From: Gammaproteobacteria bacterium Ga0077554
Lineage (GTDB): Bacteria; Pseudomonadota; Gammaproteobacteria; Ga0077554; Ga007554
DNA length: 64,000 nt
NCBI GenBank assembly: GCA_001464585.1
Contig: LNFF01000015.1
Coordinates: forward strand, 62,001 to 126,000
Direction of reading: 5' to 3'
Made by a program: the position numbers and the translations under genes
Part shown: positions 1 through 64,000 of the stretch, piece by piece
Layout of the letters: every line of letters starts with the position of its first letter
How positions within the stretch are numbered: the first letter of the stretch is position 1
Notes under the pieces: model-generated
Databases searched by the model: none
The model's input: the letters and a program-made list of their open reading frames with translations, nothing else
What the model was told of the DNA's origin: nothing

Positions 1-2
1 GC

Positions 3-1451
3 AGTGGCGCCGTCGGTTTGATTACCTATATGCGTACCGACTCGGTGAATCTTGCGCAGGACGCCTTGAATGAAATCCGTGAACTGATTGCCGTGCGTTA
101 TGGCAAAGATAATGTGCCCGCGCAACCACACGTCTATAAAACCAAATCAAAAAACGCCCAGGAAGCGCATGAAGCGATCCGTCCCACCGCCGCCGAGCGC
201 GTGCCCGAGTCCATCAAAGACAGCCTGAGCGCCGAACAATATAAATTGTATGACCTGATCTGGAAGCGCACCATCGCCTGCCAGATGATTCCCGCCACGC
301 TTGATACCGTCGCCGTCGACATGGCGGCGGGCGAGGGCAACATCTTCCGCGCCAATGGCTCGGTGATTGTTGACCCCGGTTTCATGGCGGTGTATCAGGA
401 AAGCGTGGATGACGTTAAAGACAGTGCCGCAGACGCATCAGGAAAAGGCAGCAGCGACGATGAGCGCCGCTTGCCTGCGTTGCTGGTGGGTGAGAAGGTC
501 GATGTGCTGGGCATTGAGCCAGAACAGCATTTCACCGAGCCACCGCCGCGTTATGGCGAAGCCAGCTTGATCAAGGCACTCGAAGAACGTGGCATTGGTC
601 GCCCGTCCACCTATGCCAGCATTATTTCCACATTGCAGCAGCGCGAATATGTCGAGCTGGACAAACGCCGCTTCAAGCCGACGGATGTAGGGCGCGTCGT
701 CAATAAATTTCTCACCGAATATTTTACGCAATATGTCGACTATGATTTTACCGCGCACCTCGAAGACGAGCTTGATGCTGTATCACGTGGCGAGAAAGAG
801 TGGGTGCCGCTGCTGCGCGAGTTCTGGACGCCTTTCAAGGCGCTGGTCGATAACACCCAGGAAAATGTCGAACGCAAAGACGTTACCCAGGAAGCCATGG
901 ATGAAGCTTGCCCCAAGTGTGGCAAGCCTTTGTCGATACGTCTCGGCAGGCGCGGCCGCTTTATTGGTTGCACCACGTATCCCGAATGCGATTACACGCG
1001 TAATCTCAGCGAAGAAGCGGGCGAGGAAACCGTACCTGAAGTGGTGGAAGGGCGCACCTGCCCCAAGTGTGATTCAGCACTCATCATGCGCATGGGGCGC
1101 TACGGCAAATTCATCGGCTGCAGCACCTACCCCGAATGCAAACACATCGAACCGCTGGAAAAACCCGCCGACACTGGCGTCGACTGCCCGGTGTGTCATA
1201 AGGGCACGCTACTCAAGCGCAAATCACGCTACGGCAAAATATTTTATTCCTGCGCCACCTATCCCGACTGCACCTACGCCGTCTGGAACGAGCCAGTGAA
1301 AGAACCCTGCCCAAAATGCAACTGGCCGTTGCTCACCATTAAAACCACCAAGCGCCGTGGCACAGAAAAAGTCTGCCCGCAAAAAGAATGCGGTCATGCT
1401 GAGCCGTATGCCGTGGAAGACGCGCCAGTTGAGTCGGCGGACGCCAGGTAG
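3..1451 (+). CDS. topA: DNA topoisomerase I, 3' part (5' end outside window)
   Basis: Type IA topoisomerase that relaxes negative supercoils through a transient 5'-phosphotyrosine link. The window opens inside the gene: the frame is open from base 3 and begins with the active-site stretch ITYMRTDS, whose catalytic Tyr codon is at 27-29 (Tyr319 in the E. coli enzyme). The remaining core contains the RPSTYAS motif typical of the family. The C-terminus carries four zinc-ribbon repeats beginning CPKCGKP, CPKCDSA, CPVCHKG and CPKCNWP; the first three have a CxxC pair and a downstream CxTYPxC-like pair. About 480 residues are seen, so the whole protein is probably near 800. The TTG at 18 is internal and not a start. 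Confidence 0.97.
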   Translation, partial: SGAVGLITYMRTDSVNLAQDALNEIRELIAVRYGKDNVPAQPHVYKTKSKNAQEAHEAIRPTAAERVPESIKDSLSAEQYKLYDLIWKRTIACQMIPATLDTVAVDMAAGEGNIFRANGSVIVDPGFMAVYQESVDDVKDSAADASGKGSSDDERRLPALLVGEKVDVLGIEPEQHFTEPPPRYGEASLIKALEERGIGRPSTYASIISTLQQREYVELDKRRFKPTDVGRVVNKFLTEYFTQYVDYDFTAHLEDELDAVSRGEKEWVPLLREFWTPFKALVDNTQENVERKDVTQEAMDEACPKCGKPLSIRLGRRGRFIGCTTYPECDYTRNLSEEAGEETVPEVVEGRTCPKCDSALIMRMGRYGKFIGCSTYPECKHIEPLEKPADTGVDCPVCHKGTLLKRKSRYGKIFYSCATYPDCTYAVWNEPVKEPCPKCNWPLLTIKTTKRRGTEKVCPQKECGHAEPYAVEDAPVESADAR

Positions 1452-1495
1452 CGTGCGCTGTGCGCACGACAGGTTACTGGGTGCAGAGCAATAAC

Positions 1496-1963
1496 ATGAG
1501 CGCCACCCGCGTGACGCCCGAACCCGCGCTAGAAAATGCCTACTGGCCAGCGCACGCGGAACTCCTGCTGCACAGTTACCAACATTGGACGGGTCGCGTT
1601 TTACTCGTGGATGACACCACAGCCCGCGCCTTGTATCACGCCCCCTTCGCCGTGCTCTCGCACGACGCCACGCCCGCCCCATGCTTCACCTACGCCAATC
1701 TCGTTGCGCAAACCGTGTTTGAAATGCCTTGGCCTGAAATCATCGGCTTACCCTCACGCTACTCCTCCGAAGCCCTCGCCCAAACCGAACGCGCGCATCT
1801 ATTGGAGCGTGTCGCAACACAAGGTTATATCGACGACTACAGCGGCGTGCGCATCACCCGCTCCGGAAAACGCTTCCTGATACAACAGGCCACGGTATGG
1901 AATCTGCTAGACCGGCAGGGCAAACGGCTTGGTCAAGCCGCGTGCTTTATGCCAGGTTTATAA
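1496..1963 (+). CDS. MEKHLA-domain protein
   Basis: A 155-residue protein consisting almost only of a MEKHLA domain, a PAS-like fold found alone in bacteria and at the end of plant HD-ZIP III factors. Visible family landmarks are HSYQHWTGR near the start, LYHAPFAVLSHD, FTYAN, LPSRYSSE, QGYIDDYSGVRI and a C-terminal WNLLD...GQAA stretch. The frame is open upstream to a GTG at 1460, but the ATG at 1496 starts just before the conserved domain and is preferred; no strong Shine-Dalgarno is visible for either. It lies 44 bases after topA on the same strand. Its ligand and cellular role are unknown; sensing of a small molecule is a guess from the PAS-like fold. Confidence 0.85.
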   Translation: MSATRVTPEPALENAYWPAHAELLLHSYQHWTGRVLLVDDTTARALYHAPFAVLSHDATPAPCFTYANLVAQTVFEMPWPEIIGLPSRYSSEALAQTERAHLLERVATQGYIDDYSGVRITRSGKRFLIQQATVWNLLDRQGKRLGQAACFMPGL

Positions 1964-2159
1964 AATCGTTAGCCGTATTGCGCCCAATGTCGGCGTTGCC
2001 TCATGTGATGGCGTTACTGCGCGTTTGCGATAATACCTGAAATAATATGGCAGTTTAAAAAATTCCCTGATCCAAGCCATTGGCTCGTATTGACATGGAG
2101 ATAGTGATATACCAGACTGGCGTAAAGAAAGGCTCCTGAATTTAGGGCATCTAATTTAA

Positions 2160-2166
2160 GTTAGGT
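2160..2166 (+). repeat. Integron-type core site (GTTAGGT) at upstream edge of cassette patch
   Basis: GTTAGGT fits the integron recombination core GTTRRRY exactly and sits 27 bases before the tae4-like start codon, the usual place for the upstream junction of a gene cassette. The bases just before it (CTAATTTAA) resemble the spacing of an attI left arm, but no complete attI or attC partner site and no integrase gene are visible upstream, so this may be a secondary insertion site. Confidence 0.5.
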
Positions 2167-2193
2167 TTTCACTCACAATTAAGGAGTAAATTC

Positions 2194-2673
2194 ATGGCAG
2201 CATTCACAACGCTCTGGAACAACCACCCGAATATCAAGGGTGAGGAGCCGCTGCTCGATAAAGAAGACTATGAAAACCAATGCGCCATAAATCTCTACGC
2301 TGCATTTGAGCGTTCAGGTGTTGACATCACAACGTTTCATGGTCAGCTTTCCTGGCAAAAAAGTAAACCGAAATACGCTATCCGCGCCCAGGAAGTTGCC
2401 AACTGGTTAGCAACGCCAAACGGTGTTATTGCGGGCAGAGTTCGGAAGTTTTCTGGTAAAGAGATATTCGACAAAATAAAAGGTAAACGCGGCGTCATCT
2501 TTTTCCAAAATTACTACGGTCCAGGAAATCAAGGTGATCATATTGATCTCTGGGATGGGCATCGTTTGACCCACCTTCGATCAATAGCGCAAATTTATCT
2601 GCGTTTTGGCCCGATCGGCTTTGGTTCGGATTATCGGAAAGCTGAGTCAGTCTGGTTTTGGACGGTGTTATGA
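2194..2673 (+). CDS. Tae4-like peptidoglycan amidase (type VI effector family)
   Basis: A 159-residue protein resembling Tae4 effectors, NlpC/P60-like DL-endopeptidases that cut the gamma-D-Glu to meso-DAP bond of peptidoglycan when delivered by a type VI secretion system. The sequence shows the expected catalytic pattern: Cys30 in ENQCAINLYAAF, followed far downstream by GDHIDLWDG with His116 and Asp118. There is no signal peptide, as expected for an effector needing a delivery machine; no type VI structural genes are in this window. The Shine-Dalgarno AAGGAG at 2181-2186 fixes the start. The stop overlaps the start of the next gene (ATGA). The gene lies inside an integron-like cassette, which suggests acquisition by transfer. 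Family assignment is from motifs and is fairly secure; in vivo delivery is inferred. Confidence 0.82.
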   Translation: MAAFTTLWNNHPNIKGEEPLLDKEDYENQCAINLYAAFERSGVDITTFHGQLSWQKSKPKYAIRAQEVANWLATPNGVIAGRVRKFSGKEIFDKIKGKRGVIFFQNYYGPGNQGDHIDLWDGHRLTHLRSIAQIYLRFGPIGFGSDYRKAESVWFWTVL

Positions 2674-2906
2674 GTCGTTTGTTATTCATTATAATCGGCG
2701 CTTTGCTATTAGGGATTGTTGGCTTTTTTATTGGCTCCGGCATCTCGCAGTATCAAGTTCGCGTTCTTTTTTATGGGCCGGATCAAGCAGGCGAGTTTAT
2801 TGATGTATTTCTTATCATTTGGCCTTTGTTATTTATCGCTGGCGGTTTTTTAGGAAACTGGCTTTACCACCGCAACCTAACCCGGCGCTCAAGCGGACGC
2901 TCCTAG
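2670..2906 (+). CDS. Small two-helix membrane protein, candidate immunity partner of the Tae4-like amidase
   Basis: A 78-residue protein with hydrophobic segments at about residues 3-24 and 44-64 and a basic, serine-rich tail. Its ATG overlaps the tae4-like stop as ATGA, so the two genes are probably translated together; an in-frame upstream ATG at 2658 would overlap more. The last ten codons run into the attC-like site, a common feature of cassette genes. No named family is recognised. It does not look like classical Tai4, which is a periplasmic protein with a signal peptide. Its tight coupling to a cell-wall amidase suggests self-protection in the inner membrane or periplasm, but that is inference from position alone; a role in effector export is also possible. 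Confidence 0.65.
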   Translation: MSRLLFIIIGALLLGIVGFFIGSGISQYQVRVLFYGPDQAGEFIDVFLIIWPLLFIAGGFLGNWLYHRNLTRRSSGRS

Positions 2907-3036
2907 CGGCACGCCGGTTAGCTCTGCGTTGAGGCTGTAGAAAAACCCAAAATCGAGAAAATCGCCTCATGAAAAATCAACAAATTACGATACCCATTTT
3001 CATCGAAAACGGGGTTTTTCTACAGCCTCGTTAGGC
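2875..3036 (+). repeat. attC-like recombination site, interrupted by a 99-bp element
   Basis: The left half begins with R'' ACCTAAC (2875-2881), then CCGGC and GCTCAAGC, matching the layout of well-known attC sites such as that of aadA. The L' arm GGTTAGCTCTGC follows near 2918-2927. The R' core GTTAGGC is found at 3030-3036, but 99 bases with perfect terminal inverted repeats separate it from the L' arm, and GTT is present on both sides of the insertion (2928-2930 and 3030-3032). Removing the insertion and one GTT leaves a contiguous site of about 60 bases with complementary R'' and R' cores. Confidence 0.72.
2931..3029. mobile_element. 99-bp MITE-like element inside attC
   Basis: Perfect 18-bp terminal inverted repeats: GAGGCTGTAGAAAAACCC at 2931-2948 and its reverse complement at 3012-3029. 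The element is AT-rich inside, has no coding capacity and is flanked by GTT on both sides, compatible with a 3-bp target duplication. It lies exactly at the R' core of an attC-like site. It could be a miniature element mobilised by an IS elsewhere in the genome; the parent family is not identifiable from this window, and no second copy is present here. Confidence 0.7.
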
Positions 3037-3050
3037 ATATAAGGAATTTG

Positions 3051-3305
3051 ATGTTTCGATATTTAGTTATGGCAATGCGCACACCACAATTTCAGCTATC
3101 TGTTATTGAGGCGCACCAAGCATTCCTGGAGCACCTGAGGCAGAGTGGGAATCTTGAAATGTCAGGGCCATTTACAGATAAAACTGGTGGCGCGTATTTA
3201 ATTAGGGCTGCAAATTTTGAAGAAGCAAAATCATTGGCTTTTACTGACCCTGTGCATACAACAAAATCATCGGTAGTTACAGTTTACGAATGGAATGCAA
3301 AGTGA
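3051..3305 (+). CDS. YciI-like protein
   Basis: An 84-residue alpha/beta protein of the YciI/YCII-related ferredoxin-like-fold group. Recognisable are the N-terminal MFRYLVMAMRTP strand, EAHQAFLEHLRQSGNLEMSGPF around residues 20-42, GGAYLIRAANFEEAKSLAFTDP and a closing strand. Members are small single-domain proteins, some thought to act as lyases or isomerases through a conserved His; no substrate can be assigned here. The ATG at 3051 is preferred over the preceding TTG because AAGGA at 3041-3045 is well spaced. The gene starts only 20 bases after an attC core and ends just before a second attC-like site, so it looks like a complete single-gene cassette. Confidence 0.75.
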   Translation: MFRYLVMAMRTPQFQLSVIEAHQAFLEHLRQSGNLEMSGPFTDKTGGAYLIRAANFEEAKSLAFTDPVHTTKSSVVTVYEWNAK

Positions 3306-3312
3306 TGGTAAT

Positions 3313-3359
3313 GCCCAATCCGGCGTTCAAGCGGGACGCCCTTTAACTTTACGTTGGAC
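3313..3359 (+). repeat. Second attC-like site
   Basis: A 47-base site just after the YciI-like stop. It begins GCCCAAT (R'' with one mismatch to RYYYAAC), then CCGGC and GTTCAAGC, has TTTAACTTTAC as the L' arm and ends with GTTGGAC, a full match to GTTRRRY. Layout and internal sequence parallel the first attC-like site (CCGGC then GYTCAAGC). It is short for an attC, and the imperfect R'' lowers confidence slightly. Confidence 0.68.
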
Positions 3360-3523
3360 ACCATTTTTAATCTATCCAAGGGAATAGCAAGCGTCCGCTG
3401 GTGGGTGAATAGTAAAATTTCGTAACGCTGACGCTGTGCCGCTGCATCCCTAACGGGGTGTTGCATGTTATACGCCACATACGGAAACCGACCGTTTTCT
3501 GGAGCTTTGATTGAAAGACGATT

Positions 3524-4690
3524 ATGGACTTTGACCAGAAAAAATTATCAAACACATTCAGAAATTTTTTCGCGTCGGAAAAGTCGAGCGGCATTTTGCT
3601 CATCATCTGCACGGTTGTTTCGCTTTCGCTTGCCAATTCCATCATCGGCGCAAATTACCTGGGCATTTGGCAAGTACATGTTGGTGGTTTGAGTGTTGAG
3701 CATTGGATTAACGATGCGCTGATGGCGGTTTTCTTTTTGCTTATCGGCCTGGAGCTCGAACGCGAGCTTTATAACGGCGAACTCTCGAATTTCAAAAATG
3801 CACTCCTTCCTATTTTCGCGGCGCTCGGTGGTATCTGTGTGCCCGCATTGATTCATTTCGGTTTGAATTCGGGAACACCGGCGCAAGCCGGAATCGGGAT
3901 TCCGATGGCGACCGACATTGCATTTGCGCTGGGTGTTCTCGCGCTTTTGGGCAACCGCGTTCCGGTTTCATTAAAAGTTTTTCTGACCGCGCTCGCCGTG
4001 ATGGACGACTTGGGTGCGATTATCATTATCGCCGTCTTTTACACGGCGCAGCTTTCAATCGCCTATTTAATGGGCGCACTTGCGGTTTTTGGCCTGCTCA
4101 TCGTGCTGAACCGTTTTTTTCGCGTGATGTCGCTCGTCCCCTATTTGCTTGGCGGTGTTTTGATGTGGTTTTTGATGCTGAAATCCGGCGTCCACGCAAC
4201 GATTGCCGGAATTTTGCTGGCGTTTGCGATTCCGTTTTCCGCTAAACAAGACGACGAAAAATCGCCTTCGCACCGGCTTGAACATTTTTTGCATAAGCCT
4301 GTCGCTTTTATAATTCTGCCTATTTTCGCGCTGGCGAATACCGGCATCGTCATCGGCTCGGACTGGGCGCAAGATTTAACGAGTACAAATAGCCTGGGCA
4401 TCATCGGCGGTTTGGTATTGGGCAAACCGTTGGGTATTATGCTTTTGAGCTTCGTCGCCGTTGCTCTCGGTATTTCCCGACTTCCGCCCGATTTGAATTG
4501 GCGACACATTTTCGGCGCGGGACTCTTGGGTGGCATCGGTTTTACGATGTCAATTTTTATTACAAATCTGGCGTTTGCCGGAAACTCGGAAATAATAAAC
4601 GCATCGAAAATGGCAATTTTGCTGGCTTCATTAACGGCAGGAACCATCGGTTTTCTGTGGCTCAAACTTTTCACCAAGCCCACAGAGTAA
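3524..4690 (+). CDS. nhaA: Na+/H+ antiporter NhaA
   Basis: Inner-membrane electrogenic antiporter that expels Na+ in exchange for protons, giving salt and alkali tolerance. The 388-residue length matches the family and the protein is almost entirely hydrophobic with about twelve predicted helices. The ion-binding aspartate pair is visible in the ALAVMDDLGAIIII stretch near residues 162-165, and the N-terminal LSNSIIG and ATDIAFALG motifs of NhaA are present. It lies 165 bases downstream of the second attC-like site on the same strand. No clear promoter is seen. Whether it belongs to the cassette patch or to the old chromosome is not resolved. Confidence 0.95.
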   Translation: MDFDQKKLSNTFRNFFASEKSSGILLIICTVVSLSLANSIIGANYLGIWQVHVGGLSVEHWINDALMAVFFLLIGLELERELYNGELSNFKNALLPIFAALGGICVPALIHFGLNSGTPAQAGIGIPMATDIAFALGVLALLGNRVPVSLKVFLTALAVMDDLGAIIIIAVFYTAQLSIAYLMGALAVFGLLIVLNRFFRVMSLVPYLLGGVLMWFLMLKSGVHATIAGILLAFAIPFSAKQDDEKSPSHRLEHFLHKPVAFIILPIFALANTGIVIGSDWAQDLTSTNSLGIIGGLVLGKPLGIMLLSFVAVALGISRLPPDLNWRHIFGAGLLGGIGFTMSIFITNLAFAGNSEIINASKMAILLASLTAGTIGFLWLKLFTKPTE

Positions 4691-5000
4691 GCCTGAAACC
4701 TCGAGGGCCATAACACCTTGAGAACCTTGAGTGTCAGGCCTTACATTTTGCATCAGTAAAATCCAAATCCATGTCTTTCATCGGTTCAGCCTATCATCAT
4801 GATGGGGTCAGCAAGCGTGGCGTGCGTGCGAATTGGGCATGGCATGCGATGAAGATCAAGTCGGGTGCTTTCTATCAATGCCGCTCGCATTGTCCTTGCG
4901 GGTATTTGGTGCGCACGCGATGCTTGCCATAAAACCCGACAGATCATGTGCTGCACCTTAGGACAGTTTACTTGCTCGCTACACAAGCCACATAAAATCC
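4691..5000. other. Gene-poor stretch between nhaA and cold-shock promoter
   Basis: No convincing gene. Directly after nhaA, GCCTGA (4691-4696) can pair with TCAGGC (4734-4739) around a long loop containing a CTCGAG palindrome and a repeated CCTTGAG; this may be a weak terminator but lacks a T-run. A 53-codon frame at 4771-4932 has no ribosome site and no recognisable family. Confidence 0.5.
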
Positions 5001-5027
5001 TTGTCAAGAACGCGTTTATGGTATAAT
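5001..5027 (+). promoter_or_regulatory. Promoter of the cold-shock gene
   Basis: A consensus -10 TATAAT at 5022-5027 with a -35-like TTGTCA at 5001-5006 (15-base spacer, slightly short). Transcription from here would give a leader of about 145 bases before the csp start, the size typical of cspA-type mRNAs whose 5' UTR folds differently in the cold. Confidence 0.65.
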
Positions 5028-5176
5028 GTCAATTATTATTAGATTTTAGCTTCGGCTATCTGACAATATGTGGGCAATAATGCCCTGCGGTGGGGTTAAA
5101 GAAGCGTGTCAGTTTGTGAAGACCCAAGCGTTTTTTAACTCAATAATCTTGTTGATAAAATAGTAGGTAGTTAGTT

Positions 5177-5380
5177 ATGCGTAATGGTACAGTAAAGTGG
5201 TTTGATGAGAGCAAAGGTTTTGGTTTTATCTCCCCTCAGGATGGTGGCGATGACGTTTTTGTTCATCACTCCACAATCAGCGGCACCGGTTTCAAGACCC
5301 TCGCCCAAGGACAAGCTGTTCGGTTTGAGGCTCAAAAAGGCCCCAAGGGACAGCAAACCACCAAGGTAGAGCCCGCTTAA
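5177..5380 (+). CDS. Cold-shock protein, CspA family
   Basis: A 67-residue single cold-shock domain that binds single-stranded RNA and DNA and melts RNA secondary structure. Both nucleic-acid-binding motifs are intact: RNP1 as KGFGFI near residues 13-18 and RNP2 as VFVHH near 28-32, with the usual N-terminal GTVKWFD. Length matches the family. A moderate AGGTAG ribosome site precedes the ATG. A strong promoter with a long leader lies upstream and a strong hairpin terminator downstream, so the gene is a single transcription unit. Which Csp paralogue it is, and whether it is cold induced, cannot be told from sequence. Confidence 0.97.
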
Positions 5381-5436
5381 TAGGCGCGTGAAGCGCTGAT
5401 TCATTAGCGCTTCCTTTAGCTTTTTTGGTAGTTCTC

Positions 5437-5470
5437 AAACCCCCACCTCTCGGCGGGGGTTTGATTTTTT
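5437..5470 (+). terminator. Intrinsic terminator after csp
   Basis: Perfect 8-bp stem AAACCCCC (5437-5444) / GGGGGTTT (5455-5462) with a 10-base loop, followed by GATTTTTT. It separates csp from the convergent cysB. Confidence 0.9.
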
Positions 5471-5483
5471 CTGCCGCTCAATT

Positions 5484-6410
5484 TTAGCTTGGTCTGTTCA
5501 AAGTGGTGTCTATTACTTTACGGGTCAAGTGCGGCGCAAAAAGTTCAATAAACGCGTAAATATATCCCCGTAAATAATTTCCCCGGCGTATCCCGATGCG
5601 GGTGGTGCTGGACTCAAATAAATGCCCGGCGTCTATGGCACGTACATTCACGTCGCGTGCTGCATCAAATGCCATTTTTGCCACCAATCCCACGCCCATT
5701 CCCAGTTCTACGTAGGTTTTGATCACGTCAGAATCCAGTGCGGTAATCACAAAATTGGGGGTTAAGCCGCGTTCTTCGAAAGCTTTGTTGATTTTTGAGC
5801 GTCCCGTGAAGGAGAAATCATAGGTGACTATCGGGTAACGCGCGATGGCTTCCAGTGTCAAGGGTGATTCATCAAGCAGGGGGTGGTTCGGCGGGGTGAT
5901 GACGCAGCGGTTCCATTGATAGCAGGGCAGGGTGGCGAGGTCGTCGAAAGGTTCCAGTGCTTCGGTGGCGATGGCGAGGTCGGCCATGCCGTTGCGGACG
6001 AATTCAGTGACTTGCGCGGGATTACCCTGGTGGATGTGCAGCCGTACCTTGGGGTATTGCTCGCTGAACGCCTTTACCACTGGAGGCAGCGCGTAGCGGG
6101 CTTGGGTGTGGGTGGTGGCGATGGAAAGAACGCCGCCGGTTTCATTGGAAAACTCCATGCTTGCTTGCCGGATATTGTCTATGTCGCGTAAAATACGCCC
6201 TATCATCGCTAGCACCGCTATGCCGGGCGGGGTGAGACCCGTGAGGCGTTTACTCTTGCGTTCAAAGATCTGCACATTAAGCTCTTCTTCGAGGAGGCGA
6301 ATTTGTGTGCTGATACCGGGTTGGGCGGTATGCAATTGCCGGGCCGCACTTGAAATGCTGAAATTGCAGCGTACCACTTCATGTATATAGCGTAATTGTT
6401 GAATATTCAT
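5484..6410 (-). CDS. cysB: LysR-type regulator CysB
   Basis: A 308-residue transcription factor controlling sulfur assimilation, normally activating when sulfate-limited in response to acetylserine. The N-terminal helix-turn-helix (MNIQQLRYIHEVV ... TAQPGIS) and the effector domain are strongly CysB-like: IATTHTQARYALP, LPCYQWNR, TGRS, DADVIKTYV-type DSDVIKTYVELGMGVG and FAPHLTRKVID. It is about 16 residues shorter than E. coli CysB, ending just after the last conserved helix. It is transcribed away from the TSUP-sulfite reductase-cysH genes, so it most likely controls them from the AT-rich shared intergenic region, and probably itself. Confidence 0.95.
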   Translation of the reverse strand: MNIQQLRYIHEVVRCNFSISSAARQLHTAQPGISTQIRLLEEELNVQIFERKSKRLTGLTPPGIAVLAMIGRILRDIDNIRQASMEFSNETGGVLSIATTHTQARYALPPVVKAFSEQYPKVRLHIHQGNPAQVTEFVRNGMADLAIATEALEPFDDLATLPCYQWNRCVITPPNHPLLDESPLTLEAIARYPIVTYDFSFTGRSKINKAFEERGLTPNFVITALDSDVIKTYVELGMGVGLVAKMAFDAARDVNVRAIDAGHLFESSTTRIGIRRGNYLRGYIYAFIELFAPHLTRKVIDTTLNRPS

Positions 6411-6430
6411 AGGGCTGAGCCTTCGATATA

Positions 6431-6492
6431 ATATTAGGTTATATTAATAACTAATATCATTATTTTAAATGATAATTATACGCTGTTATAAT
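6431..6492. promoter_or_regulatory. cysB / sulfur operon divergent control region
   Basis: The 127-base gap between divergent genes is very AT-rich. It holds a dyad ATATTAG (6431-6437) / CTAATAT (6451-6457), a second dyad ATCATT (6456-6461) / AATGAT (6468-6473), and a perfect -10 TATAAT at 6487-6492 reading toward the TSUP gene. CysB sites are AT-rich and poorly conserved, so the dyads are plausible operators but the assignment is inferred from position. Confidence 0.6.
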
Positions 6493-6537
6493 CTCTCTGC
6501 AAGTAGAGTCGATTGATACGGCGAGAGGTTCGGCTGG

Positions 6538-7311
6538 ATGGAATGGGGATACACGGTAGCGGGCCTGGTGGTGGGTTTTGTTGTGGGCCTGACCGGCATG
6601 GGTGGTGGGGCGTTGATGACGCCGATACTGATCCTGTTTTTCAACATTTCTCCGGCGCTCGCCATAGGCACGGATTTGCTGTTTGCCTCTATTACCAAGG
6701 CCGGTGGCATGGTGGTGCATGGCAGGCGCGGCAACATCGAGTGGAAGGTCGTCAGGTTGATGGCGATGGGCAGCATTCCGGCGGCGGCGATTACCGTGCT
6801 GGTGCTACAGCAGTACAGTTATTCGGGCGATACTAAAAAATTATTGACCACGGCGTTGGGGGTTGCTTTGCTGCTGACCGCGCCGGTGGTGCTGTTCAAA
6901 GGCTATCTGGCGAATTTTGCCCACACCCGATTGAAGCTGGGGGCTTTTGTTCATTGGCGACCCGCAGTGACAGTGGCGGTGGGTGCCGGGCTGGGTATAT
7001 TGGTAACCCTGTCTTCGGTGGGGGCTGGGGTGCTGGGTACCATGATATTATTTTTTCTGTATCCCCACATGACGGCGGTACGGGTTGTGGGGACTGACAT
7101 TGCCCATGCGGTGCCGCTCACGGCGGTGGCGGGGTTGGGGCATCTGCAGATGGGTAATGTGGATTTTGCATTGCTGGGAAGTTTGTTGGTCGGCTCATTG
7201 CCAGGTATTTATGTCGGCAGCCATTTGAGCAGCCGTGTTCCTGAAAAAGTGTTGCGGCCCATTTTAGGTACATTGCTGTTATTATTTGGTGCCAAGTTTG
7301 CTTTTTCTTAA
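6538..7311 (+). CDS. TSUP (TauE/SafE) family anion carrier
   Basis: A 257-residue integral membrane protein of the TauE/SafE/TSUP family with about eight hydrophobic segments arranged as two similar halves: GLTGMGGGALMTPILI near residues 18-33 and VTLSSVGAGVLGTMILFF near 160-177 are the paired signature loops. Family members move sulfite, thiosulfate, sulfoacetate or related anions. It is the first gene of a unit followed by a siroheme reductase and an APS-type reductase and faces cysB, so sulfite export or sulfur-anion uptake is the likely job. Direction and substrate are inferred from neighbours. A TATAAT -10 lies 46 bases upstream of the start. Confidence 0.9.
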   Translation: MEWGYTVAGLVVGFVVGLTGMGGGALMTPILILFFNISPALAIGTDLLFASITKAGGMVVHGRRGNIEWKVVRLMAMGSIPAAAITVLVLQQYSYSGDTKKLLTTALGVALLLTAPVVLFKGYLANFAHTRLKLGAFVHWRPAVTVAVGAGLGILVTLSSVGAGVLGTMILFFLYPHMTAVRVVGTDIAHAVPLTAVAGLGHLQMGNVDFALLGSLLVGSLPGIYVGSHLSSRVPEKVLRPILGTLLLLFGAKFAFS

Positions 7312-7372
7312 ATCTTCTGGCGTAATTTTTTGGTAGGCAGTTTTTTTGCCCGCGAAGTAGGGAGAATAAATC

Positions 7373-9670
7373 ATGATTAACACAGAACGTCTGGTGAATG
7401 AAGAAGAAATTGGCCGCTATGATGATGCGGTGCAGTCTTATCTGAACTTGCAGATTGATCCTGATCGCTTCATGTCGATTCGCCTGCAACATGGCGTATA
7501 TGGCCAACGCCAGGACGGTGTAAACATGATGCGCGTCAAGATTCCGGGCGGCAACATGAACGCTGGGCAGTTGGTTGCGATTGCTGATGTCATGGAAAAA
7601 TACGTGGATCATCCGGTGGTGCATATTACTACGCGCCAGGACTTTCAGATTCATTACGTGCCGCTTGAACACACGCCAGCAGCGATGCGTCGCCTGGCGG
7701 ACGCCGGGTTGACGACGCGCGAGGCGTGCGGCAACACGGTGCGCAATATTACTGCGTGCCCGCTGGCGGGCGTGTGTCCGCGTGAGCATGTTGATATTAC
7801 GCCGTTGATGGAAGGCGCAGCAACGCACTTTCTGCGTCATCCGCTCACGCAGCATTTGCCGCGCAAATTCAAAATGAGTTTTTCTGGCTGCGAGGCGGAT
7901 TGCGCGCAAGGCATGATGCACGATCTGGGCGTGGTCGCGGTGCAAAAAAATGGCCGTTACGGCTTCAAAGTGTTGGCTGGCGGGGGTCTGGGCCACAAGC
8001 CGCGTGAAGCAATCACGGTTGATGAGTTTGTTGAAGAGCGCGATTTACTGGCCAGTATTGAGGCGGTTGTGTCGTTGCACCACCGTTATTCTGACCGCAA
8101 GCGGCGCGCCAAGGCGCGGATTAAATTTCTCGTGGAAAAATTTGGCGCGCAAGGTTTTATTGATAAATATAAAGACGAGTTTGCCCGTACTAAAGTGGCG
8201 TTGGCCGATAAGCCGCATCCCGTGGGTGTATGGAGTGGCGGTAAGCCCGGCCCCGATTGCGGTATGGGCGCGCCGCGCCAAACCCTGGCGCAGAAGCAGC
8301 CGGGGTTGTTTGTGGTGCCGATCAGTATCCCGATTGGTGACATCACGCAGGCGCAATTGCGCGGTATTGCCGCGCTGATGAACGATACGGGCATCACGGA
8401 TATTCGTACCACACAGGATCAGAATTTGATGCTGGTAAATGTGCCACAGGCACAGTTGACGGCGGTGCGCACTGCGTTGGCTGCACTAGGTTTGGGTGAG
8501 CCGAAAGCAGGTGATGATGTGGTGGCGTGCCCCGGCACATCGACGTGCCGTTTGGGCATTACGTCGAGCAAGATCATCGGCACTAAAATCAGCGGCGGCG
8601 CGGCAGACTTGCGGATCCGTGCCAGCGGTTGCCATAACGGTTGCGCGCAACCCGAAACCGGCGACATCGGCATTTACGGCGAAGGCAATCGCCTGCATGG
8701 CAAGCTGGTGCCGCACTATCAAATGTATTTTGGCGGCGACGGCCGTGCTAATGGCGGGTTGGCGCTTAAAGGCCCCTCTGTTCCCGCCGCGCGCGTGGAA
8801 GCAGCGATTGCGCGTGTGCAAGACACCTATGCGCAAGATCGTCAGGACAGCGAAACTTTTTTCAACTGGACGCGCCGCCACGGCGCTGCTTATTTCAAGG
8901 AATTGCTGCAGGATATTACTCACGTCACACCTGAGCAATTGGCGTCGGTAATGAACGACCATGGCGAGACGCAGGACTTTAAAGTGTTGCAACTGGGCGG
9001 TGGTGAGTGCGCAGGCGCGGCGCAGGAATTTGTTGCCGCGCATTTTGCCGAAGCTGCGTATGAGCGCGACTGCCGCAACTCATTTGCGGCGCAGCATAAA
9101 TCTATGGAAGCACTGGAATGTGCCGAAGCGATTGGCCGTCTGGTCGGTGAGTCACTGCTGTTTTCGTCAGGTCGCCCGGCGGTAACCGGGTTGCCGGAGA
9201 TCGCTGCCATATTAAAAGATTCGTTGTCGCCGCAGGATGCAGCATTGAGCCAACAATTGGCGGGCTTTGCCAGCACCATCACGCAGCTTAAAGAGTCTTT
9301 TGATGAGCACGCCTATGCCACGCTGGTGGCCGGGCAGGACGCCTGGATCGCCGAGGCCGCGCGCGCCTGCCTGACGCTGGATCGTCAGCTTAATCTTACT
9401 GTGTCGATTACGGCGCCGCCTGTTACCAAGGTGATTCCGAAGGTGGTGGATCTGTCCACCTATGGCTGCCCGTTGCACTACCTGAAGGCGCGCAACGCGT
9501 TGCACAACCTGTCAGAGGGCGCTGTGGTAGATTTTCTGCTGGAGTCAGGTGAATCGACCCAGCAAGTGACGTCGAGCCTGGAAAGCGATGGGCATCGTGT
9601 GCTGTATAAGGAAGAGCGCGGTAGTACGACGCGTATCACTGTAAAAAAAGCTGCGCGTGCTGCGGCATAA
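7373..9670 (+). CDS. Siroheme sulfite/nitrite reductase fused to a C-terminal TusA-like domain
   Basis: A 765-residue fusion. Residues 1-500 form the two-repeat nitrite/sulfite reductase fold that reduces sulfite to sulfide by six electrons on a coupled siroheme and [4Fe-4S] centre. The canonical cluster cysteines are present in the second repeat (CPGTSTC, Cys386/Cys392; CHNGC, Cys420/Cys424). The first repeat carries the same spacing (CPLAGVC, Cys129/Cys135; CEADC, Cys173/Cys177). Residues 520-680 are a mostly helical linker with no family I recognise. Residues 690-760 look like TusA: DLSTYGCPLHYLKARNAL, with the persulfide-type Cys699-Pro. Neighbours cysH and cysB support assimilatory sulfite reduction; no cysJ flavoprotein is adjacent, so ferredoxin may be the donor. 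GGGAG precedes the ATG. Confidence 0.9.
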   Translation: MINTERLVNEEEIGRYDDAVQSYLNLQIDPDRFMSIRLQHGVYGQRQDGVNMMRVKIPGGNMNAGQLVAIADVMEKYVDHPVVHITTRQDFQIHYVPLEHTPAAMRRLADAGLTTREACGNTVRNITACPLAGVCPREHVDITPLMEGAATHFLRHPLTQHLPRKFKMSFSGCEADCAQGMMHDLGVVAVQKNGRYGFKVLAGGGLGHKPREAITVDEFVEERDLLASIEAVVSLHHRYSDRKRRAKARIKFLVEKFGAQGFIDKYKDEFARTKVALADKPHPVGVWSGGKPGPDCGMGAPRQTLAQKQPGLFVVPISIPIGDITQAQLRGIAALMNDTGITDIRTTQDQNLMLVNVPQAQLTAVRTALAALGLGEPKAGDDVVACPGTSTCRLGITSSKIIGTKISGGAADLRIRASGCHNGCAQPETGDIGIYGEGNRLHGKLVPHYQMYFGGDGRANGGLALKGPSVPAARVEAAIARVQDTYAQDRQDSETFFNWTRRHGAAYFKELLQDITHVTPEQLASVMNDHGETQDFKVLQLGGGECAGAAQEFVAAHFAEAAYERDCRNSFAAQHKSMEALECAEAIGRLVGESLLFSSGRPAVTGLPEIAAILKDSLSPQDAALSQQLAGFASTITQLKESFDEHAYATLVAGQDAWIAEAARACLTLDRQLNLTVSITAPPVTKVIPKVVDLSTYGCPLHYLKARNALHNLSEGAVVDFLLESGESTQQVTSSLESDGHRVLYKEERGSTTRITVKKAARAAA

Positions 9671-9691
9671 GTTTGTGAGGGTTGGAAAATC

Positions 9692-10426
9692 ATGAGTCTG
9701 GACGCATTGTTGCTGCAAAAAATTGACAACACCACAGCGCTGCTGCACAGCATCGCCGCGCAGTATGCACCCGCCACTTTTGCCAACAGCTTTGGCGTGG
9801 AAGACATGGTGCTGACGGATTTAATTAGCAAGCACGCGCCGACGATAGGCCTGTTTAGCCTGGATACCGGTCGCCTGCCCGAAGAAACCTACCAGCTCAT
9901 GCAGCAGACCATGGCGCATTATGGGGCCAAATATGGGATTGGCATACAGGCGTACTTTCCCGAAGCGGCCGCAGTGGAAGGCTATATCCGTGCGCACGGC
10001 CCCAATGCTTTTTATGACAGCGTGGAATTGCGCAAGCGCTGCTGCCAGATTCGTAAAGTGGAGCCGTTGAAGCGCGCCTTACAGGGTAAAAAAGCCTGGA
10101 TCACCGGTCTGCGCCGCGAACAGGCGCCCACGCGTAAGGATCTTGCCGATTCAGAATGGGATGCCGACAATCAGTTGCAGAAGTTTAACCCATTAATTGA
10201 ATGGACTAATTCTGACGTATGGGCGTATATACGCCACTTTGGCGTGCCCTATAACGCACTGCATGACAAGCACTATCCGAGCATCGGTTGCGCGCCCTGC
10301 ACCCGCGCCATCAGCGTTGGTGAAGATATCCGCGCGGGTCGTTGGTGGTGGGAAAATCCGGAAAGCAAGGAGTGTGGCTTGCATGCCCGTGATACTGCGG
10401 TAAGCAAGAAAACTGCTGCCGCATGA
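9692..10426 (+). CDS. cysH: APS/PAPS reductase CysH, [4Fe-4S] (APS) type
   Basis: A 244-residue cytoplasmic reductase that converts adenylyl-sulfate to sulfite using thioredoxin. The adenylation-fold loop SFGVEDMV (33-40) and LDTGRLPEETY (58-67) are intact. Cysteines at 117-118 (KRCCQIRK) and 200/203 (GCAPCTR) are the four ligands of the [4Fe-4S] cluster that marks APS-preferring enzymes, and Cys228 in ECGLH is the catalytic thiol. It follows the siroheme reductase by 21 bases in the same orientation, giving consecutive steps APS to sulfite to sulfide. No ATP sulfurylase gene is in the window. Confidence 0.95.
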   Translation: MSLDALLLQKIDNTTALLHSIAAQYAPATFANSFGVEDMVLTDLISKHAPTIGLFSLDTGRLPEETYQLMQQTMAHYGAKYGIGIQAYFPEAAAVEGYIRAHGPNAFYDSVELRKRCCQIRKVEPLKRALQGKKAWITGLRREQAPTRKDLADSEWDADNQLQKFNPLIEWTNSDVWAYIRHFGVPYNALHDKHYPSIGCAPCTRAISVGEDIRAGRWWWENPESKECGLHARDTAVSKKTAAA

Positions 10427-10519
10427 GGTTTTTGCGTATTTTGGTTATGCTCACCCTAACCAAGCGCCCCGGCGATAGTGTAAACTAGCAGCCACAAATT
10501 TTGATTCCAAACAGTATTG

Positions 10520-10582
10520 TGGGTAACGGCGCAAGCAGGCAAACCGCCGCTGCGCCGTTACCCATAATCATTTGGTTACCCA
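10520..10582 (+). promoter_or_regulatory. Structured leader / repeat region upstream of prk
   Basis: A perfect 14-bp inverted repeat, TGGGTAACGGCGCA at 10520-10533 and its complement at 10551-10564, with a 17-base loop. The 3' arm sequence GTTACCCA recurs at 10575-10582, within an 18-base-period direct repeat, so the 5' arm could pair with either copy. It ends 27 bases before the prk start codon. It could be an RNA switch-like structure or tandem operator; no known riboswitch class is recognised. Confidence 0.55.
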
Positions 10583-10609
10583 TTCATTTAAGCTTGTTGA
10601 GGAAATACC

Positions 10610-11479
10610 ATGTCAAAAAAACACCCTGTGATCGCAGTGACCGGCTCGTCCGGCGCGGGCACCACCACCGTAAAAAGAGCCTTTGAGCATATCTTTCGCC
10701 GTGAAGATATCAAGCCGGCGATTGTTGAGGGCGACAGCTTTCATCGCTATGACCGTAAATCCATGAAAGAAGCCGTTGAGGCCGCGCGCAAAGAAGGGCG
10801 GACCTTGAGCCATTTTGGTGCGGAAGGCAATCTGTTTGACAAGCTTGAAGATCTGTTCCGCGTCTATGGTGAAACTGGCGCGGGTGAAATTCGTTACTAC
10901 TTGCATAACGAAGCAGAAGCCGCGCCCTATAAGCAGGATGCCGGCACATTTACGCCGTGGCGATCCCTTGAGACGGGCTCTGATCTGTTGTTTTATGAAG
11001 GTTTGCATGGCGGGGTGATTGCCGACGGTGTGGATGTGGCGCGCTGGGTGGATCTACTGATTGGCGTAGTGCCCATCGTTAATCTGGAATGGATTCAAAA
11101 AATTCACCGTGATACTGCGGAGCGGGGTTATTCCGCAGAAGCCGTCACCGACACGATTTTACGCCGCATGCCAGACTATGTGCAGTTTATCACGCCACAA
11201 TTTTCGCGCACTGATGTGAATTTTCAGCGCGTTGCCATTGTCGATACCTCAAACCCATTTATTGCGCGTGATATTCCCACGCCGGATGAGAGTTTCATTG
11301 TGATTCGCTTCCGCCATCCCGGAATCCATGATTTCCCTTATTATCTGCAAATGATAGACGGTTCATGGATGTCACGCCCCAACACTATCGTGGTGCCAGG
11401 CGGCAAGATGGGTTTTGCAATGGAGCTGATTTTACGGCCGATGATTCAGGATTTGATTAAAAACAAGCGTACTGCATAA
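10610..11479 (+). CDS. prkB: Phosphoribulokinase
   Basis: A 289-residue kinase of the proteobacterial (class I) type that phosphorylates ribulose 5-phosphate to the Rubisco substrate ribulose 1,5-bisphosphate. The P-loop is GSSGAGTTT (12-20); VEGDSFHRYDR (39-49) and the substrate loop SHFGAEGN follow, then the Walker B-type LLFYEGLHGG around 125-134. Full length for the family. GAGGAAA gives a good ribosome site. It lies downstream of cysH but separated by 183 bases with its own structured leader, so it is probably separately controlled. Rubisco genes are not in this window, and some heterotrophs carry prkB-like kinases, so autotrophy is likely but not proven. Confidence 0.92.
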   Translation: MSKKHPVIAVTGSSGAGTTTVKRAFEHIFRREDIKPAIVEGDSFHRYDRKSMKEAVEAARKEGRTLSHFGAEGNLFDKLEDLFRVYGETGAGEIRYYLHNEAEAAPYKQDAGTFTPWRSLETGSDLLFYEGLHGGVIADGVDVARWVDLLIGVVPIVNLEWIQKIHRDTAERGYSAEAVTDTILRRMPDYVQFITPQFSRTDVNFQRVAIVDTSNPFIARDIPTPDESFIVIRFRHPGIHDFPYYLQMIDGSWMSRPNTIVVPGGKMGFAMELILRPMIQDLIKNKRTA

Positions 11480-11496
11480 GATTTTTTGTTTAAAAT

Positions 11497-11527
11497 AAAG
11501 GGTCGCATGTATATCATGCGACCCTTT
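11497..11527. terminator. Bidirectional terminator between prk and the PAP2 gene
   Basis: Perfect 13-bp stem AAAGGGTCGCATG (11497-11509) with its complement at 11515-11527 and a 5-base loop. A-rich and T-rich flanks serve both directions. The PAP2 stop codon overlaps the right arm. Confidence 0.85.
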
Positions 11528-12329
11528 ATGCTTTCCCATTAAATATTTTTGGCAGTTGCGGCACTAACAGCACAATACAGGCCAGCGCAATGCCACGCTG
11601 TAACCAGATCGCTGTTTCATAGCCCGTCTGGTAATACGTTAACAATACGCCCGCTGCTGCGGCCAGCATCACCGCAAAGGTTTGTTGCGCCGTAGCGCGC
11701 ATTCCCCACTGTGCGTGCTGTGCAATGGCGACGCCGCAGATCGCGCATAACCACCCCGTCATTGCTCCGGCCAACACATCCAAAGGCCAATGTACCCCCA
11801 CCACAATCCGTGAGATGCCGACCAGGCTTGCGGCGCAAATCAATAGTGTTGTAATTGGCGGGCGGCGTAATAGCAGGCTTAGTGCGCCAGCGAAAGCAAA
11901 CGCGGTGGTGGTATGCCCGGAAGGGAAAGAACTGGCCTTGAAGGCGGGACCAATAATATGAAATGCTGTGTGGGCGAGCGTCGCTGGGGGGCGTGCGGCG
12001 TGAAATAGCGCTTTCAGGCCGTAGGTCGCCAGTGCGGTGAGCAGCGCTGTGATAAGCAATGCCCACACAATGTCCGGGCGGCGCCCGGCAAAACCTAAAA
12101 TCAGCACAAACACTATCAATCCATCGCCCATCACCGTGAGATTGGCCCACAGCGCATCGCCGGTAATCTGGCTCAGCGAATTAATGGCTAAAAACACCGA
12201 CTTATTGCTATCGGTGGCGAGTATGGCCAGTAATAGAGCCAGACTGAGTGCAGGTAAAGCCCACGCCAGTGGTGATCGCATGATAGATTTTTGCGTCGAT
12301 ATAAGTTCAGGATTATCTGAGGTGTTCAT
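11526..12329 (-). CDS. PAP2-family membrane phosphatase
   Basis: A 267-residue inner-membrane lipid phosphatase of the PAP2 superfamily, acting on undecaprenyl diphosphate, phosphatidic acid or similar lipids. All three active-site motifs are visible in order: KALFHAARP (KxxxxxxRP), FPSGHTT (PSGH) and SRIVVGVHWPLDVLAG (SRxxxxxHxxxD). About six hydrophobic segments surround them. It is transcribed alone, convergent with prk and divergent from the DUF255 gene. The exact lipid substrate cannot be told from sequence; the surrounding wall-synthesis genes are too far away to be informative. Confidence 0.92.
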   Translation of the reverse strand: MNTSDNPELISTQKSIMRSPLAWALPALSLALLLAILATDSNKSVFLAINSLSQITGDALWANLTVMGDGLIVFVLILGFAGRRPDIVWALLITALLTALATYGLKALFHAARPPATLAHTAFHIIGPAFKASSFPSGHTTTAFAFAGALSLLLRRPPITTLLICAASLVGISRIVVGVHWPLDVLAGAMTGWLCAICGVAIAQHAQWGMRATAQQTFAVMLAAAAGVLLTYYQTGYETAIWLQRGIALACIVLLVPQLPKIFNGKA

Positions 12330-12434
12330 AATTTCAGTATACCGTAAATTGATGGATAGCAGATTATGCCGTAACCTGAAAAAGTAGCGTATGCGCTATG
12401 CTATAGTTTGATTTTATTTCAGGGAATGCGCACC

Positions 12435-14519
12435 ATGCAAAATACCACATATACTAATCGGCTCATCAACGAAACCAGCCCTTATCTTCACCAGCATGCG
12501 CATAACCCGGTGGAGTGGTATCCATGGGGGGCGGAGGCTTTGGCCAAGGCGCAGCTTGAGAACAAGCCGATTCTGCTTTCCATTGGTTATTCGGCATGTC
12601 ACTGGTGTCATGTGATGGCGCATGAATCCTTTGAGGACGAGGCAACGGCGCAGGTGATGAATGCGCTATTTATTAATATCAAGGTAGACCGTGAAGAGCG
12701 CCCCGACCTTGATAAAATTTACCAGACTGCGCATCAATTGCTGGCGCAGCGTGGTGGAGGCTGGCCGTTGACCATGTTTCTTGCGCCTGCCGATCAGGTG
12801 CCATTTTTTGGCGGCACGTATTTTCCCATTGAGCCGCGTTATGGCCTGCCGGGGTTTAAGGATTTATTGCAGCGTATCTCCGCTTTTTATCATGATAATA
12901 GCGATGCCGTGCAGCAGCAAAATATCTCGCTGCTGAATGCAATGCAACTTATCGCGCCCGTGGGCAGTGCCGTTCAGGAAGTTATCAATGCCGTGCCGCT
13001 GGATATTGCGCGGCGCCAACTGGAGCAGAGTTTTGATGCGCATCACGGCGGCTTTGGCCGCGCGCCCAAGTTTCCGCATCCCACCCACATTGAGCGTTTG
13101 TTACGGCATTGGTCGGCGACCTCTCAGGTGGGGGCGCATGACGAAAAGTCTCTGAGCATGGCATGTTTCACGCTAACGAAAATGGCGCACGGCGGTGTGT
13201 ATGATCAGCTTGGTGGCGGTTTTTGCCGTTACTCGGTCGATGAACTGTGGATGATCCCGCATTTCGAGAAAATGTTATATGACAATGGCCCGTTGCTGGT
13301 GCTGTATAGCGAGGCATGGTTGATTACGCGTGATCCATTGTTTAAACGCATCGCGGAAGAAACAGCGGCGTGGGTGATGCGTGACATGCGATCACCCGCA
13401 GGCGGTTATTACGCGACACTGGATGCCGACTCAGAAGGCCATGAAGGAAAATTTTATGCGTGGTCTCGTGAAGAGGTGCGCGCGTTGTTGGGTGATGATG
13501 AATACGCCCTCATGGCGCGTCGTTTCGGTCTTGATCAGCCTGCCAATTTTGAAGGGGCATGGCACCTTCATGTCCATGAAGAAATATCGGCGTTGAGCGT
13601 AGCGTTTTCATTGACGGAGCCGCAAGTCATCGCGCTGCTCGACAGCGCCCGTAAAAAACTGTTTGATGCGCGGGAAGAACGCATTCATCCGGGGCGCGAT
13701 GAAAAAATCCTTACCGCCTGGAACAGCCTCATGATTAAGGGTATGGCAGCGGCGGGGCGCCATCTGGGGTGCGCTGACTATGTTGATTCAGCGCAGCGCG
13801 CACTGGATTTTATTCATGAGCATCTTTGGAAGAATGGTCGATTGCTTGCCAACTATAAAGATGGCCGCGCCACGCTGCCCGCGTACCTGGATGATTACGT
13901 GTTTCTCATTGATGGCATTCTGGAATTATTGCAGGCGCGCTGGCGTGATGGGGATCTGGAGTTCGCCATGGCATTGGCTGATGTTGTGCTGGCGCACTTT
14001 GAAGATACCGGCGAAGATAAAGGACACGGCGGTTTTTATTTTACGGCGGATGATCATGAGCAGCTCATGCTCCGCCCCAAATCATGGGGTGATGATGCGT
14101 TGCCCTCCGGGAATGGTGTGGCCGCCTATGTGTTAGGCCGTCTCGGTCATCTGCTGGGTGAAAGCCGCTATCTTGATGCGGCGGCACGCGCGATTAAGGC
14201 CGCCTGGCCCACCGTAAAAGAATTGCCGTATGCGCACAATGCCATGCTGCTGGCGGTGGAAGAATATCTGTATCCGCCCCAGACAATTATTTTGCGTGGC
14301 CAGCCGCCGGTGTTAAAGGAATGGCAGTCACTCTGCACAGAAAAATATGCGCCGCGCCGTTTGACGTTAGCCATTCCTGATAATGCGAAGAATTTGCCGG
14401 GCATGCTGGAACAACGCAAAACCACGCAGGGGTCGGTAGCCTACGTGTGCAGTGGCTTGTCATGCAGTGCGCCAGCGGTGACGCGTGAGGAATTGCAGCA
14501 ATTGCTTGCGGATGGGTAA
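12435..14519 (+). CDS. Thioredoxin-fold DUF255 protein (YyaL/SSP411 family)
   Basis: A 694-residue cytoplasmic protein of the YyaL/spermatogenesis-associated 20 family. An N-terminal thioredoxin-like domain (DUF255) has LIGYS-type [20 protein letters not shown], where CHWCH replaces the usual CxxC. The rest is an (alpha/alpha)6-barrel typical of glycosidases and epimerases, with [10 protein letters not shown] and [13 protein letters not shown] landmarks. The family is widespread but has no settled function. The frame opens at a TTG at 12408; the ATG at 12435 is chosen because AGGGA at 12420-12424 is well placed for it and [21 protein letters not shown] follows immediately. It occupies the position before rpoZ where gmk usually lies in Gammaproteobacteria. 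Confidence 0.93.
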
Positions 14520-14839
14520 GGTTGCTGATGCTGAACCTGTGGTGGTGGCGCCACCAGGATACGATGTTTTTAATGATGGCACTATCTGAAATGAAAAAGA
14601 TCATTTACCAGTCAATATGGCTTGCTATTATCGTCATCTCGCCTGGAGGCGCCTGCTTTTGGCGTCTTCTTCGCAGTCGGGTCGAGTTTATAGGTGCGCC
14701 CGTAAGGGGTAGTTTTATAGTATAATGCTCCAAACCCATTCCCGGGGCCTGTGAGAAAATCGCTGCTTTTCTGCGGGCAAACGATTTGCCTGACGGCGCT
14801 TTTTCATAGACCCCATCCATTTTTAGGAGTCCTTATCTG
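14520..14839 (+). promoter_or_regulatory. rpoZ upstream region with promoter -10
   Basis: About 320 bases without a credible gene. A 12-base palindrome GGTGGCGCCACC lies at 14544-14555. A perfect -10 TATAAT is at 14721-14726 within TTTATAGTATAATGC; no clear -35 is visible at the usual distance. A Shine-Dalgarno AGGAG at 14824-14828 serves rpoZ. gmk, normally upstream of rpoZ, is absent. Confidence 0.6.
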
Positions 14840-15109
14840 ATGGCACGCGTGACCATAGAAGATTGTTTGGCCAATGTAGATAACCGTTTCCAGTTGGTGT
14901 TGGTCGCTGCCAAGCGCGCACGTCAGCTTGCGGCGGGTTCCGAATCCACTGTAGCATGGGAAAATGACAAGCCCACCGTGGTGGCGTTGCGTGAAATTGC
15001 GGCTGGCCACGTTGACCGCAGCATTCTGGATGTGGTTATTGCCCAGGAACACGCGACTGAATCCAATGTTAAGGACGAAGAGCTGCAAGATTTGCGCGGC
15101 TTGGAATAA
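14840..15109 (+). CDS. rpoZ: RNA polymerase omega subunit
   Basis: An 89-residue protein that helps assemble RNA polymerase by latching onto the beta' subunit and forms part of a ppGpp site. [29 protein letters not shown] at the N-terminus is diagnostic, followed by the conserved [16 protein letters not shown] stretch. Length fits (E. coli 91). It is followed by spoT in the same direction with a 57-base gap, the usual gammaproteobacterial linkage that joins omega to ppGpp metabolism. Confidence 0.97.
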
Positions 15110-15166
15110 GGCGTCCCCGGCGATTCGATCGCGCCCCCGCCCCCGCTGGTCGCTTATAGGTGAGAC

Positions 15167-17422
15167 ATGAGCGCTGCCCCTGAATCATCCGTGTATGTTG
15201 CCCATCTCCCGGTGGGCGACGATGATATTGGTAAGCACCGTGGGGCGCCTGCGTTTTCGATTGATGATTTATGTGGCATGCTGGCTCATTATCTTGAGCC
15301 AGATCAGGTTGATCAAATACGGCGCGCCTATCTGTTCGGCGCCGAAGCGCATCAAGGCCAGCAGCGCCTGTCAGGCGAACCTTACATTTCACACCCGTTG
15401 GCGGTGGCGCGCATTCTGGCTGAGATGCATCTTGATCATCACAGCATTATGGCCGCGTTGCTGCATGATGTCATTGAAGATACCGGCACCATCAAAGAAC
15501 ATCTCGCTACAGAGTTTGGCGATGAAGTTGCCGAACTGGTGGATGGTGTCAGTAAACTTACCCAGATAAAATTCCAGACCAAAGCCGAAGCCCAGGCCGA
15601 AAACTTCCGTAAAATGCTGATGGCGATGACGCGTGATATCCGCGTTATTCTGGTGAAACTGGCCGATCGCCTGCACAATATGCGCACCCTGGAGCCCATG
15701 GCGCCGGACAAACGGCGTCGCATTGCGCGTGAAACCCTGGATATTTACGTGCCGATTGCACATCGCCTGGGGCTGAATACGCTGCGTCTGGAATTGGAAG
15801 AGTTGGGCTTTGCAGCCCTGTATCCGATGCGCTACCGAGTTCTCGCTGAGGCGGTGCGCAAAGCGCGCGGTAATCGCAAAGAAGTATTGCAGAAAATCAA
15901 ACTCGCCATTGAAGGTCGTCTTGCGCAAGAGGGTTTAACGGGGCGTATTCTTGGCCGCGAAAAACATCTCTACAGCGTCTACCAGAAAATGCGTGGCAAG
16001 CACGTGTCTTTTTCGGAAGTGTTTGACGTGTACGCATTCCGCATCATTGTTGATAAGGTTGATACCTGTTACCGCGCATTGGGCGTAGTGCATGGCTTAT
16101 ATAAACCGGTGCCGGGCAAGTTCAAGGATTATATCGCCATTTCAAAATCAAACGGCTATCAGGCCATACATACCGTGTTGTTTGGTCCGTATGGCGTGCC
16201 GATTGAAGTGCAGATTCGCACCGAAGACATGAACAAAGTCGCGGAAGCCGGGATAGCCGCGCACTGGCTATACAAGGCTGGCGACAAGTCAGGCGGTGCG
16301 CATGTGCGCGCCCGTGAGTGGTTGCGTGAAGTGCTGGAGATGCAAAAAAACGCCGGAAATTCCCTGGAATTTATTGAAAACGTCAAGATTGACCTGTTCC
16401 CTGACGAGGTCTATGTGTTTACCCCCAAGGGTAAGATCATGCAGCTGGTGCGGGGCGCGACGGGAGTGGATTTCGCTTATGCGGTGCATACCGATGTAGG
16501 CAATAGTTGCGTGGCGATAAAAATAGATAGGCATCTTGCGCCCTTGAGCACCGCCTTGAGCAATGGACAAACCGTCGAGGTCATTACCGCCGCCGGCGCA
16601 AAGCCTAACCCGTCGTGGCTTAATTTTGTGGTGACGGGTAAAGCGCGCGCCAATATCCGTAATTACCTGAAAAACCTTAAAAGCGAAGAAGCCATCAGCC
16701 TGGGGCAACGCCTGCTTGATAAGGCCTTGGCTGAAGCGTCGCTATCCATCGCCAAATTGCCACAAGAGCGCGTCATGACTTTGCTTAAAGATTTCAAGTT
16801 TAAAAATCTTGAGGGCTTATATGAAGACATTGGCCTGGGTAACCGTATGGCGACGTTGGTGGCGCACCGCTTAATACCTGACGACGATGTGGAAAGTGAG
16901 CGTGGCCGCAGCGGCATAAAAGATGTGTTGACGCGTTATGTGCCCGCCTGGCTGAAAGGCGGCGAGCGTTCCGCATCGCAGCCCTTGCTGATCAAGGGTA
17001 CCGAAGGTATGGTGGTGACGTTTGCCAAGTGCTGCCACCCGATTCCGGGAGACCAGATTTTAGGTTTTGTTTCCGCCGGGCGTGGCATCGTGATCCATTC
17101 GGAAGAATGCAAGAACGTAGCGGATTTCCGCAGCCGTCCGGAAAAATGGATTGACGTGCAATGGGCGCAGGAAATCAGCGGCGAATTTCCGGTGGAAGTG
17201 CGTGTCGATGTGGTTAATAAGCGCGGCGCGTTGGCCACGGTGGCTGCCGCTATTGCTGAAATGGGCGCGAACATTGATAATCTTCAGCTTGAAGAGCGTG
17301 ATGGTAAATACAGCACCTTAACGATCGTGATTGAAGTGCGTGACCGCGTGCATCTGGCGAAAATCATGCGGCGGATTCGCTCCCTTGATATTGTCGCGCG
17401 TATTAATAGAACCAAAGGATAA
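15167..17422 (+). CDS. spoT: Bifunctional (p)ppGpp synthetase/hydrolase SpoT
   Basis: A 751-residue stringent-response enzyme. The hydrolase HD domain is intact: His76 in ISHPLAVA, His100-Asp101 in [10 protein letters not shown] and the [10 protein letters not shown] motif near 169-178. The synthetase domain follows ([30 protein letters not shown]-type [18 protein letters not shown]). A TGS domain begins around [13 protein letters not shown] and a C-terminal ACT domain ends the protein. Retention of HDxxED indicates active hydrolysis, so spoT rather than relA. AGGTGAG just before the ATG defines the start. It is in the rpoZ-spoT-ridA unit. Confidence 0.97.
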
Positions 17423-17430
17423 GTGGATTT

Positions 17431-17823
17431 ATGCTGAAAAAAATTATTCATACTGATAACGCCCCCAAGGCAATTGGTACGTATTCACAGGCAGTGAAAG
17501 TGGGTGACACGGTGTATTTGTCCGGGCAAATTCCGTTGGTGCCGCACACCATGGAATTGGTGCAAGGCGATATGTCAGCGCAAATCCGTTGCGTGTTTGA
17601 CAATCTGCAGGCGGTAGCCGAGGCGGCCAGTGGTAATCTCGCTGACGTGGTCAAGCTCAATGTATTTCTTACTGACTTGGGCCATTTTCCGCTGGTCAAC
17701 CAGATCATGGCCGATTATTTTCAGGAGCCTTATCCAGCCCGCGCGGCGATCGGCGTCGCTGCATTGCCGCGTGGCGCGGCGGTGGAGATGGATGCGGTGA
17801 TGGTGGTGGGATCGTCGGGTTAA
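17431..17823 (+). CDS. ridA: RidA-family enamine/imine deaminase
   Basis: A 130-residue YjgF/YER057c/UK114 protein that hydrolyses reactive enamine/imine intermediates such as 2-aminoacrylate released by PLP enzymes. Family landmarks are [26 protein letters not shown] at the N-terminus, the conserved Arg-containing [23 protein letters not shown] near the C-terminus and the [10 protein letters not shown] segment. It works as a homotrimer in the cytoplasm. It starts 8 bases after spoT, so it is cotranscribed. Confidence 0.96.
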
Positions 17824-17899
17824 TCCTTTGTGGGTTAATGATGCGCGCCGTCCCCTTTTTCAGCCTGATTTTAGGTTCTGTTGATGATACAATAATCGT

Positions 17900-18256
17900 G
17901 GAGTTGGCCAGACAGCCGCTGTTGCCGCAAGGTAATAGAGGAAAGTCCGGGCTCCGCAGGGCAGGGTGCCAGGTAACACCTGGGAGGCGTGAGCCTATGG
18001 AAAGTGCCACAGAAAATATACCGCCGATGTGCCGTAAGGCGCAGGTAAGGGTGAAATGGTGCGGTAAGAGCGCACCGCGCGACTGGTAACAGGCGTGGCA
18101 GGGAAAACCCCACCCGGAGCAAGACCAAATAGGGGAACGATAGTGCGGCCCGCACTGTTCCCGGGTAGGTTGCTTGAGGTGTACGGTGACGTGCATCCCA
18201 GATGAATGGCTGTCCATGACAGAACCCGGCTTATCGGCCAACTCTTTTTTATTTTT
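17900..18256 (+). ncRNA. rnpB: RNase P RNA, bacterial type A
   Basis: Catalytic RNA that removes the 5' leader of tRNA precursors. Nearly all universally conserved segments are present: GAGGAAAGTCCGGGCTCC near 17938, CAGGGTGCCAGGTAA, AGGTAAGGGTGAAA near 18043, GTGCGGTAAGAGCGCACC, GGTAACAG, CACCCGGAGCAAG, CCAAATAGGGG and the final GACAGAACCCGGCTTATCGGC. The 5' end GAGTTGGCC pairs with GGCCAACTC at 18236-18244, closing helix P1, and is followed by a T-run acting as terminator. The overall length of about 345 bases fits type A. A TACAAT -10 at 17888-17893 is a plausible promoter element. Confidence 0.97.
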
Positions 18257-18422
18257 GCCCGCATACCCCTTCTTCTTGATAAGTTGCTGTAGATAGCTGC
18301 CGCAACCCCATGATTTTTATCGCACCACCACGGGCGTTTTTTGTCTCGCCTGTTATCTCCCCGATATTGCGCTAAGTCCCTGTCCCTACAGCAGGAACGC
18401 CCTACAATTATGATGATTTTTC

Positions 18423-18452
18423 TTGACATTTACCCCTGTCGATACCTATAGT
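18423..18452 (+). promoter_or_regulatory. Promoter of the dcw cluster
   Basis: Consensus -35 TTGACA at 18423-18428 and -10 TATAGT at 18447-18452 with an 18-base spacer. It lies just upstream of three MraZ boxes and 40 bases before the mraZ start, the same arrangement as Pmra in E. coli. The preceding 170 bases back to rnpB hold nothing recognisable. Confidence 0.85.
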
Positions 18453-18460
18453 GTCGCGAA

Positions 18461-18485
18461 GTGGGTGAAAGTGGGAAAAAGTGGG
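18461..18485 (+). promoter_or_regulatory. MraZ operator: three GTGGG boxes at 10-base spacing
   Basis: GTGGG occurs at 18461-18465, 18471-18475 and 18481-18485, exactly one helical turn apart. MraZ of E. coli and Mycoplasma binds tandem TGGGN repeats separated by five bases, so this is almost certainly the autoregulatory operator of the cluster. The third box doubles as the purine-rich ribosome site for mraZ. Confidence 0.9.
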
Positions 18486-18492
18486 GCAAATA

Positions 18493-18945
18493 GTGTTTCG
18501 TGGCGGTACATCACTGAGTCTGGATATCAAAGGCCGCATGGCGATGCCGGCCAAGTATCGTGATCGCCTGCAGGAAATGTGCGGCGGCCAACTGGTGATC
18601 ACGGTTGATCGTGATCATTGCCTGCTAGTGTACCCGTTACCCGAGTGGGAAGAAATCGAGCGCAAGCTGGTGAAGCTGCCAAGCCTCAACAAGCAGGCGC
18701 GTCGCCTGCAACGTTTGTTGATTGGTCATGCCACCGAATGTGAGCTGGACAGCGCGGGGCGGATTTTATTGTCGCCGTTGCTGCGGGATTTTGCCTGCAT
18801 TGACAAGCAGGTGATGCTGATTGGCCAGGGTAATAAATTTGAGTTGTGGGATGAAGCTACCTGGAATGCGCGCCGCGAGAGCTGGCTGAGCGAAACTGAA
18901 GATGAAGAAGAATTGTCGACGGAGCTGGAATCATTGTCGTTGTAA
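18493..18945 (+). CDS. mraZ: Transcriptional regulator MraZ
   Basis: A 150-residue DNA-binding protein with two AbrB-like/SpoVT folds that forms a ring and represses the dcw promoter. It opens FRGGTSLSLDIKGRMAMPAKYRDRL and has the second repeat ATECELDSAGRILLSPLLRDFA near the middle, both with the conserved DxxGR. The frame is open to a GTG at 18481, but the GTG at 18493 is chosen: it starts directly before the conserved FRG and is 6 bases after GGGG. First gene of the division and cell-wall cluster; it should bind the boxes just upstream. Confidence 0.93.
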   Translation: MFRGGTSLSLDIKGRMAMPAKYRDRLQEMCGGQLVITVDRDHCLLVYPLPEWEEIERKLVKLPSLNKQARRLQRLLIGHATECELDSAGRILLSPLLRDFACIDKQVMLIGQGNKFELWDEATWNARRESWLSETEDEEELSTELESLSL

Positions 18946-19029
18946 GCAGCCTTGAAGTAATTTTATTTTTGCGGCTGTTGAGTTTGGCGTCAGGGAGCCT
19001 GCGTCGTGTTGGCGGGTGGTGAGTTTAGC

Positions 19030-19980
19030 ATGAATTCTGACATCGCAACTTCTGCGGCTTATGCCCATCGCCCGGTGTTGCTGGCGGAGGTGATTGAAGG
19101 GCTGTCTATCCGGCCTTCAGGCATTTATGTAGATGCTACTTTTGGGCGTGGCGGCCATGCCCAGGCGTTATTGCAACGTCTCGATGCGCAAGGTGTGCTG
19201 TTAGCCATCGACAAGGATCCCGAGGCGGTGGCGGCAGCGCGAAAAATGTTTGCGGATGATGCGCGATTTTCTATTGAGCAGGGGACGTTTGCCATGCTTG
19301 AGCATTACGTTCAAGAGCGCGGATGGAAAGGCAGGGTCGACGGGGTGTTGCTCGACCTGGGCGTCTCTTCGCCGCAACTTGATGATCCCCTGCGTGGCTT
19401 TAGTTTCCGCCACGACGGGCCTCTGGATATGCGCATGAATCCGCAGTCGGGTATGAGTGCGGCGCAATGGCTGGCGAATGCCAAGGAAGCTGAAATTATT
19501 TCAGTGCTGCGTAATTATGGTGAAGAGCGTTACGCGCCACGCATCGCGCGCGCGCTGATCGCGGCGCGTAATGAATCCCCGCTTACCACCACACGCCAGT
19601 TGGCGACCATTGTGGCTGCTGCCAATCCGGCATGGGAGCCGGGTAAAGATCCCGCAACACGCACTTTTCAGGCGATACGTATTTTTATTAATCGTGAGCT
19701 TGAAGATGTTGAGGCCTGTTTGCCCCAGGCGCTTGAAGCGTTGGCGCCGGGTGGGCGTCTTGCGGTTATCAGCTTTCATTCCCTGGAAGATCGTATCGTG
19801 AAGCGCTACATGCGTGACGAGGCGCGCGGCGATCGTTTTCCTGTCGGCGTGCCGGTGCTCGCAACGCAATTGCAACCGCGTGTGCGTCTTGTGGGCAAGG
19901 CAATACATGCAGGCACACAGGAGTTATCTGAAAATCCACGGGCGCGTAGCGCAGTGTTGCGCATTGCGGAGAAAATCTGA
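19030..19980 (+). CDS. rsmH: 16S rRNA (cytosine-1402-N4) methyltransferase RsmH
   Basis: A 316-residue SAM-dependent enzyme that methylates N4 of C1402 in the 30S decoding centre. The family start HRPVLLAEVIEGL, the SAM loop DATFGRGGHAQALL, DGVLLDLGVSSPQLD and FSFRHDGPLDMRMNP are all present, as is FHSLEDRIVK near the C-terminus. The frame is open from a TTG-like start at 19006, but the ATG at 19030 matches the family N-terminus. Second gene of the cluster, 84 bases after mraZ and 2 bases before ftsL. Confidence 0.96.
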   Translation: MNSDIATSAAYAHRPVLLAEVIEGLSIRPSGIYVDATFGRGGHAQALLQRLDAQGVLLAIDKDPEAVAAARKMFADDARFSIEQGTFAMLEHYVQERGWKGRVDGVLLDLGVSSPQLDDPLRGFSFRHDGPLDMRMNPQSGMSAAQWLANAKEAEIISVLRNYGEERYAPRIARALIAARNESPLTTTRQLATIVAAANPAWEPGKDPATRTFQAIRIFINRELEDVEACLPQALEALAPGGRLAVISFHSLEDRIVKRYMRDEARGDRFPVGVPVLATQLQPRVRLVGKAIHAGTQELSENPRARSAVLRIAEKI

Positions 19981-19982
19981 CG

Positions 19983-20255
19983 ATGCTGAATAACCACTAT
20001 ACGAGAATCGGTGTGCTGATTGGTGCGGTGGTGTTGTCGGCATTGGCGGTGGTCTATGCAAAGCATCAGAGCCGCAAGTTGTTTATTGAATTACAGACCC
20101 TGCAGAAAAGCCGTGATGATATGGCGATTGAGTGGGGACAGTTGCAGTTGGAGCAGAGCACCCTCGTGACGCATGGTCGTATTGAAAATATCGCACATGC
20201 CAGATTGGGCATGATGCTGCCGCCTGCCGATGCGATGGTAATGGTGAAGCCATGA
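19983..20255 (+). CDS. ftsL: Cell division protein FtsL
   Basis: A 90-residue bitopic inner-membrane protein that joins FtsB and FtsQ to activate FtsWI at the septum. One transmembrane helix (about residues 8-27) is followed by a periplasmic leucine-zipper coiled coil (LFIELQTLQKSRDDMAIEWGQ) and the ENIAHARLGM motif near residue 69, typical of FtsL. Its stop overlaps the ftsI start (ATGA), so the two are translationally coupled. Confidence 0.93.
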   Translation: MLNNHYTRIGVLIGAVVLSALAVVYAKHQSRKLFIELQTLQKSRDDMAIEWGQLQLEQSTLVTHGRIENIAHARLGMMLPPADAMVMVKP

Positions 20256-22093
20256 AGCTGGACGCGTTGAAGCACGGGGCGGTGAAGCAGGCTCATGGCC
20301 ATGAGGCGTTCAACACGCCGCGCATCCGGCTTTTATCAGTGTTGGCGATACTGGGTGGGGTTGCGGCATTGCTGGTGTGGCGCGCGGTGGATATTCAGGT
20401 GTTGAACCGGGAATTTTTACAGGAGCAGGGTGATGCGCGTCATTTGCGGGTGGTATCTATGCCTGCGCATCGTGGCATGATCACCGACCGTAATGGTGAG
20501 CCTCTGGCGATCAGTACGCCGGTTGATTCAGTGTGGGCTAACCCGCGTGAACTGCTCGCGGCGCGCGCGCAGTGGCCACGTTTGATGCGTTTGCTGCATC
20601 TGGATGCCACTACGTTGCAGCGGCATCTTGCCAAGCGCGTGGATCGTGAGTTTATTTATTTGAAGCGCGCGGTCAGCCCGGAGTTGGCGCAGCAGGTGGT
20701 GGCATTGGCTGTGCCAGGAGTGTCTTTGCAGCGCGAATATCGCCGTTATTATCCGGCGGGTGAAGTGGCGGCGCATGTGCTGGGTTTTACCAATGTGGAT
20801 GACCGTGGACAGGAAGGTATTGAGCTGGCTTATGAGGAGTGGTTACGCGGTGTGCCAGGCAGCAAGCGCGTCATCAAGGATCGTTTGGGGCGCACTGTAG
20901 AGAACGTAGAGGGCGTTAGTGAGCCGGTGTCGGGTAAGGATCTGGCGCTCAGCATAGATCGGCGCTTGCAATATCTGGCGTACCGCGAATTAAAAGCCAC
21001 CATTAAGAGCAGTGGGGCGCGGGCAGGTTCAGTGGTGATGCTGGATGTGAGTACCGGTGAGATATTGGCGATGGCTAACTACCCTTCATTCAATTCCAAC
21101 AATCGCGTCAAGTTACGCGGGGATGCCTATCGAAATCGTGCGGTGACGGATGTGTTTGAGCCGGGTTCCACTATCAAGCCCTTTACCATTGCTGCGGCAT
21201 TGGAGGCGGGCAAGTATCGGCCGCATACCATGATTGATACAACGCCCGGATTTTATAAAGTAGGCCGCCATGTGGTGCGCGATATCCATAATTATGGCGT
21301 GCTTGATGTTTCTACGGTGCTGCAGAAATCCAGCAATATTGGTGCGACTAAAATGGCGCTGGCGATGGAGCCGCAACAGTTGTGGTCAATTTTTTCGCGC
21401 GTCGGGCTAGGCTCAAGCACCCATAGCGGTTTCCCCGGTGAAATGGCTGGGTTGTTATCAAATTACAAGGGTTGGCGTGAAGTTGACCGCGCTACGCTGG
21501 CGTATGGCTATGGCGTTTCGGTTACGCCATTGCAGCTTGCTCAAGCCTATCGCGTGCTTGCGGATAATGGACAAATGAAACCAATTTCATTTGTGCGAAC
21601 CGATGTAACGCCTGCTGGCGAGCAAGTCATGCGTCCGGAAATTGCGGCGCAGGTGCGTGCGATGATGGAAACGGTGGTTAATGAAGGCGGCACTGGTACA
21701 GCGGCAGATGTGTTGGGTTATCGTGTGGGTGGCAAAACGGGCACGGTACATAAATCTGAAATGGGCGGATATGCCGAGAATCGTTATCTTGCATTGTTTG
21801 CCGGCGTCGCGCCGATCAGTCACCCACGTCTGGTAACTGTGGTGATGATTGATGAGCCGGCCGGCGGTGAATATTATGGTGGCCAGATTGCTGCCCCGGT
21901 GTTTGGCCGGATTATGGCGGGCGCGCTGCGCTTGCTGAATATCGCACCTGATGATGTGCAATCACTGCGTACCCAATTGGTGCAGGGCAATGGCAGCGCA
22001 CCGCCTGCGGTGGTGAATCCCGTTCCTGCTCAGCCAGTGCCGTCTCTTGATCCAAGACCCTACATCAAACGCGTTTCTGCGGGGGCTTTATGA
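20252..22093 (+). CDS. ftsI: Peptidoglycan D,D-transpeptidase FtsI (PBP3)
   Basis: A 613-residue class B penicillin-binding protein that crosslinks septal peptidoglycan with FtsW. One N-terminal transmembrane helix (about 26-46) anchors it; the pedestal domain follows, then the transpeptidase domain with Ser306-Thr-Ile-Lys309 (catalytic serine and base), Ser360-Ser-Asn362 and Lys495-Thr-Gly497. All three penicillin-binding motifs are intact. Length is typical. It overlaps ftsL at its start and murE at its end. A proline-rich tail (PVPAQPVPSLDPRP) follows the catalytic domain. Confidence 0.97.
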   Translation: MKLDALKHGAVKQAHGHEAFNTPRIRLLSVLAILGGVAALLVWRAVDIQVLNREFLQEQGDARHLRVVSMPAHRGMITDRNGEPLAISTPVDSVWANPRELLAARAQWPRLMRLLHLDATTLQRHLAKRVDREFIYLKRAVSPELAQQVVALAVPGVSLQREYRRYYPAGEVAAHVLGFTNVDDRGQEGIELAYEEWLRGVPGSKRVIKDRLGRTVENVEGVSEPVSGKDLALSIDRRLQYLAYRELKATIKSSGARAGSVVMLDVSTGEILAMANYPSFNSNNRVKLRGDAYRNRAVTDVFEPGSTIKPFTIAAALEAGKYRPHTMIDTTPGFYKVGRHVVRDIHNYGVLDVSTVLQKSSNIGATKMALAMEPQQLWSIFSRVGLGSSTHSGFPGEMAGLLSNYKGWREVDRATLAYGYGVSVTPLQLAQAYRVLADNGQMKPISFVRTDVTPAGEQVMRPEIAAQVRAMMETVVNEGGTGTAADVLGYRVGGKTGTVHKSEMGGYAENRYLALFAGVAPISHPRLVTVVMIDEPAGGEYYGGQIAAPVFGRIMAGALRLLNIAPDDVQSLRTQLVQGNGSAPPAVVNPVPAQPVPSLDPRPYIKRVSAGAL

Positions 22094-23652
22094 CCGCATC
22101 CGCTTCCTTTGGCGTTGCGCAGCGCAATAAACTATTGAGCGCGCTGCTTGCAGGCTATGCGGTGGTCAATGAGGCGGATGATTGTGAAATTCACGGCTTG
22201 TCCATGGATAGCCGCAAGGTGCAGGCGGGCGATCTGTTTCTGGCTTGCGCGGGTCACATGGGTCACATCGGTCAACAGCCGCGGCATGGCCGTGAATTTA
22301 TTGCGGACGCAATTCAGGCCGGTGCGGTAGCGGTGGCCTATGCTATTGATGATGAGGGCGCGGTTACGGTGTTTGAAGATTCAGTGGGCGCTGCAGTGAA
22401 AGTGCCCATGTTTGGCATTGCCCGGCTAGGACAGCAGGCGGGCGCGATCGCCGAACGCTTTTATGATTATCCTTCGCGTGACTTGTTCGTGATGGGCATT
22501 ACCGGCACCAATGGCAAAACCTCGTGCAGCCAGTTTATTGCCCAAGCACTAAATGAAGATGCGCCAGCAGGTGTAATAGGCACGCTTGGCAATGGTTTGT
22601 ATGGCAAGTTACAGGAAGCCAGCCACACCACCCCGGATGCGATTTCCCTGCACGGTTTACTGGCGGAGATGCGCGCAGCGGGTGCCACAAGTGTCGCCAT
22701 GGAAGTGTCTTCGCATGGGTTGGAGCAGGGTCGGGTAAATGGTGTAGCTTTTGATGCGGCGGTCTTTACCAACCTGAGCCGCGATCATCTGGACTATCAC
22801 GGTGACATGATTTCGTATGGCCGCGCCAAGCAGCGTTTGTTTTCCATGGCAGGGTTGCGTTATGCGATTATCAATGCGGATGACAGCTTTGGCCGTGAAT
22901 TACTGCAATCACTGCCAGTTGACGTTGCAGCCATTGCTTATACCTTGGGTGATGTGGAATATGTGAGTTGCAAGCAGGTAGTGCGGGGCACGCTGCTATC
23001 TCAAGGGCTTGATGGCTTGAGCCTGCAAGTAACATCGCCGTGGGGTGAGGCGTGTTTTACCACGCGTTTGTTAGGGCGCTTTAACGCCAGCAACCTGCTG
23101 GCCGTGCTGGCGACGCTGGTGGTATCAGGTGTTCCGTTTGGCGCTGCCATACAGAAGCTGGGTCGGCTCCAGCCAGTGCCAGGGCGCATGGAATGTTATG
23201 GCGGCCGTCATGGTAAACCGCTGGTCGTGGTCGATTATGCACATACCCCTGATGCCTTGAATCAAGTGTTGCAGTCGTTGCGTGAGCATTGCCAGAATGA
23301 CCTATGGGTGGTGTTTGGCTGTGGTGGTAATCGTGATCGTGGCAAGCGGCCACTGATGGGTGAGATTGCGCAACGCCATGCTGATCATATTGTGCTGACT
23401 GATGACAATCCACGCCATGAAAGTGCCGATGAAATTATCGTAGATATTCGCGCCGGGCTGCGCCCGTCCCAATCCATACACGTTGAGCGTGATCGCGCGC
23501 AGGCCATTGCATGGGCGGTAACTCGCGCCACCGAGCGTGATGTAGTGTTAATTGCCGGTAAAGGCCATGAGAATTATCAGTTGATAGGCGATACGGCTGT
23601 AACCTTCAGTGACAGTACGCACGTGCGAAATTTATTAAAGGAAGCTGCGTAA
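22090..23652 (+). CDS. murE: UDP-MurNAc-L-Ala-D-Glu:meso-DAP ligase MurE
   Basis: A 520-residue Mur ligase adding the third stem-peptide residue. The ATP-binding GITGTNGKTSCSQF motif lies near residues 136-149; HTTPDAISL and MEVSSHGLEQGRV follow. The amino-acid selectivity motif DDNPR (in LTDDNPRHESADE) marks a meso-diaminopimelate-adding enzyme, as expected in Gram-negative cells. It overlaps ftsI by 4 bases and its stop shares a base with the murF start. Confidence 0.97.
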   Translation: MTASASFGVAQRNKLLSALLAGYAVVNEADDCEIHGLSMDSRKVQAGDLFLACAGHMGHIGQQPRHGREFIADAIQAGAVAVAYAIDDEGAVTVFEDSVGAAVKVPMFGIARLGQQAGAIAERFYDYPSRDLFVMGITGTNGKTSCSQFIAQALNEDAPAGVIGTLGNGLYGKLQEASHTTPDAISLHGLLAEMRAAGATSVAMEVSSHGLEQGRVNGVAFDAAVFTNLSRDHLDYHGDMISYGRAKQRLFSMAGLRYAIINADDSFGRELLQSLPVDVAAIAYTLGDVEYVSCKQVVRGTLLSQGLDGLSLQVTSPWGEACFTTRLLGRFNASNLLAVLATLVVSGVPFGAAIQKLGRLQPVPGRMECYGGRHGKPLVVVDYAHTPDALNQVLQSLREHCQNDLWVVFGCGGNRDRGKRPLMGEIAQRHADHIVLTDDNPRHESADEIIVDIRAGLRPSQSIHVERDRAQAIAWAVTRATERDVVLIAGKGHENYQLIGDTAVTFSDSTHVRNLLKEAA

Positions 23653-25028
23653 TGATGACGTTGTCCGAGGCCGCGCGAGCATTGAATGCCACCCTGCTGG
23701 GTAATGATATTACGTTTCAGGCGGTGAGCACTGATACACGCACCCTGCAACCGGGTGATTTATATGTTGCCTTGATAGGTGACAATTTTGATGGTCACGC
23801 TTTTGTTGCTGACGCGATTGCAAAAGGCGCCAGTGCGATATTAATTAGCGCGGCTCTCGAAGCTGCTGCGGTTCCGGCATTGCGCGTTGTGGATACACGC
23901 CTGGCGTTGGGTCAGTTGTCTGCGGCCTGGCGCGCGCGCTTTTCTATTCCTGTTATTGCAGTAACCGGCAGCAATGGAAAAACGACTACCAAAGAAATGC
24001 TGGCGGCGATTTTTGGGCAGCGTGGCAGTGTGCTGGCGACGCAAGGTAATCTGAATAATGAAATTGGCGTGCCATTGACCCTGCTGCGCTTGCGCAAGGG
24101 ACACCGCTACGCTGTCATTGAAATGGGCGCCAGCCATCCCGGTGAAATCGCCTATCTTAGTGGCCTTGCGCGCCCCACTGTTGCATTAATTACAAATGCG
24201 GCCGTAGCGCATTTAGGTGGTTTTGGCAGTCTCGATGAAGTGGCGCGCACCAAAGGTGGAATTTATGAGGGTCTGGCAGATACTGGCGTGGGGGTAGTGA
24301 ATGCGGATGACGCGTATGCCAGCCTGTGGCGCGGCATTGTAAGCGAACGCCGCTGCGTTACATTTGGTATGCGCACTGCCACGGATGTGCATACAGATAG
24401 GGATGAGATTAAGTGCCAGATGGATTCCCAGGCCGTGACTACAGTTTTCGAGCTGCATACTCCGGTCGGTGATGTGACGATAGCGTTGCCACTATTGGGT
24501 ACGCACAATGTAATGAATGCCTTGGCAGCGAGCGCTGCGGCCTTGGCCGCAGGTGCGACGCTGGATGATATACGTAATGGCTTGCAGGGCATGCACGCGG
24601 TCAAGGGACGCTTGACAGTCAAGCAGGGAGTTCATGGCGTGCGGGTTATTGATGATACCTACAATGCCAATCCACCCTCAGTGCGTGCCGCGATTGATGT
24701 TTTGGCCGTAGCCACCGGGCAAAAAATATTGGTGTTGGGTGATATGGGTGAATTGGGAGATGACGCTCCGGCATTTCATGCGCAAGTGGGCGTCCAGGCG
24801 CAGGCTGCCGGGATCAATCAGCTTTATGCTATCGGGGATTTGAGTCTGCTGGGAGTGCAGAGTTTCGGTAATGGTGGGCATCATTATGCTTCGCATGAGG
24901 CGCTGATTGCCGCATTGACAGCGGCATTGCCAGGGTTGGGGTCGAGCACCACGGTATTGGTGAAGGGGTCGCGGTTCATGCGTATGGAGCGTGTTGTTGA
25001 AGCCATTGTTATATCCAGTGCTATATAA
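23652..25028 (+). CDS. murF: UDP-MurNAc-tripeptide:D-Ala-D-Ala ligase MurF
   Basis: A 458-residue Mur ligase that adds the D-Ala-D-Ala dipeptide to complete the pentapeptide precursor. Landmarks are the N-terminal [16 protein letters not shown], the P-loop [14 protein letters not shown] near residues 106-119, [23 protein letters not shown] and the C-terminal [14 protein letters not shown]. The gene starts at ATG 23652 in TAATG, overlapping murE by one base; a second ATG follows directly at 23655. Confidence 0.97.
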
Positions 25029-25051
25029 GGCGCAGAGAAGGATTAGTCGCT

Positions 25052-26134
25052 ATGCTCCTTGAGCTTGCAAAGTATTTCGCCCATTACTACAGTGGTTTTA
25101 ATGTATTTCAATATTTGACCTTGCGTGTGGTGTTGGCAACATTAACGGCGCTGGTCATCGCCTTGATGATCGGGCCGGTCATGATACGCAAATTAACGCA
25201 ATATAAGGTGGGTCAGAGCGTGCGTAGCGATGGGCCGCAGACGCATCTTGGCAAGTCGGGTACGCCTACCATGGGAGGCGTGCTGATACTGGTGGCCATT
25301 GCGATAAGCACTTTGTTGTGGGCCGACATGAGTAACCGTTATGTATGGTTGGTGTTGGTGGTTACTTTGTTGTTTGGAGTGATTGGCTGGGTAGATGATT
25401 ACAAGAAATTAGTGTTGCGTAACTCTAAAGGCTTATCCGCGCGCGCCAAATATTTCTGGCAATCCGTGGTGGGCTTGGGTGCGGCAATATTTCTTTATTC
25501 ATTGGCGCACACTTCTGCGGAGACCAGCCTGCTGATCCCGTTTTTAAAGAATTTTTCCATCGAGTTGGGCGTGATGTTTGTGCTGCTCACTTATCTGGTG
25601 ATTGTGGGTTCCAGTAACGCAGTGAACTTGACCGATGGCCTGGATGGACTGGCGATCATGCCCACGGTGTTGGTGGCGGGAGCGTTAGCCGTATTTGCTT
25701 ATGTTGCAGGTAATGTGAAATTCGCCACGTATCTTAGTGTGCCGTATGTGATGGGTGTAGGTGAGGTTGCGGTATTTTGCGGTGCCATGGTAGGTGCAGG
25801 ACTGGGCTTTCTATGGTTTAACACCTACCCTGCCCAGGTTTTCATGGGCGATGTGGGCGCGCTGGCATTGGGCGCGGCTCTGGGTGTGGTGGCTGTTGTG
25901 GTGCGCCAGGAGTTGGTGTTGTTCATTATGGGTGGCGTTTTTGTAATGGAAGCGGTTTCGGTGATTTTGCAAGTAGCATCTTTCAAATTTACCGGGCAAC
26001 GTATTTTCCGCATGGCGCCCATTCATCACCATTTTGAGCTTAAAGGGTGGCCCGAGCCGCGCGTGATTGTGCGTTTCTGGATTATGACGGTGATTCTTGT
26101 GTTGGTTGGTTTGAGTTCACTGAAGATACGGTGA
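25052..26134 (+). CDS. mraY: Phospho-MurNAc-pentapeptide transferase MraY
   Basis: A 360-residue polytopic inner-membrane enzyme that moves phospho-MurNAc-pentapeptide from UMP onto undecaprenyl phosphate, making lipid I. Diagnostic motifs are [10 protein letters not shown] near residue 70, the aspartate pair in [23 protein letters not shown], the [15 protein letters not shown] loop and the C-terminal [10 protein letters not shown]. About ten transmembrane segments; length identical to E. coli MraY. It follows murF by 23 bases. Confidence 0.98.
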
Positions 26135-26147
26135 GGCAGCGTACACA

Positions 26148-27530
26148 ATGGGCAGCGCAAAACCTAATACGTTGATTGTTGGTTTGGGTAAAACCGGGCT
26201 ATCATGCGCGCGTTTTTTGGCGGCCCAGGGTGTACCACTCGCAGTGACTGACAGCCGTGTCCAACCACCGGGGCTGATTGAATTGCAGCAAAATCTGCCC
26301 GATATTGCAGTTTTTGTCGGTGGTTTTGATCCAGCCGCTTTTGCCGCCGCGCAACAATTGGTCGTGAGTCCGGGTGTGTCATTGCGTGAACCATTGATCG
26401 CAGAGGCGATGCTGCGCGGTACGCCTGTGCTGGGTGATATTGAATTATTTGCGCGTCACGCCAAAGCGCCGGTGGTGGCAATTACTGGTTCCAATGGCAA
26501 GAGCACAGTCACTACCTTGGTCGCTGAAATGGCGAAAAGTGCAGGACGCAATGTGCGTGTGGGTGGCAATCTGGGAACGCCCGCGCTGGATTTGCTGGAG
26601 GCTACTGAGCCGGATTTGTACGTGTTAGAGCTTTCCAGTTTCCAACTGGAAACCACGTCATCGTTGAATGCGGTAGCGGCGGTGGTTTTGAATGTCAGTG
26701 TTGACCATATGGATCGCTATCAGAATATGGATGAATACATTGCCGCAAAAGAGCGCGTCTATCACGGTACGGGTGTCATGGTGCTCAATGCGGATGATGC
26801 AGCGGTAATGGCCATGGCGCAGCCTGATCGGAACGCTGTGAGTTTTGGCCTGAATAGGCCTGGCAGTGAATTAAAAGTTAATGATTTTGGTGTGGTCGAC
26901 TCTACCGGGCAAACAGCGCAGGCATGGCTGGCGCACGGCGCGCAACCCTTGATGGCGGTGTCAGATGTACGTATTAAAGGGCTGCACAATACTGCAAATG
27001 CACTTGCGGCGCTCGCTCTGGGTAATGCCGTGGGTTTGCCCATGGATGCGATGTTGAGTACATTGCGTGATTTCCCCGGATTGCCGCATCGTAGCCAATG
27101 GATAGCGGAACTTGATGGCGTGGCCTGGTACAACGACTCGAAGGGAACCAATGTGGGCGCTACTCTGGCGGCCTTGCAGGGGATGCCAGGTAGGGTGGTG
27201 TTGATTGCTGGTGGTCTTGGTAAAGACGCAGACTTTACACCGCTACGCCAGGCCGCTTTGGAGAAGGCGCGCGCAGTAGTTCTGATTGGCCGCGATGCAC
27301 CATTAATCGAAGCTGCGCTGAATGGTGTAGCGCCCGTAGCGCATGCCGCGACAATGCAGGACGCGGTAATGCAGGCGCGCGGTCTGGCTCAATCCGGTGA
27401 TGTAGTGTTGTTGTCTCCCGCGTGTGCGAGCTTTGATATGTTCAGCGGTTATGAGGAACGTGGACAGGTGTTTACCGATGCCGTGCTGGGCCTGGTGGCG
27501 GGCGCGTTAGCTGCGGAGCATGCGCCATGA
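26148..27530 (+). CDS. murD: UDP-MurNAc-L-Ala:D-Glu ligase MurD
   Basis: A 460-residue Mur ligase adding D-glutamate to UDP-MurNAc-L-alanine. The N-terminal Rossmann-like domain begins LIVGLGKTGLSCARFL; the P-loop is ITGSNGKSTVTTLV; LELSSFQLETT, NVSVDHMDRY and the C-terminal NDSKGTNVGATLAAL are typical of MurD. Starts 13 bases after mraY and overlaps ftsW by 4 bases. Confidence 0.97.
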   Translation: MGSAKPNTLIVGLGKTGLSCARFLAAQGVPLAVTDSRVQPPGLIELQQNLPDIAVFVGGFDPAAFAAAQQLVVSPGVSLREPLIAEAMLRGTPVLGDIELFARHAKAPVVAITGSNGKSTVTTLVAEMAKSAGRNVRVGGNLGTPALDLLEATEPDLYVLELSSFQLETTSSLNAVAAVVLNVSVDHMDRYQNMDEYIAAKERVYHGTGVMVLNADDAAVMAMAQPDRNAVSFGLNRPGSELKVNDFGVVDSTGQTAQAWLAHGAQPLMAVSDVRIKGLHNTANALAALALGNAVGLPMDAMLSTLRDFPGLPHRSQWIAELDGVAWYNDSKGTNVGATLAALQGMPGRVVLIAGGLGKDADFTPLRQAALEKARAVVLIGRDAPLIEAALNGVAPVAHAATMQDAVMQARGLAQSGDVVLLSPACASFDMFSGYEERGQVFTDAVLGLVAGALAAEHAP

Positions 27531-28828
27531 ATAACCGGGCGAAAATATGGGCGAAGATTTTGGCGCAATGGAATAAGAAACCGGCCAACGCGGGCGTTGT
27601 GATTATGCCGCATGCCCGTAGGGATGTTTCTGGTGGTGTACGTTCAAATACGCCAGCCAAACAGCGGGCCTTGCCACTCGGTGACCCCTGGTTGTTTGGT
27701 GCTGCGCTGATCCTGTTATTGCTGGGGCTGGTGATGGTCAGCTCCGCCTCTACCAGTATTGCCGAGCGTCAATTTGGCCATCCTTTTTATTATTTAAGTC
27801 GTCAGGCGATGTTTGTGATAGTGGGCGTTATTGCCGCGCTGGCGGTAGCGCGAACCCGCCTCGTGTACTGGGAAAAAAGCGGCAGCATGCTGTTGCTTGT
27901 CGGCATGCTGTTACTGGCGTTGGTGTTGTTGCCGGGTATAGCCCATCCGATTAACGGCAGTCAGCGTTGGATATCCCTGGGGTTTTTTAATTTGCAGGCC
28001 TCTGAGCCAGTCAAATTGTTTGTGGTGATTTACATGGCCGGTTATTTGGTGCGGCACGGCGCCGAAGTGCGCACCTCTGTGCTGGGTTTTGTCAAGCCCA
28101 TGCTGTTATTGGCGCTGGTGGCTTTGCTGTTATTGGCTGAGCCGGATTTTGGTGCGACGGTGGTGATCTCGGCAACGGTGATGGGTATGCTGTTTCTCGG
28201 TGGCGCACGTTTGTGGCCCTTTGCGGCATTGTTGGCGCTGGTCATATCCGCAGGCGCCGCATTAATTTTGTCATCACCGTATCGTCTGGAACGTATGACG
28301 GGCTTCATGAACCCGTGGGCAGATCCCTTTGATACCGGTTTTCAATTGACCCAGGCATTAATTGCGTTTGGCCGGGGTGAATGGTGGGGCGTCGGTTTGG
28401 GCGCCAGTGTCCAGAAATTATTTTATCTGCCAGAAGCGCATACCGATTTCCTGTTTGCGGTGTTGGCCGAAGAGTTGGGATTGCTCGGCTCATTAGCAGT
28501 GATCGCTTTATTTTGTTTGATTGTAGCGCGCGCCTATATGATTGGACGCGTGGCAGAACGGGGCGGTAATTTTTTTGCGGCGTATCTGGCATATGGTTTG
28601 GGCTTGTGGATTGGCCTGCAAGCGTTGATTAACATCGGCGTGAATATGGGTATGTTGCCTACCAAAGGTTTGACGTTACCGCTGATGAGTTATGGAGGCA
28701 GCAGTATTGTAGTGATGTGTGTCGCAATTGCATTGCTGTTACGCATCGCCCACGAGACACATTTTTCAAGTGCCGAGGCGCGCATGTCGGCGACTGGGTT
28801 GCATGTTGCGTCGCCCGTGAGATTATGA
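27527..28828 (+). CDS. ftsW: Septal peptidoglycan glycosyltransferase FtsW
   Basis: A 433-residue SEDS-family membrane polymerase working with FtsI to build septal glycan strands. A cytoplasmic basic N-terminal extension of about 50 residues (more than in E. coli) precedes about ten transmembrane helices. SEDS landmarks are MVSSASTSIAER, NGSQRWISLGFFNLQASEPVKL, AEPDFGATVVI, QLTQALIAFGRGEWWGVGLG and LPLMSYGGSSIVV. Its ATG overlaps the murD stop and its own stop overlaps the murG start region. Confidence 0.97.
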   Translation: MNNRAKIWAKILAQWNKKPANAGVVIMPHARRDVSGGVRSNTPAKQRALPLGDPWLFGAALILLLLGLVMVSSASTSIAERQFGHPFYYLSRQAMFVIVGVIAALAVARTRLVYWEKSGSMLLLVGMLLLALVLLPGIAHPINGSQRWISLGFFNLQASEPVKLFVVIYMAGYLVRHGAEVRTSVLGFVKPMLLLALVALLLLAEPDFGATVVISATVMGMLFLGGARLWPFAALLALVISAGAALILSSPYRLERMTGFMNPWADPFDTGFQLTQALIAFGRGEWWGVGLGASVQKLFYLPEAHTDFLFAVLAEELGLLGSLAVIALFCLIVARAYMIGRVAERGGNFFAAYLAYGLGLWIGLQALINIGVNMGMLPTKGLTLPLMSYGGSSIVVMCVAIALLLRIAHETHFSSAEARMSATGLHVASPVRL

Positions 28829-29961
28829 CAGGTGAGATCATGACAGATACGGCCGTGAAATCCCATAACGTACAACGGGTGTTGATTATGGCGGGGGGCA
28901 CTGGTGGGCATGTGTTTCCGGCGTTGGCCGTCGCCGAAACATTGCGTGCGCAAGGCGTTGAAGTGATATGGATGGGCACCCGCAAGGGACTGGAAGCCGA
29001 TGTCGTTCCACGCGCTGGCTTTGATATGGAATGGGTATCTATCAGTGGATTGCGCGGCAAAGGATTGACGAGTTGGGTGTTGGCGCCTTTTAAATTGGCA
29101 TGGGCAATGGCGCAGTCGCTGGCAATTATTATGCGCCGTCGTCCGATGATGGTGTTGGGCGTGGGTGGTTTTGTTACTGGCCCGGGTGGTTTTGTCGCCT
29201 GGTTGTTGCGCAAGCCGTTGGTGATTCATGAGCAGAACGCGGTAGCAGGCATGACTAATCGCTGGCTGTCCCATTGTGCTACTAAAGTGCTGGAAGCATT
29301 CCCCGGGACTTTTACTGCGCGCGCCAAAATTGTCTCGACAGGTAACCCGGTGCGCGCAGAAATTATGACTGTGCCATCACCTGAGCAGCGCATGGCAGGA
29401 CGTACTGGAAAATTGAATATACTGGTGGTGGGCGGTAGTCTGGGTGCGCAGGCATTTAACCAGGTAGTGCCTGAAACGATTAAGCAGATGGTGCCACACT
29501 GCCGACCTGAAATATGGCATCAAGCGGGGAAACGTCATATTGATGTGGCTCGTGCCGCCTATCAACAGGCGGGTATGACAGCGGCGCGTGTGGAGCCGTT
29601 TATTGAGGACATGGCCGCCGCCTATGCCTGGGCCGATCTGGTGTTGTGCCGTGCAGGCGCGCTGACTATATCCGAGTTGGCGGCCGCAGGCGTGGCATCG
29701 ATTCTGGTGCCGTATCCCTATGCGGTGGACGATCATCAAACGCATAACGCAGCCTATCTGGTACAGGCTGGCGCGGCATTGCTTATACCGCAATCACAGT
29801 TGAATGCGCAGACACTGGGCGCCGCGCTGAATAATTATTGCAACGGGCCGGATCAAGGGCGCGGGCGCTTGCTGAAAATGGCGATGGCGGCGCGGCAACT
29901 GGCAAAGCCCGACGCGACTCGTGACGTAGCGCAATGGTGTTTAGAGGTGGCGCGTACATGA
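28825..29961 (+). CDS. murG: UDP-GlcNAc transferase MurG (lipid II synthase)
   Basis: A peripheral inner-membrane GT28 enzyme adding GlcNAc to lipid I to make lipid II. The signature [40 protein letters not shown] and the C-terminal [14 protein letters not shown] nucleotide-sugar site are present. Two starts compete: ATG 28825 overlaps the ftsW stop (ATGA) and ATG 28840 follows AGGTGAG closely; both are preceded by GTGAGAT. The frame is open much further upstream inside ftsW, which is not credible. From 28825 the protein has 378 residues, slightly longer than E. coli MurG (355). Confidence 0.95.
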
Positions 29962-31385
29962 GACGCATTAAACATATTCATTTTGTCGGCATTGGCGGCG
30001 CGGGCATGAGCGGCATCGCCGAGGTGCTGCTTAACCTGAATTATCAGGTGTCCGGTTCGGATATGCATGAAAGTGCCGCAACGCGCCGTCTCAGTAATTT
30101 GGGGATAAGTGTAAGCTTCGGCCACAGTGCCGCCGCAGTGAATAATTGTGATGTGGTCGTGACATCTACCGCCGTGCGTGACGATAATCCTGAAGTATTG
30201 GAAGCGCATCGTTTACGCATTCCCATTGTGCCGCGCGCTGAAATGTTGGCTGAGCTGATGCGTTTTCGTCAAGGTATCGCTGTCGCGGGCACGCATGGCA
30301 AGACCACCACCACCAGCCTGGTGGCCAGCTTGTTGGCGGAAGGTGGTCTTGATCCAACCTTTGTGATTGGTGGACGCCTTAACAGCATTGGCGGCAATGC
30401 GCGTCTGGGCACCGGGCAATATCTGGTGGCAGAGGCGGATGAAAGTGATGCCTCGTTTCTCTATTTGCAACCGATGATCTCCATTGTCACCAATATTGAT
30501 GCTGACCACATGGAAACCTATGGTGGAGATTTTAATCGGTTACGCCAGACGTTCGTGGAATTTTTGCATCACTTGCCGTTTTATGGCCTCGCCGTATTGT
30601 GTGTGGATGATCCGGTAGTGCGGCAGATTCTGCCGCAGGTCACACGTCCGGTGGTGACGTATGGCATCGCCGATGACGGCGCCAATAACAGTATCAATAA
30701 TGGCGACGCCGACATCATTGCCAGTGACATACAGCAAACCCAGGCGCGTACCTCGTTTACAGTGTCACGTCCCGACCAGCCCAATTGGCTGCATGTCACC
30801 TCCAATCTGGCGGGACGGCATAATGTACTTAACGCCCTGGCGGCCATTAGCGTGGCGCATGAAGTCGGTGTGTCAGATGATGCAATTTTGCGGGGACTGA
30901 CTAACTTTCAAGGTGTGGGTAGACGCTTCCAGAGTTATGGTGAGCTTGCCACGCCTGCCGGTTCAGTGTTGATGATTGATGATTACGGCCATCACCCACG
31001 TGAAGTTGCCGCAACGCTGCAAGCGATTCGTGCGGGTTGGCCGAAGCGTCGGCTGGTGCTGGCCTTTCAGCCGCATCGCTATACACGCACACGGGATTTA
31101 TTTGAGGACTTCACCAAAGTATTATCCGAAGTGGATGTGCTGGTGCTGATTGAAGTTTACGCCGCAGGTGAGGCGCCGATTGCGGGTGCTGATGGCCGTA
31201 CGCTGTGCCGCGCAATCCGTGCGCGTGGGCACGCAGATCCGGTATTTATAGAGCGCGCGTCTGATCTGGCGCAGACGCTCGCCAGCGTATTGCATGATGG
31301 CGATGTTTTGCTGACTTTGGGCGCAGGCGATATTGGGGCGATGGCAGCCAGACTGCCGCAGCAGTTGCAAGGAGGCATCGCGTGA
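29958..31385 (+). CDS. murC: UDP-MurNAc:L-alanine ligase MurC
   Basis: A 475-residue Mur ligase that adds the first stem residue, L-alanine. It starts with the glycine-rich [17 protein letters not shown], has the P-loop [14 protein letters not shown] near residue 112, the [12 protein letters not shown] segment and the C-terminal [14 protein letters not shown] and FQPHRYTRT motifs. The ATG at 29958 overlaps the murG stop as ATGA, which fits the cluster; the upstream GTG at 29934 is rejected. Confidence 0.97.
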
Positions 31386-32308
31386 TGCCCATGCAGAAAC
31401 AACAACCAGCATTGCGTGGCATCCTGCTTCACAATGAACCCATGGCGCGCCATACCACCTGGCGCGTGGGCGGCCCGGCCCGGCAATTTTATCAGCCACA
31501 GGATGCGGATGATCTGGCTGTGTTTCTACAGCAGTTACCTGAAGAGGAACCGTTATTCTGGGTGGGCCTGGGCAGTAATTTATTGGTACGCGATGGTGGC
31601 ATTCGCGGCACGGTGATTATGACATCGGGCACATTGAGTGGACTGGCTGTAGAACAGGATACCGTCACGGTGCGCGCCGAGGCTGGCGTGCCCTGTGCAA
31701 AAGTAGCACGCTTCAGCGCACGCCACGATCTGACGGGCATAGAATTTTTTGCCGGAATCCCGGGCACCGTGGGTGGTGCGTTGGCGATGAATGCAGGAGC
31801 CTTTGGCGGTGAAACCTGGCCGGTAGTACACGCGGTAGAAACACTGGATCGCAACGGTGTGCGTCACGTGCGCGCACCGGGTGATTATCAGATCAGCTAT
31901 CGGCATGTGATTGGCCCCGCGAATGAATGGTTCATTGCTGCGCACTTTAATTTAAAAAAAGGTGAGGGTGCCGCCAGCATGGCGCAAATCAAGGAGCTGT
32001 TGGAAAAGCGTAATCGTACCCAGCCCACCAATCAGCCCAGTTGTGGTTCGGTATTTCGCAACCCGCCGGGCGATCATGCCGCTCGCCTGATTGAAGCCAG
32101 TGGTTTGAAGGGTGCCTGTATAGGCGGCGCTTGTGTGTCTGCCAAACACGCCAATTTTATTGTTAATACGGGCACGGCAACCGCCGCCGATATTGAGATG
32201 CTGATAGCGCGGGTAGCTGAAACGGTGGAGCGTGAGCGCGGAATTAAACTGATCCGTGAAGCCCATATTATTGGAGAGTTTCAAGACGCTGAGGTGAGAC
32301 ATGAATAA
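31385..32308 (+). CDS. murB: UDP-N-acetylenolpyruvoylglucosamine reductase MurB
   Basis: A 307-residue FAD enzyme reducing enolpyruvyl-UDP-GlcNAc to UDP-MurNAc with NADPH. FAD-binding landmarks are FWVGLGSNLLVRDGG and GIPGTVGGALAMNAGAFGGE; the active-site PSCGSVFRNPPGDHAARLIE loop supplies the catalytic Ser. The C-terminal region is type I-like but compact. AAGGAGG at 31369-31375 is well spaced to ATG 31385, preferred to the GTG at 31382. murB is inside the dcw cluster here, unlike in E. coli where it lies elsewhere. Confidence 0.96.
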   Translation: MPMQKQQPALRGILLHNEPMARHTTWRVGGPARQFYQPQDADDLAVFLQQLPEEEPLFWVGLGSNLLVRDGGIRGTVIMTSGTLSGLAVEQDTVTVRAEAGVPCAKVARFSARHDLTGIEFFAGIPGTVGGALAMNAGAFGGETWPVVHAVETLDRNGVRHVRAPGDYQISYRHVIGPANEWFIAAHFNLKKGEGAASMAQIKELLEKRNRTQPTNQPSCGSVFRNPPGDHAARLIEASGLKGACIGGACVSAKHANFIVNTGTATAADIEMLIARVAETVERERGIKLIREAHIIGEFQDAEVRHE

Positions 32309-33239
32309 CAATAATTCAAGGCACGCAAGCCATTCCCAGGATTTCGGCAAGGTTGCGGTATTGTTTGGCGGTTGGTCGGGTGAGCGCGAAGTATCGCTGA
32401 AAAGTGGCAATGCGGTAGTGCAGGGATTACAGCGGCGCGGTGTCGATGTGCATGGTGTTGATGCGGATAAAAATGTATTGGAAAAATTAGCCGCAGGAAA
32501 ATTTGACCGGGTTTTTATCGCGCTGCATGGGCGTGGTGGCGAAGATGGCGTAATGCAGGGCGCGCTAGAAGTGCTGGGTGTGCCGTATACCGGCAGCAAG
32601 GTGCTGGGTTCGGCGCTGGGTATGGATAAGCTGCGCGCCAAGCGTTTGTGGGTAAACGCAGGTCTGCCCACGCCCACTTTCAGGATAATGGATGAGCATA
32701 CGGATTTGCCCGGACTGGCCCGGGAGCTTGGGTTGCCATTGATTATTAAGCCGGTGCATGAAGGCTCAAGCCTGGGTGTTGCCAAAGTTACGCACATTGA
32801 TGAACTTGCCGCCGCGTGGCAAGCCGCGCGCACGCTGGATAACGCGGTATTGGCAGAGCGTTGCATTAAAGGCGGGGAATATACCGCCACGATTCTTGGC
32901 AACGAAGTATTGCCGCTGATACGCATAGATACGCCCCATGCCTTTTATGATTACCACGCCAAATATCTTGCCAGCGACACACGTTATTTATGTCCGTGTG
33001 GTCTCGACGCCTTGAGTGAACAGACCATGCAGACCATAGCGATGCAGGCATTCCAGGCGCTGGATTGCAGTGGTTGGGGGCGCGTTGATTTTATGCGTGA
33101 TGAGCAAGGGCATCCGTGGTTGATAGAAGTTAATACCGTGCCCGGTATGACGGACCACAGCTTGGCGCCGATGGCCGCACGCCAGGCAGGCATTGAGTTT
33201 GATGAATTGGTATGGAAAATTTTAGAGACCACCTTATAG
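32301..33239 (+). CDS. ddl: D-alanine:D-alanine ligase
   Basis: A 312-residue ATP-grasp ligase making the D-Ala-D-Ala dipeptide used by MurF. N-terminal KVAVLFGGWSGEREVSLKSG, the ALHGRGGEDGVMQGALE segment, PVHEGSSLGVAKV in the ATP-grasp domain and the metal-binding IEVNTVPGMTDHSLAP motif are present. Ribosome site AGGTGAG lies just before the ATG. It overlaps murB by 8 bases and precedes ftsQ by 4. Confidence 0.97.
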   Translation: MNNNNSRHASHSQDFGKVAVLFGGWSGEREVSLKSGNAVVQGLQRRGVDVHGVDADKNVLEKLAAGKFDRVFIALHGRGGEDGVMQGALEVLGVPYTGSKVLGSALGMDKLRAKRLWVNAGLPTPTFRIMDEHTDLPGLARELGLPLIIKPVHEGSSLGVAKVTHIDELAAAWQAARTLDNAVLAERCIKGGEYTATILGNEVLPLIRIDTPHAFYDYHAKYLASDTRYLCPCGLDALSEQTMQTIAMQAFQALDCSGWGRVDFMRDEQGHPWLIEVNTVPGMTDHSLAPMAARQAGIEFDELVWKILETTL

Positions 33240-33243
33240 CACT

Positions 33244-34014
33244 ATGTTTGGCACGTTATTTAAAAAGGTAAATAAAACCAATCGCCGTCTTGGGCAACCA
33301 GAAGAGACGGGTAGCGTACAGCGTTTTCGCTTGCATATGGCGGCGATAACTGTAGCTGGTGGTGCGCTAGTTGCTTTGGTTATATGGGGCGGCATGATGC
33401 TGGAAGATCCACGCACCTTGCCCATCACCAGTGTAGAGATTCAGGGTGAGTTTCATTATCTGGAAAAACAGCAAATACAGCAGGCGCTGAACGGGCGGCT
33501 GGAGGCTGGATTTTTCAATGTTGATGTTGATGCGATACGCGATATATTGCTTGATATTCCCTGGGTAAATGCGGCAACAGTGCGGCGCGTCTGGCCGGAT
33601 ACGTTACAGATTGGAGTGGTAGAGCAACTGCCGATCGCACGCTGGATCGCAGGCGGACTGGTGAACAACCAGGGGCAATTGTTTTTCCCCTTGCCTGAAA
33701 CCTATCCGCCAGATTTGCCTGAACTGCAGGGGCCAGTTGATAGTCAGGCTGTAGTGGCGATGCGCTATAGGGAAATGGAGAAGGAGTTAGAGCCGCTTGC
33801 ATTACATATTAACCGTATCGTGCTGGACGAGCGGCGCTCCTGGAAAATTGAGCTTAATAGTGGCGTAACGCTATTGCTGGGACGTGCCAATGATAATGCG
33901 CGCTTGACACGCTTCACGCGACTTTACCCGGTCGCCCTGGCGGCGCGTGCGGCAGATATAGAGCAGGTAGACTTACGCTACACCAATGGATTTTCAGTCC
34001 GCTGGAAAACATAG
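33244..34014 (+). CDS. ftsQ: Cell division protein FtsQ
   Basis: A 256-residue bitopic divisome protein linking cytoplasmic and periplasmic assembly. A basic cytoplasmic tail is followed by one transmembrane helix (about residues 35-57), a POTRA domain (SVEIQGEFHYLEKQQI through NVDVDAIRDILLDIPWVNAATVRRVWPDTLQI) and a beta domain ending ADIEQVDLRYTNGFSVRW, the typical FtsQ close. Located between ddl and ftsA as in most Gammaproteobacteria. Confidence 0.96.
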   Translation: MFGTLFKKVNKTNRRLGQPEETGSVQRFRLHMAAITVAGGALVALVIWGGMMLEDPRTLPITSVEIQGEFHYLEKQQIQQALNGRLEAGFFNVDVDAIRDILLDIPWVNAATVRRVWPDTLQIGVVEQLPIARWIAGGLVNNQGQLFFPLPETYPPDLPELQGPVDSQAVVAMRYREMEKELEPLALHINRIVLDERRSWKIELNSGVTLLLGRANDNARLTRFTRLYPVALAARAADIEQVDLRYTNGFSVRWKT

Positions 34015-34083
34015 TCAGGATAGTGGGCCATGTTTTTTTATATAAAATTTAAAATATAGGTTTTTCGGGATAAATAGATTTAG

Positions 34084-35322
34084 ATGTCAAAAAGATCAGA
34101 GAAAGATTTGGTTGTAGGCCTGGATATCGGAACGTCCAAGGTAGTGGCGATTGTCTGCGAAATTAATGCGGACGGGCAGGTTGAAATTATTGGCATCGGC
34201 TCGCACCCTTCCCGTGGTTTAAAAAAAGGTGTGGTAGTCAATATTGAATCGACGGTGCAGTCAATCCAGCGTGCCGTTGAAGAGGCAGAGTTGATGGCCG
34301 GGTGTCAGATCCACTCGGTTTATGCAGGTATTGCGGGTAGCCACATCCGCAGCTTGAATTCGCATGGCATCGTCGCAATTCGTGATAGCGAAGTGACTGC
34401 GGCGGATGTGGATCGGGTGATTGATGCGGCGCGTGCGGTGGCGATTCCCGCCGATCAGAAAATACTGCACATCCTGCCGCAGGAATTTATTATTGACCAT
34501 CAGGAAGGTATTCGTGAACCGATTGGTATGTCGGGCGTGCGTTTGGAAGCAAAGGTACACATTGTTACGGGTGCGGTGAGTGCGGCCCAGAATATTGTCA
34601 AATGCGTGCGTCGCTGCGGTCTGGAAGTTGATGACATCATCCTCGAACAGCTCGCCTCCAGCTATGCGGTATTGACGGAAGATGAGAAAGAATTAGGTGT
34701 GTGCCTGGTGGATATTGGCGGCGGCACAACGGACATCGCAATATTTATTGATGGCGCCATTCGCCATACGGCGGTGATCCCGATCGCAGGTGATCAGGTG
34801 ACTAACGACATTGCCGTGGCATTGCGCACGCCCACCCAGTTTGCGGAGGAAATTAAAATAAAATACGGCTGCGCACTGCGGCAGTTGGCGAATGCTAATG
34901 AAAGTATCGAAGTGCCCAGTGTGGGGGATCGGCCCCCGCGACGGTTAGCGCGGCAAACGCTGGCCGAAGTGATTGAGCCGCGCTATGAAGAATTGCTGAG
35001 CCTGGTGCAGGCTGAGTTGCAACGCAGTGGTTATGAAGGGTTGGTTGCCGCTGGCGTTGTGTTGACGGGGGGCACCGCAAAAATGGAGGGGGTTATTGAG
35101 CTTGCCGAAGAAGTTTTTCATCTGCCGGTACGGCTGGGATTGCCACAAAACGTCATGGGATTAGCCGACGTAGTGCGTAATCCCATCCATGCAACAGGTG
35201 TGGGACTTTTGTTATTTGCTTGTCAAAATCGTGCGGCAAATCGGGGAGCGGACGCAAAGGTCCGGGACGGTGTCAAGGGCGTGTGGGGAAGAATGAAGGG
35301 TTGGTTTCAGGGCAGTTTTTAA
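34084..35322 (+). CDS. ftsA: Cell division protein FtsA
   Basis: A 412-residue actin-like ATPase that tethers FtsZ to the membrane. Actin-fold nucleotide motifs are VVGLDIGTSKVVAIV (phosphate 1), CLVDIGGGTTDIAIF (phosphate 2) and VVLTGGTAKMEGV (adenosine). The FtsA-specific 1C domain lies around residues 85-165. The C-terminal amphipathic membrane anchor is RMKGWFQGSF. An AT-rich stretch of 69 bases separates it from ftsQ and could hold an internal promoter. Confidence 0.97.
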   Translation: MSKRSEKDLVVGLDIGTSKVVAIVCEINADGQVEIIGIGSHPSRGLKKGVVVNIESTVQSIQRAVEEAELMAGCQIHSVYAGIAGSHIRSLNSHGIVAIRDSEVTAADVDRVIDAARAVAIPADQKILHILPQEFIIDHQEGIREPIGMSGVRLEAKVHIVTGAVSAAQNIVKCVRRCGLEVDDIILEQLASSYAVLTEDEKELGVCLVDIGGGTTDIAIFIDGAIRHTAVIPIAGDQVTNDIAVALRTPTQFAEEIKIKYGCALRQLANANESIEVPSVGDRPPRRLARQTLAEVIEPRYEELLSLVQAELQRSGYEGLVAAGVVLTGGTAKMEGVIELAEEVFHLPVRLGLPQNVMGLADVVRNPIHATGVGLLLFACQNRAANRGADAKVRDGVKGVWGRMKGWFQGSF

Positions 35323-35367
35323 TAGGTTTTATTCAGGTACTATGCAGTAGGTTAAGGAGATAACGCC

Positions 35368-36585
35368 ATGTTTGAATTGTTGGATGCGTACAGTCAGAAT
35401 GCAGTAATCAAGGTTATTGGCGTAGGCGGTGGTGGCAGTAATGCCGTGGAACACATGCTTGCGGCCAATATTGATGGCGTGGATTTTATTTGCGCCAACA
35501 CCGATGCGCAGGCATTGAAAAACTCTGCCGCACGTACTGTGTTGCAGTTGGGAGGTAGTGTCACCAAAGGTTTGGGTGCCGGCGCCAATCCCGATGTGGG
35601 CCGGCAAGCTGCACTGGAAGACCGTGAGCGTATTATGGAGCTGATACGCGGCACCGATATGCTGTTTATTACCGCCGGTATGGGCGGTGGCACGGGCACG
35701 GGCGCCGCGCCTATTGTGGCGCAAATCGCCAAGGAAATGGGCATCCTGACCGTGGCGGTGGTTACCAAACCGTTCCCCTTTGAAGGCGCCAAGCGCATGA
35801 GAGTTGCACAGGCGGGAATTAAAGAGCTGACACAATATGTTGACTCATTGATTACCATTCCCAATGAAAAACTTCTGTCAGTGTTGGGCAAGGGCGTGTC
35901 GTTGCTGGATGCGTTCCGCTCCGCCAACAATGTTCTATTGGGCGCGGTACAAGGCATCGCCGAATTGATCACCCGCCCGGGTTTGATCAACGTCGACTTT
36001 GCAGACGTTCGTACTGTAATGTCTGAAATGGGCATGGGCATGATGGGTTCCGGCTCTGCCAGTGGTGCAGACCGCGCACGGCGTGCTGCTGAAGCCGCCG
36101 TCGCCAGTCCGTTGCTCGAAGACATTAATTTGTCGGGTGCGTGCGGTATTCTGGTGAATGTTACAGCGGGTCTGGATATGACGATCGGTGAATTTGAAGA
36201 AGTTGGAAATATCATTAAAGAATTTGCTTCTGAGAACGCTACAGTGGTAGTAGGTACCGTGATTGATCCTGAGATGCAGGGAGATCTGCGTGTTACCGTG
36301 GTAGCAACGGGTCTCGGCGGTCGTCATGAAGAAATAGCCGAAAAACCCATCAAGCTGGTATACCAGCAGGGTGGGCAGGGCGCCACACCGGCTTCCCACG
36401 CCGAACACGTTGCGGTGCAGGCTACCCTGGCAGGTTTTAACGAACTCGACTACGGTAAATTGGACCGGCCTACGGTGATGCGTAATCAGCAGGTGGTTGC
36501 CGGGCGCCACGCACGTGCGGTGAATCTTGATGCCAACCTTGATTACCTGGATATTCCGGCGTTTTTACGCCGCCAGGCCGACTGA
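35368..36585 (+). CDS. ftsZ: Cell division GTPase FtsZ
   Basis: A 405-residue tubulin homologue forming the Z-ring. The glycine-rich IGVGGGGSNAVEHM start, the tubulin signature GGGTGTG (106-112) and the T7 catalytic loop NVDFADVRTVM are present. The C-terminal conserved peptide LDIPAFLRR, which binds FtsA and ZipA, closes the protein after a variable linker of about 70 residues. AAGGAG at 35354-35359 gives a strong ribosome site. Last gene of the continuous dcw run. Confidence 0.98.
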   Translation: MFELLDAYSQNAVIKVIGVGGGGSNAVEHMLAANIDGVDFICANTDAQALKNSAARTVLQLGGSVTKGLGAGANPDVGRQAALEDRERIMELIRGTDMLFITAGMGGGTGTGAAPIVAQIAKEMGILTVAVVTKPFPFEGAKRMRVAQAGIKELTQYVDSLITIPNEKLLSVLGKGVSLLDAFRSANNVLLGAVQGIAELITRPGLINVDFADVRTVMSEMGMGMMGSGSASGADRARRAAEAAVASPLLEDINLSGACGILVNVTAGLDMTIGEFEEVGNIIKEFASENATVVVGTVIDPEMQGDLRVTVVATGLGGRHEEIAEKPIKLVYQQGGQGATPASHAEHVAVQATLAGFNELDYGKLDRPTVMRNQQVVAGRHARAVNLDANLDYLDIPAFLRRQAD

Positions 36586-36611
36586 GGTAGCAAGAGGACA
36601 GGCGCGCAGCT

Positions 36612-36645
36612 TTGCGACGAATTCCTCTTCATGGGTTCGTCGCAA
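36612..36645. other. Hairpin downstream of ftsZ
   Basis: Perfect 10-bp stem TTGCGACGAA (36612-36621) / TTCGTCGCAA (36636-36645) with a 14-base loop, 26 bases after the ftsZ stop. No T-run follows, so it may be an RNA processing or mRNA-stabilising element, or a Rho-dependent terminator hairpin. Confidence 0.65.
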
Positions 36646-37031
36646 GAGTGTGCGTGCCGCAGTCCCTGCTGGCAACATACAGCTACCTACTCTGTGATGG
36701 TGGTGTTGCGCCGGAGGACACCATGTTGTTTTTTTGATACAGTTTTCTACAGTTCTGTCAGATTTCTAGGCGGTTGTTTTAAGCTGTGATAGCATGAAGA
36801 TGGTGAATTAGGTAACTCTTGGGGTCTGATGAGACGGCGTTCCGGCGTCTGACTGGACGGCGCTGAAGAGCGATACCGCAGTTTTTATCCTTGATAGACA
36901 AGGGCGAACTGAAAATGCGTAGATACTCTGTGTAAGATGTAAGTATATGCCATTTTCGTCGCCGTTTCATTAAGGGGTAGTTCGCGTCATATCCTTGATT
37001 GAGATCTTAAGCAGATCGCGGGAGTGTCCTT
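36646..37031 (+). promoter_or_regulatory. Long ftsZ-lpxC intergenic region
   Basis: About 390 bases with no credible full-size gene on either strand. AT-rich patches near 36895-36960 (TATATGCC, GATACTCTG) could hold an lpxC promoter, but I cannot assign -35 and -10 with confidence. A short AGACG/CGTCT stem lies near 36833-36859. Confidence 0.4.
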
Positions 37032-37061
37032 ATGAATTATACGTATTTAGAGTGTTGGTAA
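37032..37061 (+). CDS. Nine-codon leader frame ending one base before lpxC
   Basis: ATG at 37032 has a good Shine-Dalgarno (GGAG at 37021-37024, 7-base spacer) and encodes MNYTYLECW before TAA at 37059-37061. The lpxC start codon begins at 37063, one base after this stop, and has no strong ribosome site of its own. This layout would let ribosomes finishing the leader re-initiate on lpxC. Expression of the peptide is unproven. Confidence 0.4.
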
Positions 37062-37062
37062 A

Positions 37063-37974
37063 ATGACCAGACAGCGTACCTTAAAGAATGTCATTCGGGC
37101 GACAGGCGTGGGGCTGCATTCCGGCGAAAAAGTTTATTTAACATTACGTCCCGCAGCTGTCAATACCGGTATTGTGTTTCGGCGCATCGACCTTGATCCG
37201 CCCGTTGAAATTAATGCGCGCCCCGAAAATGTTGGGGATACGCGCCTGTCTACTACGTTGCGTAACGGTGCCGCCACTGTTTCCACCGTGGAGCATTTAT
37301 TATCAGCGTTTGCCGGTTTAGGTATCGATAACGCCTATGTGGATCTAAGCGCGCCCGAAGTGCCCATCATGGACGGTAGTGCGGGTCCCTTCGTGTTCCT
37401 TATCCAGTCGGCGGGTATTGAAGAGCAAAATGCGGCCAAGCGATTTATCCGTATCAAGCGCTCCACGATCGTGAAAGAAGGCGACAAATGGGCGCGTTTT
37501 GAGCCTTTTGACGGTTTTAAAGTCGCTTTCGGCATAGATTTTGACCACCCCGCTTTTACAGGCCGCCGCCAGGAAGTGGAGGTGGATTTTTCACGCACCT
37601 CGTTTGTTAAAGAAGTGAGCCGCGCGCGCACTTTTGGGTTTATGCGCGATATCGAAATGTTGCGCAGCAACAAGCTGGCCTTGGGCGGTAGCCTGGATAA
37701 CGCCATTGTCGTTGACGATTACCGTGTGCTTAACGAAGAAGGTCTGCGTTATGACGATGAGTTCGTAAAGCATAAAGTGTTAGACGCAGTGGGCGATCTT
37801 TATCTGCTTGGCCATAGCTTGATCGGCGCATTTAGCGGATACAAGTCGGGGCACCAATTGAATAACCGCTTGTTGCGTGCCTTGCTGGCAGATGAAAGCG
37901 CGTGGGAAATCGTGACCTTTGAAGGCAGCAAATCTGCGCCCGTCTCATTTTCGCAGGTGCTTGCGGCCACTTGA
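37063..37974 (+). CDS. lpxC: UDP-3-O-acyl-GlcNAc deacetylase LpxC
   Basis: A 303-residue zinc amidase carrying out the committed step of lipid A synthesis. It begins [20 protein letters not shown]; zinc ligands are His78 in [12 protein letters not shown] and the His/Asp pair in [18 protein letters not shown]; the catalytic [25 protein letters not shown] follows. Length equals the family (E. coli 305). It lies after ftsZ as usual but with an unusually long gap and a mini-frame just before its start. Confidence 0.97.
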
Positions 37975-37999
37975 TGATGTTGTAGTTTGCGCATGTATT

Positions 38000-38497
38000 T
38001 TAGCGCGGGTTTGTATCCTTTCCATGCCGCGCCAAGCGCTGTAGCGCGACTTTCAGGCGGTCATCGCTGATGTCGCTGGCGATACTGTCCAGCAACTGGG
38101 CGGTTTTCCCGGACATATGGGCATGCCTGATTTTTTCTGGGCGCCTAATCGCCGCGTTATGCGGTCGCACTTTCACTTCAATAGCATTCAGCCCCGGCAC
38201 GCCGCGCTGGCGTAATTGCTGCAACAGCACGCGGCTGCTGTAGCGTAACTTCAGCGCCCATGCCGATGAGTCCGCATGCAATATCAGTATATTATCCCGC
38301 AGGTTGGCTACCTGGCAATGTTGGTTCAGCGGCGCCGGAATGCAGCCACGCAAGGTACGGTTGAGCGCCTCCAGGCGCTGGGTATGGTTAAGCACCGCCT
38401 GGAAAGTATCAGGACTTCGCTTCAATACATCGGGATTCCGCTTTAATATACCGGGATTCCCCTCCAACAATTGCACGATATTTTTCAGTGTGCCCAC
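38000..38497 (-). CDS. dciA: DciA-like DUF721 protein with N-terminal heptad repeats
   Basis: A 165-residue DUF721 protein. DciA is the ancestral bacterial factor that helps load the replicative helicase DnaB; the KH-like core around residues 40-115 (NRTLRGCIPAPLNQHCQVANLRDNILILH...SSAWALKLRY) and position between lpxC and secA on the opposite strand match. Unusual is the extreme N-terminus: three near-copies of a seven-residue unit, NPGILKR, NPDVLKR and SPDTF, visible in the DNA at about 38404-38465. It converges on lpxC with a 25-base gap. Function is inferred from family and synteny. Confidence 0.88.
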   Translation of the reverse strand: MGTLKNIVQLLEGNPGILKRNPDVLKRSPDTFQAVLNHTQRLEALNRTLRGCIPAPLNQHCQVANLRDNILILHADSSAWALKLRYSSRVLLQQLRQRGVPGLNAIEVKVRPHNAAIRRPEKIRHAHMSGKTAQLLDSIASDISDDRLKVALQRLARHGKDTNPR

Positions 38498-38546
38498 GCT
38501 CTAATTTTTCAATGTATTCATATGTGCAGATTTCTGCAAAGACCCT

Positions 38547-38598
38547 TATAATGTCAGATTATCCTGAAAACGGTTTTGATCGTGGTTTTCAGGATTAT
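38547..38598 (+). promoter_or_regulatory. secA upstream -10 and inverted repeat
   Basis: A -10 TATAAT at 38547-38552 reads toward secA. Just downstream is an inverted repeat, ATCCTGAAAAC (38561-38571) / GTTTTCAGGAT (38585-38595), flanked by further matching AT bases. It would fall in the 5' UTR. No SecM-like gene is present between here and secA. Confidence 0.6.
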
Positions 38599-38704
38599 GT
38601 CCACTTCCATAAACACAACGAGGGCGAGAGAATAGCCAGCCCGGCCTGCCCAACATATTAGGGTAAGGCCAAGGCACGGCGGATTCATCGTTTTATCATT
38701 ATAT

Positions 38705-41437
38705 ATGGTTACAAAATTCCTGAGTAAACTGTTTGGTAGCCGTAACGACCGCCTGGTGAAAACCATGCAAGGCAATGTGGCGCGCATTAACGCGCTCGAG
38801 CCTCAATTTGCGGCTTTGTCTGACGATGACTTGCGGGCCAAGACGGATGAGTTTCGCAAACGCCTGACATCTGGCGAAGATCTCGACAAACTGCTGCCCG
38901 AGGCTTTTGCCACGGTACGTGAGGCGGGCAAACGCGCGTTAAACATGCGCCACTTTGATGTGCAGCTTATCGGCGGCATGGTATTGCATTCAGGCAAGAT
39001 TGCAGAAATGCGCACCGGTGAAGGAAAAACCCTGGTGGCGACCCTGGCGGCGTATCTGAATGCTTTGCCGGGCACGGGCGTGCATGTGGTTACAGTTAAT
39101 GATTACCTGGCACGGCGTGACTCGGCGTGGATGGGTCGTCTCTATGGTTTTCTCGGGCTGACGACCGGTGTGATTTTGTCCGGTCAGGATAATGATGCCA
39201 AGCGCGCGGCGTATGCGGCAGACATTACCTACGGCACCAATAACGAATTTGGCTTTGATTATCTGCGCGATAACATGGCCTTCAGTCCCGAAGACCGTGT
39301 GCAACGCAAATTAAATTACGCGATTATCGACGAAGTAGATTCGATTTTAATTGATGAGGCGCGCACGCCGTTGATTATTTCGGGTCCCACTGATGATAAC
39401 TCGGAGTTGTACAAAAAGATCAATGTTCTGATTCCAAAGCTGGTCAAGCAACAAACCGAAGATGGGCCGGGCGATTATGCAGTAGATGAAAAAGCGCGCC
39501 AGGTACACATCACCGAGGAAGGTTTTGGTCATGCTGAAGAGTTGCTGGCCGCTGCGGGTCTGCTTGCCGAAAATGAAAGTTTATATGACGCCGCCAATAT
39601 CAGCCTGATGCACCATTTGAATGCCGCATTGCGTGCGCACGCGTTGTATTTCCGCGATGTCGCCTACATTGTAAAAGATGGCGAAGTCATTATCGTTGAT
39701 GAATTCACGGGCCGCGTCATGCCAGGCCGTCGCTGGTCTGAAGGTTTGCACCAGGCGGTGGAAGCCAAAGAAGGGGTGCGGATCCAGAACGAAAACCAGA
39801 CCATGGCGTCCATCACCTTTCAAAACTATTTCCGGCTCTACAATAAATTATCCGGCATGACGGGTACTGCCGATACCGAGGCCTATGAATTTCAGCAGAT
39901 TTATAGCCTGGAAGTGGTAGTGATTCCCACCAACCGCAGCATGGTGCGCAAAGATCATGGCGACTTGATTTATCTTACCGCCAAAGAAAAATTTGCGGCG
40001 ATCATTGAGGATATCAAGGAGTGTCAGGGGCGCGGTCAACCGGTGCTGGTCGGCACGACCTCCATCGAAACGTCTGAATATTTATCGCGCCTGCTCACGG
40101 AACAGAAAATTCAGCATGAAGTATTGAATGCCAAGCAACATGCGCGTGAAGCGGAAATTGTTGCACAGGCAGGCCGCCCCAATATTGTTACCATCGCCAC
40201 CAATATGGCGGGTCGCGGTACGGACATTGTATTGGGTGGCAGCCTGGAGTCCGAGTTGGCTGCGTTGCATGAAGCTGACGAAAAACCGGATGACGAGAAA
40301 ATAGCGCAGATACGTGCGCAATGGCAAACGCGTCATGCCGAAGTGGTGGCGTTAGGTGGCCTGCATATTATCGGCACCGAGCGCCATGAATCACGACGTA
40401 TTGATAATCAGTTGCGCGGCCGTTCCGGCCGTCAGGGCGATCCAGGTTCGACGCGTTTTTACCTGTCGCTGGAAGACAATCTGATGCGTATTTTTGCTTC
40501 GGATCGGGTGTCTGCCATCATGCAGAAACTCGGCATGCAGGAAGGCGAGGCGATTGAGCATCCCTGGGTGAGCAAGGCCATTGAAAATGCACAGCGCAAG
40601 GTTGAAGGCCACAACTTTGACATTCGCAAGCAATTGCTGGAATACGATGACGTCGCCAACGATCAGCGCAAAGTGATTTACGAACAGCGCAATGAACTGA
40701 TGGAAACCGGCGATGTTTCTGCCACGATCCAGGCGATTCGCAACGATGTTCTCACGGCAGTGATTGATCAGTTCATCCCGCCGCAAAGCCTGGATGAGCA
40801 ATGGGACATTCCTGGGCTGCAAACCGCACTGGAAGCTGAGTTTGGTTTGCGTCTCGATATTGCAGGCTGGCTGCATGCCGACGACACATTGCACGAAGAA
40901 ATTTTGCGCAAGCGTATTTTCGATGAACTGGAAAAAGCGTACACGGATAAAGAGGCTACAGCGGGTAGTGCGGTGATGCGCCACTTTGAAAAAGCGGTGA
41001 TGTTGCAGGTGCTCGATACGCACTGGAAAGACCATCTCGCGGCAATGGATCATTTGCGCCAGGGTATACATCTGCGCGGTTATGCGCAAAAGAATCCCAA
41101 GCAGGAATACAAGCGTGAAGCGTTTGAAATGTTTGGCATGATGCTGGAAAAGATCAAGCGCGAAGTGATCAGCCTCTTGTCTAAAGTCCAGGTGCGTGCT
41201 GAGGCAGATGTGCAAGCGGTTGAAGAACAGCGGCGTGTCCATGCCCCCATGCGTTTTGAGCACGCCCAGGTTGCAGCCATGACCACCCATGCGGAAGGGA
41301 CAGAAGAAGATGCGCCTGTGGGCAGTGAGGAGCACCATGAACCCTTTGTGCGCGGTGGCCGCAAAATAGGCCGCAATGAACCGTGTCACTGCGGCTCTGG
41401 GCAGAAATATAAAAACTGTCATGGCAAGCTCGCATAA
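38705..41437 (+). CDS. secA: Preprotein translocase ATPase SecA
   Basis: A 910-residue motor that pushes unfolded preproteins through SecYEG. N-terminal [12 protein letters not shown], Walker [12 protein letters not shown] (Lys108), Walker [16 protein letters not shown], and the helicase-like [10 protein letters not shown] and [14 protein letters not shown] motifs are intact. The C-terminal zinc-binding [15 protein letters not shown], which contacts SecB, is present, so a SecB-dependent type. No Shine-Dalgarno is visible before the ATG, which may point to regulated translation; a hairpin lies 110 bases upstream. Confidence 0.97.
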
Positions 41438-41471
41438 CCGGTTTTATTGATAGATTTTAGAGTGGAAGATT

Positions 41472-42689
41472 ATGGCCGTAGGATTAACAGGTTTGCCTGA
41501 TATGGTTCCGGTGCCAGGCATTCGCCTGGGTACCGCGCGTGCCGGAATTAAAAAACCTGATCGGCGTGATCTAGTTATCATTGAAATTGCGGCGGGCGCG
41601 CACAGTGCTGCGGTGTTCACGCGCAATGCTTTTTGCGCGGCTCCGGTGGTGGTGGCGCGTAATCATCTTGCATTAACTTCACCGCGCTATTTATTGATTA
41701 ATACCGGCAATGCCAATGCGGGTACGGGTGAGTCTGGGCTGCGTGATGCGCAGCGTTGTTGTGAAGCCATGGCGCAGGTGGCGGGCTGTGTTGCAGCCGA
41801 GGTATTGCCGTTTTCTACCGGCGTGATTGGCGAGCCACTGCCAGTGCAGCGCATTGTCGCCGGATTACCCGCCGCCTATGCGAGCCTGAGCGTTACCGGG
41901 TGGGACGATGCTGCGCACGGCATTATGACCACCGACACCGTTGCCAAGGGTTCATCGCGCCAGGTGCAGATCAACGGGCACACGGTCACCGTCACCGGCG
42001 TTGCCAAAGGTTCGGGCATGATCCGCCCGGATATGGCGACCATGCTGGCATTTGTCGCAACAGATGTGGCGTGTGATACGCAGGTGTTGCAGCAATGTTT
42101 GAATGACGCCGTTGAAAAATCATTTAATCGCATTACCGTGGATGGTGACACCTCAACTAATGATGCCTGTGTGTTGATTGCTACAGGTCATGCTGACGCG
42201 CCTATTAACAGCGTCACCAGCGTAGCCTATAAGATTTTTTGTGATGCTGTCACTGAAGTATGCACTGAGCTGGCGCAAGCGGTCGTCCGCGATGGCGAAG
42301 GCGCTACGAAATTAATAACCGTTGACGTGCAGGGTGGCGCCAGCGATGAGGAATGCGCGCAGGTGGCTTATGCCGTCGCTCATTCTCCTTTGGTGAAAAC
42401 AGCATTTTTTGCCAGCGACCCTAACTGGGGGCGTATTCTCGCTGCGGTAGGTCGCGCCGGAGTGACGAATCTTGATGTGTCACGGATTGACGTCTATCTG
42501 GATGACGTGTGCATTGTTCAGAACGGCGGCCGCGCACCTACTTACAGTGAAGATTTGGGCCAGCAAGTAATGAAGCGTGATGAGATTACGGTGCGCATTC
42601 TGCTGGGGCGTGGCAATCACCACACCCAGGTGTGGACCTGTGATTTTTCTTATGATTACGTGCGTATCAATGCTGAGTATCGAAGCTAA
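41472..42689 (+). CDS. argJ: Glutamate N-acetyltransferase / ornithine acetyltransferase ArgJ
   Basis: A 405-residue self-cleaving enzyme of arginine synthesis that transfers acetyl from N-acetylornithine to glutamate (and in some species also uses acetyl-CoA). Autoproteolysis before the catalytic Thr occurs in KGSGMIRPDMATMLAFV, seen around residues 179-194. NTGNANAGTG near residue 78 and the C-terminal NSPLVKTA-type SPLVKTAFFASDPNWGRILAAVGRAG are conserved. The C-terminus ends with the family NAEYRS. It follows secA by 34 bases, an arrangement seen in other Gammaproteobacteria. Confidence 0.97.
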   Translation: MAVGLTGLPDMVPVPGIRLGTARAGIKKPDRRDLVIIEIAAGAHSAAVFTRNAFCAAPVVVARNHLALTSPRYLLINTGNANAGTGESGLRDAQRCCEAMAQVAGCVAAEVLPFSTGVIGEPLPVQRIVAGLPAAYASLSVTGWDDAAHGIMTTDTVAKGSSRQVQINGHTVTVTGVAKGSGMIRPDMATMLAFVATDVACDTQVLQQCLNDAVEKSFNRITVDGDTSTNDACVLIATGHADAPINSVTSVAYKIFCDAVTEVCTELAQAVVRDGEGATKLITVDVQGGASDEECAQVAYAVAHSPLVKTAFFASDPNWGRILAAVGRAGVTNLDVSRIDVYLDDVCIVQNGGRAPTYSEDLGQQVMKRDEITVRILLGRGNHHTQVWTCDFSYDYVRINAEYRS

Positions 42690-42712
42690 AAACCTGTTTA
42701 AGGTATTGCTGT

Positions 42713-42747
42713 ATCCTTTGGTCGAGATTTGAAAAAATTCAAAGGAT
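42713..42747 (+). other. Small hairpin between argJ and the response regulator gene
   Basis: ATCCTTTG (42713-42720) can pair with CAAAGGAT (42740-42747) around an AT-rich 19-base loop. There is no T-run, so it is at best a weak terminator or an element in the leader of the next gene. Confidence 0.4.
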
Positions 42748-42779
42748 GTTATTAGTACGGCTAATCCAGGCTCTATATT

Positions 42780-43463
42780 ATGCGTATTGCATTGTTGGAA
42801 GATGATCCTGATCAAGTGGCATTATTGCAGATGTGGTTGCATGACGCGGGTCACGCTTGCCATGTGTTTGGCACGGGTGAGCAGTTGTTGCAATCTTTGG
42901 CCAGGGACACCTTTGATTTGCTGTTGGTCGACTGGGAGCTTCCGGGGCTTAGTGGTGTTGAGGTGGTTGCGCGTATTCGCGAGCGGCTTGATTGGCATAT
43001 CCCTATCCTGTTTGTGACTGCGCGTGACCGCGAGGAAGATATTGTGCAGGCGTTGCAGGCGGGCGCCGATGACTACATGATCAAGCCAACAAGGCAGATG
43101 GAAATGCTGGCGCGTATTAATGCGTTGCAGCGGCGTGGCGGGGCAGATGAGACGGTAGAGTATGCCCCGTATAGATTTATTCGCGCTATTCACTCAGTTA
43201 CCCGCAACGAACTGGCTATCCAGCTTACCGCCAAGGAATATGACTTGGCCGAGTTTCTGTTCCGCCATGCAGGAAAGTTGCTGAGCCGTGGCCATATTTT
43301 AGAAAGCGTGTGGGGTCAGCGCGCTGACTTGAACACGCGCACAGTCGATACGCATATCAGCCTGATCCGGCAGAAACTCGATATTGCGGTGCATAATGGT
43401 TGGCAGATCAGCACGGTTTATCGGCATGGTTATCGCCTGGAGCAGACCGGTAAAAATGGTTAA
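42780..43463 (+). CDS. OmpR/PhoB-type response regulator, orphan
   Basis: A 227-residue two-domain regulator. The receiver domain has acidic Asp8-Asp9, phosphoacceptor Asp51 (LLLVDWELPG), the Thr in LFVTARDR and Lys in DDYMIKPT. The C-terminal winged helix (about 130-220) has LTAKEYDLAEFLFRHAGKLLSRGHILESVWG and RTVDTHISLIRQKL, typical OmpR-class DNA recognition. No histidine kinase gene is adjacent; the nearest kinase is the CHASE2 hybrid 5 kb away. The target genes are unknown, but the neighbouring genes encode envelope proteins. Confidence 0.93.
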   Translation: MRIALLEDDPDQVALLQMWLHDAGHACHVFGTGEQLLQSLARDTFDLLLVDWELPGLSGVEVVARIRERLDWHIPILFVTARDREEDIVQALQAGADDYMIKPTRQMEMLARINALQRRGGADETVEYAPYRFIRAIHSVTRNELAIQLTAKEYDLAEFLFRHAGKLLSRGHILESVWGQRADLNTRTVDTHISLIRQKLDIAVHNGWQISTVYRHGYRLEQTGKNG

Positions 43464-43484
43464 TAAAAAAATTCGCATAAAAAG

Positions 43485-43502
43485 ATCCCCCTTGCGGGGG
43501 AT
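43485..43502 (-). terminator. Terminator after mscL (shared with convergent regulator gene)
   Basis: Stem ATCCCCC (43485-43491) / GGGGGAT (43496-43502) with loop TTGC. On the minus strand it is followed by CTTTTTATGCG and a further T-run, so it terminates mscL; it also separates the convergent response regulator gene. Confidence 0.85.
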
Positions 43503-43516
43503 AAGAGGGAGTAATA

Positions 43517-43930
43517 TCACCGCCTGGATTTCAACAGGTCCCTGATATCAGTTAACAGCCGTTCCTCTGCGGAAGGTGGTGGAGGTATGGGGGGCGCTGA
43601 TGGCGCAGCTTGCTCTTTCTTTTTGAGCGAATTGATTGCATTGATTACCATGAAGATGGCGAAAGCTATGATTGTGAAATCGATGATTGTCTGCAGAAAT
43701 TTTCCGTACTTGATGGCGACCGCCGCAGTGCTTGTGGTGGCTGCCTGCAAGGTGAACGCCAGGTCGGAAAAATTAACCCCACCGATAAGTATGCCAATCG
43801 GCGGCATGATTACATCTTCCACTACAGAAGATACAATCTTGCCAAATGCTGCGCCGATGACGATACCTACGGCCATATCAACCACATTGCCTTTGATGGC
43901 AAATGCTTTAAACTCTTGTAGCATACTCAT
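43517..43930 (-). CDS. mscL: Large-conductance mechanosensitive channel MscL
   Basis: A 137-residue pentameric channel that opens under membrane tension to release solutes on hypo-osmotic shock. N-terminal [40 protein letters not shown] gives the first pore helix with the glycine-rich constriction; the second helix is [22 protein letters not shown]; the cytoplasmic helix ends [13 protein letters not shown] after a proline-rich linker (APPIPPPP). Length is typical. It is 14 bases downstream of the DUF481 gene and probably cotranscribed. Confidence 0.97.
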
Positions 43931-43944
43931 TGCGCATCCTCCAA

Positions 43945-44658
43945 TTAGAACCCGTATACCAGGGTTACTGCCGTTTCAGTATCCATGTCCTTCACTGAAG
44001 CAGGTACTTCAGAAACATGTCTGGCGGTAAACGAAAGTTTCATCGCCAGGCTGCCCACCAACTGTGCTGTCAGCGCCGTTACTGATCGGGTAATGGTGGT
44101 GTCGCTACCGATTTCAGTAGCCAGGTCTTCGCTCAAAGAAGCGGATGGGCTGAATTTCCATAGCAGTTTCCCGCCGATATAACCCATAAACTCATTTTCC
44201 GATGGGCTGTTGCGTAACTGCGTTTGCCGTGCGCCTGGACCAGCCTCAAGATCCAATGTCAGGTTGTCCTGGCTGATAACACGGTAGCCATAACCTAGCG
44301 CTTCACTGGTGCGGTAGTCGAAGCCGGCAAACCGGTCATTCTCGTAACTCACGAGACCAAATGCATAACTACGCCCGTCAAATTTGTAATCACTCTTGCC
44401 AGATAGCGCATAACGTTCGCCAGTAGTGCGTGTGGCGTCTGAGGTATTCAGTGCGTCAAATTTAGCGGTATGACGCCATTTGTCCTGCTCATGCACTACG
44501 CCGGCACGGGCTTTGATGGAGGTGGTTTCAGTGTTGCCACTGGTTGACACAATGCCCAGTTCGGCACTACCTTTCCAGGGTTGAGCGGACTCTGCGGCAA
44601 TTAATTGACCGGTACTGCCTAATAAAATTATCAGTGCAATATTATTTTTTAAAAACAT
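43945..44658 (-). CDS. DUF481 (YdiY-like) outer-membrane protein
   Basis: A 237-residue protein with a signal peptide (cleavage probably after LIAAE region near residue 22) and a run of alternating hydrophobic beta strands ending in the aromatic C-terminus VTLVYGF typical of outer-membrane barrels. [26 protein letters not shown] is the DUF481 signature. The family includes E. coli YdiY, linked to acid or salt responses, but has no assigned transport function. It is cotranscribed with mscL, which hints at an osmotic or envelope role. Confidence 0.88.
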
Positions 44659-44751
44659 ATGTATCTCCTTGTTTATAAAGTTTGGGACGGCTTACACAGG
44701 TAAAGCATCTCCTGTGTAGCCGTTTATCCCTGTTGATATGTGTCCGTAATG

Positions 44752-45996
44752 TTAGTTCTGCAATATATGCAATTCAACGCGGCGATTCTGCGCGCGTCCT
44801 GCCGCAGTGTTATTGTCCGCGACGGGATTGGCTGCGCCGTAACCTTTGGCGGTCAGTTGCTCTGCCTTTACGCCATGGCTAATCAGGTAGTTTGCAACTG
44901 CCTGGGCACGTTTTTGAGACAGCTTCTGATTTGCGGCCGCAGCGCCACGATTGTCAGTATAGCCGCCTACTTCAATCGCTATTTCAGAGCGGCGTGACAA
45001 GGTATCCGCTACGCCATTGAGAATGCCAATGGAATTGCTGGTCAAACGATCCGATGAAGTTTCAAAGTTGACGCCTTTAAGAATGATGACTTCAGGAATC
45101 TCGCAGCCATTGTTATCTACCTTGGCATTGGCTTTGCTGTTTGGGCAGCGATCCTGGCTGTCAACCACGCCATCGTTATCGCTATCTGCCTCACAGCCTT
45201 GGACATTCACTTTGGCGCCTGCCGGGGAATTGGGGCAACGATCCTGGCTATCCACTACGCCATCACCATCATTGTCCAATTCACAGCCTTGCGCATTAAC
45301 TTTCGTGCCAGCAGGGGAGCTTGGGCAGCGGTCTTTGCTATCCGCTATGCCGTCACCATCGCTATCAGCCGGCTGGGTGGCAGGTGCTGGCGCGACAAAT
45401 GCCGCTGCCACAGCAACAGGTGCAATAACCGGAGCAGGCTTGATCTTGCTTCCCAACGGTATCGCCAGCCCCAGATTGAATACCCAATCCCCAAAACTTT
45501 TCTGGCTTGCAACTGAATAATCATCAAAGTCAACGCGGTAGCGTGCATCGGCACGTAAGGCCAAGCCGTTGCCGGTAAGATCTGTTTCGAAGCCAATGCC
45601 GGCATTAACCATTGCGTTGACACTTTGGCCGACGGTTTTCGTAGTTAAAGCACCAACGCCAACCACGGCGTAAGGTGAAAAGCTTGCGTCACGGCCGAAG
45701 AAGTAAAGCGCATCAAGCCCCAGGCCTTTTTGTTTGTACTTGCCCGAGCCGTTTTTAAAATCCATGCTATCCGCGACCAGATTCGCTTCAATATCCCACG
45801 ATTCGTTGAGTGCCTTGCTTATGCCAAGACGGAACCCCAGATCATTATCAGCATTGCGATCCTTGTCGGCCTTGATGTAGCTGAGCGCTGGAGTAACATG
45901 CCAACGATCGTCAAGCCCACCTGCATTAACCGGGGCATATATTGATAATGCTGATGCGATAGTTAATATTGGAACCATATATTTTTTTATCATCAT
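44752..45996 (-). CDS. OmpA-family protein with three TSP3-like calcium repeats
   Basis: A 414-residue outer-membrane protein. A signal peptide (about 1-25, ending PVNA) precedes an eight-stranded OmpA-type barrel (26-180), an alanine/proline-rich linker (185-209), three exact-length 30-residue thrombospondin type 3-like repeats (211-240, 241-270, 271-300; each with DxDGDGxxDxxDRCPxS and a closing GCE) and a C-terminal peptidoglycan-binding OmpA domain with LSQKRAQAVANYLISHGV. The Asp-rich repeats should bind calcium and the paired cysteines may form disulfides. It anchors the outer membrane to the wall. Transcribed from its own promoter; 93 bases from the DUF481 gene. Confidence 0.94.
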   Translation of the reverse strand: MMIKKYMVPILTIASALSIYAPVNAGGLDDRWHVTPALSYIKADKDRNADNDLGFRLGISKALNESWDIEANLVADSMDFKNGSGKYKQKGLGLDALYFFGRDASFSPYAVVGVGALTTKTVGQSVNAMVNAGIGFETDLTGNGLALRADARYRVDFDDYSVASQKSFGDWVFNLGLAIPLGSKIKPAPVIAPVAVAAAFVAPAPATQPADSDGDGIADSKDRCPSSPAGTKVNAQGCELDNDGDGVVDSQDRCPNSPAGAKVNVQGCEADSDNDGVVDSQDRCPNSKANAKVDNNGCEIPEVIILKGVNFETSSDRLTSNSIGILNGVADTLSRRSEIAIEVGGYTDNRGAAAANQKLSQKRAQAVANYLISHGVKAEQLTAKGYGAANPVADNNTAAGRAQNRRVELHILQN

Positions 45997-46055
45997 TGTT
46001 CTCTCAGTTTAGTTTTTATGAAATCTGATGGCTATTTCTCCAAAAGAAGGGGGTC

Positions 46056-46084
46056 ACTATAGTGAGATGATTGATATTCAGCAA
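46056..46084 (-). promoter_or_regulatory. Promoter of the OmpA/TSP3 gene
   Basis: On the minus strand, -35 TTGCTG (46079-46084) and -10 TATAGT (46056-46061) are separated by 17 bases, about 60 bases upstream of the start codon. The -10 lies in a CACTATAGTG palindrome. Confidence 0.65.
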
Positions 46085-46194
46085 TACATAAAACAATGAA
46101 TTAAAAAACCTTAACAATTATGAAAAATATTATTCAGGATGTTATTATCTTTGGGGATTGGATTGCATAGCTTGTGTTACCTGGACCGGCTACT

Positions 46195-46629
46195 TTATTG
46201 ATTATCAATGCGCTGATTGTTTTTTTTGCCATTTGTATGGATTTCTGGCAATTTATGGCGTTGCCGCGCGGCGATCATGCTTTTAATGAAGGCGTGAAAT
46301 TTAGTTGTGTCAAAAGGTTTGGTGAGAAAGTGCATCGCACCAAATGCCAGCGCCTGATAGCGTATAAAATTTTCCTGCCGCGAGCTGAGCATAAGTATTG
46401 GTGTATCGGTTTTGCCTTCAAGGGCGCGAAACTGGCGGATAAATGCCATGCCGTCCAGTTTTGGCATCAAGTAATCAACAATCACCAGATCGGGATCATT
46501 ATGCATGCACCACCCCAGGGCTTCTGTGGGTAATGAAAAACAAAGTATTTCATAGTCACCCATATTCTCGAGCGTGGCGCGCACCAATGCCAGGAACTCT
46601 GTGTCATCATCAATAATTGCTATTTTCAT
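46195..46629 (-). CDS. Single-domain response regulator
   Basis: A 144-residue receiver domain with no output domain. Acidic Asp7-Asp8-Asp9, phosphoacceptor Asp52 (LVIVDYLMPKLDG), Ser in LMLSSRQE and Lys in FLTKPFD are all present. The C-terminal 25 residues are basic and polar. Such proteins act as phosphate shuttles or by protein contact. It is divergent from the FecR protein, CHASE2 kinase and Hpt genes, making it a candidate end or middle of that relay. This is inference from position. Confidence 0.9.
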   Translation of the reverse strand: MKIAIIDDDTEFLALVRATLENMGDYEILCFSLPTEALGWCMHNDPDLVIVDYLMPKLDGMAFIRQFRALEGKTDTPILMLSSRQENFIRYQALAFGAMHFLTKPFDTTKFHAFIKSMIAARQRHKLPEIHTNGKKNNQRIDNQ

Positions 46630-46901
46630 GTTAACTCTCTAATAAGGCCACCTGTCTCAATCAGTCGGTCGGGATGGCCTGTGTCGGGAATGTTTCTTTA
46701 TGATAAACGTTAAACGTGGATTTGTTTGATAAGTTTTGTTAAACCTCCCAGATCCTGAGTTAAGCCGGATTTTTATGGTTGAGAGTTATAGTAGACTTTA
46801 GGGCATGTGAAGAAATAAGTCTTACATTTGAACGGCGCTCACGGGATGCCCTGCAAGGCGCCGCCTCTCTTTGTCTAGTGTAATAACGTGTGGCCGCGCC
46901 A

Positions 46902-48572
46902 ATGAATAATTGCCAAATATTACTTTCCTTTTTGCGTCTATCAGGCCAGTATCCATCGCGTTTTTTTTGGCTGCCAATGATTTTGTTGGCGACACATGTC
47001 CAGGCTGATACCACCACTTGGGCATATACTGTACGTCAAGGTGATACCCTGATTGCCATATCCAACAACTATCTGGAACGCCCCAATGAGTGGGTGAAAT
47101 TGCAAAATATCAATCGCATTAAAAACCCAAAACGACTTCCGCCGGGGCTGCAGCTATATATCCCTGTTGAGCTGCTGAAGCTTCAGGAAACGGTTGCTAA
47201 AGTGGTGCGGGTGCAGCGTGAGGTAGAAATTATTTCTGCGGTGGGCGGGGTGTATTTTTCCGCCGAGCCCGGGGCGTCACTGCACAGGGGGGATAAAATA
47301 CGTACCGGCAAAGACAGTAACATCACACTGCGTTTTGCCGATGGTTCGCGCCTGATGGTCATGGAAAATAGTGAGGTGACACTCAATGTGATGACTGTCT
47401 ATGGAAAATCTGATGTTATGAACACTCGCATACAGTTACAAAAAGGCCAGGTTGAAACCCAGGTGGCGCCACTGAAAGGCCCAGCGGCACATTATAAAAT
47501 CATCACGCCAGTAATCGCTGTTGGCGTGCGTGGTACGGATTTTCGTGTGAGCGCGGATGCGAATGCCAAAGTATCACGCAGTGAGGTATTGCATGGGGCT
47601 GTGGCCGTTGAGGGCGAAGGCACGCAACTGTCTGTACCCGCCGGATTCGGCACATTGGCTGAGGCAGGTAAGCCGCCATTACCGCCTGTCGCCTTATTGA
47701 AAGAGCCGGATTTGACTGACCTGCCCACGTTGTTGCGGCATGTTCCATTGCAGTTTAACTGGCGTGCTTTGGAGGGTGCTTTTTCCTACCGCGCCCAAGT
47801 ATACGCAGACAAAGAATTTCAAGATCTCTTGCTGGATGGCCTATTCAGTAACAGTGAGGCGAAATGGCCGGACCTGCCGGACGGTAATTATTTCTTGCGC
47901 GTGCGTGCCATTGATACACAAGGTTTGGAGGGATTAAATGCTGGCCGTGCCTTTACGCTGAACGCGCGCCCCGTGCCACCTTTTATCAGTGCGCCGACAG
48001 ACAAGGGAATGTTTTATGGTGATCAGGTGCAATTCCAGTGGACTCCACCCGAAAATGCCGAAGCCTATCATATTCAGGTTGCATCAAACGGGGAATTTAC
48101 CACGCCGGTTGTAAACATGGTTGATTTGAAAGACTTGCAATACACGGCGATGCTAGCCCCGGGTGAATATTATTGGCGTATCGCCAGCCGTATCGGCTCC
48201 GATGATGAGGGTCCGTTTAGCGATGCGCGATCATTCACGCTGAAGTCGATACCGGCCGCACCAATTATTTCACCACCACACATCGACAGTAAGAAAATGA
48301 CGTTTCAGTGGCCGGCGGGCGAGGCAGGTTATAAGTATCAATTCCAATTGGCGCGTGATGAAGGTTTTCATGACATGCTTGCCGATAAACTCCTCAGTGA
48401 CGCCAGCATTATTTTAGCCAATCCTGGTACGGGTAATTATTTTATGCGTGTCAAAGCAATAGATGCGGATGGCTTTTCAGGATCTTTCGGCGCATCCCAA
48501 CAGATACAGATTCCACGAAATGTGCCATGGTGGTTGACCATTCCTGTATTGTTATTCTCTCTAATGCTATAA
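46902..48572 (+). CDS. Periplasmic LysM-FecR domain protein
   Basis: A 556-residue exported protein. A signal peptide (about 1-35, ending HVQA) precedes a LysM domain (YTVRQGDTLIAISNNYLERPNEWVKLQNINRI...LYIPV, about 41-95) likely to bind peptidoglycan, a FecR domain (around 110-260, with RFADGSRLMVMENSEVTL and ITPVIAVGVRGTDFRVS), and two fibronectin-like repeats (about 275-540; ALEGAFSYRAQVYADKEFQ, ENAEAYHIQVASNGEF). A C-terminal hydrophobic stretch WWLTIPVLLFSLML may anchor it. The ATG at 46902 is chosen over the GTG at 46890. Next to a CHASE2 kinase, it probably supplies the sensed envelope signal, as in other FecR-CHASE2 pairs. Confidence 0.9.
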   Translation: MNNCQILLSFLRLSGQYPSRFFWLPMILLATHVQADTTTWAYTVRQGDTLIAISNNYLERPNEWVKLQNINRIKNPKRLPPGLQLYIPVELLKLQETVAKVVRVQREVEIISAVGGVYFSAEPGASLHRGDKIRTGKDSNITLRFADGSRLMVMENSEVTLNVMTVYGKSDVMNTRIQLQKGQVETQVAPLKGPAAHYKIITPVIAVGVRGTDFRVSADANAKVSRSEVLHGAVAVEGEGTQLSVPAGFGTLAEAGKPPLPPVALLKEPDLTDLPTLLRHVPLQFNWRALEGAFSYRAQVYADKEFQDLLLDGLFSNSEAKWPDLPDGNYFLRVRAIDTQGLEGLNAGRAFTLNARPVPPFISAPTDKGMFYGDQVQFQWTPPENAEAYHIQVASNGEFTTPVVNMVDLKDLQYTAMLAPGEYYWRIASRIGSDDEGPFSDARSFTLKSIPAAPIISPPHIDSKKMTFQWPAGEAGYKYQFQLARDEGFHDMLADKLLSDASIILANPGTGNYFMRVKAIDADGFSGSFGASQQIQIPRNVPWWLTIPVLLFSLML

Positions 48573-48607
48573 AACTCAAAGTTCGGTAGAAAATAGGTGC
48601 TTCCTTG

Positions 48608-51076
48608 ATGATGTGGTGGATGACATGGCGGCGCCTCATTATGGTGATCAGTGCGGCGCTGTTCATTACGGTGCTCGCCAGCCAGGCTACCCTCTATAAG
48701 CAGATGGATTTGTGGCTGGCGGAAACCACGCAACAACCGTTAGTTGCAAAAGATTTTTATTTCACCGATACCGTGGTTGTCGATATAGATGAAGACTCCA
48801 TGGCGCGGCTTTCCTCCGAGTTTGGCGCATGGCCCTATAAGCGGGATGTCTACAGCCTGGTCACTGACTATCTCAAAGATGCTGGCGCCAAAACCATTGT
48901 TTATGACATTCTCCTTTCCGAGCCGCGTGAAGGAGATGGGTCATTCGCACTATCCATGCAGCGTACAGGCAACGTTATTTTATCTGGGGTGGCATTGCCG
49001 TTTGCGCCAAAACGGGATGCTGGATACCACGCGCAATTGACAGCATTGGCCTGGCCAATCAGTAGTGCTATTCCCGGTAAACATTGGGATGACATGACAT
49101 TGCCGAGGATGGAGTTTACTCCAATATCCGCCAAGCAGGTGCGGGTTGGTATAATTAATGTTGTTCCTGACGTGGACGGTATACTGCGTCGCATCCCGTT
49201 ATTTCATGAGAGTTACGGCAAGTATCTGCCTAATGCCGCATTGGCCGCGTTATTTGTTCATCAACCGTATCCCGCCGTGAAATATCTGCCTGATGGCCAG
49301 CGCTTACAAATAGGGGAATATTCCTGGCCGGTCACTGACAGCGGTGAGATTATTTTGCAACATCCAAAAAATGCAGACCCATTTTTGGTAATGCCTTTTT
49401 ACAAGCTGGTGTTTGCGGCGCTTGGCATGCCAGGTTATGCCATATCCCGTGATGAAATCGAGGGGAAAACGATTTTTATTGGCAGCGCCACAGCAATTTT
49501 GGGTGACTATTCTGTCACCCCCCATGGCATCAAATCTGGGCTGCATATCATGGCGTTGACATATCAGAATCTAGCGAAAAATATGGTGCTGCGCCCACAC
49601 AAGCCAGGGTGGGATTTGATGTTGATATTGGTTGGTGTAGTGTTTCCGCTGATTGCGGCACATCGCCGTTTTCAATCCATTGCCACCATGAGTCTGCTGG
49701 CAGTGGTGGGTATCGTGGGAACTTATTTTATTAGTCTGGGATTATTGGCTTTTTTAAAGCAACAAAGCGCGTTACTGTTTTCCATAACAAATAGCTTCAC
49801 TCTTTATCTGTTGATGATTTTGTCACGTATCAAGATCCTCTATGATGAAAAACAAAAACTTTCGTATGAAAAAATGGCGGCCGAGAAAGCCAGCGCGCTC
49901 AAGAGCAAATTCCTCTCGCATATCACTCATGAACTGCGTACCCCCCTCACGGCGATTATGGGATTCAACAGTTTGATCAGCGAAAATGCCTCGTTGTCGC
50001 CAGATGAAAAAAAAGCGACAAAAACCATAGAGAAAAACAGTGAGCATTTACTCAGCTTGATAAACAATCTGCTCGACCAGGCAAAAATTGAAGCGGGAAA
50101 GATGAACCTTGATATTCGACCGACTGCAATACGAGACGTTATAGGCGGTGTGATCTCTACATTTGAGGGGCTGGCCGCTAAAAAAAATGTAGGAATTAAA
50201 GTGCAGTATGATATATGCGTGCCACCAATACTCACCTTCGATGGGCTCCGCTTGCGTCAGATTGTTATTAATTTGCTTGGTAATGCATTGAAATTTACTG
50301 ATCGAGGGCATATTTTAATTAAGGTTGTTTGGAAAAACGCCTGGCTTGAAACTGCGGTACAAGATACCGGGCCTGGAGTTGCATTAAAGGCGCAAGACAA
50401 AATTTTCATGGCATTTCAACAGGGAGATGCATCAGTGGCCAATGCTCCGGCAGGGACGGGTCTAGGCCTCGCCATTAGCCGCCATCTTGCGCAGCTGATG
50501 GGTGGTACTTTGTCGATTGAGTCCACGTTGGGTGCGGGATCGACGTTTTATTTGCGCATTCCTGCGCCGGTCGCTTCCGGCATCCTGCCTCTGGCGACAC
50601 TTACATATCCATGTGCGGCGGAAGCCGAATTAATCAGCCTGAATGTACATGAAGATTCGGCAGGCGCGGCATCCGCCATCAAGCAGCCGCAGCCCACAGA
50701 AAAACTGAGGGGGTGTGTTTTGTTGGTAGATGACTCTGAAGATAGCCGGGTTCTGTTCAAGAATTTTTTTGATAAAATGGGGTTGGTTTCTGTGTTTGCC
50801 GAAAATGGTCAGGTAGCAGTGCGGATTGCGCTTGCGGAGCAGCCGGATATTATTTTGATGGACATGGAAATGCCGGTAATGAACGGCCTGGAAGCAGTGC
50901 GGCTGTTACGTCAACATGGTTACGTCAAGCCGGTCGTGGCACTTACAGCGCACGCCAATCAAGCGATACATGGCGCATTGCTTGAAGCTGGTTTTGATAG
51001 CTGCTTGAGTAAACCCATTAAACAAAATTCATTGCGACAGGCGCTCGCTGCAATATTGAAGACATCACCTAATTAA
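48608..51076 (+). CDS. CHASE2-domain hybrid histidine kinase
   Basis: An 822-residue membrane sensor. An N-terminal helix (about 10-30) leads to a large periplasmic CHASE2 domain (about 45-330; VVDIDEDSMARLSSEFGAWPYKRDVY and VRVGIINVVPDVDGILRRIPLF are typical), then three transmembrane helices (about 335-405), a HisKA domain with His441 in THELRTPLTAI, a HATPase domain (N-box NLLGNALKFTD; G-boxes DTGPGV and GTGLGLAISRHL) and a C-terminal receiver with Asp752 (ILMDMEMPVMNG). Start at ATG 48608 after AGGTG; an earlier TTG is unlikely. It follows the FecR gene by 35 bases and precedes an Hpt gene, so His-Asp-His transfer is expected. Confidence 0.95.
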   Translation: MMWWMTWRRLIMVISAALFITVLASQATLYKQMDLWLAETTQQPLVAKDFYFTDTVVVDIDEDSMARLSSEFGAWPYKRDVYSLVTDYLKDAGAKTIVYDILLSEPREGDGSFALSMQRTGNVILSGVALPFAPKRDAGYHAQLTALAWPISSAIPGKHWDDMTLPRMEFTPISAKQVRVGIINVVPDVDGILRRIPLFHESYGKYLPNAALAALFVHQPYPAVKYLPDGQRLQIGEYSWPVTDSGEIILQHPKNADPFLVMPFYKLVFAALGMPGYAISRDEIEGKTIFIGSATAILGDYSVTPHGIKSGLHIMALTYQNLAKNMVLRPHKPGWDLMLILVGVVFPLIAAHRRFQSIATMSLLAVVGIVGTYFISLGLLAFLKQQSALLFSITNSFTLYLLMILSRIKILYDEKQKLSYEKMAAEKASALKSKFLSHITHELRTPLTAIMGFNSLISENASLSPDEKKATKTIEKNSEHLLSLINNLLDQAKIEAGKMNLDIRPTAIRDVIGGVISTFEGLAAKKNVGIKVQYDICVPPILTFDGLRLRQIVINLLGNALKFTDRGHILIKVVWKNAWLETAVQDTGPGVALKAQDKIFMAFQQGDASVANAPAGTGLGLAISRHLAQLMGGTLSIESTLGAGSTFYLRIPAPVASGILPLATLTYPCAAEAELISLNVHEDSAGAASAIKQPQPTEKLRGCVLLVDDSEDSRVLFKNFFDKMGLVSVFAENGQVAVRIALAEQPDIILMDMEMPVMNGLEAVRLLRQHGYVKPVVALTAHANQAIHGALLEAGFDSCLSKPIKQNSLRQALAAILKTSPN

Positions 51077-51099
51077 ATGACAGATGCAATGTAATCCAC

Positions 51100-51420
51100 A
51101 TGGACCATGCCAATATTATTGTATATATCGATTCAAACCTCGAAAGATTGATTGACGGCTATCTGGAAAATAGACGACACGATCTGATTGCCATTAGAGC
51201 GGCGTTAACGCGGAATGATTTCGAACCTGTTCGCGCTATTGGTCACAATATCAAAGGTACTGGAAGTGGCTATGGATTCGATTTCATCAGCAAGGTCGGC
51301 GATGAACTTGAGCAGGCTGCATCGCGGGCCGATGAGGTGGCCATTATCAGGTTAACCCAAGAGATGGATGATTATCTTGAAAGATTAATTGTAGTGTTCG
51401 ACAAGGATATATCTGAATAA
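51100..51420 (+). CDS. Histidine phosphotransfer (Hpt) protein
   Basis: A 106-residue all-helical Hpt protein. The phosphoacceptor is His49 in AIGHNIKGTGSGYGFDFIS, matching the HxxKGxxxxxG pattern. It begins 23 bases after the hybrid kinase gene, so it should take phosphate from that kinase's receiver and pass it on, possibly to the single-domain or OmpR-type regulator nearby. No DNA-binding or catalytic output domain is present. Confidence 0.92.
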   Translation: MDHANIIVYIDSNLERLIDGYLENRRHDLIAIRAALTRNDFEPVRAIGHNIKGTGSGYGFDFISKVGDELEQAASRADEVAIIRLTQEMDDYLERLIVVFDKDISE

Positions 51421-51454
51421 ACCAGCGATTAGATGTTGTTCCCGATGGTGGGCC

Positions 51455-51485
51455 GCCCTGTGCCAGTTGGTGCCTGGCACAGGGC
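51455..51485. terminator. Hairpin between hpt and pilQ
   Basis: Perfect 11-bp stem GCCCTGTGCCA (51455-51465) / TGGCACAGGGC (51475-51485) with a 9-base loop, between convergent genes. T-runs are weak on both sides, so efficiency is uncertain. Confidence 0.65.
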
Positions 51486-51491
51486 ATGGCA

Positions 51492-53693
51492 TTATTTCAG
51501 CGCCACCCCATCATGCAGAATTTTCGGTGTAACAAATATAAGAAGTTCTACCTTGTCGTCTGTATTGGAGGTCTTTCTAAATAAAGCGCCAATCCATGGC
51601 AGTTCACTGAGGAAGGGAACGCCATCCACCTGGCGATTCCGCACCGTTTCGTATACCCCACCCAATACCACGGTTTCACCATTATTGACCAGCACCTGGG
51701 TACTGACCTCTTTTTTATCAATGCTGGGTATATTATTAAATAATTCGCCTACGCTGTCTTTGGTCACTACCAGATCCATAATGATATGACTGTCGGGGGT
51801 AATTTGCGGGGTCACCTTTAAGCCTAACAAAGCATCCTTAAATTCGATGGTGGAGACCGCGCCCACGCCGCCTGGGCGTACGTAGCCAATTTGTGTGCCT
51901 TGCTTGATCGTTGCCTCTTTGCGGTCGGCAGTGATGACGCGTGGACTTGACACAATTTCGCCGCGCCCCTCGGCCTGCATGGCCGATAATTCCAGATCAA
52001 TCAGGTAATCAGCACCGAGAATAGAGAGACCAATACGGCCAGCCGGAGAAACTACCGGTAAATTTACGTTAAGGCGGTCAGACAGGCTGCCCGGACTCAC
52101 AGGAAATATACTTGCGCCCGCGCCCCCCGCAAGATTGCCCAAGGCGGAGTTGATGGTGGTGTTTGTCGCGGCAACGCTGCCCGCACTGGTAATAATGCCA
52201 TTATTTCCATTGCGTCTTACTGCGGTTCCACCAAAACGCACGCCAAGCTCCTTACTGAAATTATCACCGGCGATGACGATGCGTGACTCGATGAGCACCT
52301 GGCGTATCGGGATGTCCAGCTTGATCATCAGTTTGCGAATTTCCGCTAATCTTTCCGCAACATCCTGTATTAATAATGTATTGGTGCGTTCATCCACGGT
52401 CACACTGCCACGTTCCTTGGTGAGCAATGAATTTTCCTTTGATTTTAAAATTTCTGCCAAGTCTGCGGCTTTGGCATAATTCACCTGGATTAACTCAGTG
52501 TGCAATGGCTCCAGATCAACGATTTGTTTTTTTGATTCGAGTTCCTGCTTTTCACGCGCAGCAATTTCTTCGCTAGGCCCCACCAGGATAACATTGCCTA
52601 CCTGGCGCATTGATAAGCCTTTTGTTTTCAGCACGATGTCCAGCGCCTGATCCCACGGAACATTTTTCAGGCGCAGTGTGAGGTTGCCTGTGACGGCGTC
52701 GCTGGTGACCATGTTGAGGCCCGTAAAATCGGCAATGATTTGCAATACCGCACGAATCTCAATGTTCTGAAAGTTAAGTGATAGCCTTTCACCTTTATAG
52801 GTAGGCTGTGCACGCTCATTGGCCTCCTGTTCTTCCTTGGTCAGGCCTTTTACTTCGACAGTAAAGCGGGTGTCGGATTGATAGGCCAGATGATCATAAG
52901 GCCCGTTTGCGGAAATCACCATGCGCACATTTCTGCCTTGCGTAAAGGTTTCAATGTTCTGTACGGACGTGGCGAAATCCACGACATCCAGCCGTTGTGT
53001 GAGGCTGGCGGGTAATTTTGTGTCGGTAAAGTCGACTATCAATTTCCCGCCCTCTTTACGCACATCTACCGCAGCAGTAGGATCCGACAGGACGACAACA
53101 ACGCGCCCTTCACCTTTTGGCCCACGGTTGAAGTCAATTTTATTGATATTGCGAGTGTTCGCTGCTTTCCCCGCCCGGGTGTTACGTGGTGCGCTCGTTA
53201 TAGCATTGTCAGTGCCGCGCTCCGTAAGCGTGATATAAAAATGGTTGTTGTCTATGCGTGTTTCATAAGCTACAGGCTTGACAAGGTTTAATACCATGCG
53301 GGTACGGCCATTGCTCTCGATAAAATTCATGCTTTTGGCCATGCCAATACCGACGGCCTGATTTTTTCTGGACGTTTTGTTGGTCGTATTGGGAAAATCA
53401 AAAATGATTCGTGCGGGATTTTCGATGCTGAAACTCAGCGGCATTTCGGGCGCAGATGAGAGTGTAAGCTTAAACTGGATCAAATTACCCGGTAATGTTG
53501 TGACACTGGCATTTTCCAAGGAATTCGCAGGTGCAGTTTTCGCATCTTCTGCAATGGCGTTTCCTGTGGCGAGCATTATACCCATTAGCAAGCCACTGAA
53601 AGTCCTCCAGCGGGCAGACACAGATTTTCTTTTGAGTACGGCGCTCATTGACTGAGCAACATAAGCGTGAACAATAGTATATGTCGAAATCAT
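51492..53693 (-). CDS. pilQ: Type IV pilus secretin PilQ
   Basis: A 733-residue outer-membrane secretin through which the type IV pilus extends. A signal peptide (about 28-48) is followed by two AMIN domains that bind peptidoglycan (LIQFKLTLSSAPEMPLSF; GRVVVVLSDPTAAVDV), a secretin/TonB N-domain (LSLNFQNIEIRAVLQIIADFTGLNMV), an N1/KH domain and the secretin core with VLIESRIVIAGDNFSKELGVRFGG and VNNGETVVLGGVYE. The GGGAG ribosome site fits the first ATG, although the signal peptide would then begin about 30 residues in. Last gene of pilMNOPQ; aroK, often next, is absent. Confidence 0.96.
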   Translation of the reverse strand: MISTYTIVHAYVAQSMSAVLKRKSVSARWRTFSGLLMGIMLATGNAIAEDAKTAPANSLENASVTTLPGNLIQFKLTLSSAPEMPLSFSIENPARIIFDFPNTTNKTSRKNQAVGIGMAKSMNFIESNGRTRMVLNLVKPVAYETRIDNNHFYITLTERGTDNAITSAPRNTRAGKAANTRNINKIDFNRGPKGEGRVVVVLSDPTAAVDVRKEGGKLIVDFTDTKLPASLTQRLDVVDFATSVQNIETFTQGRNVRMVISANGPYDHLAYQSDTRFTVEVKGLTKEEQEANERAQPTYKGERLSLNFQNIEIRAVLQIIADFTGLNMVTSDAVTGNLTLRLKNVPWDQALDIVLKTKGLSMRQVGNVILVGPSEEIAAREKQELESKKQIVDLEPLHTELIQVNYAKAADLAEILKSKENSLLTKERGSVTVDERTNTLLIQDVAERLAEIRKLMIKLDIPIRQVLIESRIVIAGDNFSKELGVRFGGTAVRRNGNNGIITSAGSVAATNTTINSALGNLAGGAGASIFPVSPGSLSDRLNVNLPVVSPAGRIGLSILGADYLIDLELSAMQAEGRGEIVSSPRVITADRKEATIKQGTQIGYVRPGGVGAVSTIEFKDALLGLKVTPQITPDSHIIMDLVVTKDSVGELFNNIPSIDKKEVSTQVLVNNGETVVLGGVYETVRNRQVDGVPFLSELPWIGALFRKTSNTDDKVELLIFVTPKILHDGVALK

Positions 53694-53714
53694 TTTTTAC
53701 TCCCTTGTTGAGGA

Positions 53715-54269
53715 CTATTCAGCCAGCACTAGCGAAGCCTGGCGGGACTGCCATCCTCCTGATCCATCGGGTATCGTCTCAGTGACATCTACCTTGCTTT
53801 CTGTGATATGGGTTATTTTTCCATAGTTCTGTCCCAGGTAATTACCACGTTTTACCCAGTACACTATTGAGTCAGGCGCTTTGATAATGGCCCATACTTC
53901 GCCGCCACGCTCGATCATTCCGGCCAATTTCATCGTATCCAGCGAAAACGCTTCCAGCGGTTCTTTTTTTCGTGATGTATCAAGTTGTGAAGCATCAACC
54001 CCGTTGGGATTTTTAACCGTTGGGGTGATAACGGCTTCAGCGCTAAACGGCTCACGCCGATTTTCACTTTTATAGACGAAGGGTTCTAAAGTCTCTACTT
54101 TTGGCATGGGCGTTATCGGTGCCTTGGATCGGGCTTTGGTTTCGGCCACATATTGACGTAAATCCTCCACCCGATCGGTGCTACACGCCGCCACTAACAA
54201 ACACGCTACCACGTAATATGCAATACGCAGCGATGAAAGGCTGTGGTGATGTCCCATGTTAGAGTTCAC
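53715..54269 (-). CDS. pilP: Type IV pilus lipoprotein PilP
   Basis: A 184-residue inner-membrane lipoprotein that couples the PilMNO platform to PilQ. A signal sequence ends in the lipobox LVAACSTD with the acylated Cys near residue 29; an unstructured stretch follows and the C-terminal beta domain contains LDTMKLAGMIERGGEVWAIIKAPDSIVYWVKRGNYLGQNYGKITHI, typical of PilP. Overlaps pilO by 4 bases. Confidence 0.95.
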   Translation of the reverse strand: MNSNMGHHHSLSSLRIAYYVVACLLVAACSTDRVEDLRQYVAETKARSKAPITPMPKVETLEPFVYKSENRREPFSAEAVITPTVKNPNGVDASQLDTSRKKEPLEAFSLDTMKLAGMIERGGEVWAIIKAPDSIVYWVKRGNYLGQNYGKITHITESKVDVTETIPDGSGGWQSRQASLVLAE

Positions 54270-54861
54270 TCTGCGTCCTCTTCCAGATAACGATAAGTTT
54301 TTGCCGTCGCTTCCATTACCAGCAGGCCTTTCTTTTCTTTCTTGGCCGCCATGGGCGTAATGGAAATATCATGCAAGGTAACAATTCTTGGTAATGCGGC
54401 TACACCACTGACAAATGCGCCGATCTCATTATATCCACCAACCACTTTGATTTTTATCGGCAGCTCCGCGTAAAACTCGATAGGAATTTCATTTTCTGGT
54501 TTGAATAAGTCAAATTCCAGCCCGCTGGCAAGCCCCATTTGCGAAACATCATCTATCACTCCTTCTACTTCTGTTTTGCTGGGCAACTGTTGCAGCATGG
54601 TGCCCAATGATTTTTTCATGTCTACCATTTGTTTGCGATAGGCATCAATATTGGCGGCCTTGCTTTGTTTTATTTCGAAAGTTGATTTCAGTTCTTTCTC
54701 TTTTTCCTGTGATTGCTCTAATACTTTAAGCTGCTCCTGTGTATCAAACCAGAAGCCGGCCCCTAACGAAATGGCGCATACAATGGCGATGGCGGCAATT
54801 TTCGTTGGTAAAGGCCATCCACCCACATCGCTAAAATCGAGCTGATTAAGATCAGGCAGTT

Positions 54862-54865
<4 letters not shown>
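54266..54865 (-). CDS. pilO: Type IV pilus assembly protein PilO
   Basis: A 199-residue bitopic inner-membrane protein. A short cytoplasmic end and one helix (about 22-41, TKIAAIAIVCAISLGAGFWF) precede a coiled coil (EQLKVLEQSQEKEKELKSTFEIKQSKAANI) and a periplasmic ferredoxin-like domain. It pairs with PilN to form the alignment platform. It overlaps pilN and pilP by 4 bases each. Confidence 0.95.
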
Positions 54866-56582
<1,717 letters not shown>

Positions 56583-56621
56583 CTATCCTATTGAATATTC
56601 ATGTAAAACTTCAGATAGTGT

Positions 56622-56650
56622 TTGTTAAATGCCTTCCAGCCCTATATAAT
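56622..56650 (+). promoter_or_regulatory. Promoter of the class A PBP gene
   Basis: -35 TTGTTA (56622-56627) and -10 TATAAT (56645-56650) separated by 17 bases, about 58 bases before the PBP start codon, in the divergent region with pilM. Confidence 0.75.
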
Positions 56651-56707
56651 TACGCACTAGGTCCGCTATATGCCTTATCGGCATTCACTGAATTTTCCTT
56701 GAGCCTC

Positions 56708-59143
56708 ATGAGCTACTTTTCCAGAAAAATACGTATTGGATTCGTAATATTGCTAAGCCTGCTGGTTGTTAGCGGCCTGGCAATGGGCGGGGGATACTCT
56801 TATTTATCTTCCAGGTTGCCTTCCACGGCAAATCTCAAGGAAGTGCAGCTTCAGGTGCCGTTGCGGATTTATACCCATGACGGAAAGTTGATGGGCGAGT
56901 TCGGCGAAATGAAACGCACCCCGCTCAAATTTACCGAGATACCGGATTTAATGGTGAAGGCCGTGTTAGCGGCCGAGGATGACCGCTATTTCAGCCATCC
57001 GGGTGTCGATTATCAAGGCCTGCTGCGTGCTGTCTGGTCTTTGGTGACGACTGGTGAAAAAGCGCAGGGCGGTAGTACTATTACCATGCAGGTTGCCCGC
57101 AATTTTTTCTTGAGCAGCGAAAAAACCTATACGCGCAAACTCAGTGAAATTTTGTTGGCGCTTAAAATTAACCGCGAATTAACCAAAGAAGAAATCCTTG
57201 AGCTTTATTTGAATAAAATTTATCTGGGTAATCGCGCCTATGGCATTGCCGCAGCAGCGCAAGTCTATTATGGCGCGGAGCTTAAAAATTTAAGTGTTGC
57301 GCAAATAGCGATGATCGCGGGATTGCCTAAAGCACCGTCGCGTTTTAATCCTATAGCGGATCCGGCCCGTGCGCTGGAGCGCAGAAATTATGTTTTACGG
57401 CGCATGCATGAGCTGGGATACATTAATAATGAAATTTTCAAAGCGGGGCTGGCAGAGCCGGATAACTCGACTCTCCATGCGCTGGATATAGAGATTGAAG
57501 CGCCTTTTGTCGCAGAAATGGTGCGGAATGCCGCCCTTGAGTTATATGGTGAAGATGCCTATAGTACGGGGTTGAAAATATATACCACCCTCGATTCTCG
57601 CCTGCAAGAAGCCGGCAATTCAGCGTTGCGCACTGGGCTGGTGGATTATGAAACCCGACATGGTTATCGCGGCCCGGTTCAGCACGTGAAATTATCGGCT
57701 CAGGCTGGCGAACAGGAATGGCGCGATGCCCTGAAAAAATTCAGCATGATTGGCAAATTGCCCCCGGCGCTGGTGATTGGCAAGAAGGGCCCGGTACTCA
57801 GTGCTGTATTGGCCAACGGAGAAAAAATATCCCTGCCGGCGGATGGTGTGGCATGGGCGGCGTCCCCGGAAAATAATTCTGCACCCACCACCAATGCGGC
57901 TGCAGCTCTTAAAGTGGGAGATATTATCCGGGTGCAATCGTTACCCGCTAACCAGTGGCGATTAGCGCAGGTACCAAAAGTGGGTGGGGCGCTGGTAGCC
58001 GTGCGGCCGGGTGACGGCGCGCTTGTTTCGCTGGCCGGGGGATTTGATTTTGGCCAGAGTAAGTTTAACCGTGTGACCCAGGCAGTTCGCCAGCCGGGTT
58101 CGAGCTTCAAACCTTTTGTCTATGCGGCGGCATTGGAGCGCGGTTATACGCCTGCAACCCTGATCAATGACGCACCCTTAGTGTTTGGTGATAATACCGA
58201 TACGCCAGATTCTGAAGTGTGGCGCCCACAAAATTTTAGTGGGGAATTTCTGGGTCCCACGCGCTTGCGTGAAGCCCTGGTTTTCTCGCGCAACCTGGTT
58301 TCTATCCGGTTGTTGCAAGCCATTGGAATTGACTACGCACTTGCCTATACAGAACGGTTTGGTTTTAAGACTAAAGCCTGGCCTAAGAATCTTTCCCTGG
58401 CGCTGGGCAGTGTCAGCGTAACGCCCCTGGAAATGGCGAAGGCGTATACCGTATTCGCCAATGGTGGGTATCAGGTGCAACCTTATTATATTGAGCGTAT
58501 TGAAGATGCGCATGGTGTAGTATTAATGCAAGCCAAGCCGGCAAAAGTATGTCCCACCTGTCCTGAGCCAGCGGTTAATCCTCCACAAAATAGCGCCCGT
58601 GCTACATCTGCTGCGATTGCCGTTGAAGCGGCCAATGCCGTCCGGGTGATTAGCCCACAGAATGCTTACTTAATGACTTCCATGATGCGCGATGTGGTGC
58701 GGCGTGGTACCGCCAAGCGTGCGATGCAGTTGGGCCGACAGGACCTGGCCGGCAAAACAGGCACAACCAATGATCAGCGCGATGCCTGGTTTGCCGGCTA
58801 TAATGATAGCCTGGTCACGGTAAGCTGGGTGGGTTTTGACACGCCGCAATCCCTGGGAAACCAGGAAACGGGAGGGTCTACTGCGCTACCAATATGGATA
58901 AACTTTATGGCAGTCGCGCTTAAAGACGTGCCAGAGAATTCATTCGAACAGCCTGAAGGTTTGGTGTCAGTGCGCATCAATCCCGAAACGGGCTTGCTGG
59001 CAGGAGCCGGTGCGCCTGATGCCATTTTTGAAGTCTTTCCGGAAAATGCGTTGCCGGACAAGGATTCCGATGTGCCTCCCGCCGTTATTGGTAGCCCCTC
59101 CACCGCTACCGATAGCTCCATGGTACCCGAACAGTTATTTTAA
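56708..59143 (+). CDS. mrcA: Class A penicillin-binding protein 1A
   Basis: An 811-residue bifunctional peptidoglycan synthase. One N-terminal helix (about 9-31) precedes the GT51 glycosyltransferase domain (catalytic Glu in AAEDDRYFSHPGVDYQGLLRA; GGSTITMQVARNFFL; KINRELTKEEILELYLNKIYLG). An OB-like insert (about 300-420) precedes the transpeptidase domain: SxxK in QPGSSFKPFVYA, SRN in VFSRNLVSIRL, and KTG in LAGKTGTTNDQRDAWFAG. The frame is open far upstream, but the ATG at 56708 gives the normal N-terminus and follows a good promoter. Divergence from pilM is a common gammaproteobacterial arrangement. The stop codon lies in the left repeat of the next element. Confidence 0.96.
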   Translation: MSYFSRKIRIGFVILLSLLVVSGLAMGGGYSYLSSRLPSTANLKEVQLQVPLRIYTHDGKLMGEFGEMKRTPLKFTEIPDLMVKAVLAAEDDRYFSHPGVDYQGLLRAVWSLVTTGEKAQGGSTITMQVARNFFLSSEKTYTRKLSEILLALKINRELTKEEILELYLNKIYLGNRAYGIAAAAQVYYGAELKNLSVAQIAMIAGLPKAPSRFNPIADPARALERRNYVLRRMHELGYINNEIFKAGLAEPDNSTLHALDIEIEAPFVAEMVRNAALELYGEDAYSTGLKIYTTLDSRLQEAGNSALRTGLVDYETRHGYRGPVQHVKLSAQAGEQEWRDALKKFSMIGKLPPALVIGKKGPVLSAVLANGEKISLPADGVAWAASPENNSAPTTNAAAALKVGDIIRVQSLPANQWRLAQVPKVGGALVAVRPGDGALVSLAGGFDFGQSKFNRVTQAVRQPGSSFKPFVYAAALERGYTPATLINDAPLVFGDNTDTPDSEVWRPQNFSGEFLGPTRLREALVFSRNLVSIRLLQAIGIDYALAYTERFGFKTKAWPKNLSLALGSVSVTPLEMAKAYTVFANGGYQVQPYYIERIEDAHGVVLMQAKPAKVCPTCPEPAVNPPQNSARATSAAIAVEAANAVRVISPQNAYLMTSMMRDVVRRGTAKRAMQLGRQDLAGKTGTTNDQRDAWFAGYNDSLVTVSWVGFDTPQSLGNQETGGSTALPIWINFMAVALKDVPENSFEQPEGLVSVRINPETGLLAGAGAPDAIFEVFPENALPDKDSDVPPAVIGSPSTATDSSMVPEQLF

Positions 59144-59287
59144 GGGCACCTCTATAAATTCGCTGAAGCCGCGATGGCCGCGTTGAAAATAGGCTCAAAA
59201 TGCTCATGTACTACGTGTACACTCCGCTTTTTCGCCTATTTTCGCCTTGCCCTCGCACCTTGATCGAATTTATAGAGGTACCCTTAA
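59140..59287. mobile_element. 148-bp MITE-like element abutting the PBP gene
   Basis: 23-base terminal inverted repeats (59140-59162 and 59265-59287) match with one mismatch; each outer end is TTAA followed by GGG, so the true ends could be just inside a TTAA duplication. Inner arms GAAAATAGGC (59185-59194) and GCCTATTTTC (59234-59243) allow the whole element to fold into a long hairpin. It has no coding capacity. The mrcA stop codon is made from its left TTAA. No transposase is nearby. Confidence 0.75.
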
Positions 59288-59345
59288 CTCGGATTCTTGA
59301 TCGAGATAATCCTGAAAACGGCAATTGAACCGTAGCGAGAAGCTC

Positions 59346-59957
59346 ATGCCTTCCTCTCCCACTAGTGATAAACGTATCCGCCAACAGTTGGCCATGGAAG
59401 CCGCGCGGATTATGGCTGAAGAGGGCGTCAATGACTATCAGTTCGCCAAGCGCAAGGCGGCGACGCGGTTAGGCGCCGTTGGTTCGCGTAATTCATTGCG
59501 TAATTTGCCGCGTAATGATGAAATTCAGCAGGCACTGGAAGAATACCTGCGCTTGTTTAAAGCTGATTCGCAGCCCGCCATACTTAATAAATTACGCCAG
59601 ATCGCAGTGCAGGCCATGCGTTTGCTGCAAAAATTCAGTCCGCGTCTGGTTGGCTCAGTACTGGGCGGCACCGCCAGCGAGCATTCCAATATCAACCTGC
59701 ATATCTTTGCAGACACCCCAAAAGATGTGATTTTGTTTTTGATGAATGAACGTATTCCCTATGAAAGCGCCGAAAAAACGTTAATTTTAATGAATGGCGA
59801 AAACGCGAGTTATCCGATGTATCGTTTTACGCTACAGGGTGTGGTGCTGGAGGTGGTGGTGTTTGATGCCGATGATATACGCCAGGCACCCCGCAGCCCA
59901 ATCGACGGCCATCCCATGAAACGCGCCACGTTGGCTGCGGTGGAAGGGTTGTTGTAG
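59346..59957 (+). CDS. Nucleotidyltransferase-like protein, function unknown
   Basis: A 203-residue protein I do not recognise by name. The N-terminal half is charged and helical (RQQLAMEAARIMAEEGVNDYQFAKRKAATRLG) and may be a nucleic-acid-binding or helical lead domain. The C-terminal half has a nucleotidyltransferase-like pattern, LVGSVLGGTASEHSNINLHIFADTPKDV, resembling the hGS...hxhxhD core, with a later strand LEVVVFDADDI. The frame opens at a TTG at 59325; ATG 59346 is preferred. It follows a MITE-like element. Substrate and whether it is catalytically active are unknown. Confidence 0.75.
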   Translation: MPSSPTSDKRIRQQLAMEAARIMAEEGVNDYQFAKRKAATRLGAVGSRNSLRNLPRNDEIQQALEEYLRLFKADSQPAILNKLRQIAVQAMRLLQKFSPRLVGSVLGGTASEHSNINLHIFADTPKDVILFLMNERIPYESAEKTLILMNGENASYPMYRFTLQGVVLEVVVFDADDIRQAPRSPIDGHPMKRATLAAVEGLL

Positions 59958-59963
59958 GAGTTT

Positions 59964-60047
59964 ATAGCGGTTTATTGCTGCGTCTCCTTTCACACGCCGC
60001 TAACCTGCATGGCGCATCAGCGTGTGAAAGGAGACGCCAAAGCGCTA
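59964..60047. repeat. Long hairpin between convergent genes
   Basis: A perfect 18-bp inverted repeat, 59980-59997 (GCGTCTCCTTTCACACGC) with its complement at 60020-60037 and a 22-base loop. Outer flanks TAGCGGTTT (59964-59972) and AAAGCGCTA (60039-60047) also pair with one mismatch. No T-run, so either a Rho-independent-like barrier for both convergent genes or a REP/MITE-type relic. Confidence 0.7.
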
Positions 60048-60051
60048 ATGA

Positions 60052-61296
60052 TCACTTCGGATAATGCGCCGGATACCCTAAACGCGCGACGCCGGAATCC
60101 ACCGCCGCCCGCGCTACCGCAGGCGCCACCGTATTCAGCAGGCGTGGATCCAGCGGTTTGGGGATGATGTAAGCCGCGCCGTAACCCATTTCCGTGAGCT
60201 GATACGCGTCGAGCACTTCGCGGGGGATGGGTTGATGGGCGAGCTTGCGCAAGGCATGCACGGCGGCCATTTCCATGGCTTGATTGATGCGTCGCGCCCG
60301 CACATCCAGCGCACCACGGAAAATGAAGGGAAAGCCCAGCACGTTATTCACCTGGTTGGGATAGTCACTGCGACCCGTTGCCATGATCAAATCCTTGCGC
60401 ACGGTATGCGCGACTTCCGGGCTGATTTCCGGGTCGGGATTGGACAGCGCGAATACAATCGGTTTAGCGGCCATGGAGGCCAGCATCTCCGGCGTACACA
60501 GGTCGGGGCCGGATACACCAATGAATACATCGGCACCCTGCATGGCATCCGCCAGCGTGCGCTGAGGAGTGTTGATGGCAAACTCCAGTTTGTATTCATT
60601 CAGGTCATCGCGGCCGGCATGAATCACGCCATTACGATCCACCAGGCGCAGATTCTCTTTCTTTGCCCCTAATGCCAGCAACAAACGCATCGACGCAATG
60701 CCCGCCGCACCCGCGCCCAGGCACACAATACGCGCCGCTTCGAGGGTCTTGCCCTGTAGCTCCAGCGCATTGATCAAACCGGCGCTGATGATAATCGCCG
60801 TGCCGTGCTGGTCATCATGAAACACCGGAATATCGAGGCGCTCGATGAGTGTCTTTTCTATTTCGAAGCAGTGGGGCGCCGCAATATCTTCCAGATTAAT
60901 GCCGCCAAAGGTAGGTGCAATGCGCGCCACCGTGTCGATAAACGCTTGTGGTGATTCTGCGTCAACTTCAATATCAAACACATCAATGTTGGCAAATTTT
61001 TTGAACAGCACCGCCTTGCCTTCCATTACTGGCTTGCCCGCTAATGCACCCACATTCCCTAATCCCAGTACCGCTGTTCCATCGGTAATCACTGCCACCA
61101 GATTGCCCTTGGCGGTGTAGCGATAGGCAGCATCCGGGTCTGCAGCAATTTCACGTACCGGTTCGGCCACGCCGGGAGTGTAAGCTAATGCCAGTTCGCG
61201 TTGCGTATCACACGGCTTGGTGATGGCGATGCCCAATTTTCCGGGTGTAGGATGCTCGTGATAATCGAGCGCCGCTTGCTTGGGATTGCCTGTCAT
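60052..61296 (-). CDS. NAD(P)-dependent malic enzyme (short form)
   Basis: A 414-residue enzyme decarboxylating malate to pyruvate and CO2. Signatures are the N-terminal [41 protein letters not shown], metal and substrate residues in [17 protein letters not shown] and [22 protein letters not shown], and the Rossmann loop [17 protein letters not shown]. It lacks the C-terminal phosphotransacetylase domain of MaeB and thus ends near residue 410. Cofactor preference is uncertain; the Rossmann motif does not decide it. It stands alone on the minus strand. Confidence 0.95.
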
Positions 61297-61365
61297 TTTT
61301 GTCGGTCCGGGTTAAATAAATTTTGGCGCTGTCATTTTGGGCGTAGCGAGAAATGATAAAAGATT

Positions 61366-62862
61366 TTACTCTACAACTTTAATCTGTTCCCCTGCGGCAG
61401 GTTCGCCGCTGGGATAATCATCATTCAATAAACGTAACTGCTCTTCTGCATGATGCTGAATGTTCGAGGTGCGCGCCAGATCAGCGTAACGTGTAGTCGC
61501 AGATGCTTTAATAATCTTGATGTGCAATGCCTTGGCCAGAGGAAGCTCTTGATCAGTCAGGCCATGCAGGCTACGTGCGGTTTGCAGAAACTCGCCCTCA
61601 TAACGGTTCGGCATTTTTTCATCTTTAGCGCTGCCCACAAACAGGAACGCCTGATTTTTGAAATACATTACGCTAAAGCGCGTCGGGCGCCTGCCAAAAG
61701 GTGTGTTGACGGTTGCTATGGCGGTGTATCCCTCCAGACCGTTGCCCGTGAGAGATTCGCCTTGCGTAAGCTGTCCGACCTTAAGGCGCTTCGCCATAAA
61801 TTCACTGGGCGGAATGCGCTCATTCAAATCCGTAGTGCTCATCATCAGCAGTGCATCATTCGCGGGAGGACGTGCGACTAACCGATCCGGTAAATTTTCC
61901 ACGCGCCATCCCACCGGGAAGCTTAATGCAAAGCCTAAATCCTTGTGATAAAAATGATTAGCGCGACGTATGCCATCCTGCTCGCCGTCACCAAAGGCCA
62001 TGCCCTCGAGTTTTTTCAGCAATGCCTCGCGGTTGATACGGGACGCAGTAGCGGTTTTAAGTGCATCCGCTTTAGCCACCACTTCCTGCAAGCGTGTATC
62101 ATTGTCGGGGTGGCTGGAAAATACACCATGATACACGCGCGCTTCACGTCCTTCTTCTTTTGCGACCTGCTTTTCAAAGATTTCCTGATTTTTTAATACA
62201 CCGATGACCTTGATCATTGCTTGCGGATCATAACCGCTGCCCGCCAGATATTCTGCACCGAGGCGATCTGATTCCAGTTCATGCTCACGGCCATAGCCAC
62301 TGATCCACGCGTTGCCTAATACATTAAACAAATCCTGCGCCGCCTGATTACGCAATTCGGGAACCAGAATCGAGCCAATCGCCAGGCCAATGCCAGTAGC
62401 TTGCGACGCGCTGATCTGGCGCACCGAATGACGTGCGGTGACATGGCCCAACTCATGGCCCAGCACGGCAGCCAATTCGGCTTCGGAATTAAGGTAGGCT
62501 AACAGGCCGCGCGTGATATAAATGTATCCGCCCGGTAAAGCAAAGGCGTTGACTTCGGTGCTATCAAGCACCGTAAAGCGATATATTAAATGGCTGCGGT
62601 GACTTTTTTGCGCGAGGCGCTCGCCGATCTCCTGCACATAAGCCTGTAAGGCAGGGTTTTCAAGACGGCGGTATTGTTTAAGAATATTCGGGTGGGCAGC
62701 GCGGCCCATTTCGATTTCGTCTTGTTCAGACATCAGCACAAAATTTTTCTTGCCCGATACCGGGTTTTCTGCGCAACTCACCGCCACGATGGCGAGGGTC
62801 ATGATAACGACGGCTTTGCCTGTAATACAGAAAGCAAAAAGCGCACGGTAAAGATTTTTCAT
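61366..62862 (-). CDS. M48-family zinc metalloprotease, exported
   Basis: A 498-residue periplasmic or lipoprotein protease. An N-terminal hydrophobic segment (about 14-29) ends in AVSC with Cys30, a weak lipobox; the mature part begins AENPVSGKKNFVLMSEQDEIEMG, typical of BepA/LoiP-like enzymes. Zinc ligands are His136 and His140 in GHELGHVTARHS and Glu195 in REHELESDRLGAEYLAGSGYDP. The C-terminal half (about 290-460) has a separate domain rather than the TPR repeats of BepA. Likely in outer-membrane protein quality control. Start overlaps the upstream nuclease gene by 4 bases. Confidence 0.92.
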   Translation of the reverse strand: MKNLYRALFAFCITGKAVVIMTLAIVAVSCAENPVSGKKNFVLMSEQDEIEMGRAAHPNILKQYRRLENPALQAYVQEIGERLAQKSHRSHLIYRFTVLDSTEVNAFALPGGYIYITRGLLAYLNSEAELAAVLGHELGHVTARHSVRQISASQATGIGLAIGSILVPELRNQAAQDLFNVLGNAWISGYGREHELESDRLGAEYLAGSGYDPQAMIKVIGVLKNQEIFEKQVAKEEGREARVYHGVFSSHPDNDTRLQEVVAKADALKTATASRINREALLKKLEGMAFGDGEQDGIRRANHFYHKDLGFALSFPVGWRVENLPDRLVARPPANDALLMMSTTDLNERIPPSEFMAKRLKVGQLTQGESLTGNGLEGYTAIATVNTPFGRRPTRFSVMYFKNQAFLFVGSAKDEKMPNRYEGEFLQTARSLHGLTDQELPLAKALHIKIIKASATTRYADLARTSNIQHHAEEQLRLLNDDYPSGEPAAGEQIKVVE

Positions 62863-63671
62863 TGCATCCCCTGTCCTTGTAAGGTTGCCGGATGACGTAT
62901 CTGCATGCGCAGTGTCCCTTCCGTAAAGTATACCCGGCCGCGTGCAATTATGGAACGTCCTGATATTTCATCGGGAAATGTCCCGGGAAAATATTTACGG
63001 TCACGCTGGCCGATATGCAACAACACCGCATCATTCAATGTTAGCCAGATATCCCCTTTACGCAGATGTGACGCAGTTACTTTACCCGTGACAACGCGCA
63101 AGCCCACATCCTCGGCGCGCAGTTTTGTGGCATCAATCGGCTGATATTCCGGCAGAGCCCACAGGCCGCGCCGCGCCATGCGCGCGCGCTGTTCCGTGGC
63201 TTGATAACACGGCAAGTTCCACACATTAGGCGGGATGGGCAGAATGGTGGCCAGGCCATGTTCCAACAGGTGTGCCGCCACGCTGCTGCCGTCGCTCAGA
63301 TAAACATGGGCAAGATCACGCGCATAACGATCGTGGCGCTCAGCGTCATAACGCAGGGTAATCGTATAGTTGGATTTTTCCAGCAACGTCTGCAACATGT
63401 CGCGCGCCGCGTTGGCCAAAGGCTGTGACGGTGCGCCACGATGACCCATTTCAGGGGTGTTGATGCCAATAAAGCGAATCTTGCGGCCATCCCGCAACTT
63501 CACCGTGTCGCCATCATACAGCCGCTCGACGGTGACGCGCTCATCAATCCGGTCAGCGCCGCAGCTTACCTGTGCGGGGCCGTCTGCGGCAAAAGCCGTG
63601 ACGCTGAAAATAAGCGTCAGCCATGATCCCAGCAGGGAAGAGCGGAAGCGAAGGGTTCTGGATCTGCGCAT
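62859..63671 (-). CDS. Secreted thermonuclease-like nuclease
   Basis: A 270-residue staphylococcal-nuclease-fold protein. A signal peptide (residues about 1-29, ending VTAFAA) precedes the SNase OB-fold: VERLYDGDTVKLRDGRKIRFIGINTPE with the active-site Arg and Asp, and DRYARDLAHVYL with the second Arg. A C-terminal domain (about 175-265, KVTASHLRKGDIWLTLNDAVLL ... GRVYFTEGTLRMQIRHPA) resembles an additional OB-like fold. The frame is open to 63761, but that would cross the rpmE terminator and lose the signal peptide position, so ATG 63671 is chosen. Cotranscribed with the M48 protease gene. Confidence 0.92.
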   Translation of the reverse strand: MRRSRTLRFRSSLLGSWLTLIFSVTAFAADGPAQVSCGADRIDERVTVERLYDGDTVKLRDGRKIRFIGINTPEMGHRGAPSQPLANAARDMLQTLLEKSNYTITLRYDAERHDRYARDLAHVYLSDGSSVAAHLLEHGLATILPIPPNVWNLPCYQATEQRARMARRGLWALPEYQPIDATKLRAEDVGLRVVTGKVTASHLRKGDIWLTLNDAVLLHIGQRDRKYFPGTFPDEISGRSIIARGRVYFTEGTLRMQIRHPATLQGQGMQ

Positions 63672-63710
63672 GCGTCGACTGGCAGGCAGCCGCGCAAGAA
63701 AACAACGAAA

Positions 63711-63733
63711 AAGGGCACCCAGCGGGTGCCCTT
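63711..63733 (-). terminator. Terminator after rpmE
   Basis: Stem AAGGGCACCC (63711-63720) / GGGTGCCCTT (63724-63733) with a 3-base loop; on the minus strand it is followed by TTTTTCGTTGTTTTC. It separates rpmE from the nuclease gene. Confidence 0.92.
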
Positions 63734-63765
63734 CAGGTGATGCGGTGCGAAGTGGTGTCAATCGA

Positions 63766-63969
63766 TTACTTTACGCCGTACTTCTGACGGAATTTGTCGA
63801 CGCGACCGGCTGTATCTACAATTCGCTGCTTGCCGGTGTAGAATGGATGGCATACGGCGCATACGTCCAGATTCAGGCTTTTGCCCGCAGTAGAGCGCGT
63901 GGTAAATTTATTGCCGCAGCTACAGGTAACGGCAATTTCGGCATAGGCGGGATGGATATCGGCTTTCAT
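63766..63969 (-). CDS. rpmE: 50S ribosomal protein L31
   Basis: A 67-residue zinc-containing L31 bridging the two ribosomal subunits. [12 protein letters not shown] at the start and the metal cysteines CSC (16, 18) and CAVC (37, 40) identify the zinc-bound form rather than the zinc-free L31[24 protein letters not shown] closes the protein. Its promoter lies outside the window or in the last 31 bases, where nothing clear is seen. Confidence 0.97.
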
Positions 63970-64000
63970 GGTGTACCTCTTGTGTCATCGCTTGGCATCG

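Follow-up and report, generated by a model that had tools for sequence, protein, structure and literature searches.

A siroheme-type sulfite reductase with a doubled cysteine set, joined through a HEPN-fold domain to a TusA-like sulfur-carrier domain

According to the accepted picture, assimilatory sulfite reductases (SiRs) arose by duplication and fusion, followed by the loss of one cofactor site (PMC10229431). The siroheme-coupled cluster is recognized by the motif CX5CXnCX3C, and of the two siroheme-cluster sites of DsrAB, one is functional and the other structural; in Fsr, C472 is the bridging cysteine and sulfite is bound by R355, R423, K460 and K462 (PMC10229431). Links between sulfite reductases and sulfur carriers have been described as well, as one class of SiR-ThiS-E1 operons always includes SirA, and actinobacteria have SiR fused to ThiS (Iyer et al. 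2006, PMC1779556). Furthermore, four assimilatory SiRs have been reported, by a sole source, to form zero-valent sulfur as their direct product (Cao et al. 2026, PMC13188885). In the open-access literature searched, no description was found of an SiR-TusA fusion, of an SiR-HEPN protein or of a Mariprofundus SiR with TusA, which is weak evidence of absence.

The fusion gene and its neighbourhood

The gene described here lies in a window of 64,000 nucleotides, by which we mean the whole stretch of DNA that was analysed, and its features are listed in Table 1. Pfam searches with the 765-aa protein revealed two stretches matching NIR_SIR, two matching NIR_SIR_ferr and a single TusA match. The CysH gene starts only 21 bases downstream of the fusion gene, and the CysB-type regulator, the TSUP permease and CysH as neighbours indicate sulfate assimilation as the setting of the gene. 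A frameshift or assembly artefact behind the fusion was excluded by the presence of the unbroken open reading frame in seven family genomes and in many others. Elsewhere in the window, a Tae4-type T6SS amidase effector gene (2194-2673, forward strand; PF14113, 1.8e-19) is followed by a small membrane-protein-like ORF (2658-2906), which might encode an immunity protein.

Table 1. Features of the fusion gene and of its neighbours, with positions in the window
Feature	Position	Strand	Basis
CysB-type LysR regulator, divergent	5484..6410	-	NF009326 (CysB) 442 bits, cut-off 436; NF009327 489 bits
TauE/TSUP sulfite-exporter-type permease, upstream	6538..7311	+	PF01925, 2.1e-46
Predicted two-cluster sulfite reductase-HEPN-TusA fusion gene	7373..9670	+	ATG to stop, 765 aa
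First reductase repeat	7499..8188	+	Pfam NIR_SIR_ferr 43-110 and NIR_SIR 119-272; fold match over 10-509
Predicted sulfite-binding R54, R124, K165, K167 (and R88), invariant	7532..7873	+	Comparison with Fsr R355/R423/K460/K462 (PMC10229431)
First-set cysteines 129, 135, 173, 177 (CX5C...CX3C), predicted to ligate an additional [4Fe-4S] cluster	7757..7903	+	Conservation, alignments
Second reductase repeat (about residues 308-445)	8294..8707	+	Pfam, further sequence comparison
Second-set cysteines 386, 392, 420, 424, canonical siroheme-[4Fe-4S] ligands	8528..8644	+	Sequence, conservation
Cys546, in the GECAG loop that links the reductase core to the HEPN domain	9008..9010	+	Invariant, also in proteins without TusA
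HEPN-fold helical domain (about residues 549-677)	9017..9403	+	2hsb, Z 14.6, rmsd 2.4, 120 residues
TusA domain (residues 691-759) with Cys699-Pro700	9443..9649	+	PF01206, E 5.8e-10, 39.3 bits, cut-off 28.6
cysH-type APS/PAPS reductase	9692..10426	+	NF002537 272 bits, TIGR02055 250 bits, both above cut-off

None of the curated equivalog cut-offs (CysI, sir, NirA, nitrite reductase) was passed by the protein, the best score being 229 bits with NF007126 against a cut-off of 523. An AF2 model, computed from a 71-sequence alignment and containing no cofactors, had a mean pLDDT of 91.7 and a pTM of 0.84, and residues 10-509 of this model resembled NirA, NiR and SiR in VIA-align comparisons (Z 30-39). 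Among solved structures, plant NiR and Mycobacterium NirA were the best matches both by sequence and by fold. Although these matches would suit a nitrite reductase unconnected to sulfur, we regard such an assignment as highly improbable in view of the cysB, TSUP permease and cysH neighbours (in the cluster analysis, 57 loci have cysH as the next gene), and also because the only other NIR_SIR protein of the genome, an 819-aa frame which we infer to be NirB, already has a NirB-like length and layout.

Two cysteine sets in one reductase chain

An earlier note, made from the sequence of the window, had described a doubled CX5C plus CX3C pattern in the reductase, and all eight cysteines are indeed where it placed them. 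In an alignment of 116 homologs, which is partly redundant since the same or near-identical species were obtained twice and whose rows are thus not all independent, Cys173 and Cys177 of the first set were cysteine in every row, Cys129 in 115 (with one gap) and Cys135 in 114 (one gap, one Val). The second set was conserved to a similar degree in the same 116 rows, with Cys386 and Cys392 present throughout, Cys420 in 115 and Cys424 in 114, the remaining rows showing gaps or X. Comparison of the two repeats as profiles brought the two cysteine sets into register (hhalign probability 99.3, E 2.6e-20). Double-set homologs were found in Pseudomonadota (Nitrosospira, Gallionella, Mariprofundus) and on contigs named Nitrospirota, Nitrospinota and Omnitrophota; the genome-contig scan took the best 80 of 586 relatives, so that the spread of the family is undersampled.

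In contrast, none of 16 single-set two-repeat reductases checked carried cysteine at the four first-set positions, which were occupied by D/E/T, A/I/T/D, A/S/T and R/A, respectively, whereas their second set was complete. Chance occurrence of the first-set cysteines was excluded by their near-complete conservation, together with their total absence from the single-set relatives. In a phylogeny of the reductase core, an analysis which the earlier note had proposed, a single branch (SH-aLRT 85) separated all double-set rows from the single-set ones, albeit in a quick tree with several long branches. Judged from these comparisons, doubling of the cysteine set characterizes the family as a whole.

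When a 74-residue segment from the first repeat was compared with solved structures, Fsr-type enzymes were the best matches. The first-set cysteines aligned one-for-one with Fsr C428, C434, C468 and C472, which hold its siroheme-coupled cluster, and R124, K165 and K167 aligned with Fsr R423, K460 and K462. The second cluster suggested in the earlier note is therefore well supported as a prediction, the first set being invariant and aligned both with the second set and with the Fsr cluster cysteines. Retention of these cysteines for folding, zinc binding or disulfides, with no cluster held, would fit the other residues found in single-set relatives (mostly D, A, S or A, R) and the fact that the common two-repeat enzymes function with one cluster (PMC10229431); we nevertheless consider it unlikely, since the exact CX5C...CX3C spacing, the invariance and the one-for-one alignment to the ligands of a solved siroheme-coupled cluster all argue for cluster binding.

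In the second repeat, the counterparts of the Arg/Arg/Lys/Lys set are P/L, D/N, D/G and a variable position (R/T/K). The absence of the Arg/Lys set from this repeat points to one complete catalytic site and a cluster motif in a degenerate site, and in the absence of sulfite-binding residues the second site probably does not reduce sulfite. A true two-active-site monomer, in which both sites reduce sulfite, would be consistent with the completeness of both cluster motifs, but lacks any equivalent of the sulfite-binding residues in the C-terminal half and appears very unlikely to us. Most likely, as far as the alignments can indicate, the predicted first-repeat cluster sits in a site that is non-catalytic or serves electron transfer. 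The family looks like the fused form of the accepted scheme with both cluster motifs kept and, as it is present in cultured Nitrosospira and Mariprofundus, this intermediate is open to purification and examination. Of the two parts of the finding, the two-cluster motif is the firmer and the less expected one.

The HEPN-fold and TusA domains and their distribution

The region at about residues 520-680 had been described in the earlier note as helical and unassigned. Its helical nature was borne out, but it can be assigned, as its fold is that of HEPN domains; the Z score of 14.6 with 2hsb is to be read with the reservation that fold scores of helical bundles can reflect a general arrangement. 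Further HEPN chains matched the same domain of the AF2 model (residues 550-677) by fold in VIA-align, and Pfam HEPN (PF05168) matched three of 17 homologs (best E 1.3e-7), with no match in the window protein itself. A ribonuclease function of this domain was rejected, as the Rx4-6H pattern occurs in only 26 of 109 homologs and no R/H column is conserved. In the GECAG loop, which directly precedes the domain, the E-C pair was kept in 110 of the 111 rows that are ungapped at this point; the one deviating row is a truncated, aberrant frame. Conservation of Cys546 equals that of the cluster ligands, TusA-less relatives included, and the confidence of the AF2 model is lower around residues 541-550, which contain its loop. 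We suggest that Cys546 might act as a mobile relay cysteine.

The C-terminal TusA-like domain with a Cys-Pro motif at Cys699, likewise put forward in the earlier note, was recovered by the Pfam domain search above cut-off (Table 1), and the fold agrees, with residues 686-761 of the model resembling TusA/YeeD proteins (VIA-align, Z 10-12). Of the 63 homologs without a gap at Cys699 in the alignment, 62 carry cysteine and one reads X. In all seven family genomes that carry the gene, the fused copy is the sole TusA, and the eighth family genome (78% complete) has neither the fusion gene nor a TusA. DsrC/TusE (PF04358) was found in none of these eight genomes and at most one DsrE domain in each, indicating that the TusA-TusBCD-TusE relay of E. 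coli is absent.

More widely, TusA is fused or adjacent to the reductase in two distant clades and on one Nitrospirota contig, and the reductase-core tree shows no fewer than six changes in its presence (starred branches), which marks TusA as a module that is often gained or lost. Many close double-set relatives (Nitrosospira, Gallionella) carry no TusA, showing that it is not needed for the reductase; their reductase-HEPN core is the same, as is their cysH neighbourhood. The double cysteine set and the TusA fusion are, on this distribution, separable traits.

In one gammaproteobacterial group, a run of nine to eleven A residues is located exactly at the HEPN-TusA junction. The reductase and TusA frames are joined in three loci with A11 (L049, L095, L161) and in one with A9 (L047), and in five further loci with A9 or A10 (L051, L090, L097, L162, L165) the reductase frame stops just after the run and TusA follows in the -1 frame (run positions, for example, L097:8021 and L051:8063). 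The junction run is the only A/T run of at least nine in each of these nine loci (45-67% GC), which represent about six distinct species. Transcriptional slippage or a -1 frameshift at the run is likely, as a candidate mechanism read from these sequences, to produce enzyme with and without TusA, the rival explanation being that homopolymer indels broke the HEPN-TusA fusion in these relatives. The window gene has no A run at the junction.

Most Mariprofundaceae genomes carry the fused TusA along with one or two extra TusA genes, which in many cases lie at a distance of about 4-10 kb. The Mariprofundus operon, which is variable, starts with a threonine-synthase-like PALP gene, ThiS, cysteine synthase, ThiF and SiR-HEPN-TusA, followed by a radical-SAM/sulfate-symporter ORF, CysH, DsrE2, TusA, CysD and CysN (L117:1690-13946 and the same region of L106, L122 and L113; DsrE2 and the free TusA in some), and likely represents a ThiS-thiocarboxylate cysteine route. 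The ORF directly after the SiR (L117:8307-10961, 885 aa) matches radical SAM at its N-terminus (33 bits) and a Na/sulfate symporter at its C-terminus (226 bits), an unusual combination in one ORF, with homologs in 18 loci.

A possible, if less probable, reading of these data is a two-cluster reductase that frees sulfide, its TusA being either tethered for an unrelated Moco or tRNA sulfur job fed by a cysteine desulfurase or merely co-expressed. E. coli TusA takes part in Moco synthesis and the window genome has a moaA-moaC-moaD-moaE cluster; moreover, the reductase-HEPN core and the cysH neighbourhood are unchanged in TusA-less relatives, as this reading would have it. The recurrence of fused or adjacent TusA at several unconnected places in the tree argues against this reading, as do the addition of ThiS, ThiF and cysteine synthase in the Mariprofundus locus and the retention of the fused TusA by Mariprofundaceae, most of which have another TusA gene.

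Proposed sulfur route and comparison with known systems

The domain make-up, the two invariant cluster motifs, the single complete active site and the sole genomic TusA are supported by the sequence comparisons. With regard to cluster binding, cluster role and sulfur transfer, which we infer, we lean somewhat towards a one-site assimilatory sulfite reductase with a second, structural or electron-transfer cluster, from which sulfur is partly handed over to the tethered TusA. The neighbouring CysH would make the sulfite that the assimilatory-type fusion protein reduces, with catalysis taking place at a single siroheme-[4Fe-4S] centre on Cys386/392/420/424 and sulfite being held by R54, R124, K165 and K167 of the first repeat. 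A further [4Fe-4S] cluster, perhaps accompanied by a structural siroheme, would be bound by that first repeat at a pseudo-symmetric site whose role may lie in structure or electron transfer; the arrangement would parallel that of DsrAB but be confined to a single chain. Some or all of the reduced sulfur may be taken as persulfide by the tethered acceptor, plausibly first on Cys546 in its mobile loop and then on TusA Cys699, before entering biosynthesis. Such a hand-over is made plausible by the sole genomic TusA, the Mariprofundus operons and the published precedents (PMC1779556, PMC13188885) taken together, suggesting that sulfur may be passed on inside the protein rather than released as free sulfide. 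More speculatively, and in our opinion doubtful, the enzyme could be a single-chain counterpart of DsrAB in which the second siroheme-cluster site was never lost, persulfide passes via Cys546 to TusA and the share of enzyme with TusA is set by slippage in some relatives. A sulfite reductase with its own carrier would offer a direct test of assimilation via bound zero-valent sulfur versus free sulfide.

Like the assimilatory siroheme reductases (E. coli CysI, plant SiR/NiR, Mycobacterium NirA), the protein consists of two repeats in a single chain and has in common with them the second-repeat CX5CXnCX3C motif, the Arg/Lys sulfite-binding set and the fold. Those enzymes, however, lost the first-repeat cluster motif (PMC10229431) and are without HEPN or TusA domains. 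With DsrAB, the family shares two cluster motifs per repeat pair, and in whole-protein profile comparisons the second half matched DsrB and the first half, weakly, DsrA. Unlike DsrAB, which has two subunits with inserted ferredoxin domains, it is a single chain with no Fer4 match in Pfam, it carries the canonical CX5C...CX3C and not the DsrB motif, and its genome has no DsrC. The family thus resembles DsrAB in layout and departs from it in several of the features tested.

Fsr (group I) resembles the first repeat here in having the Arg/Lys set together with four cluster cysteines, but it is a single repeat with an F420H2-oxidase half, whereas the present family has two repeats and no such domain. 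Concerning sulfur carriers, the linkage to a sulfite reductase recalls the SiR-SirA(TusA)-ThiS-E1 operons and the actinobacterial SiR-ThiS fusions (PMC1779556), and the Mariprofundus relatives share the SiR-SirA-ThiS-E1 operon style (PMC1779556). In contrast to the SiR-ThiS fusions, the carrier fused here is TusA, attached via a HEPN domain. Finally, the Cys-Pro motif, the Pfam match and the fold are those of TusA/SirA/YeeD sulfurtransferases, although in this genome, unlike in those systems, the only TusA is the C-terminal domain of a sulfite reductase.

Follow-up and report, generated by a model that had tools for sequence, protein, structure and literature searches.

Genes and features of the locus

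Within the 64,000-nucleotide stretch of DNA analysed here (the window), every part named by an earlier sequence-only reading was located in place from the list of open reading frames and Pfam at curated cut-offs, which confirmed a LysM-FecR protein, a CHASE2 hybrid kinase, an Hpt protein, a divergent receiver and an OmpR-type regulator. The LysM-FecR periplasmic protein is encoded on the plus strand at 46902–48572 (LysM 4.2e-9, FecR 5.9e-18). Its reading frame is listed from a GTG at 46890; the ATG at 46902 is the more likely start and gives the protein an MNN beginning, as in G001, a second genome of the window's genus. The CHASE2 hybrid histidine kinase follows at 48605–51076 on the same strand (CHASE2 4.3e-34, HisKA 5.9e-19, HATPase_c 9.7e-25, Response_reg 2e-25; its start may be an ATG within 48608–48620), and then the Hpt phosphotransfer protein at 51100–51420, also on the plus strand (Pfam Hpt 2.2e-7). 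The gaps between the three genes are 32 bp and 23 bp, respectively, so that they look like one operon. The next gene, pilQ, is convergent with the Hpt gene at a distance of 71 bp.

Divergent from the FecR gene, on the minus strand at 46195–46629, lies the gene of a stand-alone receiver of 144 residues with Response_reg (2.9e-23) as its sole Pfam domain. The spacer between the two is 260 bp long if FecR is taken to begin at the listed GTG, and contains a conserved, operator- or promoter-like element of 21 bp (46723–46743). The OmpR-type regulator (42780–43463, plus strand) is found 2.7 kb from the receiver gene, preceded by secA and argJ. Between it and the receiver gene are mscL (43517–43930), a DUF481 gene (43945–44658) and an OmpA/TSP3 gene (44752–45996), all on the minus strand; these four genes form an envelope module, assigned from Pfam and synteny and, for the regulator, from trees as well. 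A tRNA scan found none and an Rfam scan gave RNase P as its sole match. Promoter-like matches were at chance level (11 against 10.0), and terminator-like matches numbered 11 against 6.4 expected.

The residues of a phosphorelay are all in place. In the kinase, H442 and, in its own receiver, D709/D710, D753, T781 and K803 are intact, and the catalytic residues are invariant in an alignment of seven sequences; H49 of Hpt is likewise invariant in 7/7. The stand-alone receiver retains D7/D8, D52, S82 and K104 in the alignment, that is, the acidic pair, the phosphorylated aspartate, the Thr/Ser and the Lys of a single-domain response regulator. The catalytic role of these kinase, Hpt and receiver residues we take from general knowledge of the families.

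At the sensory end, LysM and FecR are combined in one secreted protein, coded beside the CHASE2 membrane protein. A structure model of the LysM-FecR protein was partly usable (mean pLDDT 71.5, pTM 0.39); LysM lies at the N-terminus of the model, for which Foldseek returned mainly FnIII arrays, as would suit a rod that spans the distance between wall and membrane. In the alignment, all four proteins with a complete C-terminus share a conserved hydrophobic C-terminal segment; the fifth (G001) is truncated by its contig. The model of the CHASE2 sensor was discarded as too poor for use (mean pLDDT 55.1). The LysM-FecR protein is likely to be the wall-reading part of the relay. Of the wall or osmotic stress originally proposed as the signal, the wall stands as likely, and for osmotic sensing there is no support beyond the neighbourhood of mscL.

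Relay, envelope genes and divergent regulator in the family

The eight genomes of the family were included among 56 genomes searched. We write G000 for the window's own genome, g1 for the window's genus (with G000 and G001) and g2 for its sister genus (G003, G005 and G006). An orthologue of the kinase is present in six of the eight (G000, G001, G003, G004, G005 and G006); G002 (85% complete) and G007 (78% complete) gave unspecific kinase matches alone. Wherever the kinase orthologue is present, FecR, kinase and Hpt occur together, although in G001 the trio is spread over two contigs (L092 and L043), both ending inside FecR. This supports the view, already taken in the sequence-only reading, that the three form a single relay unit, and since these genes recur together in further species their association is not due to chance.

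The envelope genes behave differently. The trio lies beside the OmpR-type, mscL, DUF481 and OmpA genes and pilQ in the window's genus only (2/6 trio genomes). G003 and G005 have the whole OmpR-mscL-DUF481-OmpA block on a separate contig from the relay; in G004 the OmpR-type gene (cut by a contig end), mscL and DUF481 are again on another contig, and in G006 OmpA, DUF481 and mscL do not flank the relay. The separation in G003, G004 and G005 indicates two modules that meet in g1. Relay and envelope genes had been proposed to form one block, with scattering in close relatives named as the observation that would speak against it; such scattering is what we find, the two being joined only in the window and G001.

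The regulator gene facing FecR codes for a receiver/HD-GYP protein in 3/3 g2 genomes and for a receiver alone in 2/2 g1 genomes that have the trio, and in g2 a second receiver/HD-GYP gene stands in tandem behind the first. All six g2 proteins carry the motifs HDIGK and HHE[RK]YDG.GYP, and the four that were scanned with Pfam (from G005 and G006) gave Response_reg, HD_5 and HD. The best match of the first-copy G005 protein among solved structures is 4mcw, a metal-dependent phosphohydrolase, which we take to be a cyclic-di-GMP phosphodiesterase of the HD-GYP type. The window receiver is 45–52% identical to these proteins. In a receiver tree of 35 rows, the receivers of the window and G001 fall among the first HD-GYP copies (98/94, starred), in a clade that adjoins the second copy together with an HD-GYP protein of G009 (95/92, starred); the fork uniting the g1 receivers with the G003 and G005 proteins is weak (92/18). 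The window's divergent receiver is what is left of a receiver/HD-GYP protein after shortening, instead of the ordinary orphan regulator it had appeared to be. On the simplest reading the duplication came before g1 and g2 separated, and in g1 one HD-GYP domain and an entire copy were lost.

Both g1 proteins stop just past the border of the receiver domain. A frameshift or insertion concealing the HD-GYP domain was considered and rejected; the gap between the receiver and OmpA genes is 198 bp in the window, and in the window and G001 alike, reading of the frames and tblastn brought no trace of an HD-GYP domain to light (best tblastn E 1.3). HD_5 has no match in G000 or G001 and is present in the other six of the eight genomes tested, which, as far as drafts of 97% and 94% completeness allow, points to a genome-wide loss of HD-GYP. 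G000 still has 26 GGDEF and 5 PilZ matches, so that cyclic-di-GMP signalling as such has not been lost. Between the window and G001, at high synonymous divergence, pN/pS is 0.29 for the receiver and 0.31 each for Hpt and kinase; the closeness of the receiver's value to those of its relay partners indicates purifying selection and speaks against decay. In G004, FecR, kinase and Hpt have no adjacent regulator and the best match to the receiver in the genome is 33%. The trio can therefore exist without such a regulator, a point that counts against the explanation we prefer below.

The 21-bp element is identical in the window, G001, G003 and G005, at 83–108 bp before the start codon of the regulator, in a spacer that is otherwise poorly conserved; the longest string common to shuffled spacers was 6 bp (500 sets), against 21 bp in the real ones. 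Its 19-bp core has one exact copy each in G000, G001, G003 and G005. The exact core is absent from the genomes of G004 and G006, and the G006 spacer shows a degenerate form in the alignment. The sequence of the element fits either an 8-bp direct repeat or an imperfect palindrome. This repeat-like form suggested an OmpR regulon box, which we rejected as there is no other convincing copy: a search of the whole of G000 with up to 3 mismatches returned one exact copy and two 3-mismatch matches. The RNA fold of the spacer has a z of −1.89.

The sensor pair and the OmpR-type family in other bacteria

A LysM-FecR profile matched 26 of 274 genomes of the class (E <= 1e-20). The 23 of these outside the family hold 24 loci, all of which were retrieved. 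Fifteen have an OmpR-type regulator, LysM-FecR and a CHASE2 kinase in this order on one strand, the regulator being assigned by Pfam in one (L129), by NCBIfam in another (L128) and, in 13, by its alignment with the window's OmpR-type protein over almost the full length. At seven loci CHASE2 is found with GGDEF, in six of them with EAL also; the remaining two are L148, cut by a contig end, and L151, without a CHASE2 match. None of the 24 has a match to the Hpt profile built here (A3). One scan of named genomes returned 13 loci, five of them those of G001, G003, G004, G005 and G044. Rhodocyclus (L155) and Nitrotoga (L159) have CHASE2-GGDEF-EAL proteins. In a beta-proteobacterial metagenome-assembled genome (L157) the order is kinase-Hpt-FecR with no regulator alongside, and in G044 kinase and Hpt occur with no FecR beside them; both cases count against our preferred explanation. 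Five remote CHASE2 loci (L160–L164), not classified with Pfam, were left out of the counts.

The trees place the window's FecR and CHASE2 nearest to those of Rhodocyclus and Nitrotoga. In the CHASE2 tree a 100/100 branch has the window's family, Rhodocyclus, Nitrotoga, L157 and G044 on one side and, on the opposite side, the sequences of BiofilmReg, a known operon described below, with the other GGDEF-linked sequences. Rhodocyclus and Nitrotoga are also the closest neighbours in the FecR tree (97/93). A cyclic-di-GMP output may be supposed in these two, although there the output domains are fused directly to CHASE2 with no phosphorelay, unlike the window.

The LysM-FecR/CHASE2 pair is a known front end, wired elsewhere to OmpR-type pairs or to GGDEF/EAL proteins. 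In the hybrid kinase with Hpt and a receiver/HD-GYP regulator, the g2 arrangement resembles RpfC/RpfG of Xanthomonas, in which a hybrid kinase with Hpt acts with a receiver/HD-GYP protein. It differs in that Hpt is a separate gene and CHASE2/LysM-FecR replaces the RpfC sensor. The window likewise has a hybrid kinase plus Hpt, with Hpt again a separate gene; the receiver/HD-GYP regulator, present in 3/3 g2 genomes, is absent from the window and G001. For the hybrid-kinase/Hpt/HD-GYP form of a CHASE2-FecR system we found no description in the open-licence literature.

The BiofilmReg operon of Burkholderia contaminans consists of regulator, LysM-FecR and CHASE2 kinase genes, and interruption of the regulator abolished biofilm formation (PMC5192318). 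The words hybrid, Hpt, HD-GYP and diguanylate do not occur in that paper. BiofilmReg shares with the window a LysM-FecR gene directly ahead of the CHASE2 kinase gene, and hence the same type of periplasmic front end. Its kinase, however, is non-hybrid and mostly has PAS, whereas the window has a hybrid kinase with a receiver at its end and an Hpt gene behind it; the BiofilmReg regulator is of the OmpR type and heads the operon, whereas that of the window is divergent and receiver-only. In the window it is the divergent receiver that precedes FecR, four genes separate the OmpR-type gene from FecR, and the CHASE2 domain lies across the 100/100 branch from the BiofilmReg clade.

The window's OmpR-type protein is 43–55% identical to BiofilmReg regulators, as against 32–35% to four further OmpR-type proteins encoded in G000. 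Its family was found in 61 of the 274 genomes (E <= 1e-45); 39 of the 61 have no LysM-FecR, and 22 of the 26 LysM-FecR genomes also have the family, both figures being obtained by crossing two lists by eye, each taken as covering the same 274 genomes. Several genomes have a stand-alone copy besides the BiofilmReg one; the tree, open at its deep forks, groups the window rows with one copy of each kind from G058 and is compatible with descent of the window's gene from either. The idea that the OmpR-type gene is an inherited BiofilmReg partner was at first favoured by the identities and then weakened by the stand-alone members. In G087 and G211 stand-alone copies adjoin an OmpA/TSP3 homologue, which fits an envelope module. 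When 20 stand-alone neighbourhoods were searched by tblastn with the window kinase no adjacent kinase was found (nearest about 3.2 kb), though such a search may miss other kinase types and some of the stretches end at contig ends.

Proposed signal path and alternatives

The explanation that we prefer, with a probability of roughly 0.6, is a multistep phosphorelay of LysM-FecR, CHASE2 kinase and Hpt that ends at the divergent shortened receiver and not in transcription through the OmpR-type gene. The LysM-FecR protein would be bound to peptidoglycan by LysM, anchored to the inner membrane by its hydrophobic C-terminus, and would act on the CHASE2 sensor of the kinase. The kinase would then autophosphorylate on its histidine and pass the phosphate to its own receiver, from which it would reach the divergently transcribed regulator by way of the separate Hpt, the residues for each transfer being present. 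The intact HDIGK and HHE..DG.GYP motifs of the g2 regulator imply that in g2 the relay would switch cyclic-di-GMP breakdown. In g1, which has lost the HD-GYP domain along with the second copy of the regulator and retains the receiver under purifying selection, the cyclic-di-GMP output would have been lost, and the receiver is likely to act through a protein contact that depends on phosphorylation, or to tune the relay as a sink for phosphate. More tentatively, we suggest that the relay, the spacer element and the receiver survived when a cyclic-di-GMP-degrading output was cut off at the border of its domain, and that the bare receiver now signals to a new target such as pili, envelope genes or other cyclic-di-GMP enzymes. 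Besides the conserved trio, the regulators that face FecR in g1 and g2, the receiver tree, the lack of HD_5 in G000 and G001 and the selection on the receiver, the spacer element common to both genera counts for the preferred explanation, as does the wiring of the sensor pair to cyclic-di-GMP domains in 7/24 class loci and in Rhodocyclus and Nitrotoga. The absence of an exact copy of the element from G006 and the weakness of the fork between the g1 receivers and the G003 and G005 proteins speak against it.

The relay might instead have moved beside the OmpR-type regulator (42780) in this genus, with Hpt feeding the transcription of envelope genes. The regulator is of the family that elsewhere is encoded together with LysM-FecR/CHASE2 kinases, no kinase of its own lies beside it, and its gene is 2.7–3.3 kb from the receiver gene in both the window and G001; the strongest case for transfer from Hpt to the OmpR-type protein lies in the history that this family shares with the sensor pair. 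Yet the gene is on a different contig from the relay in G003, G004 and G005, most genomes with the family (the 39 of 61) have no LysM-FecR, the window's CHASE2 is outside the BiofilmReg clade and the 21-bp element is not repeated near the OmpR-mscL-OmpA genes. The OmpR-type gene as a target is possible but unsupported, and we regard such a rewiring of the relay as quite unlikely.

Phosphate could also pass from Hpt to one or more regulators elsewhere in the genome, the 144-residue receiver being only a sink or competitor. Receivers are plentiful in G000 (37 matches), and the trio lacks a neighbouring regulator in G004 and L157. Single-domain receivers are moreover known as hubs, MrrA being described as the integrating point of a signalling network (PMC5964349); the window's receiver may be likened to it, and goes back to an HD-GYP regulator. 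The place opposite FecR, however, is held by this regulator lineage in 5/6 trio-bearing family genomes, as expected of a cognate partner, and we consider a distant target improbable. That the receiver is a functionless, decaying remnant would agree with the loss of its output domain and with the lack of any detectable HD-GYP remnant downstream; against this, its catalytic residues are all kept, in both species the reading frame is uninterrupted and stops directly after the receiver, and the low pN/pS is reached at high synonymous divergence, so that decay has very little to recommend it.

If the relay does end at the shortened receiver, the locus would be a natural case of the loss of an output domain without loss of the pathway, a second-messenger pathway having turned to signalling by a bare receiver, and the sister genera would show the loss of an effector domain before and after the event. 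Across bacteria one LysM-FecR/CHASE2 pair has four outputs, namely the OmpR-type pair, GGDEF/EAL, the receiver/HD-GYP relay and the bare receiver, a spread that makes it testable what the CHASE2 sensor reads and whether the state of the wall commonly becomes a cyclic-di-GMP signal. CHASE2 and FecR genes also lie together in Campylobacterota, where adenylate cyclases with CHASE2 are reported in clusters with FecR proteins and, unlike the window, have a cAMP output and no kinase (PMC9239204).

A further FecR/CHASE2 pair and other output domains

A second CHASE2 protein is encoded in the family of the window, both in the window's own genome (contig C6, L051:7688-9952) and in G003 (L054:8628-14315), a family genome of the sister genus g2; besides CHASE2, the protein has a cyclase domain of the class III adenylate/guanylate type. 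The G003 gene is followed by that of a FecR-TPR protein. The two form a further FecR/CHASE2 pair, in the same genomes as the relay, whose output would be cAMP. At two class loci, LysM-FecR is adjoined by a CHASE2-PAS-GGDEF-EAL protein ending in a C-terminal receiver domain (L131:9203-12454 and L132:9719-13075), that is, a predicted c-di-GMP enzyme with a fused receiver.

A different sensor beside the HD-GYP regulator

A receiver/HD-GYP protein of genome G009, related to the receiver/HD-GYP regulators of g2, immediately adjoins a hybrid kinase lacking both CHASE2 and FecR (L094:6694-10428); here the regulator lineage is paired with a different sensor.

Repeats within LysM-FecR

The Candidatus Nitrotoga LysM-FecR gene (L159:5916-7614) contains six tandem copies of 285 bp. 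These match at 99% and represent a recently amplified FnIII-like unit; a rod reaching from wall to membrane may vary in length.

RNA gene and spacer element of the window

RNase P RNA, class A (17900-18249), was the only Rfam match in the window at gathering level. The 21-bp element in the spacer between the divergent receiver and LysM-FecR genes (46723-46743) has the same sequence in genomes of two genera, with one exact copy in each genome that carries it.
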